Shown: positions 1 through 45,378 of the stretch, one piece after another
Numbering within the stretch: position 1 is the first letter of the stretch
Layout of the letters: each line of letters begins with the position of its first letter
From: a virus
DNA: 45,378 bases
Virus record (IMG/VR): IMGVR_UViG_3300021407_000019
Coordinates: 1 to 45,378 of that record
Strand: one strand, 5' to 3'
Translations under genes and position numbers: made by a program
The notes under the pieces: generated by a model
Database searches by the model: none
Told to the model about the DNA's origin: nothing
Seen by the model: the letters and a program-made list of their open reading frames with translations, nothing else

Positions 1-183
1 TTCGTTTCTTCCCGCCTCAACCCCCTCGGCATGCGCTGCCGTACCAGTTGCCTTCAATAACTGGGTCATGCGGCTATTAATATCAACGTGGACAGCCTGT
101 ATTTTGTTCGAATTGCGCACACCCATAATGAGCGCGCCGATCGCCGCTCCTGAAGTAATGAGCTCGACAACGTCATGAAACAT
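1..183 (-). CDS. Partial small phage protein near the lysis genes, runs off window
   Basis: An ATG at 183 opens a frame of 61 codons that reaches base 1 without a stop, so the C-terminus is outside the window. The N-terminal half (residues 5-22) is hydrophobic and may be one membrane segment. It is followed by a motif resembling VHVDINSRMTQLL and then HAEGV, a pattern I recall from small phage proteins next to lysozyme genes. It starts 7 bases after the stop of the 160-aa gene and belongs to the same minus-strand unit. If the window ends are joined, the frame continues 15 codons and stops just inside the gene at 45361. Function unknown; a lysis-accessory role is only a guess. Confidence 0.6.
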   Translation of the reverse strand, partial: MFHDVVELITSGAAIGALIMGVRNSNKIQAVHVDINSRMTQLLKATGTAAHAEGVEAGRNE

Positions 184-190
184 GGGCCTA

Positions 191-673
191 TCATGCCGTC
201 GGCGCGGCCGGCGCAGGAGTGGACGCAATCACCGCCGCGGTTGCTGGAGCAGCAGCAACCCCAGTCGTAACGATCGTACCAGCCACCGACTTAGCGGTAT
301 TATAAGCTTGAACACCCGAGATCACAGCCTGCGTCGCCTGGGTCACGGTGACAGATCCACCGGGCGCCTGCGCCGCCGCCATCGCCGAAGCAAAGGCATC
401 GAGCCCCTTGGTGGCAAGATCGACCGTCCCCACCAGAGCCAGCACGGTTGGGTTCTGCCCAACGACCGGGATACCCTCGATGAACGCGATCGCGCTCTCG
501 ATCCAAGTCGACGCCTGCGGCACGAGCGCCGCGACATTCTCAAGAGCCTGGACAGCATCCTCGACTAAAATTTCAGCCTCGTTCACGACCTTGGTGACGA
601 AGCCCATGACGTCAGCTTCGATCTGTTGAAACTCGGTCAGGGTAGTAGGAGGCGTCGTCGTGGTCGTGCTCAT
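191..673 (-). CDS. Hypothetical Ala/Thr-rich phage protein
   Basis: This 160-aa protein is not recognised. It has a Thr-rich start, an acidic amphipathic region (residues 13-45), a hydrophobic centre (about 65-100) and an Ala/Pro-rich C-terminal tail. No catalytic motif is visible. The ATG lies 1 base after the TAA of the 72-aa gene and 7 bases before the next gene, so it is cotranscribed with the holin and endolysin genes. The hydrophobic centre could associate with membrane, but a lysis role is only inferred from position. Confidence 0.7.
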   Translation of the reverse strand: MSTTTTTPPTTLTEFQQIEADVMGFVTKVVNEAEILVEDAVQALENVAALVPQASTWIESAIAFIEGIPVVGQNPTVLALVGTVDLATKGLDAFASAMAAAQAPGGSVTVTQATQAVISGVQAYNTAKSVAGTIVTTGVAAAPATAAVIASTPAPAAPTA

Positions 674-674
674 G

Positions 675-893
675 TTATGTTCCTAATGTTTTGAGTAGCG
701 CAAGAACGTCAGGGCTTAACGTATTCACAATACCCTCACCTTCTTTGATAATAGGTATAAGAGCATCGACATGAGGGGACGCTTGCTTTTCGAGAGCCAT
801 TAGACGCTCGAATTTTGGTACATCCCCCTGAAATTTTTGTAACAGATCGTAGGGGATTTTAGAAGCCAACCCGATCAGGTCGAAAAAATTCAT
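675..893 (-). CDS. Hypothetical small helical protein of the lysis region
   Basis: This 72-aa protein is predicted by eye to be mostly helical and mildly acidic, with no motif I recognise. Its ATG overlaps the stop of the holin-like gene as ATGA, which is the usual translational coupling in this phage. It ends 1 base before the next start. Length, order and coupling support a real gene. The function is unknown. Confidence 0.7.
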   Translation of the reverse strand: MNFFDLIGLASKIPYDLLQKFQGDVPKFERLMALEKQASPHVDALIPIIKEGEGIVNTLSPDVLALLKTLGT

Positions 894-1249
894 GCCGCGA
901 TCCTCGACACCACTTTCGCCCCGTCGCCGTCAGGGCCGGCAGCCGCGGCGATCGCCCGCGTGGTAACAATCTGACTGACTTCCGGCGCGCTCGCCGCCAG
1001 CGCCACCTTCTGATCAGACGGCAAAGTTGCAGCCGCTGCCGCCTTGCTGGCGTTGCTCATCCCGAGTCCCTGCAGACCGGTCTGAGCCGCTGAGCCAACA
1101 AAAGCGATAATCCCGCACCACGCCTCGACTGGCTTAATCCAGTCGCCGGGAATGGCGTTCGTTAGAACGACAGCGCCCGAGCTGATACCGATCGCGAGTG
1201 TGATGCAAATACCAATCATGAACCGAGCGCCGGGACTCAAGGTCAACAT
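890..1249 (-). CDS. Putative holin
   Basis: The 119-aa product has two hydrophobic segments, about residues 10-30 and 42-60, followed by an Ala-rich, soluble C-terminal tail with charged residues. This two-helix layout and its place two genes after the endolysin fit a class II-type holin that permeabilises the inner membrane. I chose ATG 1249 because GGAG lies 6 bases before it; a TTG at 1261 would add four residues. The stop overlaps the next start as ATGA. Holins diverge too much for certainty from sequence alone; a structural membrane protein is the alternative. Confidence 0.6.
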   Translation of the reverse strand: MLTLSPGARFMIGICITLAIGISSGAVVLTNAIPGDWIKPVEAWCGIIAFVGSAAQTGLQGLGMSNASKAAAAATLPSDQKVALAASAPEVSQIVTTRAIAAAAGPDGDGAKVVSRIAA

Positions 1250-1250
1250 T

Positions 1251-1802
1251 TTAAGCTCCAATGAGGCGTTTCATGTCACCGATAAACAATTCCTGGCTCG
1301 GCGCATCGTAATCGCCTGGATGCGGCAGGTTAATATTCGATTGGACGTAAACGCGATCCGCTACTTTATAGCTCGCGTCGTAACCGGACTTGCTGACTAC
1401 CGTCATTGTGCCTGGGCCGGGGATGTAAGCGCCAATTAAAGGAACCGGGATTGGCATGTATGAATAGATCAAATGTGCAAAACCTACATTGCTCGGAGCG
1501 CTTGCCGCCGGCCCCCATTTGCTCGCCTGAAACATCAAGCAATGAATCTTACGCTTGGCGTACCCCGTTATAATAAAAGCGTCGTTCGCAGAAAGCGACG
1601 TCATCACGACAAAAACTATGTCGCCGACCGGTAGCGCATCAGCCTGTTTCGCAATCTCTCCGGTATTGTAATCGCGATACGGACCGTGAAGAACAAGGCC
1701 GGGAATACTCATCCTGGCGCGCTGCATGAAGTTCGGCAAACCGGGATCGGTTACAATCCCGAACGGCATCATGCCAAGGCCACCGAATAAATGTGCTGTC
1801 AT
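1251..1802 (-). CDS. Hypothetical protein between endolysin and holin
   Basis: This 183-aa protein is not recognised. It is rich in Gly, Pro, Val and aromatic residues and looks beta-rich, with stretches such as PVGDIVFVVMTSL. It has no signal peptide or clear membrane helix. Its ATG overlaps the endolysin stop as ATGA, so it is translated with the endolysin. It could be a virion or lysis accessory protein; no function can be assigned. Confidence 0.75.
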   Translation of the reverse strand: MTAHLFGGLGMMPFGIVTDPGLPNFMQRARMSIPGLVLHGPYRDYNTGEIAKQADALPVGDIVFVVMTSLSANDAFIITGYAKRKIHCLMFQASKWGPAASAPSNVGFAHLIYSYMPIPVPLIGAYIPGPGTMTVVSKSGYDASYKVADRVYVQSNINLPHPGDYDAPSQELFIGDMKRLIGA

Positions 1803-2368
1803 GCCGCCATCTTCAGCGCCTCTGCGCCGATCTCCTGGTCACGCCGCAACCAGTCTTGCCCGAACAAGCGAAATGCGCCAAACGATTCGTAAGTCTTGGC
1901 CCGCAGACCTTGTTCGTCTTTTATGATAGCAGGCCAACTCTTTACAAGCAACATCGCAGCCGATGTCTTCGGCCCCCAGTCGCCGTCAGGAGTAACACCT
2001 AACGACGCTTGCAAAAGCTTGACCGCACGGTTGCTCCCCATGTTGACCGACGTATCGAAGAAAAACAGATCGACGCCCGGCGCCAAATTCGGACAGTGCG
2101 GCTCCCAGTAAGACACACGATAGATCGCGTAGCCTTCCTCTTGCGGCATCTTCCGAACGTCTTGCGTAAGTAACCCGTGACCTTTGCGCCAGAGGTTGTA
2201 TTCAATATGCGTAATTCCGCACATCGTCGGGCCGCCCTTGTCGCCCGCGTCATCGGAGTAGTTGCCGGTGCCGTGCAGACCGGGGCCGGTGATTCGGCTC
2301 CACTCGTTAGGATACGGGCACTCCTGCGCCAGCGTGAATGGTAAGCAGATAGGGAAGCGATCGGTCAT
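1799..2368 (-). CDS. Endolysin, GH108-type N-acetylmuramidase
   Basis: This 189-aa protein should cleave the glycan chain of peptidoglycan at the end of infection. The N-terminus carries the GH108 pattern: a likely catalytic Glu at 16, then YSDDAGDKGGPTMCGIT at residues 37-53. After this comes a helical domain with FFFDTSVNMGSNRAVKLLQ and DGDWGPKT, typical of the peptidoglycan-binding half of the family. An insertion of about 15 residues separates Glu16 from the DxGDxGGPT loop, longer than usual. There is no signal peptide, so release needs a holin. Both ends overlap neighbours as ATGA, upstream with the secreted Cys/His protein and downstream with an unknown gene. Confidence 0.9.
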   Translation of the reverse strand: MTDRFPICLPFTLAQECPYPNEWSRITGPGLHGTGNYSDDAGDKGGPTMCGITHIEYNLWRKGHGLLTQDVRKMPQEEGYAIYRVSYWEPHCPNLAPGVDLFFFDTSVNMGSNRAVKLLQASLGVTPDGDWGPKTSAAMLLVKSWPAIIKDEQGLRAKTYESFGAFRLFGQDWLRRDQEIGAEALKMAA

Positions 2369-2793
2369 ATTCGAAACGCTATCGCGCCTCCTACGGAACG
2401 CACTCGATCTCTTACCGCATGCCCGTCATTGCCGGAATGGACGACCCAGGCCCCCGGTTCACCCCCCACGATACGCCCGACATGATGCGGCCACACGACA
2501 ATAACCCCGACGTGTGGATAAGTCGGTGCTCCATAATGTACCCAATTACGTGCAAGATTATAAGCTGGATCACGCACACCTAATTCGCGCCGCATCTCCC
2601 AGCCGCACCAGCGCGACGGCCGTGGACCAATGCTATCGAGCTGGTGCAAAAGCCCATAGCCCAAGCCTTCCTGAAAGCTGTGCGCCACTACGGCGTGTTG
2701 ATGCTTATGGTGGTGGTGCCGGCCGTGATGGTGCGCATAGGCCGGCGACGCTGTGAAAAGCAGCGCAATAATCAAAATCAATTTTCTCATCAT
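2365..2793 (-). CDS. Secreted His-rich protein with NlpC/CHAP-like Cys-His motif
   Basis: This 142-aa protein starts with MMRKLILIIALLFTASPAYA, a clear Sec signal peptide. The mature N-terminus is a histidine cluster (residues 21-33) that may bind metal. The rest has WCGWEMR (Cys63), NLARNW, then WPHHVG (His103/104) and SGNDGH. This resembles small papain-fold (NlpC/CHAP-like) proteins I associate with Rhizobiales and their phages, and fits a Cys-His-Asn/Asp active site. It may cut peptidoglycan from the periplasm, helping lysis. The ATG at 2793 overlaps the portal TGA, and the stop overlaps the endolysin start. ATG 2790 is an alternative start. Confidence 0.75.
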   Translation of the reverse strand: MMRKLILIIALLFTASPAYAHHHGRHHHHKHQHAVVAHSFQEGLGYGLLHQLDSIGPRPSRWCGWEMRRELGVRDPAYNLARNWVHYGAPTYPHVGVIVVWPHHVGRIVGGEPGAWVVHSGNDGHAVRDRVRSVGGAIAFRI

Positions 2794-4952
2794 CCCCTCA
2801 CTGCACGAGGCATGCCTGTGTGCATGCGATCCTGGTGTATTGCCCCCGCTGGTAATTGTGGTCTTGTCTGCGCGGGCACTGCCCCTTGCCGTGGACCTCC
2901 CCCACCTGGTGCGCCGCCCTGTTGCTGCTGACCCATTTGCTGCGCCTGCCCGACCATCGCCGCCGACTTCTGCTGTATCTGCATCTGGTGCCGAATAATA
3001 TGCGCGCGCAGCGTCCCATGCCAATCGCCGCCTTCTTGAATCTGCTTCATGTGAACCTGCACATGCTGCGCGTCATCGTCCATCGGGTGCGGCAATAGCT
3101 GGTAGCCCGCTTCGAGCATGCCGTTTTCGAACTCGGGATTGAGTGTCAGCTTCTTCCTGATGTCGGTGAATATCTGCGAGCCCAGCCGCGGGCCGAACGT
3201 GTTCTCGACCAACTGCGAGATGACCGGTGCAAGGTTGAGCTCGTAGCCAGGGAACGCGGTCGGCGGGATGCCGCGCAGCATGTTCACCGCCGCCATCTGC
3301 TGCTGCATCTGCTGAATATTACGCGCCGCCTCAACGCCGAACCAGCGGAACTCAAAGCGCCGATCCATCTGCACCGGCTCGATCTCTTCCATCTCGATCT
3401 GCACACCGAGCTCGCCGAACGCGCGGATGGTCATCGGCTTATCGCGAAACTGATGGTCGAGTGCGATGAACCACTGCAGCATCGGAGTGAGTATCTCACC
3501 CTCGATCCCGGTCACCGCATCCGCCGTCGTTAGGATGTCGACCTGCTGCTCGTTGGCGATCTGCGCCTGGTTGGGCTTCTTGCCCGGCGCCACAACCTGC
3601 TGCGGCATCATTGCAGGGTTGATACCAAGCGTCTGGAATATCTGATCTTTACAGGAATTGACGATGGTGAAGGCATCTTTCCACAGCGGCGGAAACTGGG
3701 CGAACTGCGTGTCCTGCGGCGACGTCTCCCACACCGCAGCGACGTTGAGCACCATCGAACCAACCCGCGGGTTCTTTTCCGGGTTAGTCATGATGATCGG
3801 TAACAGCGCATAAGCCGCTGCGTCCATGCCCTCATTCAGCGCATCATTCGCCGCATACTGGATAGTGTCGACGTACTTGACCTTACTGACACCCTTGAAC
3901 GAACCTTCGATCTTCTCGACTGCGGACGACAGGATCGGCACCTTGTCGCACCAGTACGGATTGCGCCGCACCGAGAGTATCTGTTTGTCACCGCCAAAAT
4001 AAATTCGAACGATAACCCGCTCACCTTCGATCTTGAGCTTGGTCCAAGTCTCATAAACGAGCGCGATCGACTTGCCTGCGTCGTACTTGACACCGGCCGC
4101 ATCCGCCATCGCCTTCTGCTTGTTCGGATACTGCTCGGTCTTCTTGGCGTTCATCGTCTGGAGCAGCGCTTGACCTTCTTCCTTGTCGATCTCACCGTCG
4201 CGAATCAGTTGTCGGATTTTTGCTTTCGACCACCGCCGCATGATCGTCGCCGAGCCGCCCGACGCTTCGATCGCTTCGTCGACCGAGGACGCAGTAACTG
4301 GGAGCAAAACAAAATCGGCGTCCGCAATAACCTCGACGCTGGGATATTGATGAACGATCGTTTCCTCTTGAATGTCCTCGAACTCTTCTTCGCCTGGGAT
4401 CGCGAGCGCATCGACGGTCGGCTCCTTGTGCACGCGCATCGCGACATGCCGCTCATTCTTCACCCAGCCGAGCGCGACGGTGTACTGACCCTCGACGTCG
4501 CCATTGCGCAATAGCGGCGGAATGACTTTGGTGCGCAATTTGGCTTTACGAATATAAAACTCCAGCAACGACTGCAGCGCCATCGGCTTGTCTTCAGATG
4601 CTGATACCTCAACGTGCTTGCCCGACTGCGGGAATATCTGATTGACGAAACGCGTCACCCGCGCATTGATTGCGTCGTGAACGATTGGTGCAAATATTTT
4701 TGAGTTACCGGAATAAAATTGGTTAGGACTAAGCTGGCAATTATAGATGTCCCAGTAATCCATGATCGAGTTCTCCCGATCCCACTGGTCCTGAAACGCC
4801 TTCTCGATGTCCTTGTAAAGTTCGAGTGAAGCTTTCTCAACACCGGGCTTGTCTAAAAGTTCTTCCTCACGCGACGACGTCTGGTTCGACGCCGCGACGA
4901 GGTTCTCCTCGTCGGTCGCTCCAGTTCGAACGTCATCGTCGTCTTCGGCCAT
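2790..4952 (-). CDS. Portal protein
   Basis: This 720-aa product is a portal (head-tail connector) of the long podovirus type and should form the ring through which DNA is packaged and ejected. The N-terminus is acidic (MAEDDDD); the core is alpha/beta with a long helical stretch. The C-terminal 80 residues are rich in Gln, Gly and Pro. Its length and position, two genes after TerL, fit. I chose ATG 4952 rather than 4976 because it has AGGA upstream and overlaps the preceding TGA. No scaffold follows directly; lysis genes come next, and the scaffold and capsid genes lie at the other end of the window. Confidence 0.88.
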   Translation of the reverse strand: MAEDDDDVRTGATDEENLVAASNQTSSREEELLDKPGVEKASLELYKDIEKAFQDQWDRENSIMDYWDIYNCQLSPNQFYSGNSKIFAPIVHDAINARVTRFVNQIFPQSGKHVEVSASEDKPMALQSLLEFYIRKAKLRTKVIPPLLRNGDVEGQYTVALGWVKNERHVAMRVHKEPTVDALAIPGEEEFEDIQEETIVHQYPSVEVIADADFVLLPVTASSVDEAIEASGGSATIMRRWSKAKIRQLIRDGEIDKEEGQALLQTMNAKKTEQYPNKQKAMADAAGVKYDAGKSIALVYETWTKLKIEGERVIVRIYFGGDKQILSVRRNPYWCDKVPILSSAVEKIEGSFKGVSKVKYVDTIQYAANDALNEGMDAAAYALLPIIMTNPEKNPRVGSMVLNVAAVWETSPQDTQFAQFPPLWKDAFTIVNSCKDQIFQTLGINPAMMPQQVVAPGKKPNQAQIANEQQVDILTTADAVTGIEGEILTPMLQWFIALDHQFRDKPMTIRAFGELGVQIEMEEIEPVQMDRRFEFRWFGVEAARNIQQMQQQMAAVNMLRGIPPTAFPGYELNLAPVISQLVENTFGPRLGSQIFTDIRKKLTLNPEFENGMLEAGYQLLPHPMDDDAQHVQVHMKQIQEGGDWHGTLRAHIIRHQMQIQQKSAAMVGQAQQMGQQQQGGAPGGGGPRQGAVPAQTRPQLPAGAIHQDRMHTGMPRAVRG

Positions 4953-7006
4953 CAACAAATTCCTAAGCCATACCACTTAGAATGATTGCAAGCTAAATTT
5001 TCTGCTTGAGTAAGTGTAAAGCCCGGCCAAACAGTCGTCTCACTTATTTGACCGAGCAAATAATCCCCAAACGTATCATTACCAAGCGTCAGCGCGCTCG
5101 CCATACCAAGCGTACCTACAGTACCAGTTACTACTTTACTGATACCATCCTGCACGATGAGCGAGCCTGTTGCGTTAAAAGCCAAAATTTCACTATGCAA
5201 AACATTCGCAGACGTGCAACCCGACCCACAATTACCGTCGCCCGTGCCGCCGTTCGCTTGCAAACTGATAGAAGCCTTAGTCAATGTGCCGCTCACGGTC
5301 TGGTCGAAAGCGCTACCTGCGTAATTGCCTGCACTATTTGAAACCAAAAGCGCGCAAAATTTAAGAGCGGCACCGCATGACGCTCCATTGTAAAGCGCCA
5401 CATGCGCATATGTATAAGGCTGCGCTCGCGTAAATCCTGTACTGTTCGTCAATACCTGCGCCGAACCGTTCCAATTCATGCACGAAATACTATTTCCGCA
5501 ATTCGGTAATAGCTGTGGTTGATCTGCGCTGACAGCTTGTGTCAAATGGCACGCGGAACCGCCGCACGAATTGGCCCCGCTTTCGTCATAAGCTTCGGTA
5601 ATAGTAAGAGCAACTTGCATCGTAACAAGTTCTGCAACAGAAATATTCTGCACGGCATTGAGCGTACAAGTCCCCGCTCCCGCGACAAATGCCCCGCAAC
5701 CTATGAGAAATGCAGGCTGCGTAAAACCGGTACTGGCGATAGTATCGCTTGCGGTGGGCGTGCTGGAACATCCCGTAAAAATAATGGTAGTGCTTATGCC
5801 CGCCGTCGAGCCATTGCATGTTGCATCCACGCCTGCGAATGTATTCGCTGTCGTAATGTCAACCGCGCCACTTTTTAGAACTACAATATCGGATGTCGCG
5901 TTATCCGAAACGCGCCGAACATTTAGTGCCTTGTTCGTACCCGGTGCTGCGTAGGCACTATTATAGGCACGACTCGCGCTCCAAAATGCAAGTGCACCTG
6001 GGACTTCATCACCGGGACCGTAATATGTTTGCGTAGTAGGAGCTTTGAACACCCGCAGATTTTTGAAACTTGCTTTTGCCGAAGCTGCTCCACTTGCACC
6101 AGTCGTACCTGGTTGCAGCTGAATCGCGAACGGCTGCGTATCCGCTAATTGAAAAGCCCCGATTGGACAAGTCCCACTGCTCGGAATTGTATTGCCCGAA
6201 TAATTAACCGTCGTGAGCAACGTACCGGTTTGCCCTACCGGTCCCGCGTACCACTTGATTGAACCAGAAGCTGTTGGCGACGACGGTGTAACTATGATTT
6301 CGTAAGTGTTATACCCGGTGCCTGGTGAAAAAGCGGTGCTGTTATTTGCGTTCGTACAAGTTCTTGTTGTTCCGTTTGCCCACTGCGTAACTGTCGTCAA
6401 CCACGCCGCGTTATACCATTCGCCAATATCTAGCTCGACAAACGCAACCGCAGGCCCAGAGCCGCTCGGTAAGTCCTGTGGATACTGCATCCAGAATGCC
6501 GGCCACGAATTAGTTGCTCCCGTGCCTCCTGCATTATAGGTCGGATCGAACTGCATATCGACAGCGGCTGAAAAACCACCCGAGACGGTAGTTCCTCCGG
6601 GCAACAACGTGCCTCCAGAAATAGGCACCGTCGTCGGCGGCGCTGGAGTTGACGGCACACTCGCAATCGTCAACGCACCTAAAGTTAAAGAATAATCAGT
6701 CGCTGCGTTCGTTACCGCGTTCACGTTATTATAAAACAGATACCCCGGCGCCAGAGTGTTGTTGCGATCGACGATACCTAGCGAATTTAATTTGTTGCAC
6801 AGCGCAAGTTGCGTATAGCCCGCGGCAAGCGCAGCAGCAGATGGCTTCGCCGTGCACGAGTTGCCGCCGCCAGCGATCCCGTTCTCGCCGCCTGATCCAA
6901 TGCCATTGAAACCGCCAACACCGCCGCCAATACCTTCAGCGCGCGCAATCGCGGCAATCGCTAGGAATGTCAGCGATACGGCAAGAACCTTACTGCGTAT
7001 CGACAT
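4952..7006 (-). CDS. Exported lectin-like protein with GH16-like motif
   Basis: The 684-aa product starts with MSIRSKVLAVSLTFLAIAAI and a probable cleavage after ARA (residue 23), followed by a Gly-rich linker. Residues about 110-330 look like a concanavalin-A-type jelly roll: WPAFWM at 168-173 and FVELDIGE with E191, D193 and E196, the ExDxxE spacing of GH16 glucanase active sites. Residues about 360-684 look like a second lectin-like sandwich, with ALAFWSASRAYN and ALNVRRVSD. It may bind or cut host surface or capsule glycan. It lies between TerL and portal in the late operon. A signal peptide is odd for a virion protein; secretion to modify the host surface is an alternative. Specificity cannot be told. 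Confidence 0.75.
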   Translation of the reverse strand: MSIRSKVLAVSLTFLAIAAIARAEGIGGGVGGFNGIGSGGENGIAGGGNSCTAKPSAAALAAGYTQLALCNKLNSLGIVDRNNTLAPGYLFYNNVNAVTNAATDYSLTLGALTIASVPSTPAPPTTVPISGGTLLPGGTTVSGGFSAAVDMQFDPTYNAGGTGATNSWPAFWMQYPQDLPSGSGPAVAFVELDIGEWYNAAWLTTVTQWANGTTRTCTNANNSTAFSPGTGYNTYEIIVTPSSPTASGSIKWYAGPVGQTGTLLTTVNYSGNTIPSSGTCPIGAFQLADTQPFAIQLQPGTTGASGAASAKASFKNLRVFKAPTTQTYYGPGDEVPGALAFWSASRAYNSAYAAPGTNKALNVRRVSDNATSDIVVLKSGAVDITTANTFAGVDATCNGSTAGISTTIIFTGCSSTPTASDTIASTGFTQPAFLIGCGAFVAGAGTCTLNAVQNISVAELVTMQVALTITEAYDESGANSCGGSACHLTQAVSADQPQLLPNCGNSISCMNWNGSAQVLTNSTGFTRAQPYTYAHVALYNGASCGAALKFCALLVSNSAGNYAGSAFDQTVSGTLTKASISLQANGGTGDGNCGSGCTSANVLHSEILAFNATGSLIVQDGISKVVTGTVGTLGMASALTLGNDTFGDYLLGQISETTVWPGFTLTQAENLACNHSKWYGLGIC

Positions 7007-7415
7007 AGATCGAGTCGCCTGTCGACGCGCACGTCCCTGAAATCTTATCGTTAGGCACGTAAGGAAAATACCGCTGGTAAGGAATGCCCTGCGCCAGCTG
7101 GATAGACGTCGGTGTCGTTGGCGCCGCGCTGCCGATGAATATCCAGCACAGGTCACCGTTGGTGTTGTTGTTCTGGATTGTCAGCGAACGCCGCGCAAAA
7201 CTATTAAGGGCGGTAGCCGGCAATAACTGCGTATAAGTCGCAGTTGCATTGAGCGTAACCGAACCATTCACGGTCGGCAGGTTCGGCGGTGGCGGTGACG
7301 ACTGCGCATCAGCGTCTTGCCGATAGATTACCGCGATCAGTGACAGCGCCAAAGTCGCGCAGCAGCTCATCTTTGGAAGGTAACGGCGCAGTCTTGTTCG
7401 GCAGAGCAGATACAT
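6990..7415 (-). CDS. Exported small beta-rich protein
   Basis: This gene encodes 141 aa from ATG 7415, or 126 aa from ATG 7370. Both starts give a hydrophobic export signal (TLALSLIAVIY, then DADAQ). The longer one adds a basic n-region (RTRLRRYLPK) and has AAGGGGG upstream, so I prefer it. The mature part (VNGSVTLNATATYTQLL, RSLTIQNNN) is Thr/Asn-rich and likely a single beta-sandwich, perhaps a decoration or receptor protein. The start lies inside the 3' end of TerL (62-107 bases of overlap), and the stop overlaps the start of the GH16-like gene by 17 bases. The two exported proteins are probably made together. Confidence 0.65.
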   Translation of the reverse strand: MYLLCRTRLRRYLPKMSCCATLALSLIAVIYRQDADAQSSPPPPNLPTVNGSVTLNATATYTQLLPATALNSFARRSLTIQNNNTNGDLCWIFIGSAAPTTPTSIQLAQGIPYQRYFPYVPNDKISGTCASTGDSIYVDTQ

Positions 7416-9357
7416 ACCGCTGGCCCCCTTCGGTGACCCGGTAGTTGGGCACGCTGTCGGAGAGTGTACCAACCTGCATCAGCGCTGTAAACGCCTCCAG
7501 TCCGCCCATGAGCGTCGCGTAGAGCCCCGGCGTCGGATCCTCGGTCACCACGCCGCGCTTGTCGATCGCGCGTGCGTAACCCGCGGCCATGGCGTTGAGC
7601 GTCCAGTGCGCCTTGGTCGAGACGCGGAACGCGGGGAATCCTTTTATTTGCAGGCGAAGGAGTCGCCGTATCTCACTGCGCCCCAGGTCTTCGGCAGCGC
7701 CGCGTCGCAACTCGGATGGGATGCGCGCCACAGCACCCCGCAAACCAAGCCGATCATAATTGCCAAAATGATCGAGGCCGGCCACGAGCCGGCAGTCGGG
7801 ATATTCAAGCCGCGCATCCGTAACCAGGTTCGCCACGACCGCACTGGCATCTCCTTCGCGTATGTAGTCGCCTACGACATGGACGGCACCGTCGATGACT
7901 TGGCAGATTACAGCAGTGACAATCCCTGGGCTAGCGTTGAGACACGCCCATACAGGGGATCGGGCTCGTACCAGTAGATCGGTTGCGACGTTATCCGATC
8001 CAAAGTCTTCAAACACCACCAGCCCCGGTCGCATGCGCAGTGCGTATGCCAATGCGTTGGGAGCGTCGATGCGTCCAGCGGGAAAACCAAGGAGCTGCTG
8101 CTCCAATGCCTCACACCGCTTCGCAAAGCTTATCTCCCCTGCCAAGAAGAACGGCTGCAAGCCTTCAATGAAAGCGATCTTGCCCTTGGGCGCGCGCATC
8201 GGTTGGACTGGAATAATGAAGTTACGGCGCAGCTGCTCGTGGCGCAAGGGCTGCATCAGGAACTCGTTAAGGCCGTCTTCCTCAACGCCGATCGTTACGG
8301 GGTTGTAAGTCTCGGCTGTCGTAAAAATATGCCCAACTATTTCGTCCGGTTTCCATAACCCGGCACCCGCGTCCCAGATCACGAGCCGATTCGAGAGCCA
8401 CGAAAAAACTGCCCACCCCGTAGTCGCAGACGTCGCCTTGGTCGTCCGCGCCGGGTCGTACATCGCAAACACCGGCTCCCATGTCCGCACCCTCGGTTGA
8501 ACCTTGAACATCTCTTGCTTGAAAATCTTGGTCTTGGGATCTTCGGCTACACACATATATTCTTGCATGTAATCGGCCAAAAGACCAACGCGTTCCATTG
8601 AGGCGCGCTTAGAGTCGATCCAGTCCAGAGGATAGCGGCCGGGCCAAGTAGCGGTGCGCTCGGCGTGCTCGTCCTTGTACTCGATAGGATATATTTTTGT
8701 AACCCAGTCTCGATCTCGGGCGAGCACCATGGGAAGGGAAGACGCGGAAAGGGGAGTGGCATTGACTCGTATTCTCGCGTTTTTATCTAAGGCCGGAATC
8801 AAAACCTTGAAGAACCATCGGATTGTCTCCAGTGCTTCTTCATCCGTGTACACCTGGCCTTTCTCAACTTCTTCAACGTCGTCGCAGAAGCAGAAGTCAG
8901 GACGATATTGAAGATATTTTGTACCACGTAATGACTGGCCACGGCCGAGGGCTGTAAGACGGACATTGTTGGAAAGAATAACTTCTGCTTCATTCCACAC
9001 CTTCGACGTATGCTCGTCGTGAAACCCGAACATCTCGGCCATCAGCTCGTTGGTCGAGAGCTCGTACTTTATCGCAGTGAGGCGTTCGCAAGCGCGCTTC
9101 TCGGTGTTGCCGACGATAACGCAATTGTGGAACAGCCGGTAGTTGGCAGCGAGGGCTAGGGCTTCCTCGGCGATCGTCGACTTGCCCCCTTCGCGGAAGG
9201 CCATCGTACAGACGCGCTGCAGCGCGGAGTGCCAGATCTGAATTAACTCGGTATGGAACGGCGGCGTCTCGTCGGAGTGCCGGTGCTTGAACAGAACCTC
9301 ATGCGCGAGCGGCCGGCTGCGCCCGAGTTTAAGGATGACGTCGTTGACGGAATTCAT
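7309..9357 (-). CDS. terL: Terminase large subunit
   Basis: This 682-aa ATPase-nuclease packages DNA into the prohead. The ATPase domain has a Walker A-like REGGKST (55-61) and a Walker B FCFCDD (D159, D160). The RNase H-like nuclease domain has D301 in MYDPARTT, E360 in GVEEDG and D431 in RIDAPNA. Residues about 450-682 form an extra C-terminal part beyond the usual 450-550 aa. It includes a stretch (468-530) that resembles a second RNase H-like half: a beta-hairpin, VVGDYI and GLDHFG. The ATG at 9357 overlaps the stop of the 83-aa gene. No small subunit is certain. Confidence 0.93.
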   Translation of the reverse strand: MNSVNDVILKLGRSRPLAHEVLFKHRHSDETPPFHTELIQIWHSALQRVCTMAFREGGKSTIAEEALALAANYRLFHNCVIVGNTEKRACERLTAIKYELSTNELMAEMFGFHDEHTSKVWNEAEVILSNNVRLTALGRGQSLRGTKYLQYRPDFCFCDDVEEVEKGQVYTDEEALETIRWFFKVLIPALDKNARIRVNATPLSASSLPMVLARDRDWVTKIYPIEYKDEHAERTATWPGRYPLDWIDSKRASMERVGLLADYMQEYMCVAEDPKTKIFKQEMFKVQPRVRTWEPVFAMYDPARTTKATSATTGWAVFSWLSNRLVIWDAGAGLWKPDEIVGHIFTTAETYNPVTIGVEEDGLNEFLMQPLRHEQLRRNFIIPVQPMRAPKGKIAFIEGLQPFFLAGEISFAKRCEALEQQLLGFPAGRIDAPNALAYALRMRPGLVVFEDFGSDNVATDLLVRARSPVWACLNASPGIVTAVICQVIDGAVHVVGDYIREGDASAVVANLVTDARLEYPDCRLVAGLDHFGNYDRLGLRGAVARIPSELRRGAAEDLGRSEIRRLLRLQIKGFPAFRVSTKAHWTLNAMAAGYARAIDKRGVVTEDPTPGLYATLMGGLEAFTALMQVGTLSDSVPNYRVTEGGQRYVSALPNKTAPLPSKDELLRDFGAVTDRGNLSARR

Positions 9358-9605
9358 ACCACGTTGTAGTCGCGCGCGTACTCCGCGGCAAGCACAGTCA
9401 GCATGCCCATGACCCGCAGATTAGGTCGTATCGACTGGTACGCCGATACTAGCTTATCTGCGTGCGTAACCACGGCCACGAAGCCATTGATTTCTCCGCT
9501 GCGGGCGCGTTCTAAAATATCTTCAAGCTGCTTGACGACATCCTCGACCGGCTCCCCAGGTACAGGTAGCGGCTTGCCTTGGAGTGAAACAACCTTCTCG
9601 GTCAA
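9354..9605 (-). CDS. Conserved-type small phage protein before TerL
   Basis: This 83-aa protein starts at a TTG (9605) that overlaps the TGA of the preceding tiny membrane gene; GGAG lies about 9 bases upstream. Its body, VVKQLEDILERARSGEINGF followed by a small hydrophobic helix, resembles short proteins often found in phage genomes beside structural genes. No known activity. Being just before TerL, it could be a terminase small subunit, but it lacks a visible DNA-binding motif. Confidence 0.7.
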   Translation of the reverse strand: MTEKVVSLQGKPLPVPGEPVEDVVKQLEDILERARSGEINGFVAVVTHADKLVSAYQSIRPNLRVMGMLTVLAAEYARDYNVV

Positions 9606-9724
9606 CCGCGCATCTCCGACATGCGAATAAGCTCGTCGTCAGTCGAGGCCGTGACCATCAAGGCGCAGAACAAGATAATGACCAGCGGGAGCGTGATCAG
9701 GCCGAGGAAGTAGGCAAGCAGCAT
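9602..9724 (-). CDS. Tiny single-pass membrane protein
   Basis: ATG 9724 encodes 40 aa: one hydrophobic segment of about 24 residues (LLAYFLGLITLPLVIILFCA) and a short acidic tail. The start overlaps the TAA of the KTSC gene (TAATG), and the stop overlaps the TTG start of the next gene. The tight couplings support expression. Role unknown; it may act in lysis or exclusion. Confidence 0.6.
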   Translation of the reverse strand: MLLAYFLGLITLPLVIILFCALMVTASTDDELIRMSEMRG

Positions 9725-9927
9725 TAGTATTGCCCCTTGATCTGCGCGTTATAGAACGCCCCCGGCGACGGCGCCTGGAGGAACTCCTCGTAGACCTCCT
9801 TGGGCACCCACTCGTGCGTGTACTGCCGCCCATTGGTGAACTCCACGGTCAGCGTGCCGAGGTCGACGTTGGCCTCGTCTGCCTCCCAGTCGATGCGGGC
9901 GATCGCGGAGGACTTGAGGAGCGGCAT
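9724..9927 (-). CDS. KTSC domain protein
   Basis: This 67-aa protein is essentially one KTSC domain: SSAIARIDW, LTVEFTNGRQYTHEWVP, VYEEFLQA, then SPGAFYNAQIKGQY. The family is named after a lysyl-tRNA synthetase extension. In phages it occurs as a free-standing small protein of unknown role, possibly nucleic-acid binding. ATG 9927 overlaps the previous TGA, which is why I chose it over the upstream in-frame codon at 9975. Confidence 0.8.
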   Translation of the reverse strand: MPLLKSSAIARIDWEADEANVDLGTLTVEFTNGRQYTHEWVPKEVYEEFLQAPSPGAFYNAQIKGQY

Positions 9928-10307
9928 CACACCGCCGCCCGGTCGACCTCGTCCAAGTGCCCGTCGTGCGGCCACATGCCGGTGGCAGGCTCGCCTTGCG
10001 CCCGGGTGACCACCAGAGGCGGGCGGGTCATCAGCTCGAAGTCGACTAGGGCGCCGAGAAGAGTGCTGACCGCAGCAGCGTGCGTGCCGTCGCCTGGGAT
10101 GTTGGTGCGCAGCTGCGCGCGCAGCCGGCGCAGATGCTCGGTGTCGAGGGAAGGGAACATCCAGTCCGAACGATCGGTCTCGTCGGCAGGCGGCGGGTCG
10201 ATGGCGCGATCCTCGATCGGCGCCGAGTCTGGTCCAGGCTGAGCGTCCATGGGCGGTGGAGCAGCCGGCGGAAAAAAGGGTTTCGGGCTGGTGTCGGTTT
10301 CGGGCAT
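9927..10307 (-). CDS. Hypothetical Pro-rich protein, first gene of the left late block
   Basis: This 126-aa protein has a Pro/Asp-rich, probably disordered first 40 residues, then a helical part (LDTEHLRRLRAQLRTNI) and a short C-terminal part. AAGGGAG precedes ATG 10307. It is the first main gene after the putative late promoter and sits four genes before TerL, so a packaging role (small terminase) is possible but has no motif support. Confidence 0.7.
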   Translation of the reverse strand: MPETDTSPKPFFPPAAPPPMDAQPGPDSAPIEDRAIDPPPADETDRSDWMFPSLDTEHLRRLRAQLRTNIPGDGTHAAAVSTLLGALVDFELMTRPPLVVTRAQGEPATGMWPHDGHLDEVDRAAV

Positions 10308-10343
10308 GTCAGTCTCCCTTGCATCGTGAGATGCGATGCGCTA

Positions 10344-10372
10344 TAAATAGCACGCCCGTCGCATGCGGGCAA
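10344..10372 (-). promoter_or_regulatory. Putative late promoter
   Basis: On the minus strand TTGCCC (10367-10372) is followed after 17 bases by TATTTA (10344-10349), about 40 bases before the first late gene at 10307. The spacing is ideal and both boxes are partial sigma70 matches. No phage RNA polymerase gene is seen, so host polymerase would be used. Confidence 0.5.
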
Positions 10373-10420
10373 GTCGTAGATGTGTCTCCCTGACACAAGA
10401 CGCTCAGTACAGCCCAACTG

Positions 10421-10462
10421 CCCCCGCTTCGGCTTGAACAACCGCGGCGGGGGTTTTTATTT
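10421..10462 (+). terminator. Rho-independent terminator, plus-strand orientation
   Basis: CCCCCGC (10421-10427) pairs with GCGGGGG (10447-10453). The loop contains a further CGG/CCG pairing, and TTTTTATTT follows at once. This is a textbook terminator on the plus strand, yet no plus-strand gene lies to its left. It sits antisense to the leader of the left late operon. It may end an antisense RNA or shield the early promoter from read-in. Confidence 0.65.
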
Positions 10463-10594
10463 AGGCGGATGTATCGACGGTCGTCGTCGATATTTTAAGC
10501 AGACTAGCCTGCGGTGGTTTTGAAAGCATGCCTGGCAATTGTCACAGCCACGCGGCGGTAATTTTAAATAGCGACGACGTCTAAGTTTGCGCAT
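10457..10594 (-). CDS. 45-aa basic Cys-rich protein
   Basis: ATG 10594, with AGGAG 5 bases upstream, encodes 45 aa. The sequence starts MRKLRRRRYLKLPPRG and then has CDNCQAC and one more Cys (LVC), ending in a basic tail. The CxxCxxC cluster amid many Arg/Lys suggests a small zinc-ribbon-like nucleic-acid binder. It lies in the leader of the left late operon and would be its first product. It is too short for family recognition, so the strong ribosome site is the main support. Confidence 0.5.
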   Translation of the reverse strand: MRKLRRRRYLKLPPRGCDNCQACFQNHRRLVCLKYRRRPSIHPPK

Positions 10595-10644
10595 GGCGAC
10601 TCCTATAAAGGAGTGCTATGGTACTAAGTGCGGGGAGGATGTCA

Positions 10645-10661
10645 ATAGTATTTAATACTAT
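10645..10661. repeat. Perfect inverted repeat ATAGTAT(T)
   Basis: ATAGTATTTAATACTAT consists of two 8-base arms around a single central T. Related ATAGTA/TACTAT words recur at several points in the same non-coding region, so this may be a binding site for a second regulator or an origin element. Confidence 0.6.
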
Positions 10662-10773
10662 CGAGTTTGAAAAAGTTGCGCGGTTCGATTGGCCAAGCAC
10701 TAAAATGGATTTGTCGCGCGGTATGGCCGAACCGAACCCGAGTTAGTACCGTGTAATAGCATTGAGTAGTACT

Positions 10774-10790
10774 ATCGCATAGGATGCTAT
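10774..10790 (+). repeat. 17-base direct repeat, copy 1
   Basis: ATCGCATAGGATGCTAT here matches ATCGCATAAGATACTAT at 11097-11113 with two differences. The copies are about 320 bases apart in the control region and are flanked by further TACTAT-like words. Confidence 0.5.
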
Positions 10791-10897
10791 AGCGTCGTGT
10801 CTCAACGCGGCGTAGTACAGAGTAAACTAATAAAGTTTGGTTAGGTCGTCGGCGGGGCAATATGTCCACAAGTGGTTGAAAAGAAAGAGGAACTAGC

Positions 10898-10912
10898 TAT
10901 AGTATAGTATAG
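10898..10912 (+). repeat. Tandem TATAG x3
   Basis: Three exact TATAG units followed by TATTCTATAATATA form the most AT-rich stretch in the region. It could be a DNA-unwinding element or contain minus-strand promoter boxes. Confidence 0.5.
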
Positions 10913-10966
10913 TATTCTATAATATAAACAATCTAAATGTCCGATCCCCGCTAACCTAGCTATATA

Positions 10967-11017
10967 GGTGATACGTGATACGCGACTTCGGGAGCAAACA
11001 ACGTATCACGTATCACC
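10967..11017. repeat. 16-base inverted repeat with doubled GTGATACG
   Basis: GGTGATACGTGATACG (10967-10982) is exactly complementary to 11002-11017, with a 19-base spacer. Each arm is two overlapping GTGATACG words. It is the start of an array of the same half-site that continues to the early promoter. Confidence 0.75.
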
Positions 11018-11096
11018 ATACCTTGCTGCCTTGGAGCCGTGTTTAGTCTAACCCATTGATTCATATAGCGACCAAAACACCTATTTCTCGGTTAGC

Positions 11097-11113
11097 ATCG
11101 CATAAGATACTAT
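11097..11113 (+). repeat. 17-base direct repeat, copy 2
   Basis: ATCGCATAAGATACTAT, the partner of the copy at 10774-10790 with two substitutions. It lies between the inverted repeat and the palindromic operators. Confidence 0.5.
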
Positions 11114-11138
11114 TATAGCACTACTTCACACCTCGACA

Positions 11139-11154
11139 TGATACGCGCGTATCA
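11139..11154. promoter_or_regulatory. Palindromic operator-like site 1
   Basis: TGATACGCGCGTATCA is a perfect 16-base palindrome, identical to the site at 11201-11216. A further CGTATCAC half-site follows at 11160-11167. Such repeated dyads before a helix-turn-helix gene are typical of autoregulation. Confidence 0.7.
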
Positions 11155-11200
11155 CTCAACGTATCACGAAAAAACTCAATGATTACAGTGATACGCCAGA

Positions 11201-11216
11201 TGATACGCGCGTATCA
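11201..11216. promoter_or_regulatory. Palindromic operator-like site 2
   Basis: This second copy of TGATACGCGCGTATCA directly abuts the -35 box at 11217. A single GTGATACG half-site precedes it at 11188-11195. A protein bound here would touch RNA polymerase, for repression or activation. Confidence 0.7.
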
Positions 11217-11244
11217 TTGACATTCGCGTATCACGCGCTATAAT
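11217..11244 (+). promoter_or_regulatory. Consensus early promoter
   Basis: TTGACA (11217-11222), 16 bases, TATAAT (11239-11244): both boxes match the sigma70 consensus fully. A CGTATCAC half-site (11227-11234) lies in the spacer, ideally placed for repression. AAAGGAG follows at 11251, before ATG 11263. Confidence 0.85.
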
Positions 11245-11262
11245 ACGTGCAAAGGAGCGAAT

Positions 11263-11904
11263 ATGACCCCTGCACAGATACGTCAATGGCGAGCTGACCA
11301 TAACTTCTCGCCGGCAGCCTTGGCCGAAGCGCTCGGCGTAGCGCGCAATACAATCTATCGTTGGGAGTCTGGCGCGATGGCTCCCGAAACTAATCTAGCC
11401 GAGCGACTGGTCATTCTCTTAGCGGAGCGCGAAAAACGCCGTTCTGAACCTGCGCACAGGATAGACCTTTCGGCGTTCGATCTCGACACAGCGCAAGAAC
11501 ACGGCACCATTAAAGGCTTTGACACATCATTCTGGACCAAGCGGACGGACGCCGAGCGCTGCGCATGGATCAACGAATCGCCTAATCCGATGCTGGCGCT
11601 ACCTTGGCCTTGGTGGTCGCACGGCTTTGAGTGGTATCCCCCGCAGCGCATGCATTTCGATAGCCCGCTGCCGCGGACCACGCCACACTACATGCAGCGC
11701 GCCGATCTCGACGTTATTGACAAGCTTATGAGCCAAGAAAAAGGAACCGATATAGAGCGCTTGCGCAGCGCGGTCATCTATCTATGCCGCCGTGACTTTC
11801 CTTATTGGCTGCACCCACAAAGCGCAGAGCCGCTCGATACGCCGAGCTACAATAAACTTAAGAAAATGATGAAATTTGCCGAAGAAGCAGAAGAAGGTGC
11901 TTGA
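11263..11904 (+). CDS. XRE-type regulator with unknown C-terminal domain
   Basis: This 213-aa protein has an N-terminal helix-turn-helix of the XRE/Cro type (about residues 4-50: IRQWRADHNFSPAALAEALG, then VARNTIYRWESG). The C-terminal 140 residues are rich in Trp, Pro and His (PWPWWSHGFEWYPP), have no peptidase motif of LexA/CI type and are not recognised. It is the first early gene, directly behind the consensus promoter and the TGATACG array, so it is the obvious candidate to bind that array. AAAGGAG sits 5 bases before the ATG. No integrase is present, so it need not be a lysogeny repressor; early shut-off is equally likely. Confidence 0.85.
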   Translation: MTPAQIRQWRADHNFSPAALAEALGVARNTIYRWESGAMAPETNLAERLVILLAEREKRRSEPAHRIDLSAFDLDTAQEHGTIKGFDTSFWTKRTDAERCAWINESPNPMLALPWPWWSHGFEWYPPQRMHFDSPLPRTTPHYMQRADLDVIDKLMSQEKGTDIERLRSAVIYLCRRDFPYWLHPQSAEPLDTPSYNKLKKMMKFAEEAEEGA

Positions 11905-11927
11905 CAATAACTCGCATCCTGTACTAT
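11901..11927 (+). promoter_or_regulatory. Putative early promoter 2
   Basis: TTGACA (11901-11906) overlaps the end of the regulator gene; after 15 bases comes TACTAT (11922-11927). The stretch ACTCGCATCCTGTACTA is repeated exactly before the next gene at 12231-12247, so this is a duplicated promoter unit. The spacer is shorter than normal. Confidence 0.55.
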
Positions 11928-11957
11928 TCTCCAAACCGTGAAAAGGGAGATACTCAC

Positions 11958-12224
11958 ATGCAAAAGTATCGCGCAGATAAGTCCGAAAAGCAAAGTGACG
12001 GCGCCGTGGCGTGGTTCACTGAATGGATGGGCGGACCAACGCTTGCTAAGATCGACAACTGCCGACTGGTCAATATGACCGGCGATATGCGACGCACGGT
12101 CTATATCACTGGCGAGGCTGATACACGGAGCCCTGCCGTATGCAAGCTGGCCGGTGCTCGCGTGCGAGGCTATGTCACTAGTGACGACGAAGGAAATATT
12201 GTTTTCCGTCATTGTTACTATTGA
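11958..12224 (+). CDS. Hypothetical early protein
   Basis: This 88-aa protein starts MQKYRADKSEKQSDG and ends CYY. It is soluble and looks alpha/beta; no motif is recognised. GGGAG lies upstream of ATG 11958, which I prefer over a TTG at 11901. It has its own upstream promoter-like unit, so it may be a strongly expressed early host-takeover protein. Confidence 0.7.
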   Translation: MQKYRADKSEKQSDGAVAWFTEWMGGPTLAKIDNCRLVNMTGDMRRTVYITGEADTRSPAVCKLAGARVRGYVTSDDEGNIVFRHCYY

Positions 12225-12248
12225 CTTCTCACTCGCATCCTGTACTAC
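12221..12248 (+). promoter_or_regulatory. Putative early promoter 3
   Basis: TTGACT (12221-12226), 16 bases, TACTAC (12243-12248). It shares a 17-base block with the promoter at 11901, which points to duplication of a promoter-gene cassette. Confidence 0.5.
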
Positions 12249-12276
12249 TCTATGACCTCAGCAAAGGGAGACTGAC

Positions 12277-12465
12277 ATGCGCCTTTTCTCTGTCGAATAC
12301 ACTAGCGAGCCGCGACGCAACCGTTCGTTTTTAGTTCGTGGTATTTGCAAATGCGACGTGCTCAATCCGTGCTGGGATAACCGCAAGGACGACGTTCCAG
12401 GCCGACACTGGGGCGGCGGGCCTGCGTGTGAGCCATGCACGAAAGCTGCGACGAAGGTAGAGTAA
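12277..12465 (+). CDS. Small Cys-containing early protein
   Basis: The 62-aa product has four Cys (CKCDVLNPC and CEPC), compatible with one zinc site. Overall it is basic and short. AAAGGGAG precedes ATG 12277. No family is recognised. It follows the duplicated promoter, like its neighbour. Confidence 0.65.
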   Translation: MRLFSVEYTSEPRRNRSFLVRGICKCDVLNPCWDNRKDDVPGRHWGGGPACEPCTKAATKVE

Positions 12466-12472
12466 GGACGAA

Positions 12473-12513
12473 ACTCCCGCCAACATCGCGGGAGTCGCGC
12501 CGTCAAGCGGCGC
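12473..12513 (+). terminator. Tandem hairpins between early genes
   Basis: ACTCCCGC/GCGGGAGT (arms 12473-12480 and 12488-12495, 7-base loop) is followed by GCGCCG/CGGCGC (12497-12502 and 12508-12513, 5-base loop). There is no T-tract, so this may be an attenuator, processing site or Rho-linked structure and not an intrinsic terminator. Confidence 0.4.
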
Positions 12514-12540
12514 CTGACGAGTCCAAGGGAGATATGAGAG

Positions 12541-12843
12541 ATGACAACCAAAGCGCTGGTCGCCTGCCACGACACAGTAGTCTGCACAGGCGCAAAACAG
12601 ATTCAGAAATGGTGCGTGCGACAAGGCGATGCTAAAGGACCGCTCGTTGCGGTTATGCTCACGAAGGAGGTCGCCCACTATCTGGCGGCTTCCCCTGAAA
12701 TGGCCTTAGCACTGCGCGATTGCTTAAAACTGATCGAGGACATGAGCCGGTTCATCGGAGTAATGGCGCTAAAGGATTATGCCTTGTTCAACGAGGCTCC
12801 TATCAAAGCACGCGCGGCGCTGGCAAAGGCGGCGGGCAAATGA
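12541..12843 (+). CDS. Hypothetical early protein
   Basis: This 100-aa protein looks mostly helical in its second half (VAHYLAASPEMALALRDCLK). The part resembling ASPEMALALRDCLKLIED recalls short phage proteins with LIAAAPEL-type motifs, of unknown role. GGGAG lies a few bases before the ATG. Its stop overlaps the next start as ATGA. Confidence 0.7.
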   Translation: MTTKALVACHDTVVCTGAKQIQKWCVRQGDAKGPLVAVMLTKEVAHYLAASPEMALALRDCLKLIEDMSRFIGVMALKDYALFNEAPIKARAALAKAAGK

Positions 12844-13082
12844 CCTCCCCCATTACCGCCTACCTCACTCGCGTAACGCAACACCTGGCCACGGTCGACC
12901 ATGCCGAGCAGCTGGCCTTTCTCGATCGGCAGATCAAGCGCTGGAGCGACCTCTATGGCGCGTTCTCCCGCATGGTCGACGGCAGCGAGGACTACACGGG
13001 CTCGGCGACTGCGTTCGACTTTTTGGAGACAATTTCGGGCTTGGATATGATGAAGAAGGAGCGTGAGCATGTTCACATGTGA
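12840..13082 (+). CDS. Hypothetical early protein
   Basis: This 80-aa protein has helical segments, including AEQLAFLDRQIKRWSDLYGA. ATG 12840 overlaps the previous stop (ATGA), which fixes the start within a longer open frame. It overlaps the next gene by about 14 bases. Function unknown. Confidence 0.65.
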   Translation: MTSPITAYLTRVTQHLATVDHAEQLAFLDRQIKRWSDLYGAFSRMVDGSEDYTGSATAFDFLETISGLDMMKKEREHVHM

Positions 13083-13248
13083 AAGTTGCCGTTTCTTTCA
13101 CTCGCTGGGCAATGGTGGCTATTGTCGACGTTACCCGCCGCAACTGGTTCACGAGATCGTCGGCAGTATCGAGCGTTCGCAAACCGCACAGTATTTTCCT
13201 TATATGGAAAAAGCTAAGTGGTGCGGCGAGTGGAAGGATAAGCCATGA
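13069..13248 (+). CDS. Small four-Cys phage protein
   Basis: This 59-aa protein has C4, C7 (CESC), C19 (GGYCRRYPPQ) and C50 (WCGEW), a pattern common in small early phage proteins and likely a zinc- or Fe-S-binding fold. AAGGAG upstream favours ATG 13069 over a GTG at 13063. The stop overlaps the next ATG (ATGA). Confidence 0.7.
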   Translation: MFTCESCRFFHSLGNGGYCRRYPPQLVHEIVGSIERSQTAQYFPYMEKAKWCGEWKDKP

Positions 13249-13490
13249 CCCCCGAGACCGAACAAGCCCGCGCTTGGCGCCGCGCCATGGGCCTGACCAT
13301 GGACCAGCTGTCCGAGTTCACAGGATACAGCCGTGAGGCGATCTTCCTTTTTGAGCGCGGTCAAAACAGCCAAGGCAAGCCGCACGCGCCCTACGCCTGG
13401 CGGCGGTACAAGCTTGCTTGCTTGGCGGTTATGTTTCTGAGGCACTACAAGATCCCTGACATAAACTCTTGGCAGTGGTCTGCGAAATAA
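13245..13490 (+). CDS. Small helix-turn-helix protein
   Basis: This 81-aa protein has an XRE-like helix-turn-helix: ARAWRRAMGLTMDQLSEFTG, then YSREAIFLFERG (about residues 8-40). It then has WRRYKLACLAV, a feature of small phage DNA-binding proteins. ATG 13245 is coupled to the previous stop. It may act as a secondary early regulator. Confidence 0.75.
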   Translation: MTPETEQARAWRRAMGLTMDQLSEFTGYSREAIFLFERGQNSQGKPHAPYAWRRYKLACLAVMFLRHYKIPDINSWQWSAK

Positions 13491-13491
13491 C

Positions 13492-13519
13492 TTGACGCCT
13501 GACGCGCAAAGCGCATAAT
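13492..13519 (+). promoter_or_regulatory. Putative early promoter 4
   Basis: TTGACG (13492-13497), 16 bases, CATAAT (13514-13519), just after the helix-turn-helix gene and 30 bases before the next ATG. Each box is one base off the consensus. Confidence 0.55.
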
Positions 13520-13548
13520 GGACGTAACTTGTTATCGAGGATAGAGAC

Positions 13549-13704
13549 ATGGCTATGATGTTTCTCATTGCGATCGTCAGCTTCATTGCTGGATTGCTGC
13601 TTTTCGCGGCCTTTGTGAACGAAGAGGAGAAACAAATCGAAAAGACACGCCTCTTCGCCCGCAAGGGCAAGGTCTACAAGCTGACAGAAATTACAAGTGA
13701 TTGA
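13549..13704 (+). CDS. Single-pass membrane protein, 51 aa
   Basis: MAMMFLIAIVSFIAGLLLFA forms one membrane segment, followed by a charged tail (NEEEKQIEKTRLFARKGK). It follows a promoter-like element. It may be an exclusion or host-membrane protein. No family is recognised. Confidence 0.6.
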   Translation: MAMMFLIAIVSFIAGLLLFAAFVNEEEKQIEKTRLFARKGKVYKLTEITSD

Positions 13705-13716
13705 CGCGAGATCAGC

Positions 13717-13815
13717 ATGGTGTTTGCAGAAACCAAAGACGGCATGACGGTGCTCAAAGGTCGCAACGACAACGAGTGGGTATCGCGCCCTGGTGGCCAT
13801 GCAGCGGCCGCGTGA
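13717..13815 (+). CDS. Possible 32-aa protein
   Basis: ATG 13717 encodes 32 aa (MVFAETKDGMTVLKGRNDNE and on). The sequence looks like one beta-hairpin of a small domain. Its stop overlaps a GTG (GTGA) that opens a further 30 codons in another frame to 13904. Either these are two coupled mini-genes or one gene broken by a frameshift. The ribosome site is weak. Confidence 0.35.
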   Translation: MVFAETKDGMTVLKGRNDNEWVSRPGGHAAAA

Positions 13816-13904
13816 TCCGAAAGATAGCGCCGGATCGTTGCGGCAAGAAGTGGATCGACGAAGCCGCGGCCTTTGCAGACGAGAAAATGCGCGAAGGCGA
13901 TTAA
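13812..13904 (+). CDS. Possible 30-aa protein, GTG start
   Basis: Starting at a GTG that overlaps the preceding TGA, this frame reads VIRKIAPDRCGKKWIDEAAA and so on. It looks protein-like but short, and may be the C-terminal part of the 32-aa frame before it, separated by a frameshift. Confidence 0.3.
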   Translation: MIRKIAPDRCGKKWIDEAAAFADEKMREGD

Positions 13905-13923
13905 CGGAAGTAGAGAAAATCAC

Positions 13924-14139
13924 ATGAAGCCCTTCTTCGATGATGCGGTTGAGATTGATCCTAAGACCGTGGCGCGCGTGCTGCCGTGCCCGTTCTGCGG
14001 CATCAAGCCGGAAGTCATGACTTCTGGCGAACGCAGCCGTGGGCTCATGATCCATTGCATCGCTGAGAACTGCCCCAATCCCTCGACGAGCTACTACGAC
14101 CACGAGACGGCGCTGGCAGTTTGGAATCGACGCGCTTGA
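13924..14139 (+). CDS. Lar-like zinc-ribbon protein
   Basis: This 71-aa protein has LPCPFCG (Cys pair at about 24 and 27), a later IHCIAENC, and ends with ALAVWNRRA. This is the layout of the Lar (restriction alleviation) family of small phage zinc ribbons. Only some members are shown to reduce type I restriction; most have no tested role. I chose ATG 13924 because the domain begins there. It lies among small early genes, where anti-host functions are usual. Confidence 0.75.
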   Translation: MKPFFDDAVEIDPKTVARVLPCPFCGIKPEVMTSGERSRGLMIHCIAENCPNPSTSYYDHETALAVWNRRA

Positions 14140-14151
14140 TTGGAAATTGAC

Positions 14152-14478
14152 ATGGCACACACAAGCGGACCTTGGGAAGCAGAGCCGGAAGCCGGCAAAG
14201 GCGCGTGGATTTGCAATGCGAACGGCGAATGGACTGCGCTCGCGCTTGGCGACACGCAAGAGACGGCGATTGCCAATAAGCATCTAATTACTGCCGCACC
14301 TGAATTGCTAGCGTGTTGCCGCCGGGCGGCCGAGATTCTCTTGAAAAACCGCGATCAGAATCCAACCGAGGCACAGGTTTTTGCGGCACTTAAATGGGCT
14401 ATCGCCAAGGCGACTGGCGCACTCACAGAACAACATGACCCGGTTTGGTGCACTACTCAGCGGGAACAGAACCGATGA
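14152..14478 (+). CDS. Conserved-type early phage protein (HTSGPW...LITAAPELL)
   Basis: This 108-aa protein starts MAHTSGPWEAEPEAG and later has ANKHLITAAPELLACCRRA. Both stretches are typical of a widespread small phage protein of unknown function. ATG 14152 is preferred to TTG 14140. The stop overlaps the next start (ATGA). Confidence 0.8.
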   Translation: MAHTSGPWEAEPEAGKGAWICNANGEWTALALGDTQETAIANKHLITAAPELLACCRRAAEILLKNRDQNPTEAQVFAALKWAIAKATGALTEQHDPVWCTTQREQNR

Positions 14479-14582
14479 AAATTTTCGGGGCGGACTCGGA
14501 GGTAATAAGTGAACCGGAGAAATCCGGCTATATCGAAATGCCAGGACGCTGGCGGCGCACCAACTCACTTTCCACAGATTAG
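14475..14582 (+). CDS. Hypothetical 35-aa protein
   Basis: ATG 14475 overlaps the preceding TGA and gives 35 aa (MKIFGADSEVISEPEKSGYI and on), ending in TAG 2 bases before the next ATG. The tight fit between two genes is the main support. Nothing is known of its role. Confidence 0.45.
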   Translation: MKIFGADSEVISEPEKSGYIEMPGRWRRTNSLSTD

Positions 14583-14584
14583 CC

Positions 14585-14935
14585 ATGGACGCAAAAGCGG
14601 GAATGGAAATCGGGATGGAGATCGCTGAGCGTCATGCGGAAGTGACTGAGGATATTCGTCGCGTGAAACCTGATGCCACGATCAAAGAAGCCCTATTTGC
14701 AACCAGGGTTTGGCTTGCGACTCAAATCATGAAAGCATTGCGTGGTCAGGGTGCTGTTAAATCAGATGGCCACCCCGGCATCACAGCGGACCGAGCCACG
14801 CAGGTTATTCGAGCCGGATGTATAGCGTCAGATATTCATCTGACCTGCAGCTACCCAAAATGCGGATGCCGCCAAATGCCGCGCGCCATTCTCGCCGCAA
14901 TCGCCGAATGGGAAGCGCCGCTAACAAGGACTTAA
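14585..14935 (+). CDS. Hypothetical protein before DNA polymerase
   Basis: This 116-aa protein is helical in its first half (MEIGMEIAERHAEVTEDIRR), with a small C-terminal part containing CSYPKCGCRQMP (three Cys). It may bind zinc. It lies 4 bases before the polymerase start. No family is recognised. Confidence 0.65.
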   Translation: MDAKAGMEIGMEIAERHAEVTEDIRRVKPDATIKEALFATRVWLATQIMKALRGQGAVKSDGHPGITADRATQVIRAGCIASDIHLTCSYPKCGCRQMPRAILAAIAEWEAPLTRT

Positions 14936-14939
14936 AGCT

Positions 14940-16772
14940 TTGCGCATCGTCACCATAGACTTCGAATCGCTGTTCACTGACGACTACACGCTGAAAAAGC
15001 TATCGACCGAAGCGTACATCAGAGACAAGCGTTTCGAACCGCACGGCGCTGCCATCAAGTGGAGCGCTGACACGCCGGCCAGATGGTACGACGCGCGCCA
15101 GCTTGAGTTTGTGCTGAAACAGGAGGACTGGAGTGACACAGCTATCCTTTGCCACCATGCTCAATTCGATGGTTTCATTCTTTCTCATTGGTATCATGTG
15201 GAACCTAAACTTTGGCTTGACACCCTCTCGATGGCTCGTCTCCTTCTTGGTAATCACCTCAGCGTCAGCCTTGATTCTGTCCGCGCGTTCTTTGGCTTGC
15301 CAAACAAACGAACCCCCTACGAAAAATTCAAAAACAAACACTGGCACGAACTAGACGAGGCGACGCAGATCGAGCTCGCCGATGGCTGCTGCGATGAGGT
15401 CGAGTCGATATGGACGATTTTTTGCAAGCTGGCTAAACAATTTCCTCGATCGCAGTACGAGGTCGTGGACTGCCTGATTCGCATGTTCGTGGATCCTGTC
15501 CTTGTCGGCGACACCGAGTTCTTCGCGCGCGTGTGGCAGGCCGAGAACAATAAAAAACAAAAATACCTTAAGTATTTTGACGTTAGCGAAGCCGAATTTC
15601 AGTCAGCCGAAAAGTTTGCGGGGTTGCTACGCGCTTTTGGTGAGGAACCAGCATTCAAGAACGGAAAGAACGGCGAAATATACGCCTTTGCTCGTACTGA
15701 TGAGTACATGCAAAGCCTCTTAGAGCATGAAGATCCCTATATTGCCTCACTAGCGCAAGCACGCCTCGGCATCAAGTCGACCATTCAGCAGACGCGAGCC
15801 GAGACACTTGGCTTTATGTCGACGCGCGGGCCGCTCGCTATCTATGCGCGAGCTTACGGCGCGCGGACGACCAGGCCATCGGGAGGGGACAAATCGAACT
15901 TCTTGAACATGAAGAAGGTCGATCCTGACATGCCAAAGCTCGACACTAACGCCACGCTCAAGGAGGGCATCTGCGCGCCTGACGGCTATCTCCTAGCCGC
16001 GGTGGACGCTTCGCAGATTGACTGCAGGCTTGCTAATACAGTCGCAGGCCAGTGGGACGTCGTCGAAAACTTTCGCAACGGCGGCGATCCCTACGTCGGC
16101 GTAGCTACGGAGTTCTACGGCTACCTTGTGAACAAGAAGGATCATCCGAAGGAGCGCCAGCTTGGCAAGGTGGTCGAGCTCCAGAGCGGCTACGGTTCGG
16201 GCGGTGAAAAGATCCGACATACGCTGCGCACCAAGGCCGGCATTGTCATATCTGAAGCTGATGGACTCAAGGCGCGCGATGCCTATCGATCAACGCATCC
16301 AGCTGTCGAGCAAATGTGGCGCGATGGGGGACGCATGCTGGCGCGACTGGCCGGTGGCCCGCCGATCCAATGGGGTCCAGTCGAGCTTCGAAATAACCGC
16401 ATGTGGCTCCCAAACGGTTGCCCGATCATCTACGACACGCTGGAGTATCATCAGGACCAGGAGACGTTCGAGGAAGGCTGGCGAGTCAAGACGCGTAAGG
16501 GCTGGGAGAAGCTTTACGGTGCAAAGCTGTTCGCCGAGATGATCCAAGGCTTGACGCAAACCGTTGTGTCTGACGCAATGGTCAGGATCAATCGCGCAGG
16601 AATTCGCACGTTGAACTTTACGTATGATGAGCTTTTGCTTCTCATCAAGCGCGACGGGCATGAGCAGAAGGCGCTTGAGTTCTGCTTGCAGGAGATGAAA
16701 CGCACGCCCGAGTGGTTGCCGGGGATACCGTTGGATGCCGAAGGAGGACTGAGTGAACGATACGCTAAGTAA
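14940..16772 (+). CDS. Family A DNA polymerase with 3'-5' exonuclease
   Basis: This 610-aa replicative polymerase has a DnaQ-like exonuclease at residues 1-165, with TIDFES (D7, E9), HHAQFD (D77) and D152 as the third acidic site. The Tyr usually four residues before D152 seems replaced. The polymerase domain has motif A AAVDASQIDCR (D356), motif B with R406, K410 and Y418, and motif C YDE (D563, E564), where HDE is more common. It lacks a 5' nuclease. TTG 14940 is the only early start, with AAGGA 9 bases upstream. Codons with T in third position cluster at 15133-15354, where a second frame is open. Confidence 0.92.
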   Translation: MRIVTIDFESLFTDDYTLKKLSTEAYIRDKRFEPHGAAIKWSADTPARWYDARQLEFVLKQEDWSDTAILCHHAQFDGFILSHWYHVEPKLWLDTLSMARLLLGNHLSVSLDSVRAFFGLPNKRTPYEKFKNKHWHELDEATQIELADGCCDEVESIWTIFCKLAKQFPRSQYEVVDCLIRMFVDPVLVGDTEFFARVWQAENNKKQKYLKYFDVSEAEFQSAEKFAGLLRAFGEEPAFKNGKNGEIYAFARTDEYMQSLLEHEDPYIASLAQARLGIKSTIQQTRAETLGFMSTRGPLAIYARAYGARTTRPSGGDKSNFLNMKKVDPDMPKLDTNATLKEGICAPDGYLLAAVDASQIDCRLANTVAGQWDVVENFRNGGDPYVGVATEFYGYLVNKKDHPKERQLGKVVELQSGYGSGGEKIRHTLRTKAGIVISEADGLKARDAYRSTHPAVEQMWRDGGRMLARLAGGPPIQWGPVELRNNRMWLPNGCPIIYDTLEYHQDQETFEEGWRVKTRKGWEKLYGAKLFAEMIQGLTQTVVSDAMVRINRAGIRTLNFTYDELLLLIKRDGHEQKALEFCLQEMKRTPEWLPGIPLDAEGGLSERYAK

Positions 16773-17052
16773 ATTTCAAACTGGATCGGCCGTCATCATC
16801 CGTCACACTGATGGACGAGGGCAGCCTCTGACGCTGCAGGGTACCATCGCCGATCCTGCCTCGATCAGCCGGCCCGTAGTCAAGGGTGCGCAGTGGGTCA
16901 ACGTGGGCGGCGTGGCGCTGCTCGTAGACGAGGAGTTGATAGATGCCAAGCAAATCAGCAAAGCAGAAGAAGTTCATGTCGGCAGCGGCGCACAATCCGA
17001 AGTTCGCCAAGAAGGTGGGAATACCGACAGCAGTGGCCAAGGAGTTTCATAA
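16753..17052 (+). CDS. Hypothetical protein overlapping DNA polymerase
   Basis: This 99-aa protein starts at GTG 16753, inside the polymerase 3' end, with AAGGAGG 5 bases upstream (one of the best ribosome sites here). Residues 1-70 look like a small beta-barrel (TGSAVIIRHTDG, VNVGGVALLVDEEL). The last 35 residues overlap the next gene in another frame and look disordered. Confidence 0.6.
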   Translation: MNDTLSKFQTGSAVIIRHTDGRGQPLTLQGTIADPASISRPVVKGAQWVNVGGVALLVDEELIDAKQISKAEEVHVGSGAQSEVRQEGGNTDSSGQGVS

Positions 17053-17125
17053 CGCCGATCGCGGCAAGTACGGCCACAGGGGCAAGAAGGCCCGAGAAAA
17101 ACGCCTGGAGAATAAGCCGGTATGA
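16943..17125 (+). CDS. Small basic phage protein (MPSKSAKQKKFM type)
   Basis: This 60-aa Lys/Arg-rich protein starts MPSKSAKQKKFMSAAAHNPK and has KKVGIPTAVAKEF, a pattern I recall from small phage and prophage proteins of unknown role. AGGAG precedes ATG 16943. It overlaps the previous gene by 110 bases, and its stop is coupled to the next start (ATGA). Confidence 0.75.
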   Translation: MPSKSAKQKKFMSAAAHNPKFAKKVGIPTAVAKEFHNADRGKYGHRGKKAREKRLENKPV

Positions 17126-17478
17126 AGATCATTGTCGAGACGATCCCGCATGACAAACAGCGATATGATACCGCGGGCGATTGGTTCTGGACCGGTAACG
17201 ATCTCAACATCCGTGTCAGCTACATGGACGATTGGCGCCATGTTGCCGCTGTGGCCGTTCACGAGCTGGTCGAAGTTTTGCTATGTCGCAACAAAGGAAT
17301 CGGCCAGGCTCAGGTTGATGTGTTCGACACAACTTATAAAGGCGACGGCGAGCCTGGCGACGACCCGCAGGCGCCTTACCGCGACGAGCACTGCTACGCG
17401 ACTGCTGTCGAGCGCATGCTGATCGCAGCGTTCGGCATTTCCTGGGACGAGTATGACAGAAAGGTCAATGAGCTATGA
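17122..17478 (+). CDS. Phage protein with HELVE motif
   Basis: This 118-aa protein has VAVHELVEVLLC (His-Glu-x-x-Glu) in a helix and later CYATAVERMLI and EPGDDPQAPYRDEH. The family is common in phage replication regions and resembles a small metal-dependent hydrolase, but no activity is known to me. ATG 17122 is coupled to the previous stop; the stop overlaps the next ATG. Confidence 0.75.
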   Translation: MKIIVETIPHDKQRYDTAGDWFWTGNDLNIRVSYMDDWRHVAAVAVHELVEVLLCRNKGIGQAQVDVFDTTYKGDGEPGDDPQAPYRDEHCYATAVERMLIAAFGISWDEYDRKVNEL

Positions 17479-17732
17479 ATGAACCGACCCAAGCTCCCTT
17501 CGCTTTCATGCCGGCGACGCCGAAAGGCCAAGAACGCGCGCAAACTGTTGAAGGACTTGACCCGCCACTCAAGAAGCGCACTCGCCGCACCAAGGCCGAG
17601 CTCGCTGCGGCGCAGGGCGAAAAGCCGGTCGATGCGTTCGACGCCTTCGATAGCGTGTTCGAGATCCTCGATCCGCTACCCAAGCCCGTGCGCGATCGGA
17701 TCATGTCGACGTTGAACAGGATTTACTCATGA
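17475..17732 (+). CDS. Hypothetical protein, basic linker type
   Basis: This 85-aa protein has a basic middle (KKRTRRTKAELAAAQ) and an acidic helical C-terminus (AFDAFDSVFEILDPLP). It could be a DNA-binding accessory. ATGA overlaps occur at both ends. Confidence 0.65.
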   Translation: MNEPTQAPFAFMPATPKGQERAQTVEGLDPPLKKRTRRTKAELAAAQGEKPVDAFDAFDSVFEILDPLPKPVRDRIMSTLNRIYS

Positions 17733-17809
17733 GCGCGGTGCTTATTGCGGTTGGCGTCTCGGTTGGCGTGCTGTTCGCCTACTGCTGGTTCAAGAAGATG
17801 ATGTCATGA
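17729..17809 (+). CDS. 26-aa single-pass membrane peptide
   Basis: ATG 17729 encodes 26 aa: MSAVLIAVGVSVGVLFAYCW, then FKKMMS. It is one helix with a basic end, coupled to both neighbours by ATGA overlaps. Several similar mini-proteins occur in this genome. Confidence 0.5.
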   Translation: MSAVLIAVGVSVGVLFAYCWFKKMMS

Positions 17810-18225
17810 GCTGGACAACGTTACCTGAGCGCATAGAAGCTAATTTATTGCCAGAACCTAATTCGGGCTGTTGGCTTTGGATTGGCTACCTTTCCACTGC
17901 TGGGTATGGGCGCATCCGTTATCATGGCCAGGATATAACGGCACATCGCTTGGTATATGAATTAACAAAGAGTCGGGTTCCAAAAGGTTTAGAACTAGAT
18001 CATCTCTGCCGCGTCCGTTGTTGCTGTAATCCAGAGCATTTAGAACCTGTAACACATATAGAAAATTCTCGACGCGGTGAAACGGGTAAGTATCAGCTTA
18101 AAATAACGCAATGCCCTAAAGGGCATTTGTATGACGAAGCTAATACTTACCGCGACGCTCAAAATAGACGTCATTGTAGACGTTGCGATTTGCTTCGTAC
18201 CTGGAAAAGACGAGGCAAATTATGA
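17806..18225 (+). CDS. HNH endonuclease, homing type
   Basis: This 139-aa protein has an HNH core: AHRLVYEL (H47), LDHLCRVRCCCNPEHL (D65, H66, N75, H78), then the C-terminal GHLYDEANTY and CRRC. It should nick or cut DNA and may move itself as a free-standing homing gene. Its codons are clearly more AT-rich than those of its neighbours (TTA, GAA, AAT), pointing to recent acquisition. It ends by overlapping the ATG of the nuclease gene, so insertion kept the coupling. Confidence 0.88.
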   Translation: MSWTTLPERIEANLLPEPNSGCWLWIGYLSTAGYGRIRYHGQDITAHRLVYELTKSRVPKGLELDHLCRVRCCCNPEHLEPVTHIENSRRGETGKYQLKITQCPKGHLYDEANTYRDAQNRRHCRRCDLLRTWKRRGKL

Positions 18226-18881
18226 AAATGCCTGTGTTAAGTTATACACTCTTAAATACTTGGACTGTCTGTCCCCATCAAACGGCTAGAAAATACATCA
18301 TCAAAGACTTGCCGCGCGAGCAGCCGACACAAGCGATGAAGGATGGGATAGAAGTCCACAAGGCGATGGAGCAGCGACTGCGCAGCAAGCGCCCGTTGCC
18401 GGCGCACCTGGCTCACCATGAGAAGCACGCTGCTCCACTCGACCAATGCACGGTCACCCCCGAGCAAAAGCTTGGCATAACTGAAGCTGGCAGACCGTGC
18501 GACTTCTTCGATAAGAACGTGTGGCTTCGCGGCGTGCTCGACGCCCCTGTGCTGTTGCGCACCGATGCCGCTTGTTTGATCGACTGGAAAAACGGATCCA
18601 GCAAATACGAGTCGCCTTTCGAACTCGAAGTCGGCGCGCTGCTTCTCCAAGCCCATCGGCCCGAGATCACCTACCTCGTCGGCGCCTACATCTGGCTCAA
18701 GGAAGGTCGCAAGGGCGAGACGCATGATCTGAGTCATACATCACATACTTGGGCAAAGGTTCAGAATTTAGCAGATGAGATTGCAGACGCGATTGACGCA
18801 GAAGAATTCAAGAAGACGCCTGGGCCGCTGTGTGGTTGGTGCAGCGTTTTGGACTGCCAGCACAATCGGAAATCCAAATGA
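18222..18881 (+). CDS. RecB/Cas4-like PD-(D/E)XK nuclease
   Basis: This 219-aa protein has a PD-(D/E)XK core: D107 (GVLDAPV), IDWK (D121, K123) and a helix with Gln143 in LLLQAHRPE. One Cys near the N-terminus (TVCPHQ, C17) plus CGWCSVLDC (C204, C207, C212) match the four-Cys arrangement that holds an Fe-S cluster in Cas4 and AddB. It probably resects or processes DNA ends during replication or recombination. No CRISPR array is present. ATG 18222 overlaps the HNH stop. Confidence 0.85.
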   Translation: MKMPVLSYTLLNTWTVCPHQTARKYIIKDLPREQPTQAMKDGIEVHKAMEQRLRSKRPLPAHLAHHEKHAAPLDQCTVTPEQKLGITEAGRPCDFFDKNVWLRGVLDAPVLLRTDAACLIDWKNGSSKYESPFELEVGALLLQAHRPEITYLVGAYIWLKEGRKGETHDLSHTSHTWAKVQNLADEIADAIDAEEFKKTPGPLCGWCSVLDCQHNRKSK

Positions 18882-19147
18882 CCCCTGAAGGCCGCGTCAA
18901 AGAGAAGCTTAAAAAGTTTCTCGGAGGCTACCAATTCTGGCCTGTGCAAACAGGGTACGGGCAAACGACACTCGACTTGCTAGTGTGCCAGAACGGTCGC
19001 TTCTATGGCATCGAATGCAAGCGCGAGGGCATCCGCAAGCCGACGCCGCGGCAGGCGGCGGTCATGGCCCGCATCCGCGCGGCCGGCGGGGTGACTTACC
19101 TCGTGACGATGAAAGACGGCGAGCTCCAATGGATAGAGATCAAATGA
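18878..19147 (+). CDS. VRR-NUC-type nuclease
   Basis: This 89-aa protein is a minimal PD-(D/E)XK fold: TLDLLV (D33), GIECKRE (E46, K48) and PTPRQAAVMARIRAAGG. It resembles VRR-NUC proteins, which cut branched DNA such as Holliday junctions. Directly downstream of a RecB-like nuclease and before a helicase, it fits recombination-dependent replication. Start and stop are coupled by ATGA to both neighbours. Confidence 0.85.
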   Translation: MTPEGRVKEKLKKFLGGYQFWPVQTGYGQTTLDLLVCQNGRFYGIECKREGIRKPTPRQAAVMARIRAAGGVTYLVTMKDGELQWIEIK

Positions 19148-19227
19148 CCGAGTTCGTCGGGCCAGGGATCATTCTTATCGGCGTTCTGGCCTGCGTCGTC
19201 TGCACTTTGGTCTATAGGAAACTATGA
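19144..19227 (+). CDS. 27-aa membrane peptide
   Basis: ATG 19144 gives 27 aa (MTEFVGPGIILIGVLACVVC, then TLVYRKL), one hydrophobic helix with a basic end. ATGA overlaps at both ends suggest that it is translated. Confidence 0.5.
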   Translation: MTEFVGPGIILIGVLACVVCTLVYRKL

Positions 19228-19481
19228 TGGATGCCTACCTTAAAAAGTCTTTCGTCATGCAGGCAATTTTCAACGCCCTGACCGAGCACCCTTATGGGCT
19301 CAATGGCCAACAGCTTATTACTTATGTTTATCGAAACTGCAACGAACCAAGCTGGGCTTATAACTGCATCTCGGTCACTGTGCGCAGGTTCAACAAGCGC
19401 ATGGAAAAATTAAAGTGCTCGCTTCGCGTGCGTGGCCGCAAGGGGCGCAATGGAGGGTATCAGATATGGATCGTGCGCTGA
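19224..19481 (+). CDS. Small winged-helix-like protein
   Basis: This 85-aa protein has a helical part (QAIFNALTEHPYGLNGQQLI), a second helix with VTVRRFNKRMEK, then VRGRKGRNGGYQIW, which resembles the wing hairpin of winged-helix DNA-binding domains. It is a likely small DNA-binding protein. The start could be ATG 19224 or 19227. Confidence 0.65.
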   Translation: MMDAYLKKSFVMQAIFNALTEHPYGLNGQQLITYVYRNCNEPSWAYNCISVTVRRFNKRMEKLKCSLRVRGRKGRNGGYQIWIVR

Positions 19482-19549
19482 TAATCGTAAGCATCTGGCT
19501 ACTGCTGTCCTGGGGCTACGTTAGGTTCATGACCAGAGACAGGCTGTAA
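19466..19549 (+). CDS. 27-aa membrane peptide
   Basis: ATG 19466 lies inside the end of the winged-helix gene and gives MDRALIIVSIWLLLSWGYVR, then FMTRDRL: one membrane helix. It overlaps the previous gene by 16 bases. Confidence 0.4.
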   Translation: MDRALIIVSIWLLLSWGYVRFMTRDRL

Positions 19550-19559
19550 GGAGGTAACA

Positions 19560-19655
19560 ATGGCTAAAGGATTCGATTTCAAACATAAGTGGTGGGCGTG
19601 GACACTGCTCGCGCTTTATCTCGTTATCGGCATTACGATCATATATTACCGCTGA
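19560..19655 (+). CDS. 31-aa membrane peptide
   Basis: AAGGAGGT (19548-19555) is an almost perfect ribosome site 4 bases before ATG 19560. The product, MAKGFDFKHKWWAWTLLALY then LVIGITIIYYR, is a basic head plus one membrane helix. TGATG couples it to the helicase gene. The strong ribosome site may serve mainly to feed helicase translation. Confidence 0.6.
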   Translation: MAKGFDFKHKWWAWTLLALYLVIGITIIYYR

Positions 19656-21235
19656 TGCTTTACCACGACCGCGCTAGGAATCTGCTCGTCTATCCGGCCA
19701 ACCCCCGGATCGAGCAGTACGTGCCTGACGCTAAGCGCGTCAACGGCGCGTACCTCGCGGTGCCCAACACGCTGCGCAACGTGCAGCTGCTCCGCATCCT
19801 CGACATGCCGGTGCCTGGCATTATGGAGGCGTCGGGCTACGACTGGCCGATCGAGAAGGGCCGCAAGCCGCTTGCGCATCAAAAGCTGATGGCCGAGTTC
19901 ATGGTCAGCCATCCGCGGTGCTTCAACCTGTCCGACATGGGGACCATGAAGACGCTGTCTACGCTGTGGGCCGCCGACTTCATCATGCAGAAGGAGAACT
20001 GTCGTGCTGTTATCGTCGCGCCGTTGTCGATCCTTCAGCGAGTCTGGGGGGACGCAATTTTCGCCAATTTTTTGGGAAGACGTACTTACCGAATTGTGCA
20101 TGGAGACTCGTCAGCACGCCTCGCTGCTCTCGCCGAGCCCGCAGATTTTTACGTTATCAATTTCGATGGGTTGGGAGTGGGCGCCTCTACCAAGAAAAGA
20201 TTCGAGCTTAGCGGTTTATCAAAAGCTTTGTTCGAGCGAACAGACATTAAGCTTAGCATTATCGACGAGGCAAGCGCGTATCGGGACGCTCGCACAAAAC
20301 GCCATCGCATTGCTCGCCTGCTCATTGGAAAGCGAGATTACCTGTGGCAACTCACTGGAACGCCGACTTCGAATGGACCTACAGACGCTTATGGATTGGC
20401 AAAACTTTGCAACAACGCCCGAGGAGAAAGCTACAGTTCCTTCCACAACCGGACAATGATGAAAGTCTCCACGTTCAAGTGGATCCCGCGTGCCGGCGCC
20501 TACGAAGAGGCGCGCAAGCTGCTCACTCCTGCGATTAGATTCGACATTCGTGACGTCTGGGACGGCCCGCCGATGACCACGCAGCAGCGCGAGGTTGCGC
20601 TGACCGACGAACAAAAAAAGCTGATGGGCGCGTTGAAGCGTGATTTACAGATCGTCATGAAGTCGGGGCAGCCGATTACTGCGATGAACGAAGGCGCAGC
20701 GCGGCAGAAGTTCATCCAGATCAGCCTCGGTGCGGTGTACGACCAGGACCACAAGGCACACGTACTGGATGCGAGCCCGCGGATTAACGAATTGAAGACC
20801 GTCATCGACAACGCGCCTGGTAAGATTTTGTGCTTTGTGCCCTTGACGAGCGTCGTCAACTTGTTATATAAGGAGCTAAAGGACAAAGTTTCATGCGCGG
20901 TGGTCAATGGTGATGTTAGTTCAACCGAGAGAAGCCGGATATTTTCGGATTTCCAGCAGCAAGAAGACCCTCGGCTGCTTATTGCTGATCCCGGGACGAT
21001 GGCGCACGGAATTGACCTTTATGCAGCTTCGACAGTGGTTTGGTTCGGACCCACAGACAAGACTGAGCTATATCTGCAAGCTAACAAAAGAGCGCATCGG
21101 CCTGGACAGCTGCATCCGGTCACCGTCGTCCAGATCGTGAGCAACAAGCTGGAGCGCGAGATTTACCGCAGGCTGGAGAGTAACGAGAGCTTGCAGGGTG
21201 TTCTCCTGCAGGCGGTCAGGGAGGGAGCGATATGA
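19655..21235 (+). CDS. SNF2-type DNA helicase
   Basis: This 526-aa superfamily 2 helicase has LAHQ (Q76), motif I SDMGTMKTLST (residues 93-103), DEAS (204-207), TGTPTSNGP (234-242) and motif VI RAHRPGQ (from 479). Motif I has Met where GxGKT has Gly. SNF2-like phage helicases remodel forks or recombination intermediates. ATG 19655 overlaps the previous stop (TGATG). Codons at about 20010-20450 are clearly less GC-rich in third position than the rest of the gene. Confidence 0.9.
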   Translation: MLYHDRARNLLVYPANPRIEQYVPDAKRVNGAYLAVPNTLRNVQLLRILDMPVPGIMEASGYDWPIEKGRKPLAHQKLMAEFMVSHPRCFNLSDMGTMKTLSTLWAADFIMQKENCRAVIVAPLSILQRVWGDAIFANFLGRRTYRIVHGDSSARLAALAEPADFYVINFDGLGVGASTKKRFELSGLSKALFERTDIKLSIIDEASAYRDARTKRHRIARLLIGKRDYLWQLTGTPTSNGPTDAYGLAKLCNNARGESYSSFHNRTMMKVSTFKWIPRAGAYEEARKLLTPAIRFDIRDVWDGPPMTTQQREVALTDEQKKLMGALKRDLQIVMKSGQPITAMNEGAARQKFIQISLGAVYDQDHKAHVLDASPRINELKTVIDNAPGKILCFVPLTSVVNLLYKELKDKVSCAVVNGDVSSTERSRIFSDFQQQEDPRLLIADPGTMAHGIDLYAASTVVWFGPTDKTELYLQANKRAHRPGQLHPVTVVQIVSNKLEREIYRRLESNESLQGVLLQAVREGAI

Positions 21236-21405
21236 GAGTCACAGTCACGCCGGCCGAGTGCAAGCTGATCTGCTCAGCGTTCGACTACTTAACGGGCGAG
21301 CTAGAAAAGATTGAAGGCTCGCACGGTACGTTAACTAGGTGGGCTCGTAAAGAAGTCCGCGAGCAGCTTGCCGAACTCAAGACTAAATTCGAGATCACCA
21401 AATGA
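21232..21405 (+). CDS. Hypothetical 57-aa protein
   Basis: ATG 21232 overlaps the helicase TGA; 57 aa of mostly charged helix (FDYLTGELEKIEGSHG, EQLAELKTKFE). Its stop overlaps the next ATG. Nothing is known of its role. Confidence 0.6.
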   Translation: MRVTVTPAECKLICSAFDYLTGELEKIEGSHGTLTRWARKEVREQLAELKTKFEITK

Positions 21406-21788
21406 TAACCGACGCCCAACTGGTCGAGAAATATCTCGCGCTCAAGGCCAAAGTCGTCAGCATGACCGAAGCCTTCGATGCGCAGGTCAAGCCATACAAG
21501 GACGGCATGGCGACCATCGAGAACGCTTTACTCGCTTTGCTCAACGAGCGCGGTGCGGACAACACCAAGACCGAGAACGGCACGGCTTATAAGTCGACGC
21601 TGCTCAACGTCAAGGTCGTCGACCAGGCTGCGTTCCTCAAGTTTTGCACCGAGCAGGGCGGGTCGATGGAGATGCTCAATATCGGCGCGCTCAAGGAGCC
21701 GGTCAAGGAGTGGATCGAGGAGACAGGTAACCCGCCGCCGGGGGTTGAAACGTCGCAGTTTGTGCGTGTGAATGTGAGGCGCTCCTGA
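21402..21788 (+). CDS. Conserved-type phage replication-region protein
   Basis: This 128-aa protein has a long N-terminal helix (LVEKYLALKAKVVSMTEAFD), then GTAYKSTLLNVKVVDQAAFL and a C-terminal NPPPGVETSQFVRVNVRRS. This whole layout is familiar from a widespread phage family of unknown function found near recombination genes. It may be a helper of the ssDNA-binding protein next to it. Confidence 0.8.
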   Translation: MITDAQLVEKYLALKAKVVSMTEAFDAQVKPYKDGMATIENALLALLNERGADNTKTENGTAYKSTLLNVKVVDQAAFLKFCTEQGGSMEMLNIGALKEPVKEWIEETGNPPPGVETSQFVRVNVRRS

Positions 21789-21988
21789 TGAAAAGCGATC
21801 TTATAGACATCGTAGGATTCCAACAGGCGGAAACCGATAAAGCGATTCTTTTCTCAGAAACGGATGAGAAAAAGAAAGGAGTATGGCTTCCTAAAAGCCA
21901 AATTGAAATTTATCGAGACAAACACGAAGCCTATTTTGTAACCGTAACGCTGCCCGAGTGGTTAGCTAAAGATAAAGGACTCATATAA
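21788..21988 (+). CDS. Small AT-rich conserved-type protein
   Basis: This 66-aa protein has GVWLPKSQIEIYRDKHEAYF and TLPEWLAKDKGLI. The pattern WLPKSQ...PEWLAKxKGLI is familiar from phages, with no known function. Its codons are AT-richer than the neighbours. It starts on the previous stop (TGATG) and ends right before the next ATG. Confidence 0.7.
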   Translation: MKSDLIDIVGFQQAETDKAILFSETDEKKKGVWLPKSQIEIYRDKHEAYFVTVTLPEWLAKDKGLI

Positions 21989-23020
21989 ATGACGCATCTT
22001 CCAGCACACATCGCCAATCGTCAACGCAAGCCCATCCTCGCCGCCGTCTCTGCCGGCCTGGGCTCGGCCTCCCCGCCTTACGTGTCGATCAAGGGCGGCT
22101 CGTTCACGCTCATCGACGCCAATGGCGAGCAGGAGCCGATCGACTCCAAGTTCCTCGACTGCGTCATCTTCGACGTCAACGAGACGGTCGCCATCCAGCG
22201 CGTGTACTGGGGCAAGGACCGCCCGTTCGATCCCAACTCCGACACCTACCAGGCGCCGGTCTGCTTCTCGGATAACGGCGTCGGCGCTTCGGTGAACGCC
22301 CAACAGCCGCAGTCGAGCTCGTGTCAGACCTGCCCGCAGAACGTCTGGGGCTCGGCCACGTCGCGGGTGAGCGGCAAGGCGACCAAGGCGTGCGGCCAGA
22401 TCAAGAAGATCGTCGTGCTGGTATCAGGGTACGACATGCCGTTCCTGCTGCGCGTGCCGGTGATGAGCCACGACAACCTGCGGGTCTACGGCGACAAGTT
22501 CAAGGGCCAGCAGTTCGACGTGTCCGACATCTACACGCGCATCTCGTTCGTCCATGGCCAAGTGGGGCAGCTCGACTTCAACCCGATCCCCAGCAACGCG
22601 CCGTGGGTCAGCGAAGCCGACGCCAAGAAGATCGACGACTTCCTTGCCCGCAAGGTCACCGACGCGCTGGTTGGCCGCGGCGACACACCGGTCCAAGGGC
22701 AGATCGCGACGCAGCCTGCAGCCGTTCAGAACCTTGCCTACCAGCAACCCGCTGTCGCGCAGCCACAGGCGCAGCCGGTGCCGCAACAATCCGTGTTCGG
22801 TACGGCTCCCGCTGAAGCTGCCAAGCCTAAGCGCACCCGCAAGGCTGCAGAGCCCGCGCAAGCGCAGCCTGACGACAACATCCCGCCGTTCCTGCGCCGG
22901 CAAGCCGAAACAGTACAGGCTACACCGACGCAGAAGAACACAGGCATCGTCAACGATGCGCCGCCGCCGAACGACGAGCTGCAGGCGGCGCTCAATAACG
23001 TGTTCGGGTTGCCGACATGA
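21989..23020 (+). CDS. Putative ssDNA-binding replication protein
   Basis: The 343-aa product has a folded first 215 residues and a disordered Gln/Ala/Pro-rich tail. The folded part has APVCFSDNGVGAS, CQTCPQNVWGS and KACGQIKKIVVL, with three Cys that could bind zinc, and a beta-rich remainder. This pattern occurs in phage proteins near replication genes, and the disordered tail recalls SSB-like proteins. The ssDNA-binding role is inferred from architecture and place between helicase and primase genes. Confidence 0.7.
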   Translation: MTHLPAHIANRQRKPILAAVSAGLGSASPPYVSIKGGSFTLIDANGEQEPIDSKFLDCVIFDVNETVAIQRVYWGKDRPFDPNSDTYQAPVCFSDNGVGASVNAQQPQSSSCQTCPQNVWGSATSRVSGKATKACGQIKKIVVLVSGYDMPFLLRVPVMSHDNLRVYGDKFKGQQFDVSDIYTRISFVHGQVGQLDFNPIPSNAPWVSEADAKKIDDFLARKVTDALVGRGDTPVQGQIATQPAAVQNLAYQQPAVAQPQAQPVPQQSVFGTAPAEAAKPKRTRKAAEPAQAQPDDNIPPFLRRQAETVQATPTQKNTGIVNDAPPPNDELQAALNNVFGLPT

Positions 23021-23157
23021 TAACGGCCATGATCTTGTATGAGGTATTTGTTGAAGGCACACCGGCACATATTGTCGGGCTGTTTTGGGTGCTCGGCCCC
23101 TGCCTTGACATTTGTTTTGTCGGCTACCTCTTCGCAAAGGTACGAGAATCAAAATGA
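23017..23157 (+). CDS. 46-aa membrane protein
   Basis: ATG 23017 overlaps the previous TGA. It gives MITAMILYEVFVEGTPAHIV then GLFWVLGPCLDICFVGYLFA and a charged end: one or two short membrane segments. The stop overlaps the next ATG. Confidence 0.5.
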   Translation: MITAMILYEVFVEGTPAHIVGLFWVLGPCLDICFVGYLFAKVRESK

Positions 23158-23486
23158 CAACGCCTTCGTTCCAAGCCCGGCTCGAACGAGCAAAGAAAGA
23201 TGGTAGGCTCTCCACGTCGGACTTGTCAATTTGGTTCGGCCGGTCCTACCATACGATCCGAGGCTGGCTTGTGCCTCGTGCCGATCGTGCCCGAAAGCAG
23301 GGGTACGAACCCTGGGGTCCGCAAGCCGACGCCGCGTACCGTTCTCTTGCATTGCTTGAAGATCACATCAGACGAAAGCGCGGGTTTCCCGTGCCGCTAG
23401 AGTTGTCGCCAGTCGAGCGTCAGATCCACGTCAAGCGAGTGCGTCATGGCCTCAACGGCAGACTTCCTAAAACACGTTCTGCCTGA
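23154..23486 (+). CDS. Putative helix-turn-helix protein
   Basis: This 110-aa basic protein has RLSTSDLSIWFGRSYHTIRG (about 17-36), a helix-turn-helix-like segment, then helical regions. It overlaps the primase start by 41 bases. A role in loading the primase at the origin or as regulator is possible but unproven. Confidence 0.65.
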   Translation: MTTPSFQARLERAKKDGRLSTSDLSIWFGRSYHTIRGWLVPRADRARKQGYEPWGPQADAAYRSLALLEDHIRRKRGFPVPLELSPVERQIHVKRVRHGLNGRLPKTRSA

Positions 23487-26274
23487 AGAGGGTCGCTATG
23501 GAGTCTTTGTCCTCAATACAAAAAGACATCGGTGGTTTGATCGAATCGCTGAAACAGCTGATTATTGTCTTTCTGAAGATGGAGCCGGACGAACTGTATT
23601 TTTCGCGTGTGCAACGTTTAATGCTGATGGCCATAGAACTCAAGAAAATGCGCGAGGAGTTCGAAGCTTCTGGCTCGACATCGACGCAGGACCCGAAGCA
23701 GTAAAGAAAAATCCGAAAGCCTACACCGATGCCGTTCAAGCTTACCAAGCAGTCGTATCTTTTTGTGGAGCAGCACGACTCCCTGCCCCAACCTATGTTG
23801 CTTCAGGTACGGGTTTACATTGTTATTGGCCGCTGGTGTCTACTCTGGACCCGGCCACTTGGAAACGGTACGCGGAGGGACTTAAGCGCCTGTGTGTACA
23901 ACACGGCCTTCAAGCAGGCCCAGAGCGCACCGCCGACATCGCCTCAATTCTCCGGCCTCCCGGCACCCATCACCGAAAAGGAATACCGCGACTCGTTGAG
24001 TGTGGCGAGCTTGTCGGACCTTACGAACTTGCGCAACTCTGGGAGCCTTTAAGTGAGCAAAGACCCGTACAGCAACAGCGATCTCAACAGGATGTGCCAC
24101 GCCTTGCAGGAGCGCTTGCAGCTATCTACGAGGATGAGCCAAGATCTGGCGAACTTATCGCGGGAACTTGCGCTCAAGTTAGAGCTTTGCGCGATAGTCA
24201 TGGAAACGTGCCTGAGCCAATCTGGTACGGAGTTCTTGGAGTCCTCGCTTACTGCGACGATGGCGAGCGACTGGCGCACACCTGGTCCGAAGGATACGAA
24301 GGCTACACTTACGAAGAAACTCAATCACGCCTTGACCGAACTCAGAATCTCTCGGGAGCAACAACCTGCGAACGATTCGCAGGACTCAATCCCGAGCCTT
24401 GCCGAAGCTGTCCGCATTTTGGACGAATCAAATCGCCGATCAGCTTGGGGCGAGACGCGCGAGATACAGCACAAGCCGGCACAGCAACGAATATTTTTGG
24501 CGAAAAAACTGAAACGAAAGCGGAAAAAGACCTAGACCTCCCCGACCTACCCCATGACTTTTTCTGGAGAAACGACGGTGCGCTCATTACTAAAACAGGG
24601 ACTGGTGGCGGCGATGTTGACATCGTTATTTCTCGCTACCCTATTTTCCTCTCCAGCGTCCAAACAGGAGAAGTCCGAGGGGAATTTAACCTTATCTTTC
24701 AACAGAGATTGCCAGTTAGGGGTTGGATGGAGATCAATCTCTCCGCTAGCACAGTATTTGGTCATGGGGCTGGGGCCGAACTCGCAGCGAGAGGCGCAAA
24801 CATTCATGAACAAACCCATTTCTTGCGCTACTGTCGAAGCGCGATTGATATGTTCTACGGAAGCAATTCCTTGTCCATGAGATATGACCAGTTCGGATGG
24901 AAGGACGACGACCATGCCTTCCTGTTCGGCCTCGACCTTTACAACGGTGTCGGGGTCAAACGTGTCATGGGCAACGACGAAATTCAAATCAGATGCAAAG
25001 AGGACTGGGTCGGTCCTTGCAAGGGAGGCGACATTGAAGGATGGAAACAAAGTATTAACGCTTTATTCGCGTCTGGATGCGAACCTCAATCAGTTGTTCT
25101 CCTTGCCAGCTTCGCAGCTCCTCTTATGCGCTTCCAAGAACGCGACGAAGGCGGAGCTATTATCCATCTTGTCACTCGCGAGTCAGGTACGGGTAAGTCT
25201 ACTGCGCTTATTGGAGCAGCTTCAGTCTGGGGCCGCCGTGAGGGACTTGGACTCACGAACGAAGACACAAAGGTCAGCAAAGCGCTTACGCTCGGCGCGC
25301 TCGGCAACCTCCCGGTCATCTACGACGAAATATCGATCCGCGACCCTGAGGCGATCAAAGCGTTCGTCCTGAACTTCACCAACGGTCGCGACAAGATGCG
25401 CGCCACGCGCGGCGGCGAGATCAAGCACACGGCGTCGACCTGGCAGACCATCCTGATCTCGGCCGCCAACACGTCACTGGTCGATGTTCTCTCGGCGCAG
25501 GGCTCGCCCGAGGCACCGGCCATGCGCATCCTTGAGTTCGGCCTAAGTCTCCCCGACGAGCTCAAGCATGTGCAAGGCGACAAGCTGCGCAAGGCGTTGC
25601 GCGCCAACTCGGGCTATGCCGGGCAGGCGTTCCTCAACTGGCTGATGCAGCCGGGCAATCTTGCTTGGACCAAGGCGACACTGGAGACAGTCACGCAGCA
25701 GACTTGGACCAAGACCGGATTTCGTTCCGAGCATCGGTTTTGGGTTCGCACCATTGCCGCGGTCGCCGTAGCCGGCGTTATCGTCAAGAAGCTTGGCCTT
25801 GTCGAGTTCTCGGTCGAGCGCATCATGAACTGGCTGTTCGAGCAGCCGCAGTTCGTTGTCGGATCCGCAGTTGCCAAGGCCGACTGGGCGTTGCCGGCGC
25901 TCGCCGAATTCCTCAACGAGTCGATCGGCAACGCGCTGGTCATGCCGCGCGCCTGGGTGCCCGGCGAGACGGCACGGCCGTTACAAGAGCCGCGATACAA
26001 ACTGACAGTGCGATATGAGCTGCAGCCACGACGGTTGCTAATCTCGACTTCGGCGCTGCGGGAATATTTGATAAAGAAAGAGCTCAGCTACCGCGAGTTT
26101 ATTTCGGTACTTGAGCAAGCCAAGGTCATTACGCGCAAGCAGATGCAGGCTACGCTAGGCGCCGGCACCGAGATCCCCGGTGGACAGGTGTGGTGCGTCG
26201 AGATCAACGCTGGACATGAGGCAGTGGTCGGTGTGTTACCGGTAGCAAAAGACAACGTGGTAGCTATGCGATAG
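23446..26274 (+). CDS. Primase-polymerase / helicase fusion
   Basis: This 942-aa protein has an N-terminal archaeo-eukaryotic-type primase (prim-pol) domain: FWLDID with D78 and D80, then SGTGLHCYW (120-128; His125). A Cys cluster (CRSCPHFG and nearby C) sits at about residue 320. The C-terminal half is a DUF927-like ATPase/helicase with Walker A ESGTGKST (579-586) and YDE (626-628). It should prime and unwind at the fork, so the phage has its own replisome core with the family A polymerase. The first 1.9 kb shows lower third-position GC. It ends in TAG, overlapping tail-to-tail with the opposite-strand gene by 11 bases. Confidence 0.9.
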   Translation: MASTADFLKHVLPEEGRYGVFVLNTKRHRWFDRIAETADYCLSEDGAGRTVFFACATFNADGHRTQENARGVRSFWLDIDAGPEAVKKNPKAYTDAVQAYQAVVSFCGAARLPAPTYVASGTGLHCYWPLVSTLDPATWKRYAEGLKRLCVQHGLQAGPERTADIASILRPPGTHHRKGIPRLVECGELVGPYELAQLWEPLSEQRPVQQQRSQQDVPRLAGALAAIYEDEPRSGELIAGTCAQVRALRDSHGNVPEPIWYGVLGVLAYCDDGERLAHTWSEGYEGYTYEETQSRLDRTQNLSGATTCERFAGLNPEPCRSCPHFGRIKSPISLGRDARDTAQAGTATNIFGEKTETKAEKDLDLPDLPHDFFWRNDGALITKTGTGGGDVDIVISRYPIFLSSVQTGEVRGEFNLIFQQRLPVRGWMEINLSASTVFGHGAGAELAARGANIHEQTHFLRYCRSAIDMFYGSNSLSMRYDQFGWKDDDHAFLFGLDLYNGVGVKRVMGNDEIQIRCKEDWVGPCKGGDIEGWKQSINALFASGCEPQSVVLLASFAAPLMRFQERDEGGAIIHLVTRESGTGKSTALIGAASVWGRREGLGLTNEDTKVSKALTLGALGNLPVIYDEISIRDPEAIKAFVLNFTNGRDKMRATRGGEIKHTASTWQTILISAANTSLVDVLSAQGSPEAPAMRILEFGLSLPDELKHVQGDKLRKALRANSGYAGQAFLNWLMQPGNLAWTKATLETVTQQTWTKTGFRSEHRFWVRTIAAVAVAGVIVKKLGLVEFSVERIMNWLFEQPQFVVGSAVAKADWALPALAEFLNESIGNALVMPRAWVPGETARPLQEPRYKLTVRYELQPRRLLISTSALREYLIKKELSYREFISVLEQAKVITRKQMQATLGAGTEIPGGQVWCVEINAGHEAVVGVLPVAKDNVVAMR

Positions 26275-26620
26275 CCTCAAGCAACTTCGCTGGCAACCGC
26301 TTTTCTTCCGCAGCAATCAGCGCCAACAACTCAGGCAATTTATCGAATCGCTTCTGCCGGAATTTTTCCTCGCTCACCCGCAAGCTGGCGTTGATCGCCG
26401 AGTTGATGATCGAGCACTTGGCGCGAACAATAATGCCAAATTGCTCTTTATTGTAGATCGGATCGTCTTCGCGCATTTCGAGGATACGCTTGGCTTCGCT
26501 CAGCGACAGGTCGGTGACATCGTCTAAGGCTCTTGCGAGTAGCGAAGGTTCGTCGCGTAACCTTGCTTCTGGATTATCGGAAGTTGTTTGCGGAGCTTCA
26601 ATCCTATGTCGTTCCTCCAC
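26264..26620 (-). CDS. Hypothetical protein at end of right late block
   Basis: The credible part is the last 100 residues: LSLSEAKRILEMREDDPIYN, IIVRAKCSIINSAINASLRV, then KFRQKRFDKLPELLALIAAE. It is helical, and the layout recalls some small terminase subunits; this is low confidence. No ATG is in frame; GTG 26620 is the nearest normal start, inside the ATP-grasp gene, so the start is uncertain. The stop meets the primase stop tail-to-tail. Confidence 0.55.
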   Translation of the reverse strand: MEERHRIEAPQTTSDNPEARLRDEPSLLARALDDVTDLSLSEAKRILEMREDDPIYNKEQFGIIVRAKCSIINSAINASLRVSEEKFRQKRFDKLPELLALIAAEEKRLPAKLLEAIA

Positions 26621-27855
26621 ATTGGGGAGCAGGGCGGAGTCAAGCGATTCAAGCGACGGTAAGTTGTCAAAGCGGCGTCCTTCACCGTATCCGCTACTGC
26701 CGTCATTACCAGCACGTAGTCCCCCGCCGTCACTGGCTGCAACGTATTGATGATTTTGCCCTCCACCGCTAGCGGCGCCATCTGCATCGCCATCTCGCAG
26801 GGATGGACGTGCTTCCACAAAGAGTCCTTGAGCCCATAGATCGGTATCCCCGACGTCTCCTTCCCCGTCGCTTTCGAATAGGGATAGTCCGGTATCGACA
26901 TGACGACGCCGCACGCGACCTTGTCCATGAGGAGGCTTCGCGAGTCTCGCCCAGAAGCCAGATCCATCAGCCATTGCGCGACGTCTCCTTGACACAGTGC
27001 GACCTGCAGGTTGAACGCCGGCCAGCCGAGACGCGTGGTAAACTCAAGCGGCCAGGGGTGTCCCTGTTCGTCGATGATACAATTAACGTCGATGTCGCCG
27101 CAATAGTTGGCTTTTTCAAGCTGCGTGGTGAGCGGGAGCAGAACCTTGCGCGCGAGCTTGGACTGCTTGACGTAGCGCGAGATAGTGCCCTGCTCGCCGG
27201 TCGCCGGACCCATATCTCCGGTCATCAGCTTCTTGAACTCGAAATTCTCCTCAAAGCCTTCATTCCAGCCGCCGGGGCCGAACCATCCGGCGACGCCCAT
27301 TTCTACTCCTTTGACGAACTTTTGCAGGATAAAGGGGGTCTTGAGCTTACCGAGCTTTTTCCATCGTTCGAGCATATAGACCATGTCATCAGGACCGGAT
27401 GATACATAGGATAAAGACTTATCCGCCTCGAACCCCCCAGTAGGCTTAGAGACGAACCGACCCATTGTCCGTTTGACGTAAGCAATTGCTGCATCATAGT
27501 CGCTGAACTCCGTCACCGGCAGGACCGAGATGCCTGCCTTCTTGAAGACTGTCTGACCGACCTGCCGGTCGATCTCCCATGCCGACGTCTCCTTGGTCGA
27601 GCCGATGACCAAGCCGCCAGCGGCGCGGTGGCGGTCGAGGTCCTGCAGGTACATGGCGTTGTCGCAACAGACGACAAGGTTCGACCAGCGCAGCCACTCG
27701 CGCGGGTCCGGGACGACAGTGACGAAGCCCCTGCCACGGAGAGTGTTCTTCTCGGTCGGCTTGATGGCGAGCTTGACCTCATGACCGGCCTGCTGGGCGC
27801 GGAGCGCGAGGTCGAGGCCGACCGAGCCTTCTGGGTCTATGACGAGGAGGCGCAT
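26524..27855 (-). CDS. PurD-like ATP-grasp ligase
   Basis: This 443-aa protein follows glycinamide ribonucleotide synthetase (PurD) along its length: Rossmann-like start MRLLVIDPEGSVGLDLALRA, ATP-grasp region FVSKPTGGF and FILQKFVKGVEMGVAG, TGDMGPATGEQGT (212-224; TGGMG in PurD), PLEFTTRLGWPAF (269-281; EFNxRxGxPE in PurD) and a C-terminus with ALTTYRRL and WRNDIG. The Mg-site Asn of EFN is Thr here. PurD joins glycine to phosphoribosylamine with ATP. Here the acceptor may differ, for example a nucleotide or protein. It overlaps the YkgJ-type gene by 19 bases and ends in TAG. Confidence 0.85.
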   Translation of the reverse strand: MRLLVIDPEGSVGLDLALRAQQAGHEVKLAIKPTEKNTLRGRGFVTVVPDPREWLRWSNLVVCCDNAMYLQDLDRHRAAGGLVIGSTKETSAWEIDRQVGQTVFKKAGISVLPVTEFSDYDAAIAYVKRTMGRFVSKPTGGFEADKSLSYVSSGPDDMVYMLERWKKLGKLKTPFILQKFVKGVEMGVAGWFGPGGWNEGFEENFEFKKLMTGDMGPATGEQGTISRYVKQSKLARKVLLPLTTQLEKANYCGDIDVNCIIDEQGHPWPLEFTTRLGWPAFNLQVALCQGDVAQWLMDLASGRDSRSLLMDKVACGVVMSIPDYPYSKATGKETSGIPIYGLKDSLWKHVHPCEMAMQMAPLAVEGKIINTLQPVTAGDYVLVMTAVADTVKDAALTTYRRLNRLTPPCSPMWRNDIGLKLRKQLPIIQKQGYATNLRYSQEP

Positions 27856-28193
27856 CGTGCCCGAGCCGCTTCCATTATTTTAGGGTAGCGTTTGTCTCCG
27901 TGTAAAATTTTGTCGGGGTCTTGAAGCCAGTCGCGACAATCAAATTCACGACACATTTTAGGACGACGTTCGTAGATTGAGCATTTACCATTCGCCAAAT
28001 AAAAACACTCTCCGTCTTTTATGGGTAGTTCATATCCGATGCTGCGCTCTAGCGGATTATCCTTATGTCCTACCCAAACACGAGAAAGTGTCGGGTAGTT
28101 ATCAGGGTTATCGTCCGCAGTTAAGCGCACACTGAAACCTGAACGGCAGCAAAGATTGCAGCCGTTGCACGGTACGCTGCGATCTTCAATCAC
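27837..28193 (-). CDS. YkgJ-type CxxCxxCC cysteine-cluster protein
   Basis: This 118-aa protein has CNGCNLCC (C9, C12, C15, C16), then GECFYLANGKCSIYERRP (C63, C71) and MCREFDC (C81, C86): eight Cys in the family layout. Such proteins bind zinc or an Fe-S cluster; their reactions are largely unknown. Start GTG 28193 overlaps the stop of the 53-aa gene. The end overlaps the PurD-like gene, which suggests one functional pair. Confidence 0.88.
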   Translation of the reverse strand: MIEDRSVPCNGCNLCCRSGFSVRLTADDNPDNYPTLSRVWVGHKDNPLERSIGYELPIKDGECFYLANGKCSIYERRPKMCREFDCRDWLQDPDKILHGDKRYPKIMEAARARCASSS

Positions 28194-28351
28194 ACGCTCG
28201 CCTTCGCCAACCGCTTGTCTCGCGCTTTGACCGCCCGCGGGTTGCCCATGGTCTTGGTATCCGCCATGGTGTCGGCCTGCTTGAACGGGCCGGTCAGGGA
28301 CTTCGGCATCGACTTCTTGCTCTTGGCTTTCATTTTGCTACCGCGTGCCAT
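28190..28351 (-). CDS. 53-aa highly basic protein
   Basis: ATG 28351 with AAAGGAG upstream gives 53 aa (MARGSKMKAKSKKSMPKSLT and on), with about 16 Lys/Arg. Small basic proteins like this occur near virion genes and may bind DNA. The stop overlaps the GTG start of the cysteine-cluster gene. Confidence 0.65.
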   Translation of the reverse strand: MARGSKMKAKSKKSMPKSLTGPFKQADTMADTKTMGNPRAVKARDKRLAKASV

Positions 28352-28363
28352 GTTTTACTCCTT

Positions 28364-28609
28364 TTAAATGCTCATTACCTTTGCGACTTCTGCTAGTTCC
28401 TTTGGAGGCATAGTTTGCCCCTCTTTAAAGAAGCGTTCTTTTGCAGCCACAGAAACAGGGTGTCTTTCCCACAAGAGCATGCGCAGAAGTGTAAGCGCTT
28501 TCCGGTACTCTTCTACTGACGGCGGCCAATTTTCTTGCGTAAGGGTAACTGATTCGCTTTGCGTTTCTTGCCCATCGCATTCGATAGTCGCCGTAATTTT
28601 GACGCTCAT
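28364..28609 (-). CDS. Hypothetical 81-aa protein
   Basis: The first 25 residues look beta-rich (MSVKITATIECDGQETQSES), followed by helices (YRKALTLLRMLLWERHPVS). No family is recognised. ATG 28609 overlaps the previous stop. Confidence 0.65.
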   Translation of the reverse strand: MSVKITATIECDGQETQSESVTLTQENWPPSVEEYRKALTLLRMLLWERHPVSVAAKERFFKEGQTMPPKELAEVAKVMSI

Positions 28610-28776
28610 TCTTGACTCCCTTGGTATTGGCGCTGCTGCTTCTTATCGTAAGTCTCTTTTGCTCTCCTGTTCTGCCAAACAGCTACGATAGTAACCGCCC
28701 AAATGAGCAGGATAATAGCTATAACGCCGAGTAAAATGGTATGCCTAGTGAAAGCATCCAAATTAACGAAGTCCAT
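28606..28776 (-). CDS. 56-aa single-pass membrane protein
   Basis: ATG 28776 follows AAAGGAG. TILLGVIAIILLIWAVTIVA is one membrane helix, followed by a basic Gln-rich tail. Role unknown. Confidence 0.6.
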   Translation of the reverse strand: MDFVNLDAFTRHTILLGVIAIILLIWAVTIVAVWQNRRAKETYDKKQQRQYQGSQE

Positions 28777-28804
28777 GCTCTTTCTCCTTTGCTATTTCGG
28801 GTAC

Positions 28805-28939
28805 TCATTCTTTGTAAGCTTTGGCTTTATAAAGCTCGACAATAATCTGAAGCGCGATGCGAATCTCTGCGTCGGTATAGTTACCTTGCTCAATAGCCTT
28901 GTCAAAAGCTTCGGCTAATTTAGCAGCGCGCTCACTCAT
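28805..28939 (-). CDS. 44-aa helical protein
   Basis: MSERAAKLAEAFDKAIEQGN followed by DAEIRIALQIIVELYKAK is an amphipathic helical pair. It starts within the last bases of the large internal-protein gene. Function unknown. Confidence 0.5.
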   Translation of the reverse strand: MSERAAKLAEAFDKAIEQGNYTDAEIRIALQIIVELYKAKAYKE

Positions 28940-31619
28940 TCGAGCCCCCATAGGACTGTTTTTTTAGGTCTTCTTGTTTCTTCTCGTAGTTCTCTTGATT
29001 CTGCTTAGCACGCCGTTGTATCGCTGTCGTCGTGCGGGCGTATCCGGTTGGGTCTTCGGCGTAGACCGGCGCCTCGCGCACGCCCATGAACTGCTCGATG
29101 CCACCGAGATTAGTGCCTGGATATTGCGGCTTCTCAAGGTTCTTTATGGAGATGGGCGTAACGCTCTCGCCTACGTATTTGAGGTAGTCCGCCAGCCAAG
29201 GCAGCCAGTCGGCCTCCGGTGCGATCGGAAAACCGCGTGAGTCCTTGCCGCCTGAAAGCAGCGGCTGCAGGACCATCCGTGGCCCGGTTGCAAGCTTATT
29301 AAGCGCTTCTTGCTGCGGGTCGTGAATCCAGCCAGCGTAATCACCCTCGTACCCCGCCAGACGCGCCTTCTGCGGCACGCGCTGCCCCCTGCGGGTGTAA
29401 TACTGCTGCGACCTGTCAGGCGCGCTGCCGGACGTCGTGCCGCCCGTCTGCGGGAATACCAGATCACTCCACTGCTCCGGGTCCTTGCTGGTCTTCAGCT
29501 TCATGTAGATCGCGGCGATCGTGCCCGAGACGATCGGCATGGCGATGGCGTACTCGGCCTTGCGGGTCAGCTTGCCTCGCGCCAGATCGCGCACCCCGCC
29601 GAGCAGCCGCAGTGTGCCCATATCCCACGAGTAGGAGCGCAGCACGAGCTGGCTCATCTGCTTCATAGTCTTATTCCAAAAGATGTTGTCTTGGATCATC
29701 TCGCCGAAGCGATCGTCCATGGCATCGATAATGTTGCGCGCCTCGGCAACCTGCTCGTCAAACGTCGCGTTCGGGTGCATCTCCATCCAATCGTGCAGCG
29801 TCTCGTAGACGGCGGCGTTCTTGAGGCGCGGGATGTAAGTCTCAAAGATCGGCGCCGCCACGGTCTGCATCGCACGGCCGACGTTGCTGGTGACTTCCTT
29901 GAACGCGCCGACCGGGCCGGACTTTGCATTCTGCCAGCTTTGCGTTATCTCTTGCTTGAGCGCACCGCGCTTGAACGACGTCCAGTAGTTGCCCATGGCC
30001 GACATGGAGTAATCAGGCGCGTGGCCGCGGCCAACGCCACGCATGCCGGCCTTCTCGGCGACGTCGAGCACACGACGCAGATCTGGAGTGCCTGCGGTGC
30101 GGCTCAGGTACGCCTGCTCGACCTTCTTGCCGGCTGCGGCCATGCGGAACGGCGCAACTGGCGAACGGGCTATGGTGCTCAGGCCCTTGCCAACACGGCC
30201 ACCAATGACGTTCTGCAAGCCGTTAGCGAAGTCGGATATAATCGCTTCCTTCGCCATCGTGATGGCGTGGTAGCCGGACAGGCCGAGCTCCATGGAGGTT
30301 ATGGCGTTCGACCCGTGCTGCAGCGTGTCATAGACCTTGCCCCAGTCGGCGCTCTTGTGGACGCCGCGGTCAATGTAATTGTTGTAGACGCGCGCCCAGT
30401 CCTCGGGTGCGTAAGCTTGCTGCCCTTGCGCATTGACTGAGCCTCGACCATTCAGCGGCACCCAGCCATCGGGGATAGGACCGCTCGGCGCCACGTTGTG
30501 CCCCATGGACGAAGGATGCCCTGACGCGCCCATGGCAGTCGGCTGTTTGAAGTATCTGACGTTGCCGGTGGTGACGCCTGTATCGAGCGCCTCCTGCGAA
30601 GCGATAAAGTTGTCCATGCTGCGGGTGTAACGCAGCGTCATCTCGATCGGATCGTTCGTAGCCGGCTGTAGTCCCATGGCCAGTCCTTCGGCGTAAGTCG
30701 GAACGGTGCGCTTCTTGAGCGATGCTGCCGAGCCTTGCTTGCCGGTGCCGATGGCGAAGTTACGAAATGCCTGTTGAGCCTGCCCAGGATCCTTCCACAT
30801 ATGCGGCAAGTAATTCTCGACAAAGTCCATCTGCGCGGTCTTCGGCAAGTTCAATAGCTTCTGTTTGCGCTGGTCAAGGTTGTCCCTGAGCGTGTCGGCG
30901 AGCGCGCGCAACGGACCAGCCTGCTTCGACTGCGGGCCGAAAAGGTTCAGGTTAGTCGAGTGTCCCTCGATATAGTTGACGAGCCCTTGCTTATCAGGAT
31001 CAGGTAAAGCGTTGACTAGGGCGTGGTACGGCTCGACGTCGTGCGCCGTGATCGCGTAATCCCGCGCCGCTGTGCCGGTTGCCTTGCGGATTGTGCCAGC
31101 GGCTGCTTCCGCTTCGGGAGATACCGTACTGGGCGATAGAAACTTTTCGAGGGGCCGCAGCATCTGCTTGCCCCACTGGGTGCCTGCAAGGCGCGAAGCA
31201 CCTATAACGCCCGCGCCCTTGAGGGCTAACCCTCCCAAGCCAAGGGCCGCTGTCAGGCCGCCCTCAATGGCGAACTTCTGCTGCTCCTCGGGCGTCTCCT
31301 TGCCCTTGAGCACGTCCGAGGCTTCGCTGACGCCTGTCGCCTGCCCGGCGATCGACTCAGCCTTGCCGCGTGTGGCGGCGATGTCGGCAGGTATATTGGT
31401 CGGCTGGATGGTCTGACCTTGTTTGGGCACAGGCGCGACTGCGCTCTGCGGTGCGTGGTAGTCCTTCATGACCTTGTCGATGACACTTGGATCGGTGCCT
31501 GCGGGGAACTCGTGCAGGATACCGTCAGCGCTTTGCGCGCGAACCGGATCCGACGCTACGTTCGTCCACGGAGCGGCAGTCGGGCCTGGCTTTACTGTAA
31601 TGTCGACGCCGACTGGCAT
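28932..31619 (-). CDS. Large internal virion (ejection) protein
   Basis: This 895-aa protein is mostly helical, with a hydrophobic patch near 120-150 (GGLTAALGLGGLALKGAGVI), many Trp/Tyr and a Lys/Gln-rich end. Its size and place after two smaller Gln-rich proteins fit the last of the internal proteins that podoviruses inject to form a DNA channel across the cell envelope. No lytic motif was found. ATG 31619 overlaps the TAA that ends the extended frame of the upstream gene. Confidence 0.75.
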   Translation of the reverse strand: MPVGVDITVKPGPTAAPWTNVASDPVRAQSADGILHEFPAGTDPSVIDKVMKDYHAPQSAVAPVPKQGQTIQPTNIPADIAATRGKAESIAGQATGVSEASDVLKGKETPEEQQKFAIEGGLTAALGLGGLALKGAGVIGASRLAGTQWGKQMLRPLEKFLSPSTVSPEAEAAAGTIRKATGTAARDYAITAHDVEPYHALVNALPDPDKQGLVNYIEGHSTNLNLFGPQSKQAGPLRALADTLRDNLDQRKQKLLNLPKTAQMDFVENYLPHMWKDPGQAQQAFRNFAIGTGKQGSAASLKKRTVPTYAEGLAMGLQPATNDPIEMTLRYTRSMDNFIASQEALDTGVTTGNVRYFKQPTAMGASGHPSSMGHNVAPSGPIPDGWVPLNGRGSVNAQGQQAYAPEDWARVYNNYIDRGVHKSADWGKVYDTLQHGSNAITSMELGLSGYHAITMAKEAIISDFANGLQNVIGGRVGKGLSTIARSPVAPFRMAAAGKKVEQAYLSRTAGTPDLRRVLDVAEKAGMRGVGRGHAPDYSMSAMGNYWTSFKRGALKQEITQSWQNAKSGPVGAFKEVTSNVGRAMQTVAAPIFETYIPRLKNAAVYETLHDWMEMHPNATFDEQVAEARNIIDAMDDRFGEMIQDNIFWNKTMKQMSQLVLRSYSWDMGTLRLLGGVRDLARGKLTRKAEYAIAMPIVSGTIAAIYMKLKTSKDPEQWSDLVFPQTGGTTSGSAPDRSQQYYTRRGQRVPQKARLAGYEGDYAGWIHDPQQEALNKLATGPRMVLQPLLSGGKDSRGFPIAPEADWLPWLADYLKYVGESVTPISIKNLEKPQYPGTNLGGIEQFMGVREAPVYAEDPTGYARTTTAIQRRAKQNQENYEKKQEDLKKQSYGGSNE

Positions 31620-31993
31620 TACTCAACTCGATTGCCTTGCGCATCGTACTTGAGGACTTTACCACCGCCCGCGGGAGCATTCGGCGCCCCGCCTGCACTA
31701 GCAGGCGACGTATCGCCTCCGGTAGAGCGCATCTGCTTGATAGCATCGGTGTAAGCCTTGTCCTCTTCGTCCAGCAGTTTTTTCTTATCCTTGTCGCCGA
31801 GCCCCGAGCCCAGCGCATTGGCCTGGATAATTTCGGTCGCGCGCTTGTGCTGAGCGTCGAGCGTCGCGCGCCACTGGCTGAGCAGACGGCGATCTCCTGA
31901 TTCTTGGATGCGTTGCTGCAGGGCGTTTTTCTGAAGCTCCAGGCGCTGCCAGCCTTGATCCTGCCGAACCTGCGTTGAGCCTGTTAGACGCTG
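31619..31993 (-). CDS. C-terminal continuation of the Gln-rich internal protein after an in-frame TAG
   Basis: These 124 codons are in the same frame as the gene at 31994-32782, separated only by a TAG at 31994-31996. They have no start codon near their 5' end. They contain DQGWQRLELQKNALQQRI, the next unit of a 25-residue repeat that runs through the stop, and end in a TAA that overlaps the next ATG. The frame is therefore probably expressed as part of a 386-residue protein when the TAG is read through. A recent nonsense mutation or sequence error would look the same. Confidence 0.6.
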   Translation of the reverse strand, partial: QRLTGSTQVRQDQGWQRLELQKNALQQRIQESGDRRLLSQWRATLDAQHKRATEIIQANALGSGLGDKDKKKLLDEEDKAYTDAIKQMRSTGGDTSPASAGGAPNAPAGGGKVLKYDAQGNRVE

Positions 31994-32782
31994 CTAGCGC
32001 TGCTTGCCAAGATCGATGCGCTGCTGGCCTTGGTCGGCGGATGTATCAGCGCGCTTTGCACTCGTGTCGGCTTGTTGCTGAGCAATCCCGATGCGTTCGC
32101 CGCCCTGTTCGCGAGCCGTGTCCGCGCGCTCACCCATAATATTCGTTCGGTCACGCTGCGTTTGCATCATGACCTGCTTCCACTCCATCTGCGCTTGCTG
32201 GGTCATCAGCGGCAGGAACTGGTTGACGGCGGTCATGATGACGCGCGGGTCGGCGCCGGGGTTGGCGGCCTTGACCTGCTGCACCACGGACTTCCAGTCG
32301 AGCATCCCCGTCGGCGCTTGGCCGCCGCCCATACCCGGCGGCGCGCTCGCTTGCGACTGCGGAGGCATGGAACCGCCGCTCTGCGGCTGCATGGGAGCGC
32401 CTTGAGGTCCGCCCATGGGCTGCGCGCCAGGCACGGGAGCCTGCATCGGCGGTCGCTGCGGCATCTGTGGCTGCTGGCCGGGCATCGGCTGGGGAGGCAT
32501 GCCGGGCTGACCACCGCCACCGGGGCTCTGCTGCGGTTGCTGAAACAGTCCTTTCAGGCGCGACAAAATGTCGCCTCCCTGTGGAGAACCTTGCGGCGGC
32601 TGTCCAGGCTGCTGCGGACCCCCCGGCATCGGCTGCGCGCCGGGCACAGGCGGGTTGAACATCTGCATCAGGGCTTTGCCGGCAGCGACCTGGCCAGCCT
32701 TGTCGATAAGCCCCTGGTCAACTTGGAGCCCGCCCTTGGCGCCCTCGTTGAACGATCCGGCTATGTCCCAGGATTGCGACAT
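31994..32782 (-). CDS. Gln/Pro-rich internal virion protein, ends at amber codon
   Basis: This 262-aa product has a Pro/Gln/Met-rich, low-complexity middle (residues 45-150) and a helical C-terminal part with repeats EQGGERIGI and DQGQQRIDL, 25 residues apart. It stops at TAG, after which the same frame stays open for 124 codons. Small Gln-rich proteins at this place are usually ejection proteins. ATG 32782 overlaps the previous TGA. Truncated and extended forms may both exist. Confidence 0.75.
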   Translation of the reverse strand: MSQSWDIAGSFNEGAKGGLQVDQGLIDKAGQVAAGKALMQMFNPPVPGAQPMPGGPQQPGQPPQGSPQGGDILSRLKGLFQQPQQSPGGGGQPGMPPQPMPGQQPQMPQRPPMQAPVPGAQPMGGPQGAPMQPQSGGSMPPQSQASAPPGMGGGQAPTGMLDWKSVVQQVKAANPGADPRVIMTAVNQFLPLMTQQAQMEWKQVMMQTQRDRTNIMGERADTAREQGGERIGIAQQQADTSAKRADTSADQGQQRIDLGKQR

Positions 32783-33609
32783 CAGAGGAACGCTGCCAAA
32801 TCGCCGCCAATACCGGCACCAGCGCTCGCGAGCGTCCCTGCGTTATTGAACGTATTCTGCGCCCCCGTGAGCTGGTTCGCGTAAGTTTGGTTCGCGACTT
32901 GATTGGCCTGGTTGCCACTGCTCAACAAACTGATTAGGTCGGTGATGTTCATGTTCGATAGATTCTCGCCAGCGCCGCCGATGCCGAGCAACTGGCTAAG
33001 CGCTTGGTCTTGACCAGTGCCGATGTCGCTGTACGTCGCATAGGGGATGGTCGCGGACTGCACCATCTGCGAGCCAGCCGGCGTGTAGAGCCCGCTTGCT
33101 TGTGTGTCGAGCGATCCCGCGGCGCCAGCCGCTTGCGTCTGCCGGCTCAGCTCATTGTTGAGCCAGTCGATATTGAAGTTGGTCACTGCCTGATTGGTGA
33201 CGCCAGCACCGTAAGGCGTCTCGGCTACGCCTGCCTGCGCGTTGTTAACGTTAGACTGGTCACGAGTCTGCTGCAGCTGCTGAGCGTACAATGCATTCTG
33301 CGGGTCCATGCCAGTGTTGAGAATCTGCTGCGCATAGGGCACGAGCGACATGCCGGTGTTGAAGTTGGTCGTTGCGCCCGCAGTCCCCATCCCGGCCGCT
33401 GTCTGCGCGCCTTGGATTGCCTGCGGCGCGAACGGATTGTTGACGAGGTTCTGTGTTGTCTGCCCGGCTTGCGGCAGCACGCTCGCACCCAGCGCGTCGT
33501 AAGTACCCTGTTGCTGCCCGATGGCATTGCCGGCATTGGCAAACGTCGATTGCGTGTTAACCGGCTGCTGGTTGGGCGCCGAGACGTTGCCGCTGACAAG
33601 CGAAGTCAT
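32782..33609 (-). CDS. Putative internal virion protein, Gln/Ala/Asn-rich
   Basis: This 275-aa protein has repeated small helical units rich in Gln, Ala, Asn and Gly (YAQQILNTG, YAQQLQQT) and a Gly-rich hydrophobic end. Composition and place before the large protein fit a podovirus ejection protein. GAGG precedes ATG 33609. A tail-tip role is an alternative. Confidence 0.7.
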   Translation of the reverse strand: MTSLVSGNVSAPNQQPVNTQSTFANAGNAIGQQQGTYDALGASVLPQAGQTTQNLVNNPFAPQAIQGAQTAAGMGTAGATTNFNTGMSLVPYAQQILNTGMDPQNALYAQQLQQTRDQSNVNNAQAGVAETPYGAGVTNQAVTNFNIDWLNNELSRQTQAAGAAGSLDTQASGLYTPAGSQMVQSATIPYATYSDIGTGQDQALSQLLGIGGAGENLSNMNITDLISLLSSGNQANQVANQTYANQLTGAQNTFNNAGTLASAGAGIGGDLAAFL

Positions 33610-33616
33610 TATAGCC

Positions 33617-33778
33617 TCACTTCTTGGCCGCCATCATAGTCATAAGGCCCATAAACTGAGGCGCGTGTAGTGTCTGCTCTAAAATAAACTGAGCAAGCGC
33701 CTTTGCTGATTCAAAGCCAAGATGCTCAGCGTGCTTCTCCAGACGCTCATTTTCTTCAGCACTTAGATAAATTTCCAT
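33617..33778 (-). CDS. Hypothetical 53-aa helical protein
   Basis: MEIYLSAEENERLEKHAEHL and AKALAQFILEQTL form a ribbon-helix-helix-like sequence, a common small DNA-binding fold, though evidence is thin. ATG 33778 overlaps the TAA of the GNAT gene (TAATG). Confidence 0.6.
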   Translation of the reverse strand: MEIYLSAEENERLEKHAEHLGFESAKALAQFILEQTLHAPQFMGLMTMMAAKK

Positions 33779-34278
33779 TACAGCTCCATCACGTAAAGAC
33801 GCTCGGCAAGCTCATAGCCCACGCGCTGGTATATCTTGCCGAGTGTTTGCTGCGTCGCGTCTTCGCCGACCGAGATGCGCTTGCAGCCCCACTCGCGCAG
33901 GATGTCCCTGTTTTTAGCGAGGAATTTTAGGCCGGTCCAGCCGTGGCGGTAGGGCTTATCAAGAAACACGGCGATGGTGATGCCGTGGACCACCGACCGG
34001 TACATCAGATGCGGGCCGACAATGGAGATGGCGAAGCCCCCGAGCACAGGCCCATCGCGCAGTGTGACGATGCGCAATTGCCCGGTGAACGCCATGCGGA
34101 AGAGATTGGCCCAGTCGGGCTCGGTCGCCGACTTACCCAGCTCCTCACCGTAACGGGCAAAGAGAGGCGGCAGTTCGTCCGCCATCTCCTCGAAACGCTC
34201 GGGCTGGATCCTAAGCGACGCGCCCGTCGCCGATGGTACGAGGCGTAGGGGCGGTTTCCTTGCGAGTTGCTTCGTCAT
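33778..34278 (-). CDS. GNAT-fold protein, possible virion protein
   Basis: This 166-aa protein has an acetyltransferase-like layout: VLGGFAISIVG, IAVFLDKPYRHGWTGLKFLA and a C-terminal YQRVGYELAERLYVMEL. The acetyl-CoA loop (RxxGxG/A) is replaced by YRHGWTG. Some podovirus internal proteins, including T7 gp13 as I recall, have this fold without clear catalysis. Its place right before the ejection proteins supports such a role; a real acetyltransferase is the alternative. Confidence 0.75.
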   Translation of the reverse strand: MTKQLARKPPLRLVPSATGASLRIQPERFEEMADELPPLFARYGEELGKSATEPDWANLFRMAFTGQLRIVTLRDGPVLGGFAISIVGPHLMYRSVVHGITIAVFLDKPYRHGWTGLKFLAKNRDILREWGCKRISVGEDATQQTLGKIYQRVGYELAERLYVMEL

Positions 34279-34399
34279 TGACGCTCCCGCCCATCTTCAT
34301 CTTGCCAGGAGGGTCAGGGTTGCGCGTCTTCATGCCCTTCTGATGCAGGGTTGTCTCGGCGGACATGCCGCCTGAACCGTCACCTTGTCGTGCCATCAT
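34211..34399 (-). CDS. Small hydrophilic phage protein
   Basis: This 62-aa protein starts MMARQGDGSGGMSAETTLHQ and is rich in Gly, Lys, Thr and Pro; it is probably disordered. Similar small proteins occur beside virion genes in related phages, as I recall. ATG 34399 is coupled to the previous stop; it overlaps the GNAT gene by 68 bases. Confidence 0.6.
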   Translation of the reverse strand: MMARQGDGSGGMSAETTLHQKGMKTRNPDPPGKMKMGGSVNDEATRKETAPTPRTIGDGRVA

Positions 34400-35046
34400 T
34401 TCACCTGTTCGATGTAGAGGTCTTCCATCGTCAACTCGGCCGCGGTCGCGTCGGTGATGTAGGTGCACTTCACGACGATCGGCGCCGCGAGGCTGTCGAC
34501 GAGATCGTTGGTCGCGACCGGCGAAACAACCGAAGTAGCGAAAGTGCCACGCCCGACTTGCATGGTGTTCGTCGCGATCGTGAGGATTTGGTTGGTTGGC
34601 ACCAGGGCCGTTGCCAAAATCTCAAGCTCCCAGTTGCCGGCGGACGTCGTGAAAATTGGAGCGATCAGGACGTTAGAGCCGAAGTAAAGCTTGACGGTCT
34701 TGGCGCTAGCGTTCGCCGCACTGATGCCATAACACCGCGCCCGCAGGCTCTGCCCGTTGCTGACCAACGTCGAAGTTGGGATGCTGATCGAAGCAAACGT
34801 CTGTTCGGTCGAAGTTGCCTGTGCGGCTACCGGGCCGAAAGCCGAAGCGTAGTAGCCGGCGACACCCGAGTTGATCGCATTGATAAGAGCGTTGACGCAG
34901 CTGATCGTTTGGCTCGACTCTTCGCACGCGGCGTAAGTCGGCGTAGTCGAATTGGAGAACAGCGGGATAGTTGCTGCACGAAGACTGACGCCAGCAGCGG
35001 TTATCAAGAACGCCGCAACTGCGGCCAGATAAAATTTACGCAGCAT
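34396..35046 (-). CDS. Exported beta-rich protein
   Basis: This 216-aa protein begins MLRKFYLAAVAAFLITAAGV, a Sec signal with likely cleavage after SLRA. The rest is Thr/Ser/Ala-rich and beta-like, with two Cys near the start (CEESSQTISC) that could form a disulfide and one later pair. AGGGGG precedes ATG 35046. It could be a minor tail component or a secreted surface protein; no family is recognised. Confidence 0.7.
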   Translation of the reverse strand: MLRKFYLAAVAAFLITAAGVSLRAATIPLFSNSTTPTYAACEESSQTISCVNALINAINSGVAGYYASAFGPVAAQATSTEQTFASISIPTSTLVSNGQSLRARCYGISAANASAKTVKLYFGSNVLIAPIFTTSAGNWELEILATALVPTNQILTIATNTMQVGRGTFATSVVSPVATNDLVDSLAAPIVVKCTYITDATAAELTMEDLYIEQVK

Positions 35047-35047
35047 G

Positions 35048-35395
35048 CTAACCCCCTTGGTGTTCCGCGATGATGCGGTAGTCGAGCCCAGGCGTCAGCC
35101 TTTTGAGCTGCGTCAGCGCGGCAGTATAGCCCGCTTCATTACCAGATTTCAACTGCATCCGCGCCAGTCCATACCACAGGTCGGGAGCGTAAGGATCATG
35201 CCGCAATGCCGTCTGAATCAGGGGGATGGCATCCGGCGCCCCAGTGACGATGGCCAGATAGGCTGGTCCAGACCGGTAGGTTCGGATGAGGGGGAAGAGG
35301 CGGCTGGCGAGCATGGCGTGCTGTGGATCGTGGTGCAAAATCGCCAGCCCATATTCGTGGTCCCCAAGTAGCGAGCAGGTCGAAAAGAACAACAT
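35048..35395 (-). CDS. TPR-like small protein
   Basis: The 115-aa product has AIPLIQTALRHDPYAPDLWY then GLARMQLKSGNEAGYTAALT, one to two tetratricopeptide-type helix pairs. O-antigen ligases often carry such repeats at their C-terminus. It overlaps the ligase-like gene by 200 bases in the +1 frame. It may be separately started (ATG 35395) or joined to the ligase by a frameshift. It ends in TAG. Confidence 0.6.
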   Translation of the reverse strand: MLFFSTCSLLGDHEYGLAILHHDPQHAMLASRLFPLIRTYRSGPAYLAIVTGAPDAIPLIQTALRHDPYAPDLWYGLARMQLKSGNEAGYTAALTQLKRLTPGLDYRIIAEHQGG

Positions 35396-36398
35396 GCTCA
35401 GCAAAAAGAGCCCCTGCGCACACCGCAGCGAGGCTCGCTGTAACAGGCTCGTATAGGGGAAATCCAAAGCAACCCTCCACCAAAAAGACCACCAGAGCGT
35501 ACCAGGCGGGCGACCGCGGCGTGCCCCACAGCTGGGCTATGACCAGTGCCGCGGCAAGGACGGCACCGAGCCCGAGTTCGAAGGCAAGTTGCATGAAGTC
35601 GTTGTGTGCGTTCTCGAACCGTAGCGTCAGCGCGGTCGTGTGGTGCTGGTAAATCGGAAACTCGGCGATGAACGATCCCAGCCCGTGCCCCCAGGGGCGC
35701 AAGCCCGGCAGCATGTCCTCCCAGACTCCGATGCGCTGGATCAGATCGGTCAACCCGCCATAGTCATGCATCCACGACACGACGAACAGGATACCGCCCA
35801 TGAAGGTCATGAAGCCGAGGAACGGGGAACGGCGACCAACGGCAAAGGCAGCCGCCGTTCCCAGCGCGATGACTGGCGCGCGGGACCCGTACAGGAGGAC
35901 TGGGAGAACTCCGGGTACGAGCCAGTACAAGCGGTAGGCTACCACCAAAGCCAGTGTCATGCCAGCCGCCTCGGCGCCGATATTGCGATTGTAAAAAAGA
36001 CCAGGGAGAGGCGACAGCATGGGAATGTAGGTCAAGCCGTAGTGCTGCGCGAGCATCACACACGAGTTCACCGCCATTCCGAGTCCGGCGCCGATCGCTG
36101 CCTTGCGCAGATCAAAATTTGATAGGAACAGCACCGACAAGATCATGAAGTGAACGAACAGAAGCAGCGCGTCGTAACCGGTCGGCCCGAGCAAAGCCAT
36201 GCCGGCGACGTAGGCGACTACAATGAAATAGGTCGACGTCATCTCGACCTTGAAGACGAGGATGCCTGCGGTCACTGCCATCAAGGCCCAGCGTGGGATC
36301 TCGGCGCCGTCTGGGAGAGCGGGGATGCAAAGAACGGTGAGAGCAAAAAATAAGGCGTGCGTAGTGTAACCGACCGCCCATTTTAGAATACGTTTCAT
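35196..36398 (-). CDS. O-antigen ligase/polymerase-like membrane protein
   Basis: This 400-aa protein has about ten membrane helices. It has GSRAPVIAL (171-179), then WGHGLGSF (236-243) and ENAHNDFMQLAFELGLG (262-278), the loop and helix typical of Wzy/WaaL-type proteins, with His265 as the key residue. It may change the host surface polysaccharide during infection, blocking further adsorption. The last 55 residues turn Arg/Pro-rich where the TPR-like gene overlaps, so the natural C-terminus may be in the other frame. ATG 36398 overlaps the fibre stop. Confidence 0.8.
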   Translation of the reverse strand: MKRILKWAVGYTTHALFFALTVLCIPALPDGAEIPRWALMAVTAGILVFKVEMTSTYFIVVAYVAGMALLGPTGYDALLLFVHFMILSVLFLSNFDLRKAAIGAGLGMAVNSCVMLAQHYGLTYIPMLSPLPGLFYNRNIGAEAAGMTLALVVAYRLYWLVPGVLPVLLYGSRAPVIALGTAAAFAVGRRSPFLGFMTFMGGILFVVSWMHDYGGLTDLIQRIGVWEDMLPGLRPWGHGLGSFIAEFPIYQHHTTALTLRFENAHNDFMQLAFELGLGAVLAAALVIAQLWGTPRSPAWYALVVFLVEGCFGFPLYEPVTASLAAVCAGALFAEHVVLFDLLATWGPRIWAGDFAPRSTARHARQPPLPPHPNLPVWTSLSGHRHWGAGCHPPDSDGIAA

Positions 36399-37975
36399 CC
36401 TCTAATCTGCCATAAGCTGATCGTGCTGTTGCCGCCGGGCGTACCGTTGTATGCACAGCCACCGCCGGGGCTCTGAACATATAACGAGTAGGTTGTCGAA
36501 GCGATAACAGCCGGTTCGAACATCTGCTCGATAAAACCTGGATAGTTAACAGTGCCAGTGTTGCCGATGGCGTAAATAACAGTAGCTGCCGAAGTCGCCA
36601 CTGGCGTAGGCCCCATGCCGACAAAACCCGTACTGCCGGTGCCGCACCCTGCTGTAAAAGTAGCGTGCCCTTGAACAAAGTCGATCTTGCTGGTTGGCGT
36701 GATCGCTGCCTGCAGCGGCGTAGCGTGCCACCCGGTACCGCCCGTAACAGACGTATAATTCTGTCCGTTAAACGGACCTTGCACGATGTCGCCCGGCTTT
36801 TTGCTCTGCGGGCCGAACAGCTGAATAATGTCAGGGTTCGTCGTGTAGGTGCCCGCGGTCGCGAGCGGCGTCGCATAGTCATACCAGCCGAGAATCACAA
36901 ACGGCGAGTTGGAAACCGTAACCCCGTTCGGCGAGTAGAACACGCCAGCGCTCGTCGCGCCGCCACCGATTGCCGTCGTCGATTGCAAAGTGCCGGTGTC
37001 AAGCGGGAATATCTCGACGTTGGGCGTCGGAACCGAGGCGGTGTAGAGCGCCGGCACGACCGTACCGGCGTTGTCGAACGCGACGATATAAGTTCGGCAG
37101 GGCGTGTTGTTGAGACACCCGAGCGAAGCACCCGTCGCATTGGTGTTGATGCTGGTCGACGCCGTCACCGCCACCCAAGTCGGCGTGCCTTGCGCCAGCG
37201 TCGGATTGCGGAACGGGATGAGTACCGGTCCCGAGCTTGTTGCTGTCGGCGCCGCCCCGTTGGCCTGAACAATATTGACCTGAAGAAGATTGCCTGCGAC
37301 CGCGAAGACTTGCAGACCGAGATTGACCGGCTGATCGAAACCGTAAGGCGGCTTAGCCGTGTTGATCTGTATTGCGGTCTGCGAAGCGTTGGTCGATAAA
37401 CCAAAGCCCGGCGTGACATTGGGCACCGGATTAATTTGGAACTCGGTCCCGTCCCACGTCGCCAGTACGATTTGATTTGTCGCGATCTCGCCTCCGGTCA
37501 GCGGCGTTGGACCAGAAGGGCTTTGTTTGTAAATATTCTCGACGCCCTGCGCATTGACATCGAGCGTCTGCGTCGCGACGTTAGTCGCTTGCGCGATAAA
37601 GATAACCGAGTAATTCGCAGTGTAACTAAAGCCGCCGGGCGTGGTCGAAGCGATGACAATCGTATTGCCTGAAGCAGTAGGCGTCACGCCGGCAAAGACA
37701 ATCGAGCCGCCCTCGGTCGGCGCCAGCGGCGTGGTTAGACCAAGAAGCGCAGTGATGTCGGTATTAGCGCCGGCTGCGGCGGCGTTGAGCAGGCAGGCAA
37801 GGATGGCGTTATAATTCGCCATCACCTGTGAAGCATCGGCCGTCGTGCCGTTGGTCAGGTTGAACGGCACCGAGCAGGCGACACCGGCATCGGCAGAACG
37901 GATGGTACTGTGCAGATTGAAGCCTGCCGCGATGAGCAGGAAGCTACCAGCTAAAGCGCCCAGCCACTTTTTCAT
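36395..37975 (-). CDS. Tail fibre-like protein with signal peptide
   Basis: The 526-aa product starts MKKWLGALAGSFLLIAAGFN and then has FNLTNGTTADASQVMANYNA and ANTDITALLGLTTPL, the N-terminal pattern of many phage fibres. The remainder is beta-rich, with Thr/Gly repeats and an end like YSLYVQSPGGGC. It is the likely receptor-binding protein. An export signal on a fibre is unusual. ATG 37975 is coupled to the tiny gene before it; longer in-frame starts lack any domain. Confidence 0.82.
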   Translation of the reverse strand: MKKWLGALAGSFLLIAAGFNLHSTIRSADAGVACSVPFNLTNGTTADASQVMANYNAILACLLNAAAAGANTDITALLGLTTPLAPTEGGSIVFAGVTPTASGNTIVIASTTPGGFSYTANYSVIFIAQATNVATQTLDVNAQGVENIYKQSPSGPTPLTGGEIATNQIVLATWDGTEFQINPVPNVTPGFGLSTNASQTAIQINTAKPPYGFDQPVNLGLQVFAVAGNLLQVNIVQANGAAPTATSSGPVLIPFRNPTLAQGTPTWVAVTASTSINTNATGASLGCLNNTPCRTYIVAFDNAGTVVPALYTASVPTPNVEIFPLDTGTLQSTTAIGGGATSAGVFYSPNGVTVSNSPFVILGWYDYATPLATAGTYTTNPDIIQLFGPQSKKPGDIVQGPFNGQNYTSVTGGTGWHATPLQAAITPTSKIDFVQGHATFTAGCGTGSTGFVGMGPTPVATSAATVIYAIGNTGTVNYPGFIEQMFEPAVIASTTYSLYVQSPGGGCAYNGTPGGNSTISLWQIRG

Positions 37976-38055
37976 GCGACCACCGCATGCCAGAGCGCAA
38001 GAAACATGAACGCGACGTAACCGACCCCTATAATTGTCGCGATAATATTGCTCAT
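37972..38055 (-). CDS. 27-aa membrane peptide
   Basis: ATG 38055 gives MSNIIATIIGVGYVAFMFLA, then LWHAVVA, one membrane helix. ATGA overlaps join it to both the nozzle and the fibre genes. Role unknown. Confidence 0.5.
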   Translation of the reverse strand: MSNIIATIIGVGYVAFMFLALWHAVVA

Positions 38056-39686
38056 GCCGCAGCCACGCTCGAAGTGTACCGAAGTATTTGATAGCGAAGA
38101 TGCAAAGTGCCGACCTTGATGCCCTGGGCGCTCGACCCCGAGGCTTGGATCTGTATCCTAGTGAAAACAATGACGATCGTCCACTGCAGCTGCTGCGGAG
38201 CAAGACTGTTCGCCCCGCCGCCCCACAGTGCCGCACCCCATTTGAACGCCCCCCAGATCGTCGCCGAGCCCGAGGCCGTGACCGACACCGAGTTGAGCAC
38301 GGCGGCGTTCTGATCCATCGCAGTGACCGTCACGGTCGGGAACGAGGCCGACAAGCCTAAGTCCCACGTCGCCTCGGTGATGGCGTTATTGGTCATCTGG
38401 TCCGTATCGGGCAGCAACGCGGTCGCCGCCGTCCACAAAAGTTGTGTGCCGTTCTCGACGAAGGTGGAGGTATCGGACTGCACTGCGTCGGATTGGAACA
38501 GCGTCGCAGGGACGCCGATCGGTGCTCCGATAAAAGTGCCATTGTAGGGCTGCAGCTGGGAGAACGGGAAGGTATGCGGCCCCGACCAGATCGTCCTGGC
38601 GAAGTCGTACCAGAACTCCTGGTTCGGGCTGCCGCTCGCGTTGCCGTTCTGTACCGAGATACGCAGAATATTGCCGGCACAAGCCGCGACCATGCGCGAT
38701 GGCACGACCGAAAAGATGAACGGCACCGTCACACCCATGCCATCGAAACCGATCGGATCGGAGACATGGCCGAAGAAGTCGATGATGCGGACGCCGTCAG
38801 GCGAGACGAAGCCCAAACCCTTCGGCGTATTGACCACTGTGTTGGGCGCAAGCGTGCCGGTCACAATGTTAAGACTGTTAACCGTCAACGGGTCAGTCGT
38901 AAGAGCAGCATCACCCGTGATCTGATAGATATTCTGCACGCCTTTGAAGACGATCAGCGACTGGACGATGCCGCCAAGCTGGTTGTTCAAAGCAAGGCCG
39001 CCAAGCGCGGTCAAAGCAGTGTTATCGCCTAACGTAAGAATTTGCGTCGCCATCGTGCAGTTGGTCGGATTGAGCGAGTCCGAAAAGATCAACGCCGGTT
39101 GCGCGGGATTGTTGGTGATCCAATAGGCGCGCGAGCTGAACTGGAACACCGCGCTTGGTGGCGTCGTGAAAGCAATAGCACCCGTAAGATTGCCCCCGCT
39201 CCAGACCGGCGCCGCGGGGTTGGTAATGTCGAGTTCGCCAAAGTACACACCACCCAAACCACTGAAGCCAGGATGCGTGACCATTAGCTTCGAACCAATC
39301 AACGCCATGGTCGGTGGCGTCCAGGTGCCTGTGGTCGCTGGACTGATCGGAGTATTGCCGGATGTGATACCGGTAATCGTGACAAACGAGGCGGTGAGAA
39401 TGTTGTAGACGAACGGCTGATCGTGCCCGGCGTTGAGGCCGGATGCGATCATGCCATAAATGTAATTGCCAATAATTTTCTCGGCCGAGATAAAGCCGGG
39501 CGTCGTGAAGCCAGTAAAGCCCGTCGTCTTCAGTGCGGCCGGCCGGCACTCCCAAAGACCGCGCGTCGTCGGGTCGGGGATGAGGTTCTGCAGCGATGCC
39601 ATCGCACCGGCAAACGTGTTCGACGCATCGAGCGTGTCGGACAGTCCGCGAGGGCGCCAGGGGATGGGCTTGGAGTTACGCTGCAC
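38052..39686 (-). CDS. Tail nozzle / stabilisation-type protein
   Basis: This 544-aa protein begins WRPRGLSDTLDASNTFAGAM, then IPDPTTRGLWECRPA, a start typical of podovirus tail hub proteins (P22 gp10 and T7 gp12 type). The centre is a repeated beta pattern likely to form a propeller (FKGVQNIYQITGDAAL, FVSPDGVRIIDFFG). It should bind the adaptor ring and carry the fibres. GTG 39686 has GGAGAG upstream and overlaps the end of the HNH gene. Confidence 0.82.
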   Translation of the reverse strand: MQRNSKPIPWRPRGLSDTLDASNTFAGAMASLQNLIPDPTTRGLWECRPAALKTTGFTGFTTPGFISAEKIIGNYIYGMIASGLNAGHDQPFVYNILTASFVTITGITSGNTPISPATTGTWTPPTMALIGSKLMVTHPGFSGLGGVYFGELDITNPAAPVWSGGNLTGAIAFTTPPSAVFQFSSRAYWITNNPAQPALIFSDSLNPTNCTMATQILTLGDNTALTALGGLALNNQLGGIVQSLIVFKGVQNIYQITGDAALTTDPLTVNSLNIVTGTLAPNTVVNTPKGLGFVSPDGVRIIDFFGHVSDPIGFDGMGVTVPFIFSVVPSRMVAACAGNILRISVQNGNASGSPNQEFWYDFARTIWSGPHTFPFSQLQPYNGTFIGAPIGVPATLFQSDAVQSDTSTFVENGTQLLWTAATALLPDTDQMTNNAITEATWDLGLSASFPTVTVTAMDQNAAVLNSVSVTASGSATIWGAFKWGAALWGGGANSLAPQQLQWTIVIVFTRIQIQASGSSAQGIKVGTLHLRYQILRYTSSVAAA

Positions 39687-40158
39687 CGTGGCTCTCCATA
39701 TAGGCCACGATGGCTTTAAGTTCCGCTAACGTAGCGTTGCTTTTAAGACGATTAGCTCGAAAAGAAATAACGTGCGTATTTTCTTTTGTGTATCCACGAC
39801 TTGGAACTACACGATCTAAAGTCGGATTGCTATTATGGCGCGGTGTAGTCCCTGCGGTGTAGGGCACTATTTTAATTCCTAAAACAGGGCAAACATCTGG
39901 GACTACGATGTCTTCCGTTGTCAAAGAGAATGGCACGTTTTCTCGTCTCGCGCGCAGTTTGGCCAGTCGCAAAACATAACGCCAAGGATTTGCACGTTGG
40001 TCTCGGCGAGTCCATTCATTGAAGTACCCTGGATTTTTTGCAAACCATGCTGCTTTAGCTGCGCGCACGCGTTCTGGATTTTGCGCCTCATACTTTGCCT
40101 TAGCCGCATTGCGCCGCGCTATTTGGTCAGGCGTAAGATCAGCATACCGTTTAGTCAT
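39676..40158 (-). CDS. HNH-type endonuclease, inserted between tail genes
   Basis: This 160-aa protein has a basic helical N-terminus, then PVLGIKI, PTLDRVVPSRGYTKENTHVI (112-131) and SFRANRLKSNATLAELK. This is the pattern of phage HNH/homing-type nucleases, where DRV(V/I)P and N127 belong to the active site. It is AT-richer than the tail genes around it. GGAGG lies 5 bases before ATG 40158, which I prefer over 40182. It is probably a mobile gene. Confidence 0.8.
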   Translation of the reverse strand: MTKRYADLTPDQIARRNAAKAKYEAQNPERVRAAKAAWFAKNPGYFNEWTRRDQRANPWRYVLRLAKLRARRENVPFSLTTEDIVVPDVCPVLGIKIVPYTAGTTPRHNSNPTLDRVVPSRGYTKENTHVISFRANRLKSNATLAELKAIVAYMESHGAA

Positions 40159-40200
40159 TGAAGCCTCCATGTGAAGCCTCAACAGACCGTACTTATCTTC

Positions 40201-40222
40201 CTTTGTAAATCAAATTACAAAG
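40201..40222 (-). other. Stem-loop between adaptor and endonuclease genes
   Basis: CTTTGTAA and TTACAAAG form a perfect 8-bp stem with a 6-base loop, directly after the adaptor stop. On the minus strand no T-tract follows, so termination is not obvious. It may limit endonuclease expression or mark the insertion border. Confidence 0.5.
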
Positions 40223-40223
40223 A

Positions 40224-40985
40224 TCACCACCCGATCTGTTTTGTATTGCGAATCCGGTCGTAAGCCCTTCCAAACACTCGTCTATCTAGCTTTACTGTCT
40301 GCGCACGATCGCTCTTGTCATCCTTAAGCATAAGATAGCGCCGGAGAATGTCGCCCGCTCCGCCCTCTTCAGTCGCCGACAAATACTGCTTCCACCGCTC
40401 ATCATCAGCATCCTGCATCAGCTGCCCAGCGACACGGGTGATGAGATAATTCTGATCAGGGAACCACGGGACAGTAGCGCTGCTCGCTGGCGTAGCGATG
40501 TCGTTCATCTGCGAAAAATACCGCAGCGTCACCTGGTAAGCGCCTGACGGTGGCATCCAGAACAGCATGACCGGGACGCCGGTAACTCCCGGCGACGTGG
40601 TGGGACTATTTGTCGCACCCATCAAAGTCATATCAGTCCAGAAGAAGACAGGGAAATTGGTGACGCCGGCCTGCTGGACGAGTAGATCGCCTTCCGCCTG
40701 ATCGAAGTGAATCATCGGATAGGGCACGCCCGAGATGTAGTAGAAGCACTCGTTGCGCACGGTGCGCAAATAATTTGCCGGCAGGTTCTGGTACGCCTGC
40801 CCGTTAAAATTTAATTGGTTGGTATTGAAAGTGAAATAGTAAGTCTGCTTCGCAACGTCGAAGTCGTAGTTCTGGCAAAGCTCGGAAAGAACGACGTTAA
40901 GATAATCCCCGGCCTGTGTCGTAAAGCCGGGGACTCGCGCGATCGAAGCAGCCTTGGTGCATATCTGCGCAGCCGTTAGCGGCAT
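40224..40985 (-). CDS. Tail adaptor (connector) protein
   Basis: This 253-aa protein has an N-terminal helical region (AQICTKAASIARVPG), a beta part with LPANYLRTVRNECFYYI, then FPDQNYLITRVAGQLMQDAD, a helix and RAQTVKLDRRVFGR. This order matches podovirus adaptors (P22 gp4 and T7 gp11 type) that dock the tail to the portal. It lies just upstream of the nozzle gene, with the HNH gene between. Confidence 0.85.
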   Translation of the reverse strand: MPLTAAQICTKAASIARVPGFTTQAGDYLNVVLSELCQNYDFDVAKQTYYFTFNTNQLNFNGQAYQNLPANYLRTVRNECFYYISGVPYPMIHFDQAEGDLLVQQAGVTNFPVFFWTDMTLMGATNSPTTSPGVTGVPVMLFWMPPSGAYQVTLRYFSQMNDIATPASSATVPWFPDQNYLITRVAGQLMQDADDERWKQYLSATEEGGAGDILRRYLMLKDDKSDRAQTVKLDRRVFGRAYDRIRNTKQIGW

Positions 40986-41434
40986 CTCTCTTCAACAACC
41001 TTCAATTCCTCGCGAAGCTTCTTGATCGCGGCGATCTGCGTCTGCTCGGTGTTCTGGAAATTCTGCATCTGCGTTGCAGCCTGACCAGTCAACTTGAACT
41101 CGCCGTGCTTCTTGGCGTCATACCAAGCGGCACGTGCGTTCGTCTCATGGTTGACCATCTGCTGGCGAGTCGTCTCAAGCTGCATTTCCAAAGTCTGCAA
41201 CGTGCCTTTGATCGAAAGCAGATCGCCCTTCGCCGCCTGCCGCTCGACCACAGCGATAAGTTTGTCAACCTGTGTATTGATTTCATCGACACTCCAACTC
41301 AATGGAACGCCGAAACTCATGTCGAGCTGACGGTGCTGACCAACGCCGCAAGTCAAGCGCAGACCAAGCCCGAGTTCTTTTCCATCGCCGTCTACAAGCT
41401 GCACCGGCGAGATAGGGATGGTTTTGTCCAGCAT
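40976..41434 (-). CDS. Coiled-coil protein of the head-tail region
   Basis: This 152-aa protein has a beta-rich start, then long charged helices (LIAVVERQAAKGDLLSIKGT, AAIKKLREELKVVEER) that suggest a coiled coil. It may start at GTG 41437 or ATG 41434. It overlaps both neighbours and sits between head and tail genes; function unknown. Confidence 0.7.
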   Translation of the reverse strand: MLDKTIPISPVQLVDGDGKELGLGLRLTCGVGQHRQLDMSFGVPLSWSVDEINTQVDKLIAVVERQAAKGDLLSIKGTLQTLEMQLETTRQQMVNHETNARAAWYDAKKHGEFKLTGQAATQMQNFQNTEQTQIAAIKKLREELKVVEERCR

Positions 41435-41943
41435 CACACGCTCGTATTTTCATTAAGGGACGAGCGGGTGTTGACGTGGCCGGGAATAGCGGCGTTCTCC
41501 ATGCCGGGCTGGATGGTCCGCATCAGCGGCCGACGGTTGATGTCGGCCTTGCGCCGCTTACCGCCGATCTCACGTTCATGCTCCCACGACCGGGCCATGA
41601 CGTCTTCAAGCGTGCGTGCGACCGAGTAGGCCACGGTGTAAGTGACGCCATGAAAAAACATCCGGCCATCGAGCGTGATGCAGGCGCCGCCGAGGCGCTC
41701 TGCAGCGACGAACGGCGGGATGTCGATCAGAACATCCTCGTCCTGTTCTGTCGGACGATCTTCGATTTCCGCTTTGCGAATTTCGATGGCGAGAAGCTTC
41801 GCTTCCGCTTCGTCGCGCCGCTTCTTATCGACGTGCTCCCGCGCTTTCGCCTTGATCGCCGCGCGGGTTTCGTCGTCAAGAACGGCTGCATCAAGCCGCT
41901 TGTCGATCTCGCCAAGCGCGCTCGCTACGTCTCGTTTGGTCAT
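41434..41943 (-). CDS. Hypothetical head-region protein
   Basis: This 169-aa protein has a charged helix (AREHVDKKRRDEAEAKLLAI), then a small domain with RMFFHGVTYTVAYSVARTLE and a basic part. AAAGGTG precedes ATG 41943. No family is recognised; context suggests a minor structural or assembly role. Confidence 0.7.
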   Translation of the reverse strand: MTKRDVASALGEIDKRLDAAVLDDETRAAIKAKAREHVDKKRRDEAEAKLLAIEIRKAEIEDRPTEQDEDVLIDIPPFVAAERLGGACITLDGRMFFHGVTYTVAYSVARTLEDVMARSWEHEREIGGKRRKADINRRPLMRTIQPGMENAAIPGHVNTRSSLNENTSV

Positions 41944-41952
41944 GCAACACCT

Positions 41953-42492
41953 TTAGCTGTGCGTCCACGACCCTACCGTCAGGGTAGCACCGGTGCCGGT
42001 GCCGGTCGCGGCCTTGCTCAGTGTAAGGCTTAATCCGTTTGCTGCAATAGCCGAAATGACGGTGCTGGCCGCAATATTGTTCCCGGTGATAGCCATGCCG
42101 GACCACCAGCCTTGCTGCAACACGTTAGCCGACAGCGCCGTTACCGCTGTCCCCGCCGCCACGGACCAGTTGCCGGTAGCCGTAAGGATCGCCGGGAGAG
42201 ACTCTTTGCCAATCAAGATCGGCCAGCCGTTTGGATCCACCGCGATCCAGTCACCGTCATTTATCTGCAGCACGCCCCGGTTGGGGACGTACAGCTTGCC
42301 GTTACGGACTAGCGCGCCGTTCATGATCTGCTGGTTGATGAGCTGCTGCGGGTTGCGCGAATCGTCGAAGATCGAATTGGCGATCGTCGCCCAATCGGCT
42401 GCGCTAATCTGAGCCTGCCCAACATACTTGGCCGGCAGCTGGAAACCGGTCAGCGTTGTCGTCGCCAACGTGCCAATGGTCTTGGTCGCCAC
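41953..42492 (-). CDS. Putative head decoration or fibre protein
   Basis: This 179-aa Ala/Thr/Gly-rich protein has a helical start (QISAADWATIANSIFDDSRN), a small beta unit (GKLYVPNRGVLQINDGDWIA) and a repetitive beta-like C-terminus. It follows the capsid gene and may decorate the head. Start GTG 42492 has AAGGAG 5 bases upstream. Confidence 0.65.
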   Translation of the reverse strand: MATKTIGTLATTTLTGFQLPAKYVGQAQISAADWATIANSIFDDSRNPQQLINQQIMNGALVRNGKLYVPNRGVLQINDGDWIAVDPNGWPILIGKESLPAILTATGNWSVAAGTAVTALSANVLQQGWWSGMAITGNNIAASTVISAIAANGLSLTLSKAATGTGTGATLTVGSWTHS

Positions 42493-42501
42493 AATAGCTC
42501 C

Positions 42502-42786
42502 TTACGGATTGCCGGTCGGCCAGCCCTGCATCTTGGCTAGGTTCACAGCCAGATTGAGCTGCGCCGCCATATCGGTCGCTGCCGCGTTGGTCAGCGTCGT
42601 GATGTCAGCCGCGGCAATCACACCGCTCGTGCCCGAACCAGTGATGTTCTGGGCGCCAGCTTGGTTGATGAGCCCGAGCGTCTGCGCATTTGCATTGCCG
42701 GGACCGACCTGTGGCGAGCCTATAGGACCGATGCCCGGCGGAACGAGATCCACGTTGAACGTGTAACGAAGCCTATAGACAGCCAT
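42502..42786 (-). CDS. Hypothetical 94-aa protein after capsid
   Basis: The N-terminus is beta-like (MAVYRLRYTFNVDLVPPGIG), then a Gly/Ala/Thr-rich middle and a helix (AATDMAAQLNLAVNLAKMQG). AAGGAG precedes the ATG. Likely a minor virion protein; no family is recognised. Confidence 0.65.
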   Translation of the reverse strand: MAVYRLRYTFNVDLVPPGIGPIGSPQVGPGNANAQTLGLINQAGAQNITGSGTSGVIAAADITTLTNAAATDMAAQLNLAVNLAKMQGWPTGNP

Positions 42787-42796
42787 TTGCTACTCC

Positions 42797-44143
42797 TTAG
42801 CCGAACGTGGCATTGAAGGCCGAAGTCGACTCAATTCGCATGAAGAACTGCTGATTGAGGAAGATCGTCCCATAAAAAAGTTTCCACCCAACCACGCGTA
42901 ATTGATTCAAGGGATCGCTCTTATCGGCCTCTTTCAGATACGTGAACTTCGTATCGTCCAGCATGACCTGACCGTAAGCCCCGCGACCGAACACGAAGTT
43001 CGGATACACGGTGACACCGGTCGTCGGCGCCGCCGGCGGCACCTGGGAGACGCCGATGCCGGTAATGGTCACAACCTGTCCGCCGGCAAGCTGCGTCGCC
43101 TGACCCTGCAGGGGTCCGGTCGTCGGGCCAGCCGAGGACAAGCCGAGGTTCACCGGGCTCGAAGTCGTGCCGATATAGACGTTGAAAGTGTAGCCGGCGA
43201 GCACCGGCAAGTTCACCTGGATCGAGCCGTTCGGACCGCTGACCGAGATGTTGCCGGACACCTGATAGATCTGGCTCTCGTACTGGTTCTGAGTGTCCGA
43301 GGCCGTGACGATGATGTTGTAAGTCGTCGAGGTCGTCAGGTTGCCCGACGATCCCGGCGTGCCGGTGATAAGCGCAACGCCGGTAAACGTCGGCACCATG
43401 TTCGACATGCAGAACCGGATGCCGGACCATTCGCCAAGTTCGAAATTGTAAAGCCGATTGATGTCCGAGTAGGACCAGGCGGTCTGGATCGCCTGATTCT
43501 CGCGCAGATCCGACGCCGTGAACGGGTGAATCACCGACACGTAATGCGGCATCGACCGCGGATTGCTCGATGCCTTCGCGCCGCCGGCATCGGCTTCGAG
43601 CTTAGTGTCGGTCATCTCGTCGCCCATGTAACGAGGGGCGCCGAGCGCCACGAGCATCGCGTAAGCGCGATTGAGCTCGTGGGTATTCATGACATCGCCG
43701 GCTGCAAGAGCAGCGCGCGAGCCGCGCGAGTTGACGTAATTAATCTGCGCCCCACCCATGAGGTTGTTCATGGTGTTGCGTTCGAGCGTTTCCGCCACTT
43801 GCAAGCCAAGAAGTTCGATCGCCTTCTTGAACAGCGGATGCTTGATCGTCATCTCCGCAACGTCGGTGATGGTGATCTTGTCGCCCCACTGCAGCGCGGT
43901 AGCCGTAACTTGCCCGATCGTCATGATCTCGCCGACCGGCGGCACGCCCTCGGAGAGCGGCGCATACGGCAGAGACACACGGTTGTATCGAGTGGCGGTG
44001 TAGGTGAGCCCGCGCCCTTTGGGCAGCGTTAATGGATCGCCAAATTGGTAAACCACCAATTGCCGGCGAGCCAGAGGCAACGTCTTATCGGCAATATAGG
44101 CTTCTATGTCAGCCTGAAAGGATGACGACTGGTTGACGGCCAT
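42797..44143 (-). CDS. Major capsid protein, N4 gp56-like, with inserted beta domain
   Basis: This 448-aa capsid protein matches the N4 gp56 type in pattern: AYIADKTLPLARRQLVVYQF, ALQWGDKITITDVAEMTIKH, LGLQVAETLERNTMNNL and the C-terminal KLFYGTIFLNQQFFMRIES. Residues about 251-377 interrupt the fold with a Thr/Gly/Ser-rich segment (NLTTSTTYNIIVTASDTQNQ) like a fibronectin/Ig-type domain, probably exposed on the head surface. AGGAG lies before the ATG; the scaffold gene is just upstream. Confidence 0.9.
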   Translation of the reverse strand: MAVNQSSSFQADIEAYIADKTLPLARRQLVVYQFGDPLTLPKGRGLTYTATRYNRVSLPYAPLSEGVPPVGEIMTIGQVTATALQWGDKITITDVAEMTIKHPLFKKAIELLGLQVAETLERNTMNNLMGGAQINYVNSRGSRAALAAGDVMNTHELNRAYAMLVALGAPRYMGDEMTDTKLEADAGGAKASSNPRSMPHYVSVIHPFTASDLRENQAIQTAWSYSDINRLYNFELGEWSGIRFCMSNMVPTFTGVALITGTPGSSGNLTTSTTYNIIVTASDTQNQYESQIYQVSGNISVSGPNGSIQVNLPVLAGYTFNVYIGTTSSPVNLGLSSAGPTTGPLQGQATQLAGGQVVTITGIGVSQVPPAAPTTGVTVYPNFVFGRGAYGQVMLDDTKFTYLKEADKSDPLNQLRVVGWKLFYGTIFLNQQFFMRIESTSAFNATFG

Positions 44144-44176
44144 CGCTTCTCTCCTGCGGCGTCCTCAGATCGCCGC

Positions 44177-44929
44177 TTAAAGTGACTGGTTCTCCAGCCG
44201 CCTTTCGAGAGAATTGCCACGCTCGCGTCGCTGCGCCTGCACGTCAGAGCCAGAATTAGGCGATCGGGTCGTCTGCTGCCGGACCCGCTGAGCGCCTGCG
44301 GCGCGTTGCGTGCCCTTGTTCGCCCCTCTTGCCTCAACCGCTGCCTTGCCGATCAAGTAGTACATCAGGCGTTCGCGCTCGACGTTCATGCCTTGATTGC
44401 GTAGCTGCGTCAGTTCTGCCTCGACCTTTGGCTCCCACTTCTTGTAAAGCGGGTCGACCGTAGCCTTCGCTTGAAAAGCAGCCCTGTCGCCGGCTTCGAT
44501 CGTCGTAAACCGCTGTTGCTGCAATGACGCGGCAATCTCTCGCCGTGTCTCCTGCAACTCCTCGCGGATACGTTCCTCGGGCGTCAACAGTGCCAAGCGC
44601 TGCGCGCGTGCTTCGGGGCTTTCACCCTGCGGTGTTGGCTGCTGGTTGCGCGCGGCGAGCGCCAGGTCAAGTCGGCGTTCGAGATCGGCTCGGCGCTGCC
44701 TCTCCTCTCGGAGATCATTGGCTAAACGCTGTTGTCGATTCTCGCCGCGAGTTGGCTGCTGGCGTTGCTCACCGGGCTCTTGGCGATCCTGTTGCTGGCT
44801 GGCAGCATCGACCTCATCCGACTCCGGATCAGTCTCTTGCTCCTCAACCTCCAGATCCTGTTGCTCGACATCCGCGTCTTCTTGCGGTTCGAGATCAATC
44901 GGATCTTCGGGATCACCATCCTGCGCCAA
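44177..44929 (-). CDS. Scaffolding protein
   Basis: The 250-aa product is acidic and Gln-rich in its first 70 residues, then a long charged coiled coil (RQQRLANDLREERQRRADLE) and a basic end (QAQRRERGNSLERRLENQSL). This acidic-to-basic layout just before the capsid gene is typical of podovirus scaffolds. I prefer TTG 44929, with GGAG 8 bases upstream, to GTG 44938, whose site is too close. Confidence 0.85.
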   Translation of the reverse strand: MAQDGDPEDPIDLEPQEDADVEQQDLEVEEQETDPESDEVDAASQQQDRQEPGEQRQQPTRGENRQQRLANDLREERQRRADLERRLDLALAARNQQPTPQGESPEARAQRLALLTPEERIREELQETRREIAASLQQQRFTTIEAGDRAAFQAKATVDPLYKKWEPKVEAELTQLRNQGMNVERERLMYYLIGKAAVEARGANKGTQRAAGAQRVRQQTTRSPNSGSDVQAQRRERGNSLERRLENQSL

Positions 44930-45030
44930 TGCACACACTCCATGAAATGACTTACGGCCATCAGTCGAGGCGACCCGTAACGGGGGTCAGGCGAAGGGGA
45001 AAAGATGGATTAAATTCAAAGACGTGTCAA

Positions 45031-45210
45031 CTAGCAGTTCTTACAGATAGCCGGCGGCTGCGGAACGTCGGGCTGGGGCGAGGCAATATGGTGCTGCGCG
45101 TAGCAGGCTCGCAGCTCATCCTGGTGCCCGATCAGGTCGTAACAGGGGTCGTCCGTCCCCGCCGCGTCAGTGAAAGGGAGAACCGCGGCCACCTTGAAGG
45201 ATAAAGCCAA
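45031..45210 (-). CDS. Possible small Cys-containing protein
   Basis: This frame has a credible stretch AGTDDPCYDLIGHQDELRAC and ends KNC (four Cys), after the stop of the membrane protein before it. It lacks a clear start: TTG 45210 or GTG 45192 are options, and no ribosome site is convincing. Function unknown; it may not be real. Confidence 0.3.
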   Translation of the reverse strand: MALSFKVAAVLPFTDAAGTDDPCYDLIGHQDELRACYAQHHIASPQPDVPQPPAICKNC

Positions 45211-45361
45211 AGTCGTTCCAGCCGAGCAAGAACAAAAGAACGAACAGCAACAGCATGTTGCCGCCCCAGCCATAAGCCCAGCCAGCACCATTACGCCACC
45301 AGATACCACCGAAGATCAACCACAGGATCATCAGCATCCAGAACAATAGACCGATCGGCAT
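45167..45361 (-). CDS. Small two-helix membrane protein before the scaffold
   Basis: This 64-aa protein has two hydrophobic segments: MPIGLLFWMLMILWLIFGGI and MLLLFVLLFLLGWNDFGF. GAGGT lies 6 bases before ATG 45361. If the window is circular, it lies just after the lysis genes and could belong to them (holin-like), but similar proteins also occur before scaffold genes. Confidence 0.65.
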   Translation of the reverse strand: MPIGLLFWMLMILWLIFGGIWWRNGAGWAYGWGGNMLLLFVLLFLLGWNDFGFILQGGRGSPFH

Positions 45362-45378
45362 AGCGTTACCTCGTTTCG

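Follow-up and report, generated by a model that had tools for sequence, protein, structure and literature searches.

A PurD-like gene in the late block of an IMG/VR virus was found to encode a protein that is very likely an active carboxylate–amine ligase and not a GAR synthetase, as judged from its retained catalytic residues and its fold. It represents an unstudied, conserved family of PurD-derived ligases with intact predicted catalytic residues, absent from PHROGs (none of four phage members could be assigned to a PHROG family). Taken as a whole, the evidence leads us to favor, with moderate confidence, an active ATP-grasp ligase of the PurD fold that is not a GAR synthetase, stands alone, likely acts on small molecules, and is encoded at a fixed late site.

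The DNA analyzed here, referred to as the window, is a virus record of 45,378 bases. Genes around the ligase encode the portal, terminase, endolysin, and major capsid protein as well as an acetyltransferase-like and a gp16-like protein; the primase/helicase and DNA polymerase genes lie on the opposite strand. The gp16-like label was assigned from size and gene order, without a family match, and the comparison with T7 gp16 follows from position. An initial annotation had described a PurD-like ligase gene overlapping a gene for a small CxxCxxCC protein. Both open reading frames were recovered as described, with an overlap of 19 bases (27837–27855), and the PurD-like motifs TGDMG, EFTTRLGWP, and RNDIG are present in the larger one. 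The pair does lie in the late block, as had been proposed, but it does not end it, since a small terminal gene follows the ligase gene (Table 1). The frame of this small gene stays open deep into the ligase gene (26264–26995, minus strand), and in most ligase-carrying relatives, related small-gene frames start within the ligase 3′ end. This layout suggests a conserved, out-of-frame overlap of the two genes, with a putative start codon for the smaller one.

Table 1. Positions in the window of the ligase gene, its neighbors, and its active-site motifs
Feature	Positions	Strand	Basis or remark
PurD-like ATP-grasp ligase, 443 aa, ATG start	26524–27855	−	ORF, Pfam, TIGR00877, AF2 model
Lys137 codon, ATP-binding lysine common to phage, cellular paralog, and PurD	27445–27447	−	
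TGEQGT loop, residues 219–224	27184–27201	−	TGGMG in PurD
EFTTR, residues 271–275	27031–27045	−	Followed by GWPA where PurD has GDPE
CxxCxxCC (PF03692, YkgJ-type) protein, 118 aa, GTG start, nine Cys	27837–28193	−	ORF, Pfam
Small terminal late gene	26264–∼26620	−	Overlaps ligase gene 3′ end; GTG at 26620 is the putative start
gp16-like large virion/ejection-type protein, 895 aa	28932–31619	−	Conserved gene 5′ of ligase in relatives
Four small ORFs, gp16-like gene to CxxCxxCC gene	28190–28351, 28364–28609, 28606–28776, 28805–28951	−	

The ligase matched GARS_A with 30.7 bits, over the Pfam cut-off of 27, and GARS_C with 25.6 bits, under the cut-off of 34.8; GARS_N was not detected in the Pfam search. 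Against the purD equivalog model TIGR00877, it reached 70.5 bits, whereas the cut-off is 288. An AF2 model built from a 68-sequence alignment (mean pLDDT 93.5) adopts the ATP-grasp fold. GAR synthetases fill the first 15 places among its PDB matches, led by 2yw2, with TM-scores to the query of 0.69–0.75.

The active site was then compared over conserved columns of the phage clade, the cellular paralogs, and PurD, with PurD positions given in Salmonella numbering. Residues Lys137, Glu185, Lys208, Glu271, and Arg275 are invariant in all 68 aligned family members, and the ATP- and metal-binding residues are intact in the ligase except for PurD Lys105, which is Arg97, and Glu187, which is Gln178. 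Like PurD, the ligase has a C-terminal DIG motif. The PurD-invariant GGREHA and GPE motifs, Asn226, Gly229, Asn288, Asp293, Glu295, and the C-terminal Arg383 have, in contrast, given way to other residues across the whole phage clade. The cellular clade has lost most of them too, and GGREHA is missing from both. Neither the R[LF]GDPE motif (PS00184 region) nor EFN is found, the ligase reading EFTTRLGWPA; EFN has become EFT, GDPE has become GWPA, and GGMG (in PurD NTGGMG) has become GEQG. Within EFTTR, Glu271 and Arg275 are kept, and the PurD Asn is Thr across the whole family. A computational study of PurD modeled Asp212, Arg287, and Glu292 as glycine ligands (PMC8880213); the equivalents in the ligase are Glu206, Arg275, and Ala/Thr280. 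Conversely, His351 is shared by all members of the two non-PurD clades, whereas PurD has a gap there. Values of dN/dS between the ligase and its two closest relatives were 0.16–0.18 (larger distances are unreliable through saturation), which indicates purifying selection.

A maximum-likelihood tree was constructed from 70 proteins (25 phage members, 26 cellular paralogs, and 19 true PurD proteins). The phage members all fall into a single clade (100/99). Beside it, the cellular paralogs group together with weak support (84/44), and true PurD lies across a 100/100 branch from both. The tree has long branches, including the root branch, which makes the split from PurD more secure than the branching order among the non-PurD proteins. 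The ligase carries the signature TGE(M/Q)GT plus EFTxRxG(Y/W/N)P of the non-canonical clade. With the Asn-to-Thr change fixed family-wide, most PurD-invariant positions lost, and the protein outside true PurD in the tree, the earlier suggestion that the acceptor is probably not phosphoribosylamine is strengthened.

The cellular sister group shares TGE(M/Q)GT and PLEFTxRxG(Y/W)P with the phage proteins, and both lack GARS_N and the GDPE Asp. The phage members differ in forming their own clade, in having Trp where the cells have Tyr, and in their late-operon position, the cellular members being mostly stand-alone chromosomal or plasmid genes. A scan of genome contigs turned up close cellular relatives in haloarchaea and, with a sparser occurrence, in Patescibacteria, Acidobacteriota, Omnitrophota, Bdellovibrionales, and others. 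Their distribution is patchy: one phylum sample had 13 carriers among 333 genomes, and a second had 12 among 347. Of 20 genomes that hold the paralog, 18 also encode a purD scoring over the cut-off; the other two, of ∼0.9 Mb and possibly incomplete, hold the paralog without one. Mostly sharing a genome with true purD and twice occurring without it, the paralog thus has a role separable from purine synthesis. An earlier study (Brown et al. 2011, PMC3261824) concluded that two haloarchaeal PurD-like proteins lacking the same Asp and GARS_N, rrnAC0307 and Hlac_1553, are no GAR synthetases; their described features would place them in the cellular clade. Beyond that study, no literature on extra PurD-like proteins was found in our search. 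One genome of a sampled phylum has two non-identical tandem copies of the paralog, followed by a methyltransferase gene.

To establish how widely the ligase is distributed, searches of IMG/VR were carried out with a single protein, which returned one close relative, and with a three-member alignment, which returned at least 523 confirmed stretches, of which 80 were kept. The carriers include many soil and freshwater phages, in which the ligase gene lies in the late block, after the gp16-like gene and facing a convergent primase/helicase gene. Of 76 carriers tested, 66 have a relative of the small late gene at or near the ligase 3′ end. Among 22 records of at least 36 kb chosen by their capsid protein, 15 carry the ligase. 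Of the seven that do not, six were seen on direct reading to have the ligase junction closed, with the gp16-like or corresponding virion gene overlapping the small gene by four bases and nothing between them. The ligase is thus a common, not universal, accessory gene at one site of the late operon. An intact 443-aa member was also found in the GenBank phage MW202796.1 (42140–43471), where no feature is annotated. It sits after the last annotated late gene of this phage, whose capsid protein is of a different PHROG family; a comparable placement of the ligase is thus seen in two or more phage lineages.

The initial annotation had proposed that the ligase and the CxxCxxCC protein act as a joint system, in which a metal- or Fe-S-binding partner would supply or process the substrate. 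That the small protein is of the YkgJ type was borne out by its PF03692 score (37.5 bits, gathering cut-off 23) and by eight of its nine cysteines, which follow the YkgJ-type pattern; we know of no partner ligase for this family. The 19-base overlap in the window speaks for such a system, but gene overlaps are common throughout the late block (e.g. 28190–28193 and 28606–28609), and this one therefore says little on joint function. By the criterion for refutation given with the initial annotation, the proposal fails: homologous phages carry the ligase without PF03692, which was detected in none of 37 ligase-carrying relatives and none of the 22 capsid-matched records. Nor did the CxxCxxCC protein match anything in the phage collection at E 1e-5, weaker matches occurring only above that value; its closest named match is a plasmid YkgJ protein (34.5% over 69%). 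The proposed adjacency is not conserved either. Instead, 28 relatives have an ORF of at least 500 aa immediately before the ligase, as a rule the gp16-like gene, with spacings from a 43-base overlap to a 17-base gap and often a four-base overlap; in other relatives, small unrelated ORFs are found there. Because PF03692 is absent from the relatives tested and the upstream ORF varies, the CxxCxxCC gene fills a variable slot in this one phage, and by these comparisons it is a chance neighbor, incidental cargo of the window phage. On this evidence, together with a pattern scan, a conserved pair was rejected, and we regard a joint system as extremely unlikely.

As for the reaction, the retained catalytic residues and the fold suggest the usual ATP-grasp ligase chemistry: a carboxylate would be activated to an acyl phosphate with ATP and Mg2+, and attack by an amine would then yield an amide along with ADP and phosphate. 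As the PurD substrate site is lost, the two substrates are probably not those of PurD, the acid probably not being glycine nor the amine phosphoribosylamine. With PurD as the closest solved homolog, a shifted but related reaction is possible. The enzyme, carried between the gp16-like gene and the small terminal gene, would stand alone and most likely act on small molecules.

Gene neighbors of the cellular cousins were also examined as hints to the substrate. At two Pfam-checked loci from the Acidobacteriota sample, a cousin adjoins two MFS transporters, and elsewhere a cousin comes after an ATP-grasp protein of the L-amino-acid ligase/D-Ala-D-Ala ligase type. MetK lies beside some cousins, and a methyltransferase beside some. 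A further locus combines the cousin with ornithine decarboxylase-like and saccharopine dehydrogenase-like proteins, a SAM synthetase, a SAH hydrolase, and a SET-domain protein; one of the saccharopine dehydrogenase-like proteins we take to be a homospermidine synthase. Bacterial neighbors vary, each operon type occurring in one to a few lineages, and those of the haloarchaeal cousins are not conserved. Overall, the operons of some cousins favor small-molecule conjugation. SAM synthetase or small SET-domain proteins were seen near the cousin at three loci from unrelated lineages, too few for an association.

A more specific proposal can be made, although a doubtful one: that the PurD-derived ligase common to phages and to scattered archaea and bacteria makes an undescribed amide conjugate (e.g. 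of an amino acid or polyamine), which late in infection would aid virion production or DNA packaging. With virion-type genes as its fixed neighbors in the phages, the ligase might instead act on proteins late in infection, attaching an amino acid or peptide to a host protein or to one of the virion, such as the gp16-like protein. Its late position, its start at or near the stop of the large upstream ORF in the 28 relatives, and the proposal that phage ATP-grasp peptide ligases of another family modify host proteins (PMC7824862) agree with this, but relatives without the ligase retain the gp16-like gene and the cellular cousins stand alone, without a conserved protein partner; we consider it unlikely, though a real rival given the fixed neighbors.

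PurD ancestry would suit a role in DNA hypermodification, with the phage DNA receiving an amino acid on a modified base or nucleotide; a modified nucleotide had also been suggested in the initial annotation. Among the part of the window ORFs that was searched, however, no partner base-modification gene was recognized, and the late position is away from the replication genes, making this very improbable. A counter-defense role, in which the enzyme would restore or cap a metabolite that a host defense uses up, would agree with the accessory distribution at a fixed site in the capsid-matched records; the late rather than early position speaks against it, no defense model of the PADLOC library matched, and assignment as a known defense or anti-defense protein was dropped. 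The chance of this role is slight indeed. Finally, the fold and the GARS_A match might point to an ordinary purD, carried as an auxiliary metabolic gene to raise purine synthesis in the host. The low equivalog score, the lost substrate motifs, and the position outside PurD in the tree led us to reject it as such, and it retains hardly any probability.

Compared with known systems, the ligase shares with GAR synthetase (PurD; TIGR00877, PF01071/PF02843) its fold, its closest solved structures, and most ATP- and Mg-binding residues. Phage amidoligases and peptide ligases (R2K type and others) are likewise ATP-grasp enzymes in phage genomes, but the present protein differs in matching GARS_A, a comparison made with those enzymes by description only (PMC7824862). 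The sister cellular family tends to carry a purine-synthesis annotation, which is contradicted here for many archaea and bacteria. Finding the substrates would correct this annotation and could reveal a metabolite needed by phages late in infection, the gene being widespread in viral sequences and unannotated in the sole GenBank phage record found.

Two other late-block genes were noted. The acetyltransferase-like gene (33778–34278, minus strand) matches phrog_1249 and, by gene order, would occupy the T7 gp13 position; as a match to a phage acetyltransferase PHROG that is present in two ligase-less relatives, it was set aside as a partner of the ligase. An ORF at 35196–36398 (minus strand) gave a weak Wzy_C (O-antigen ligase) match, under the cut-off, and related ORFs occur in two ligase-less relatives.
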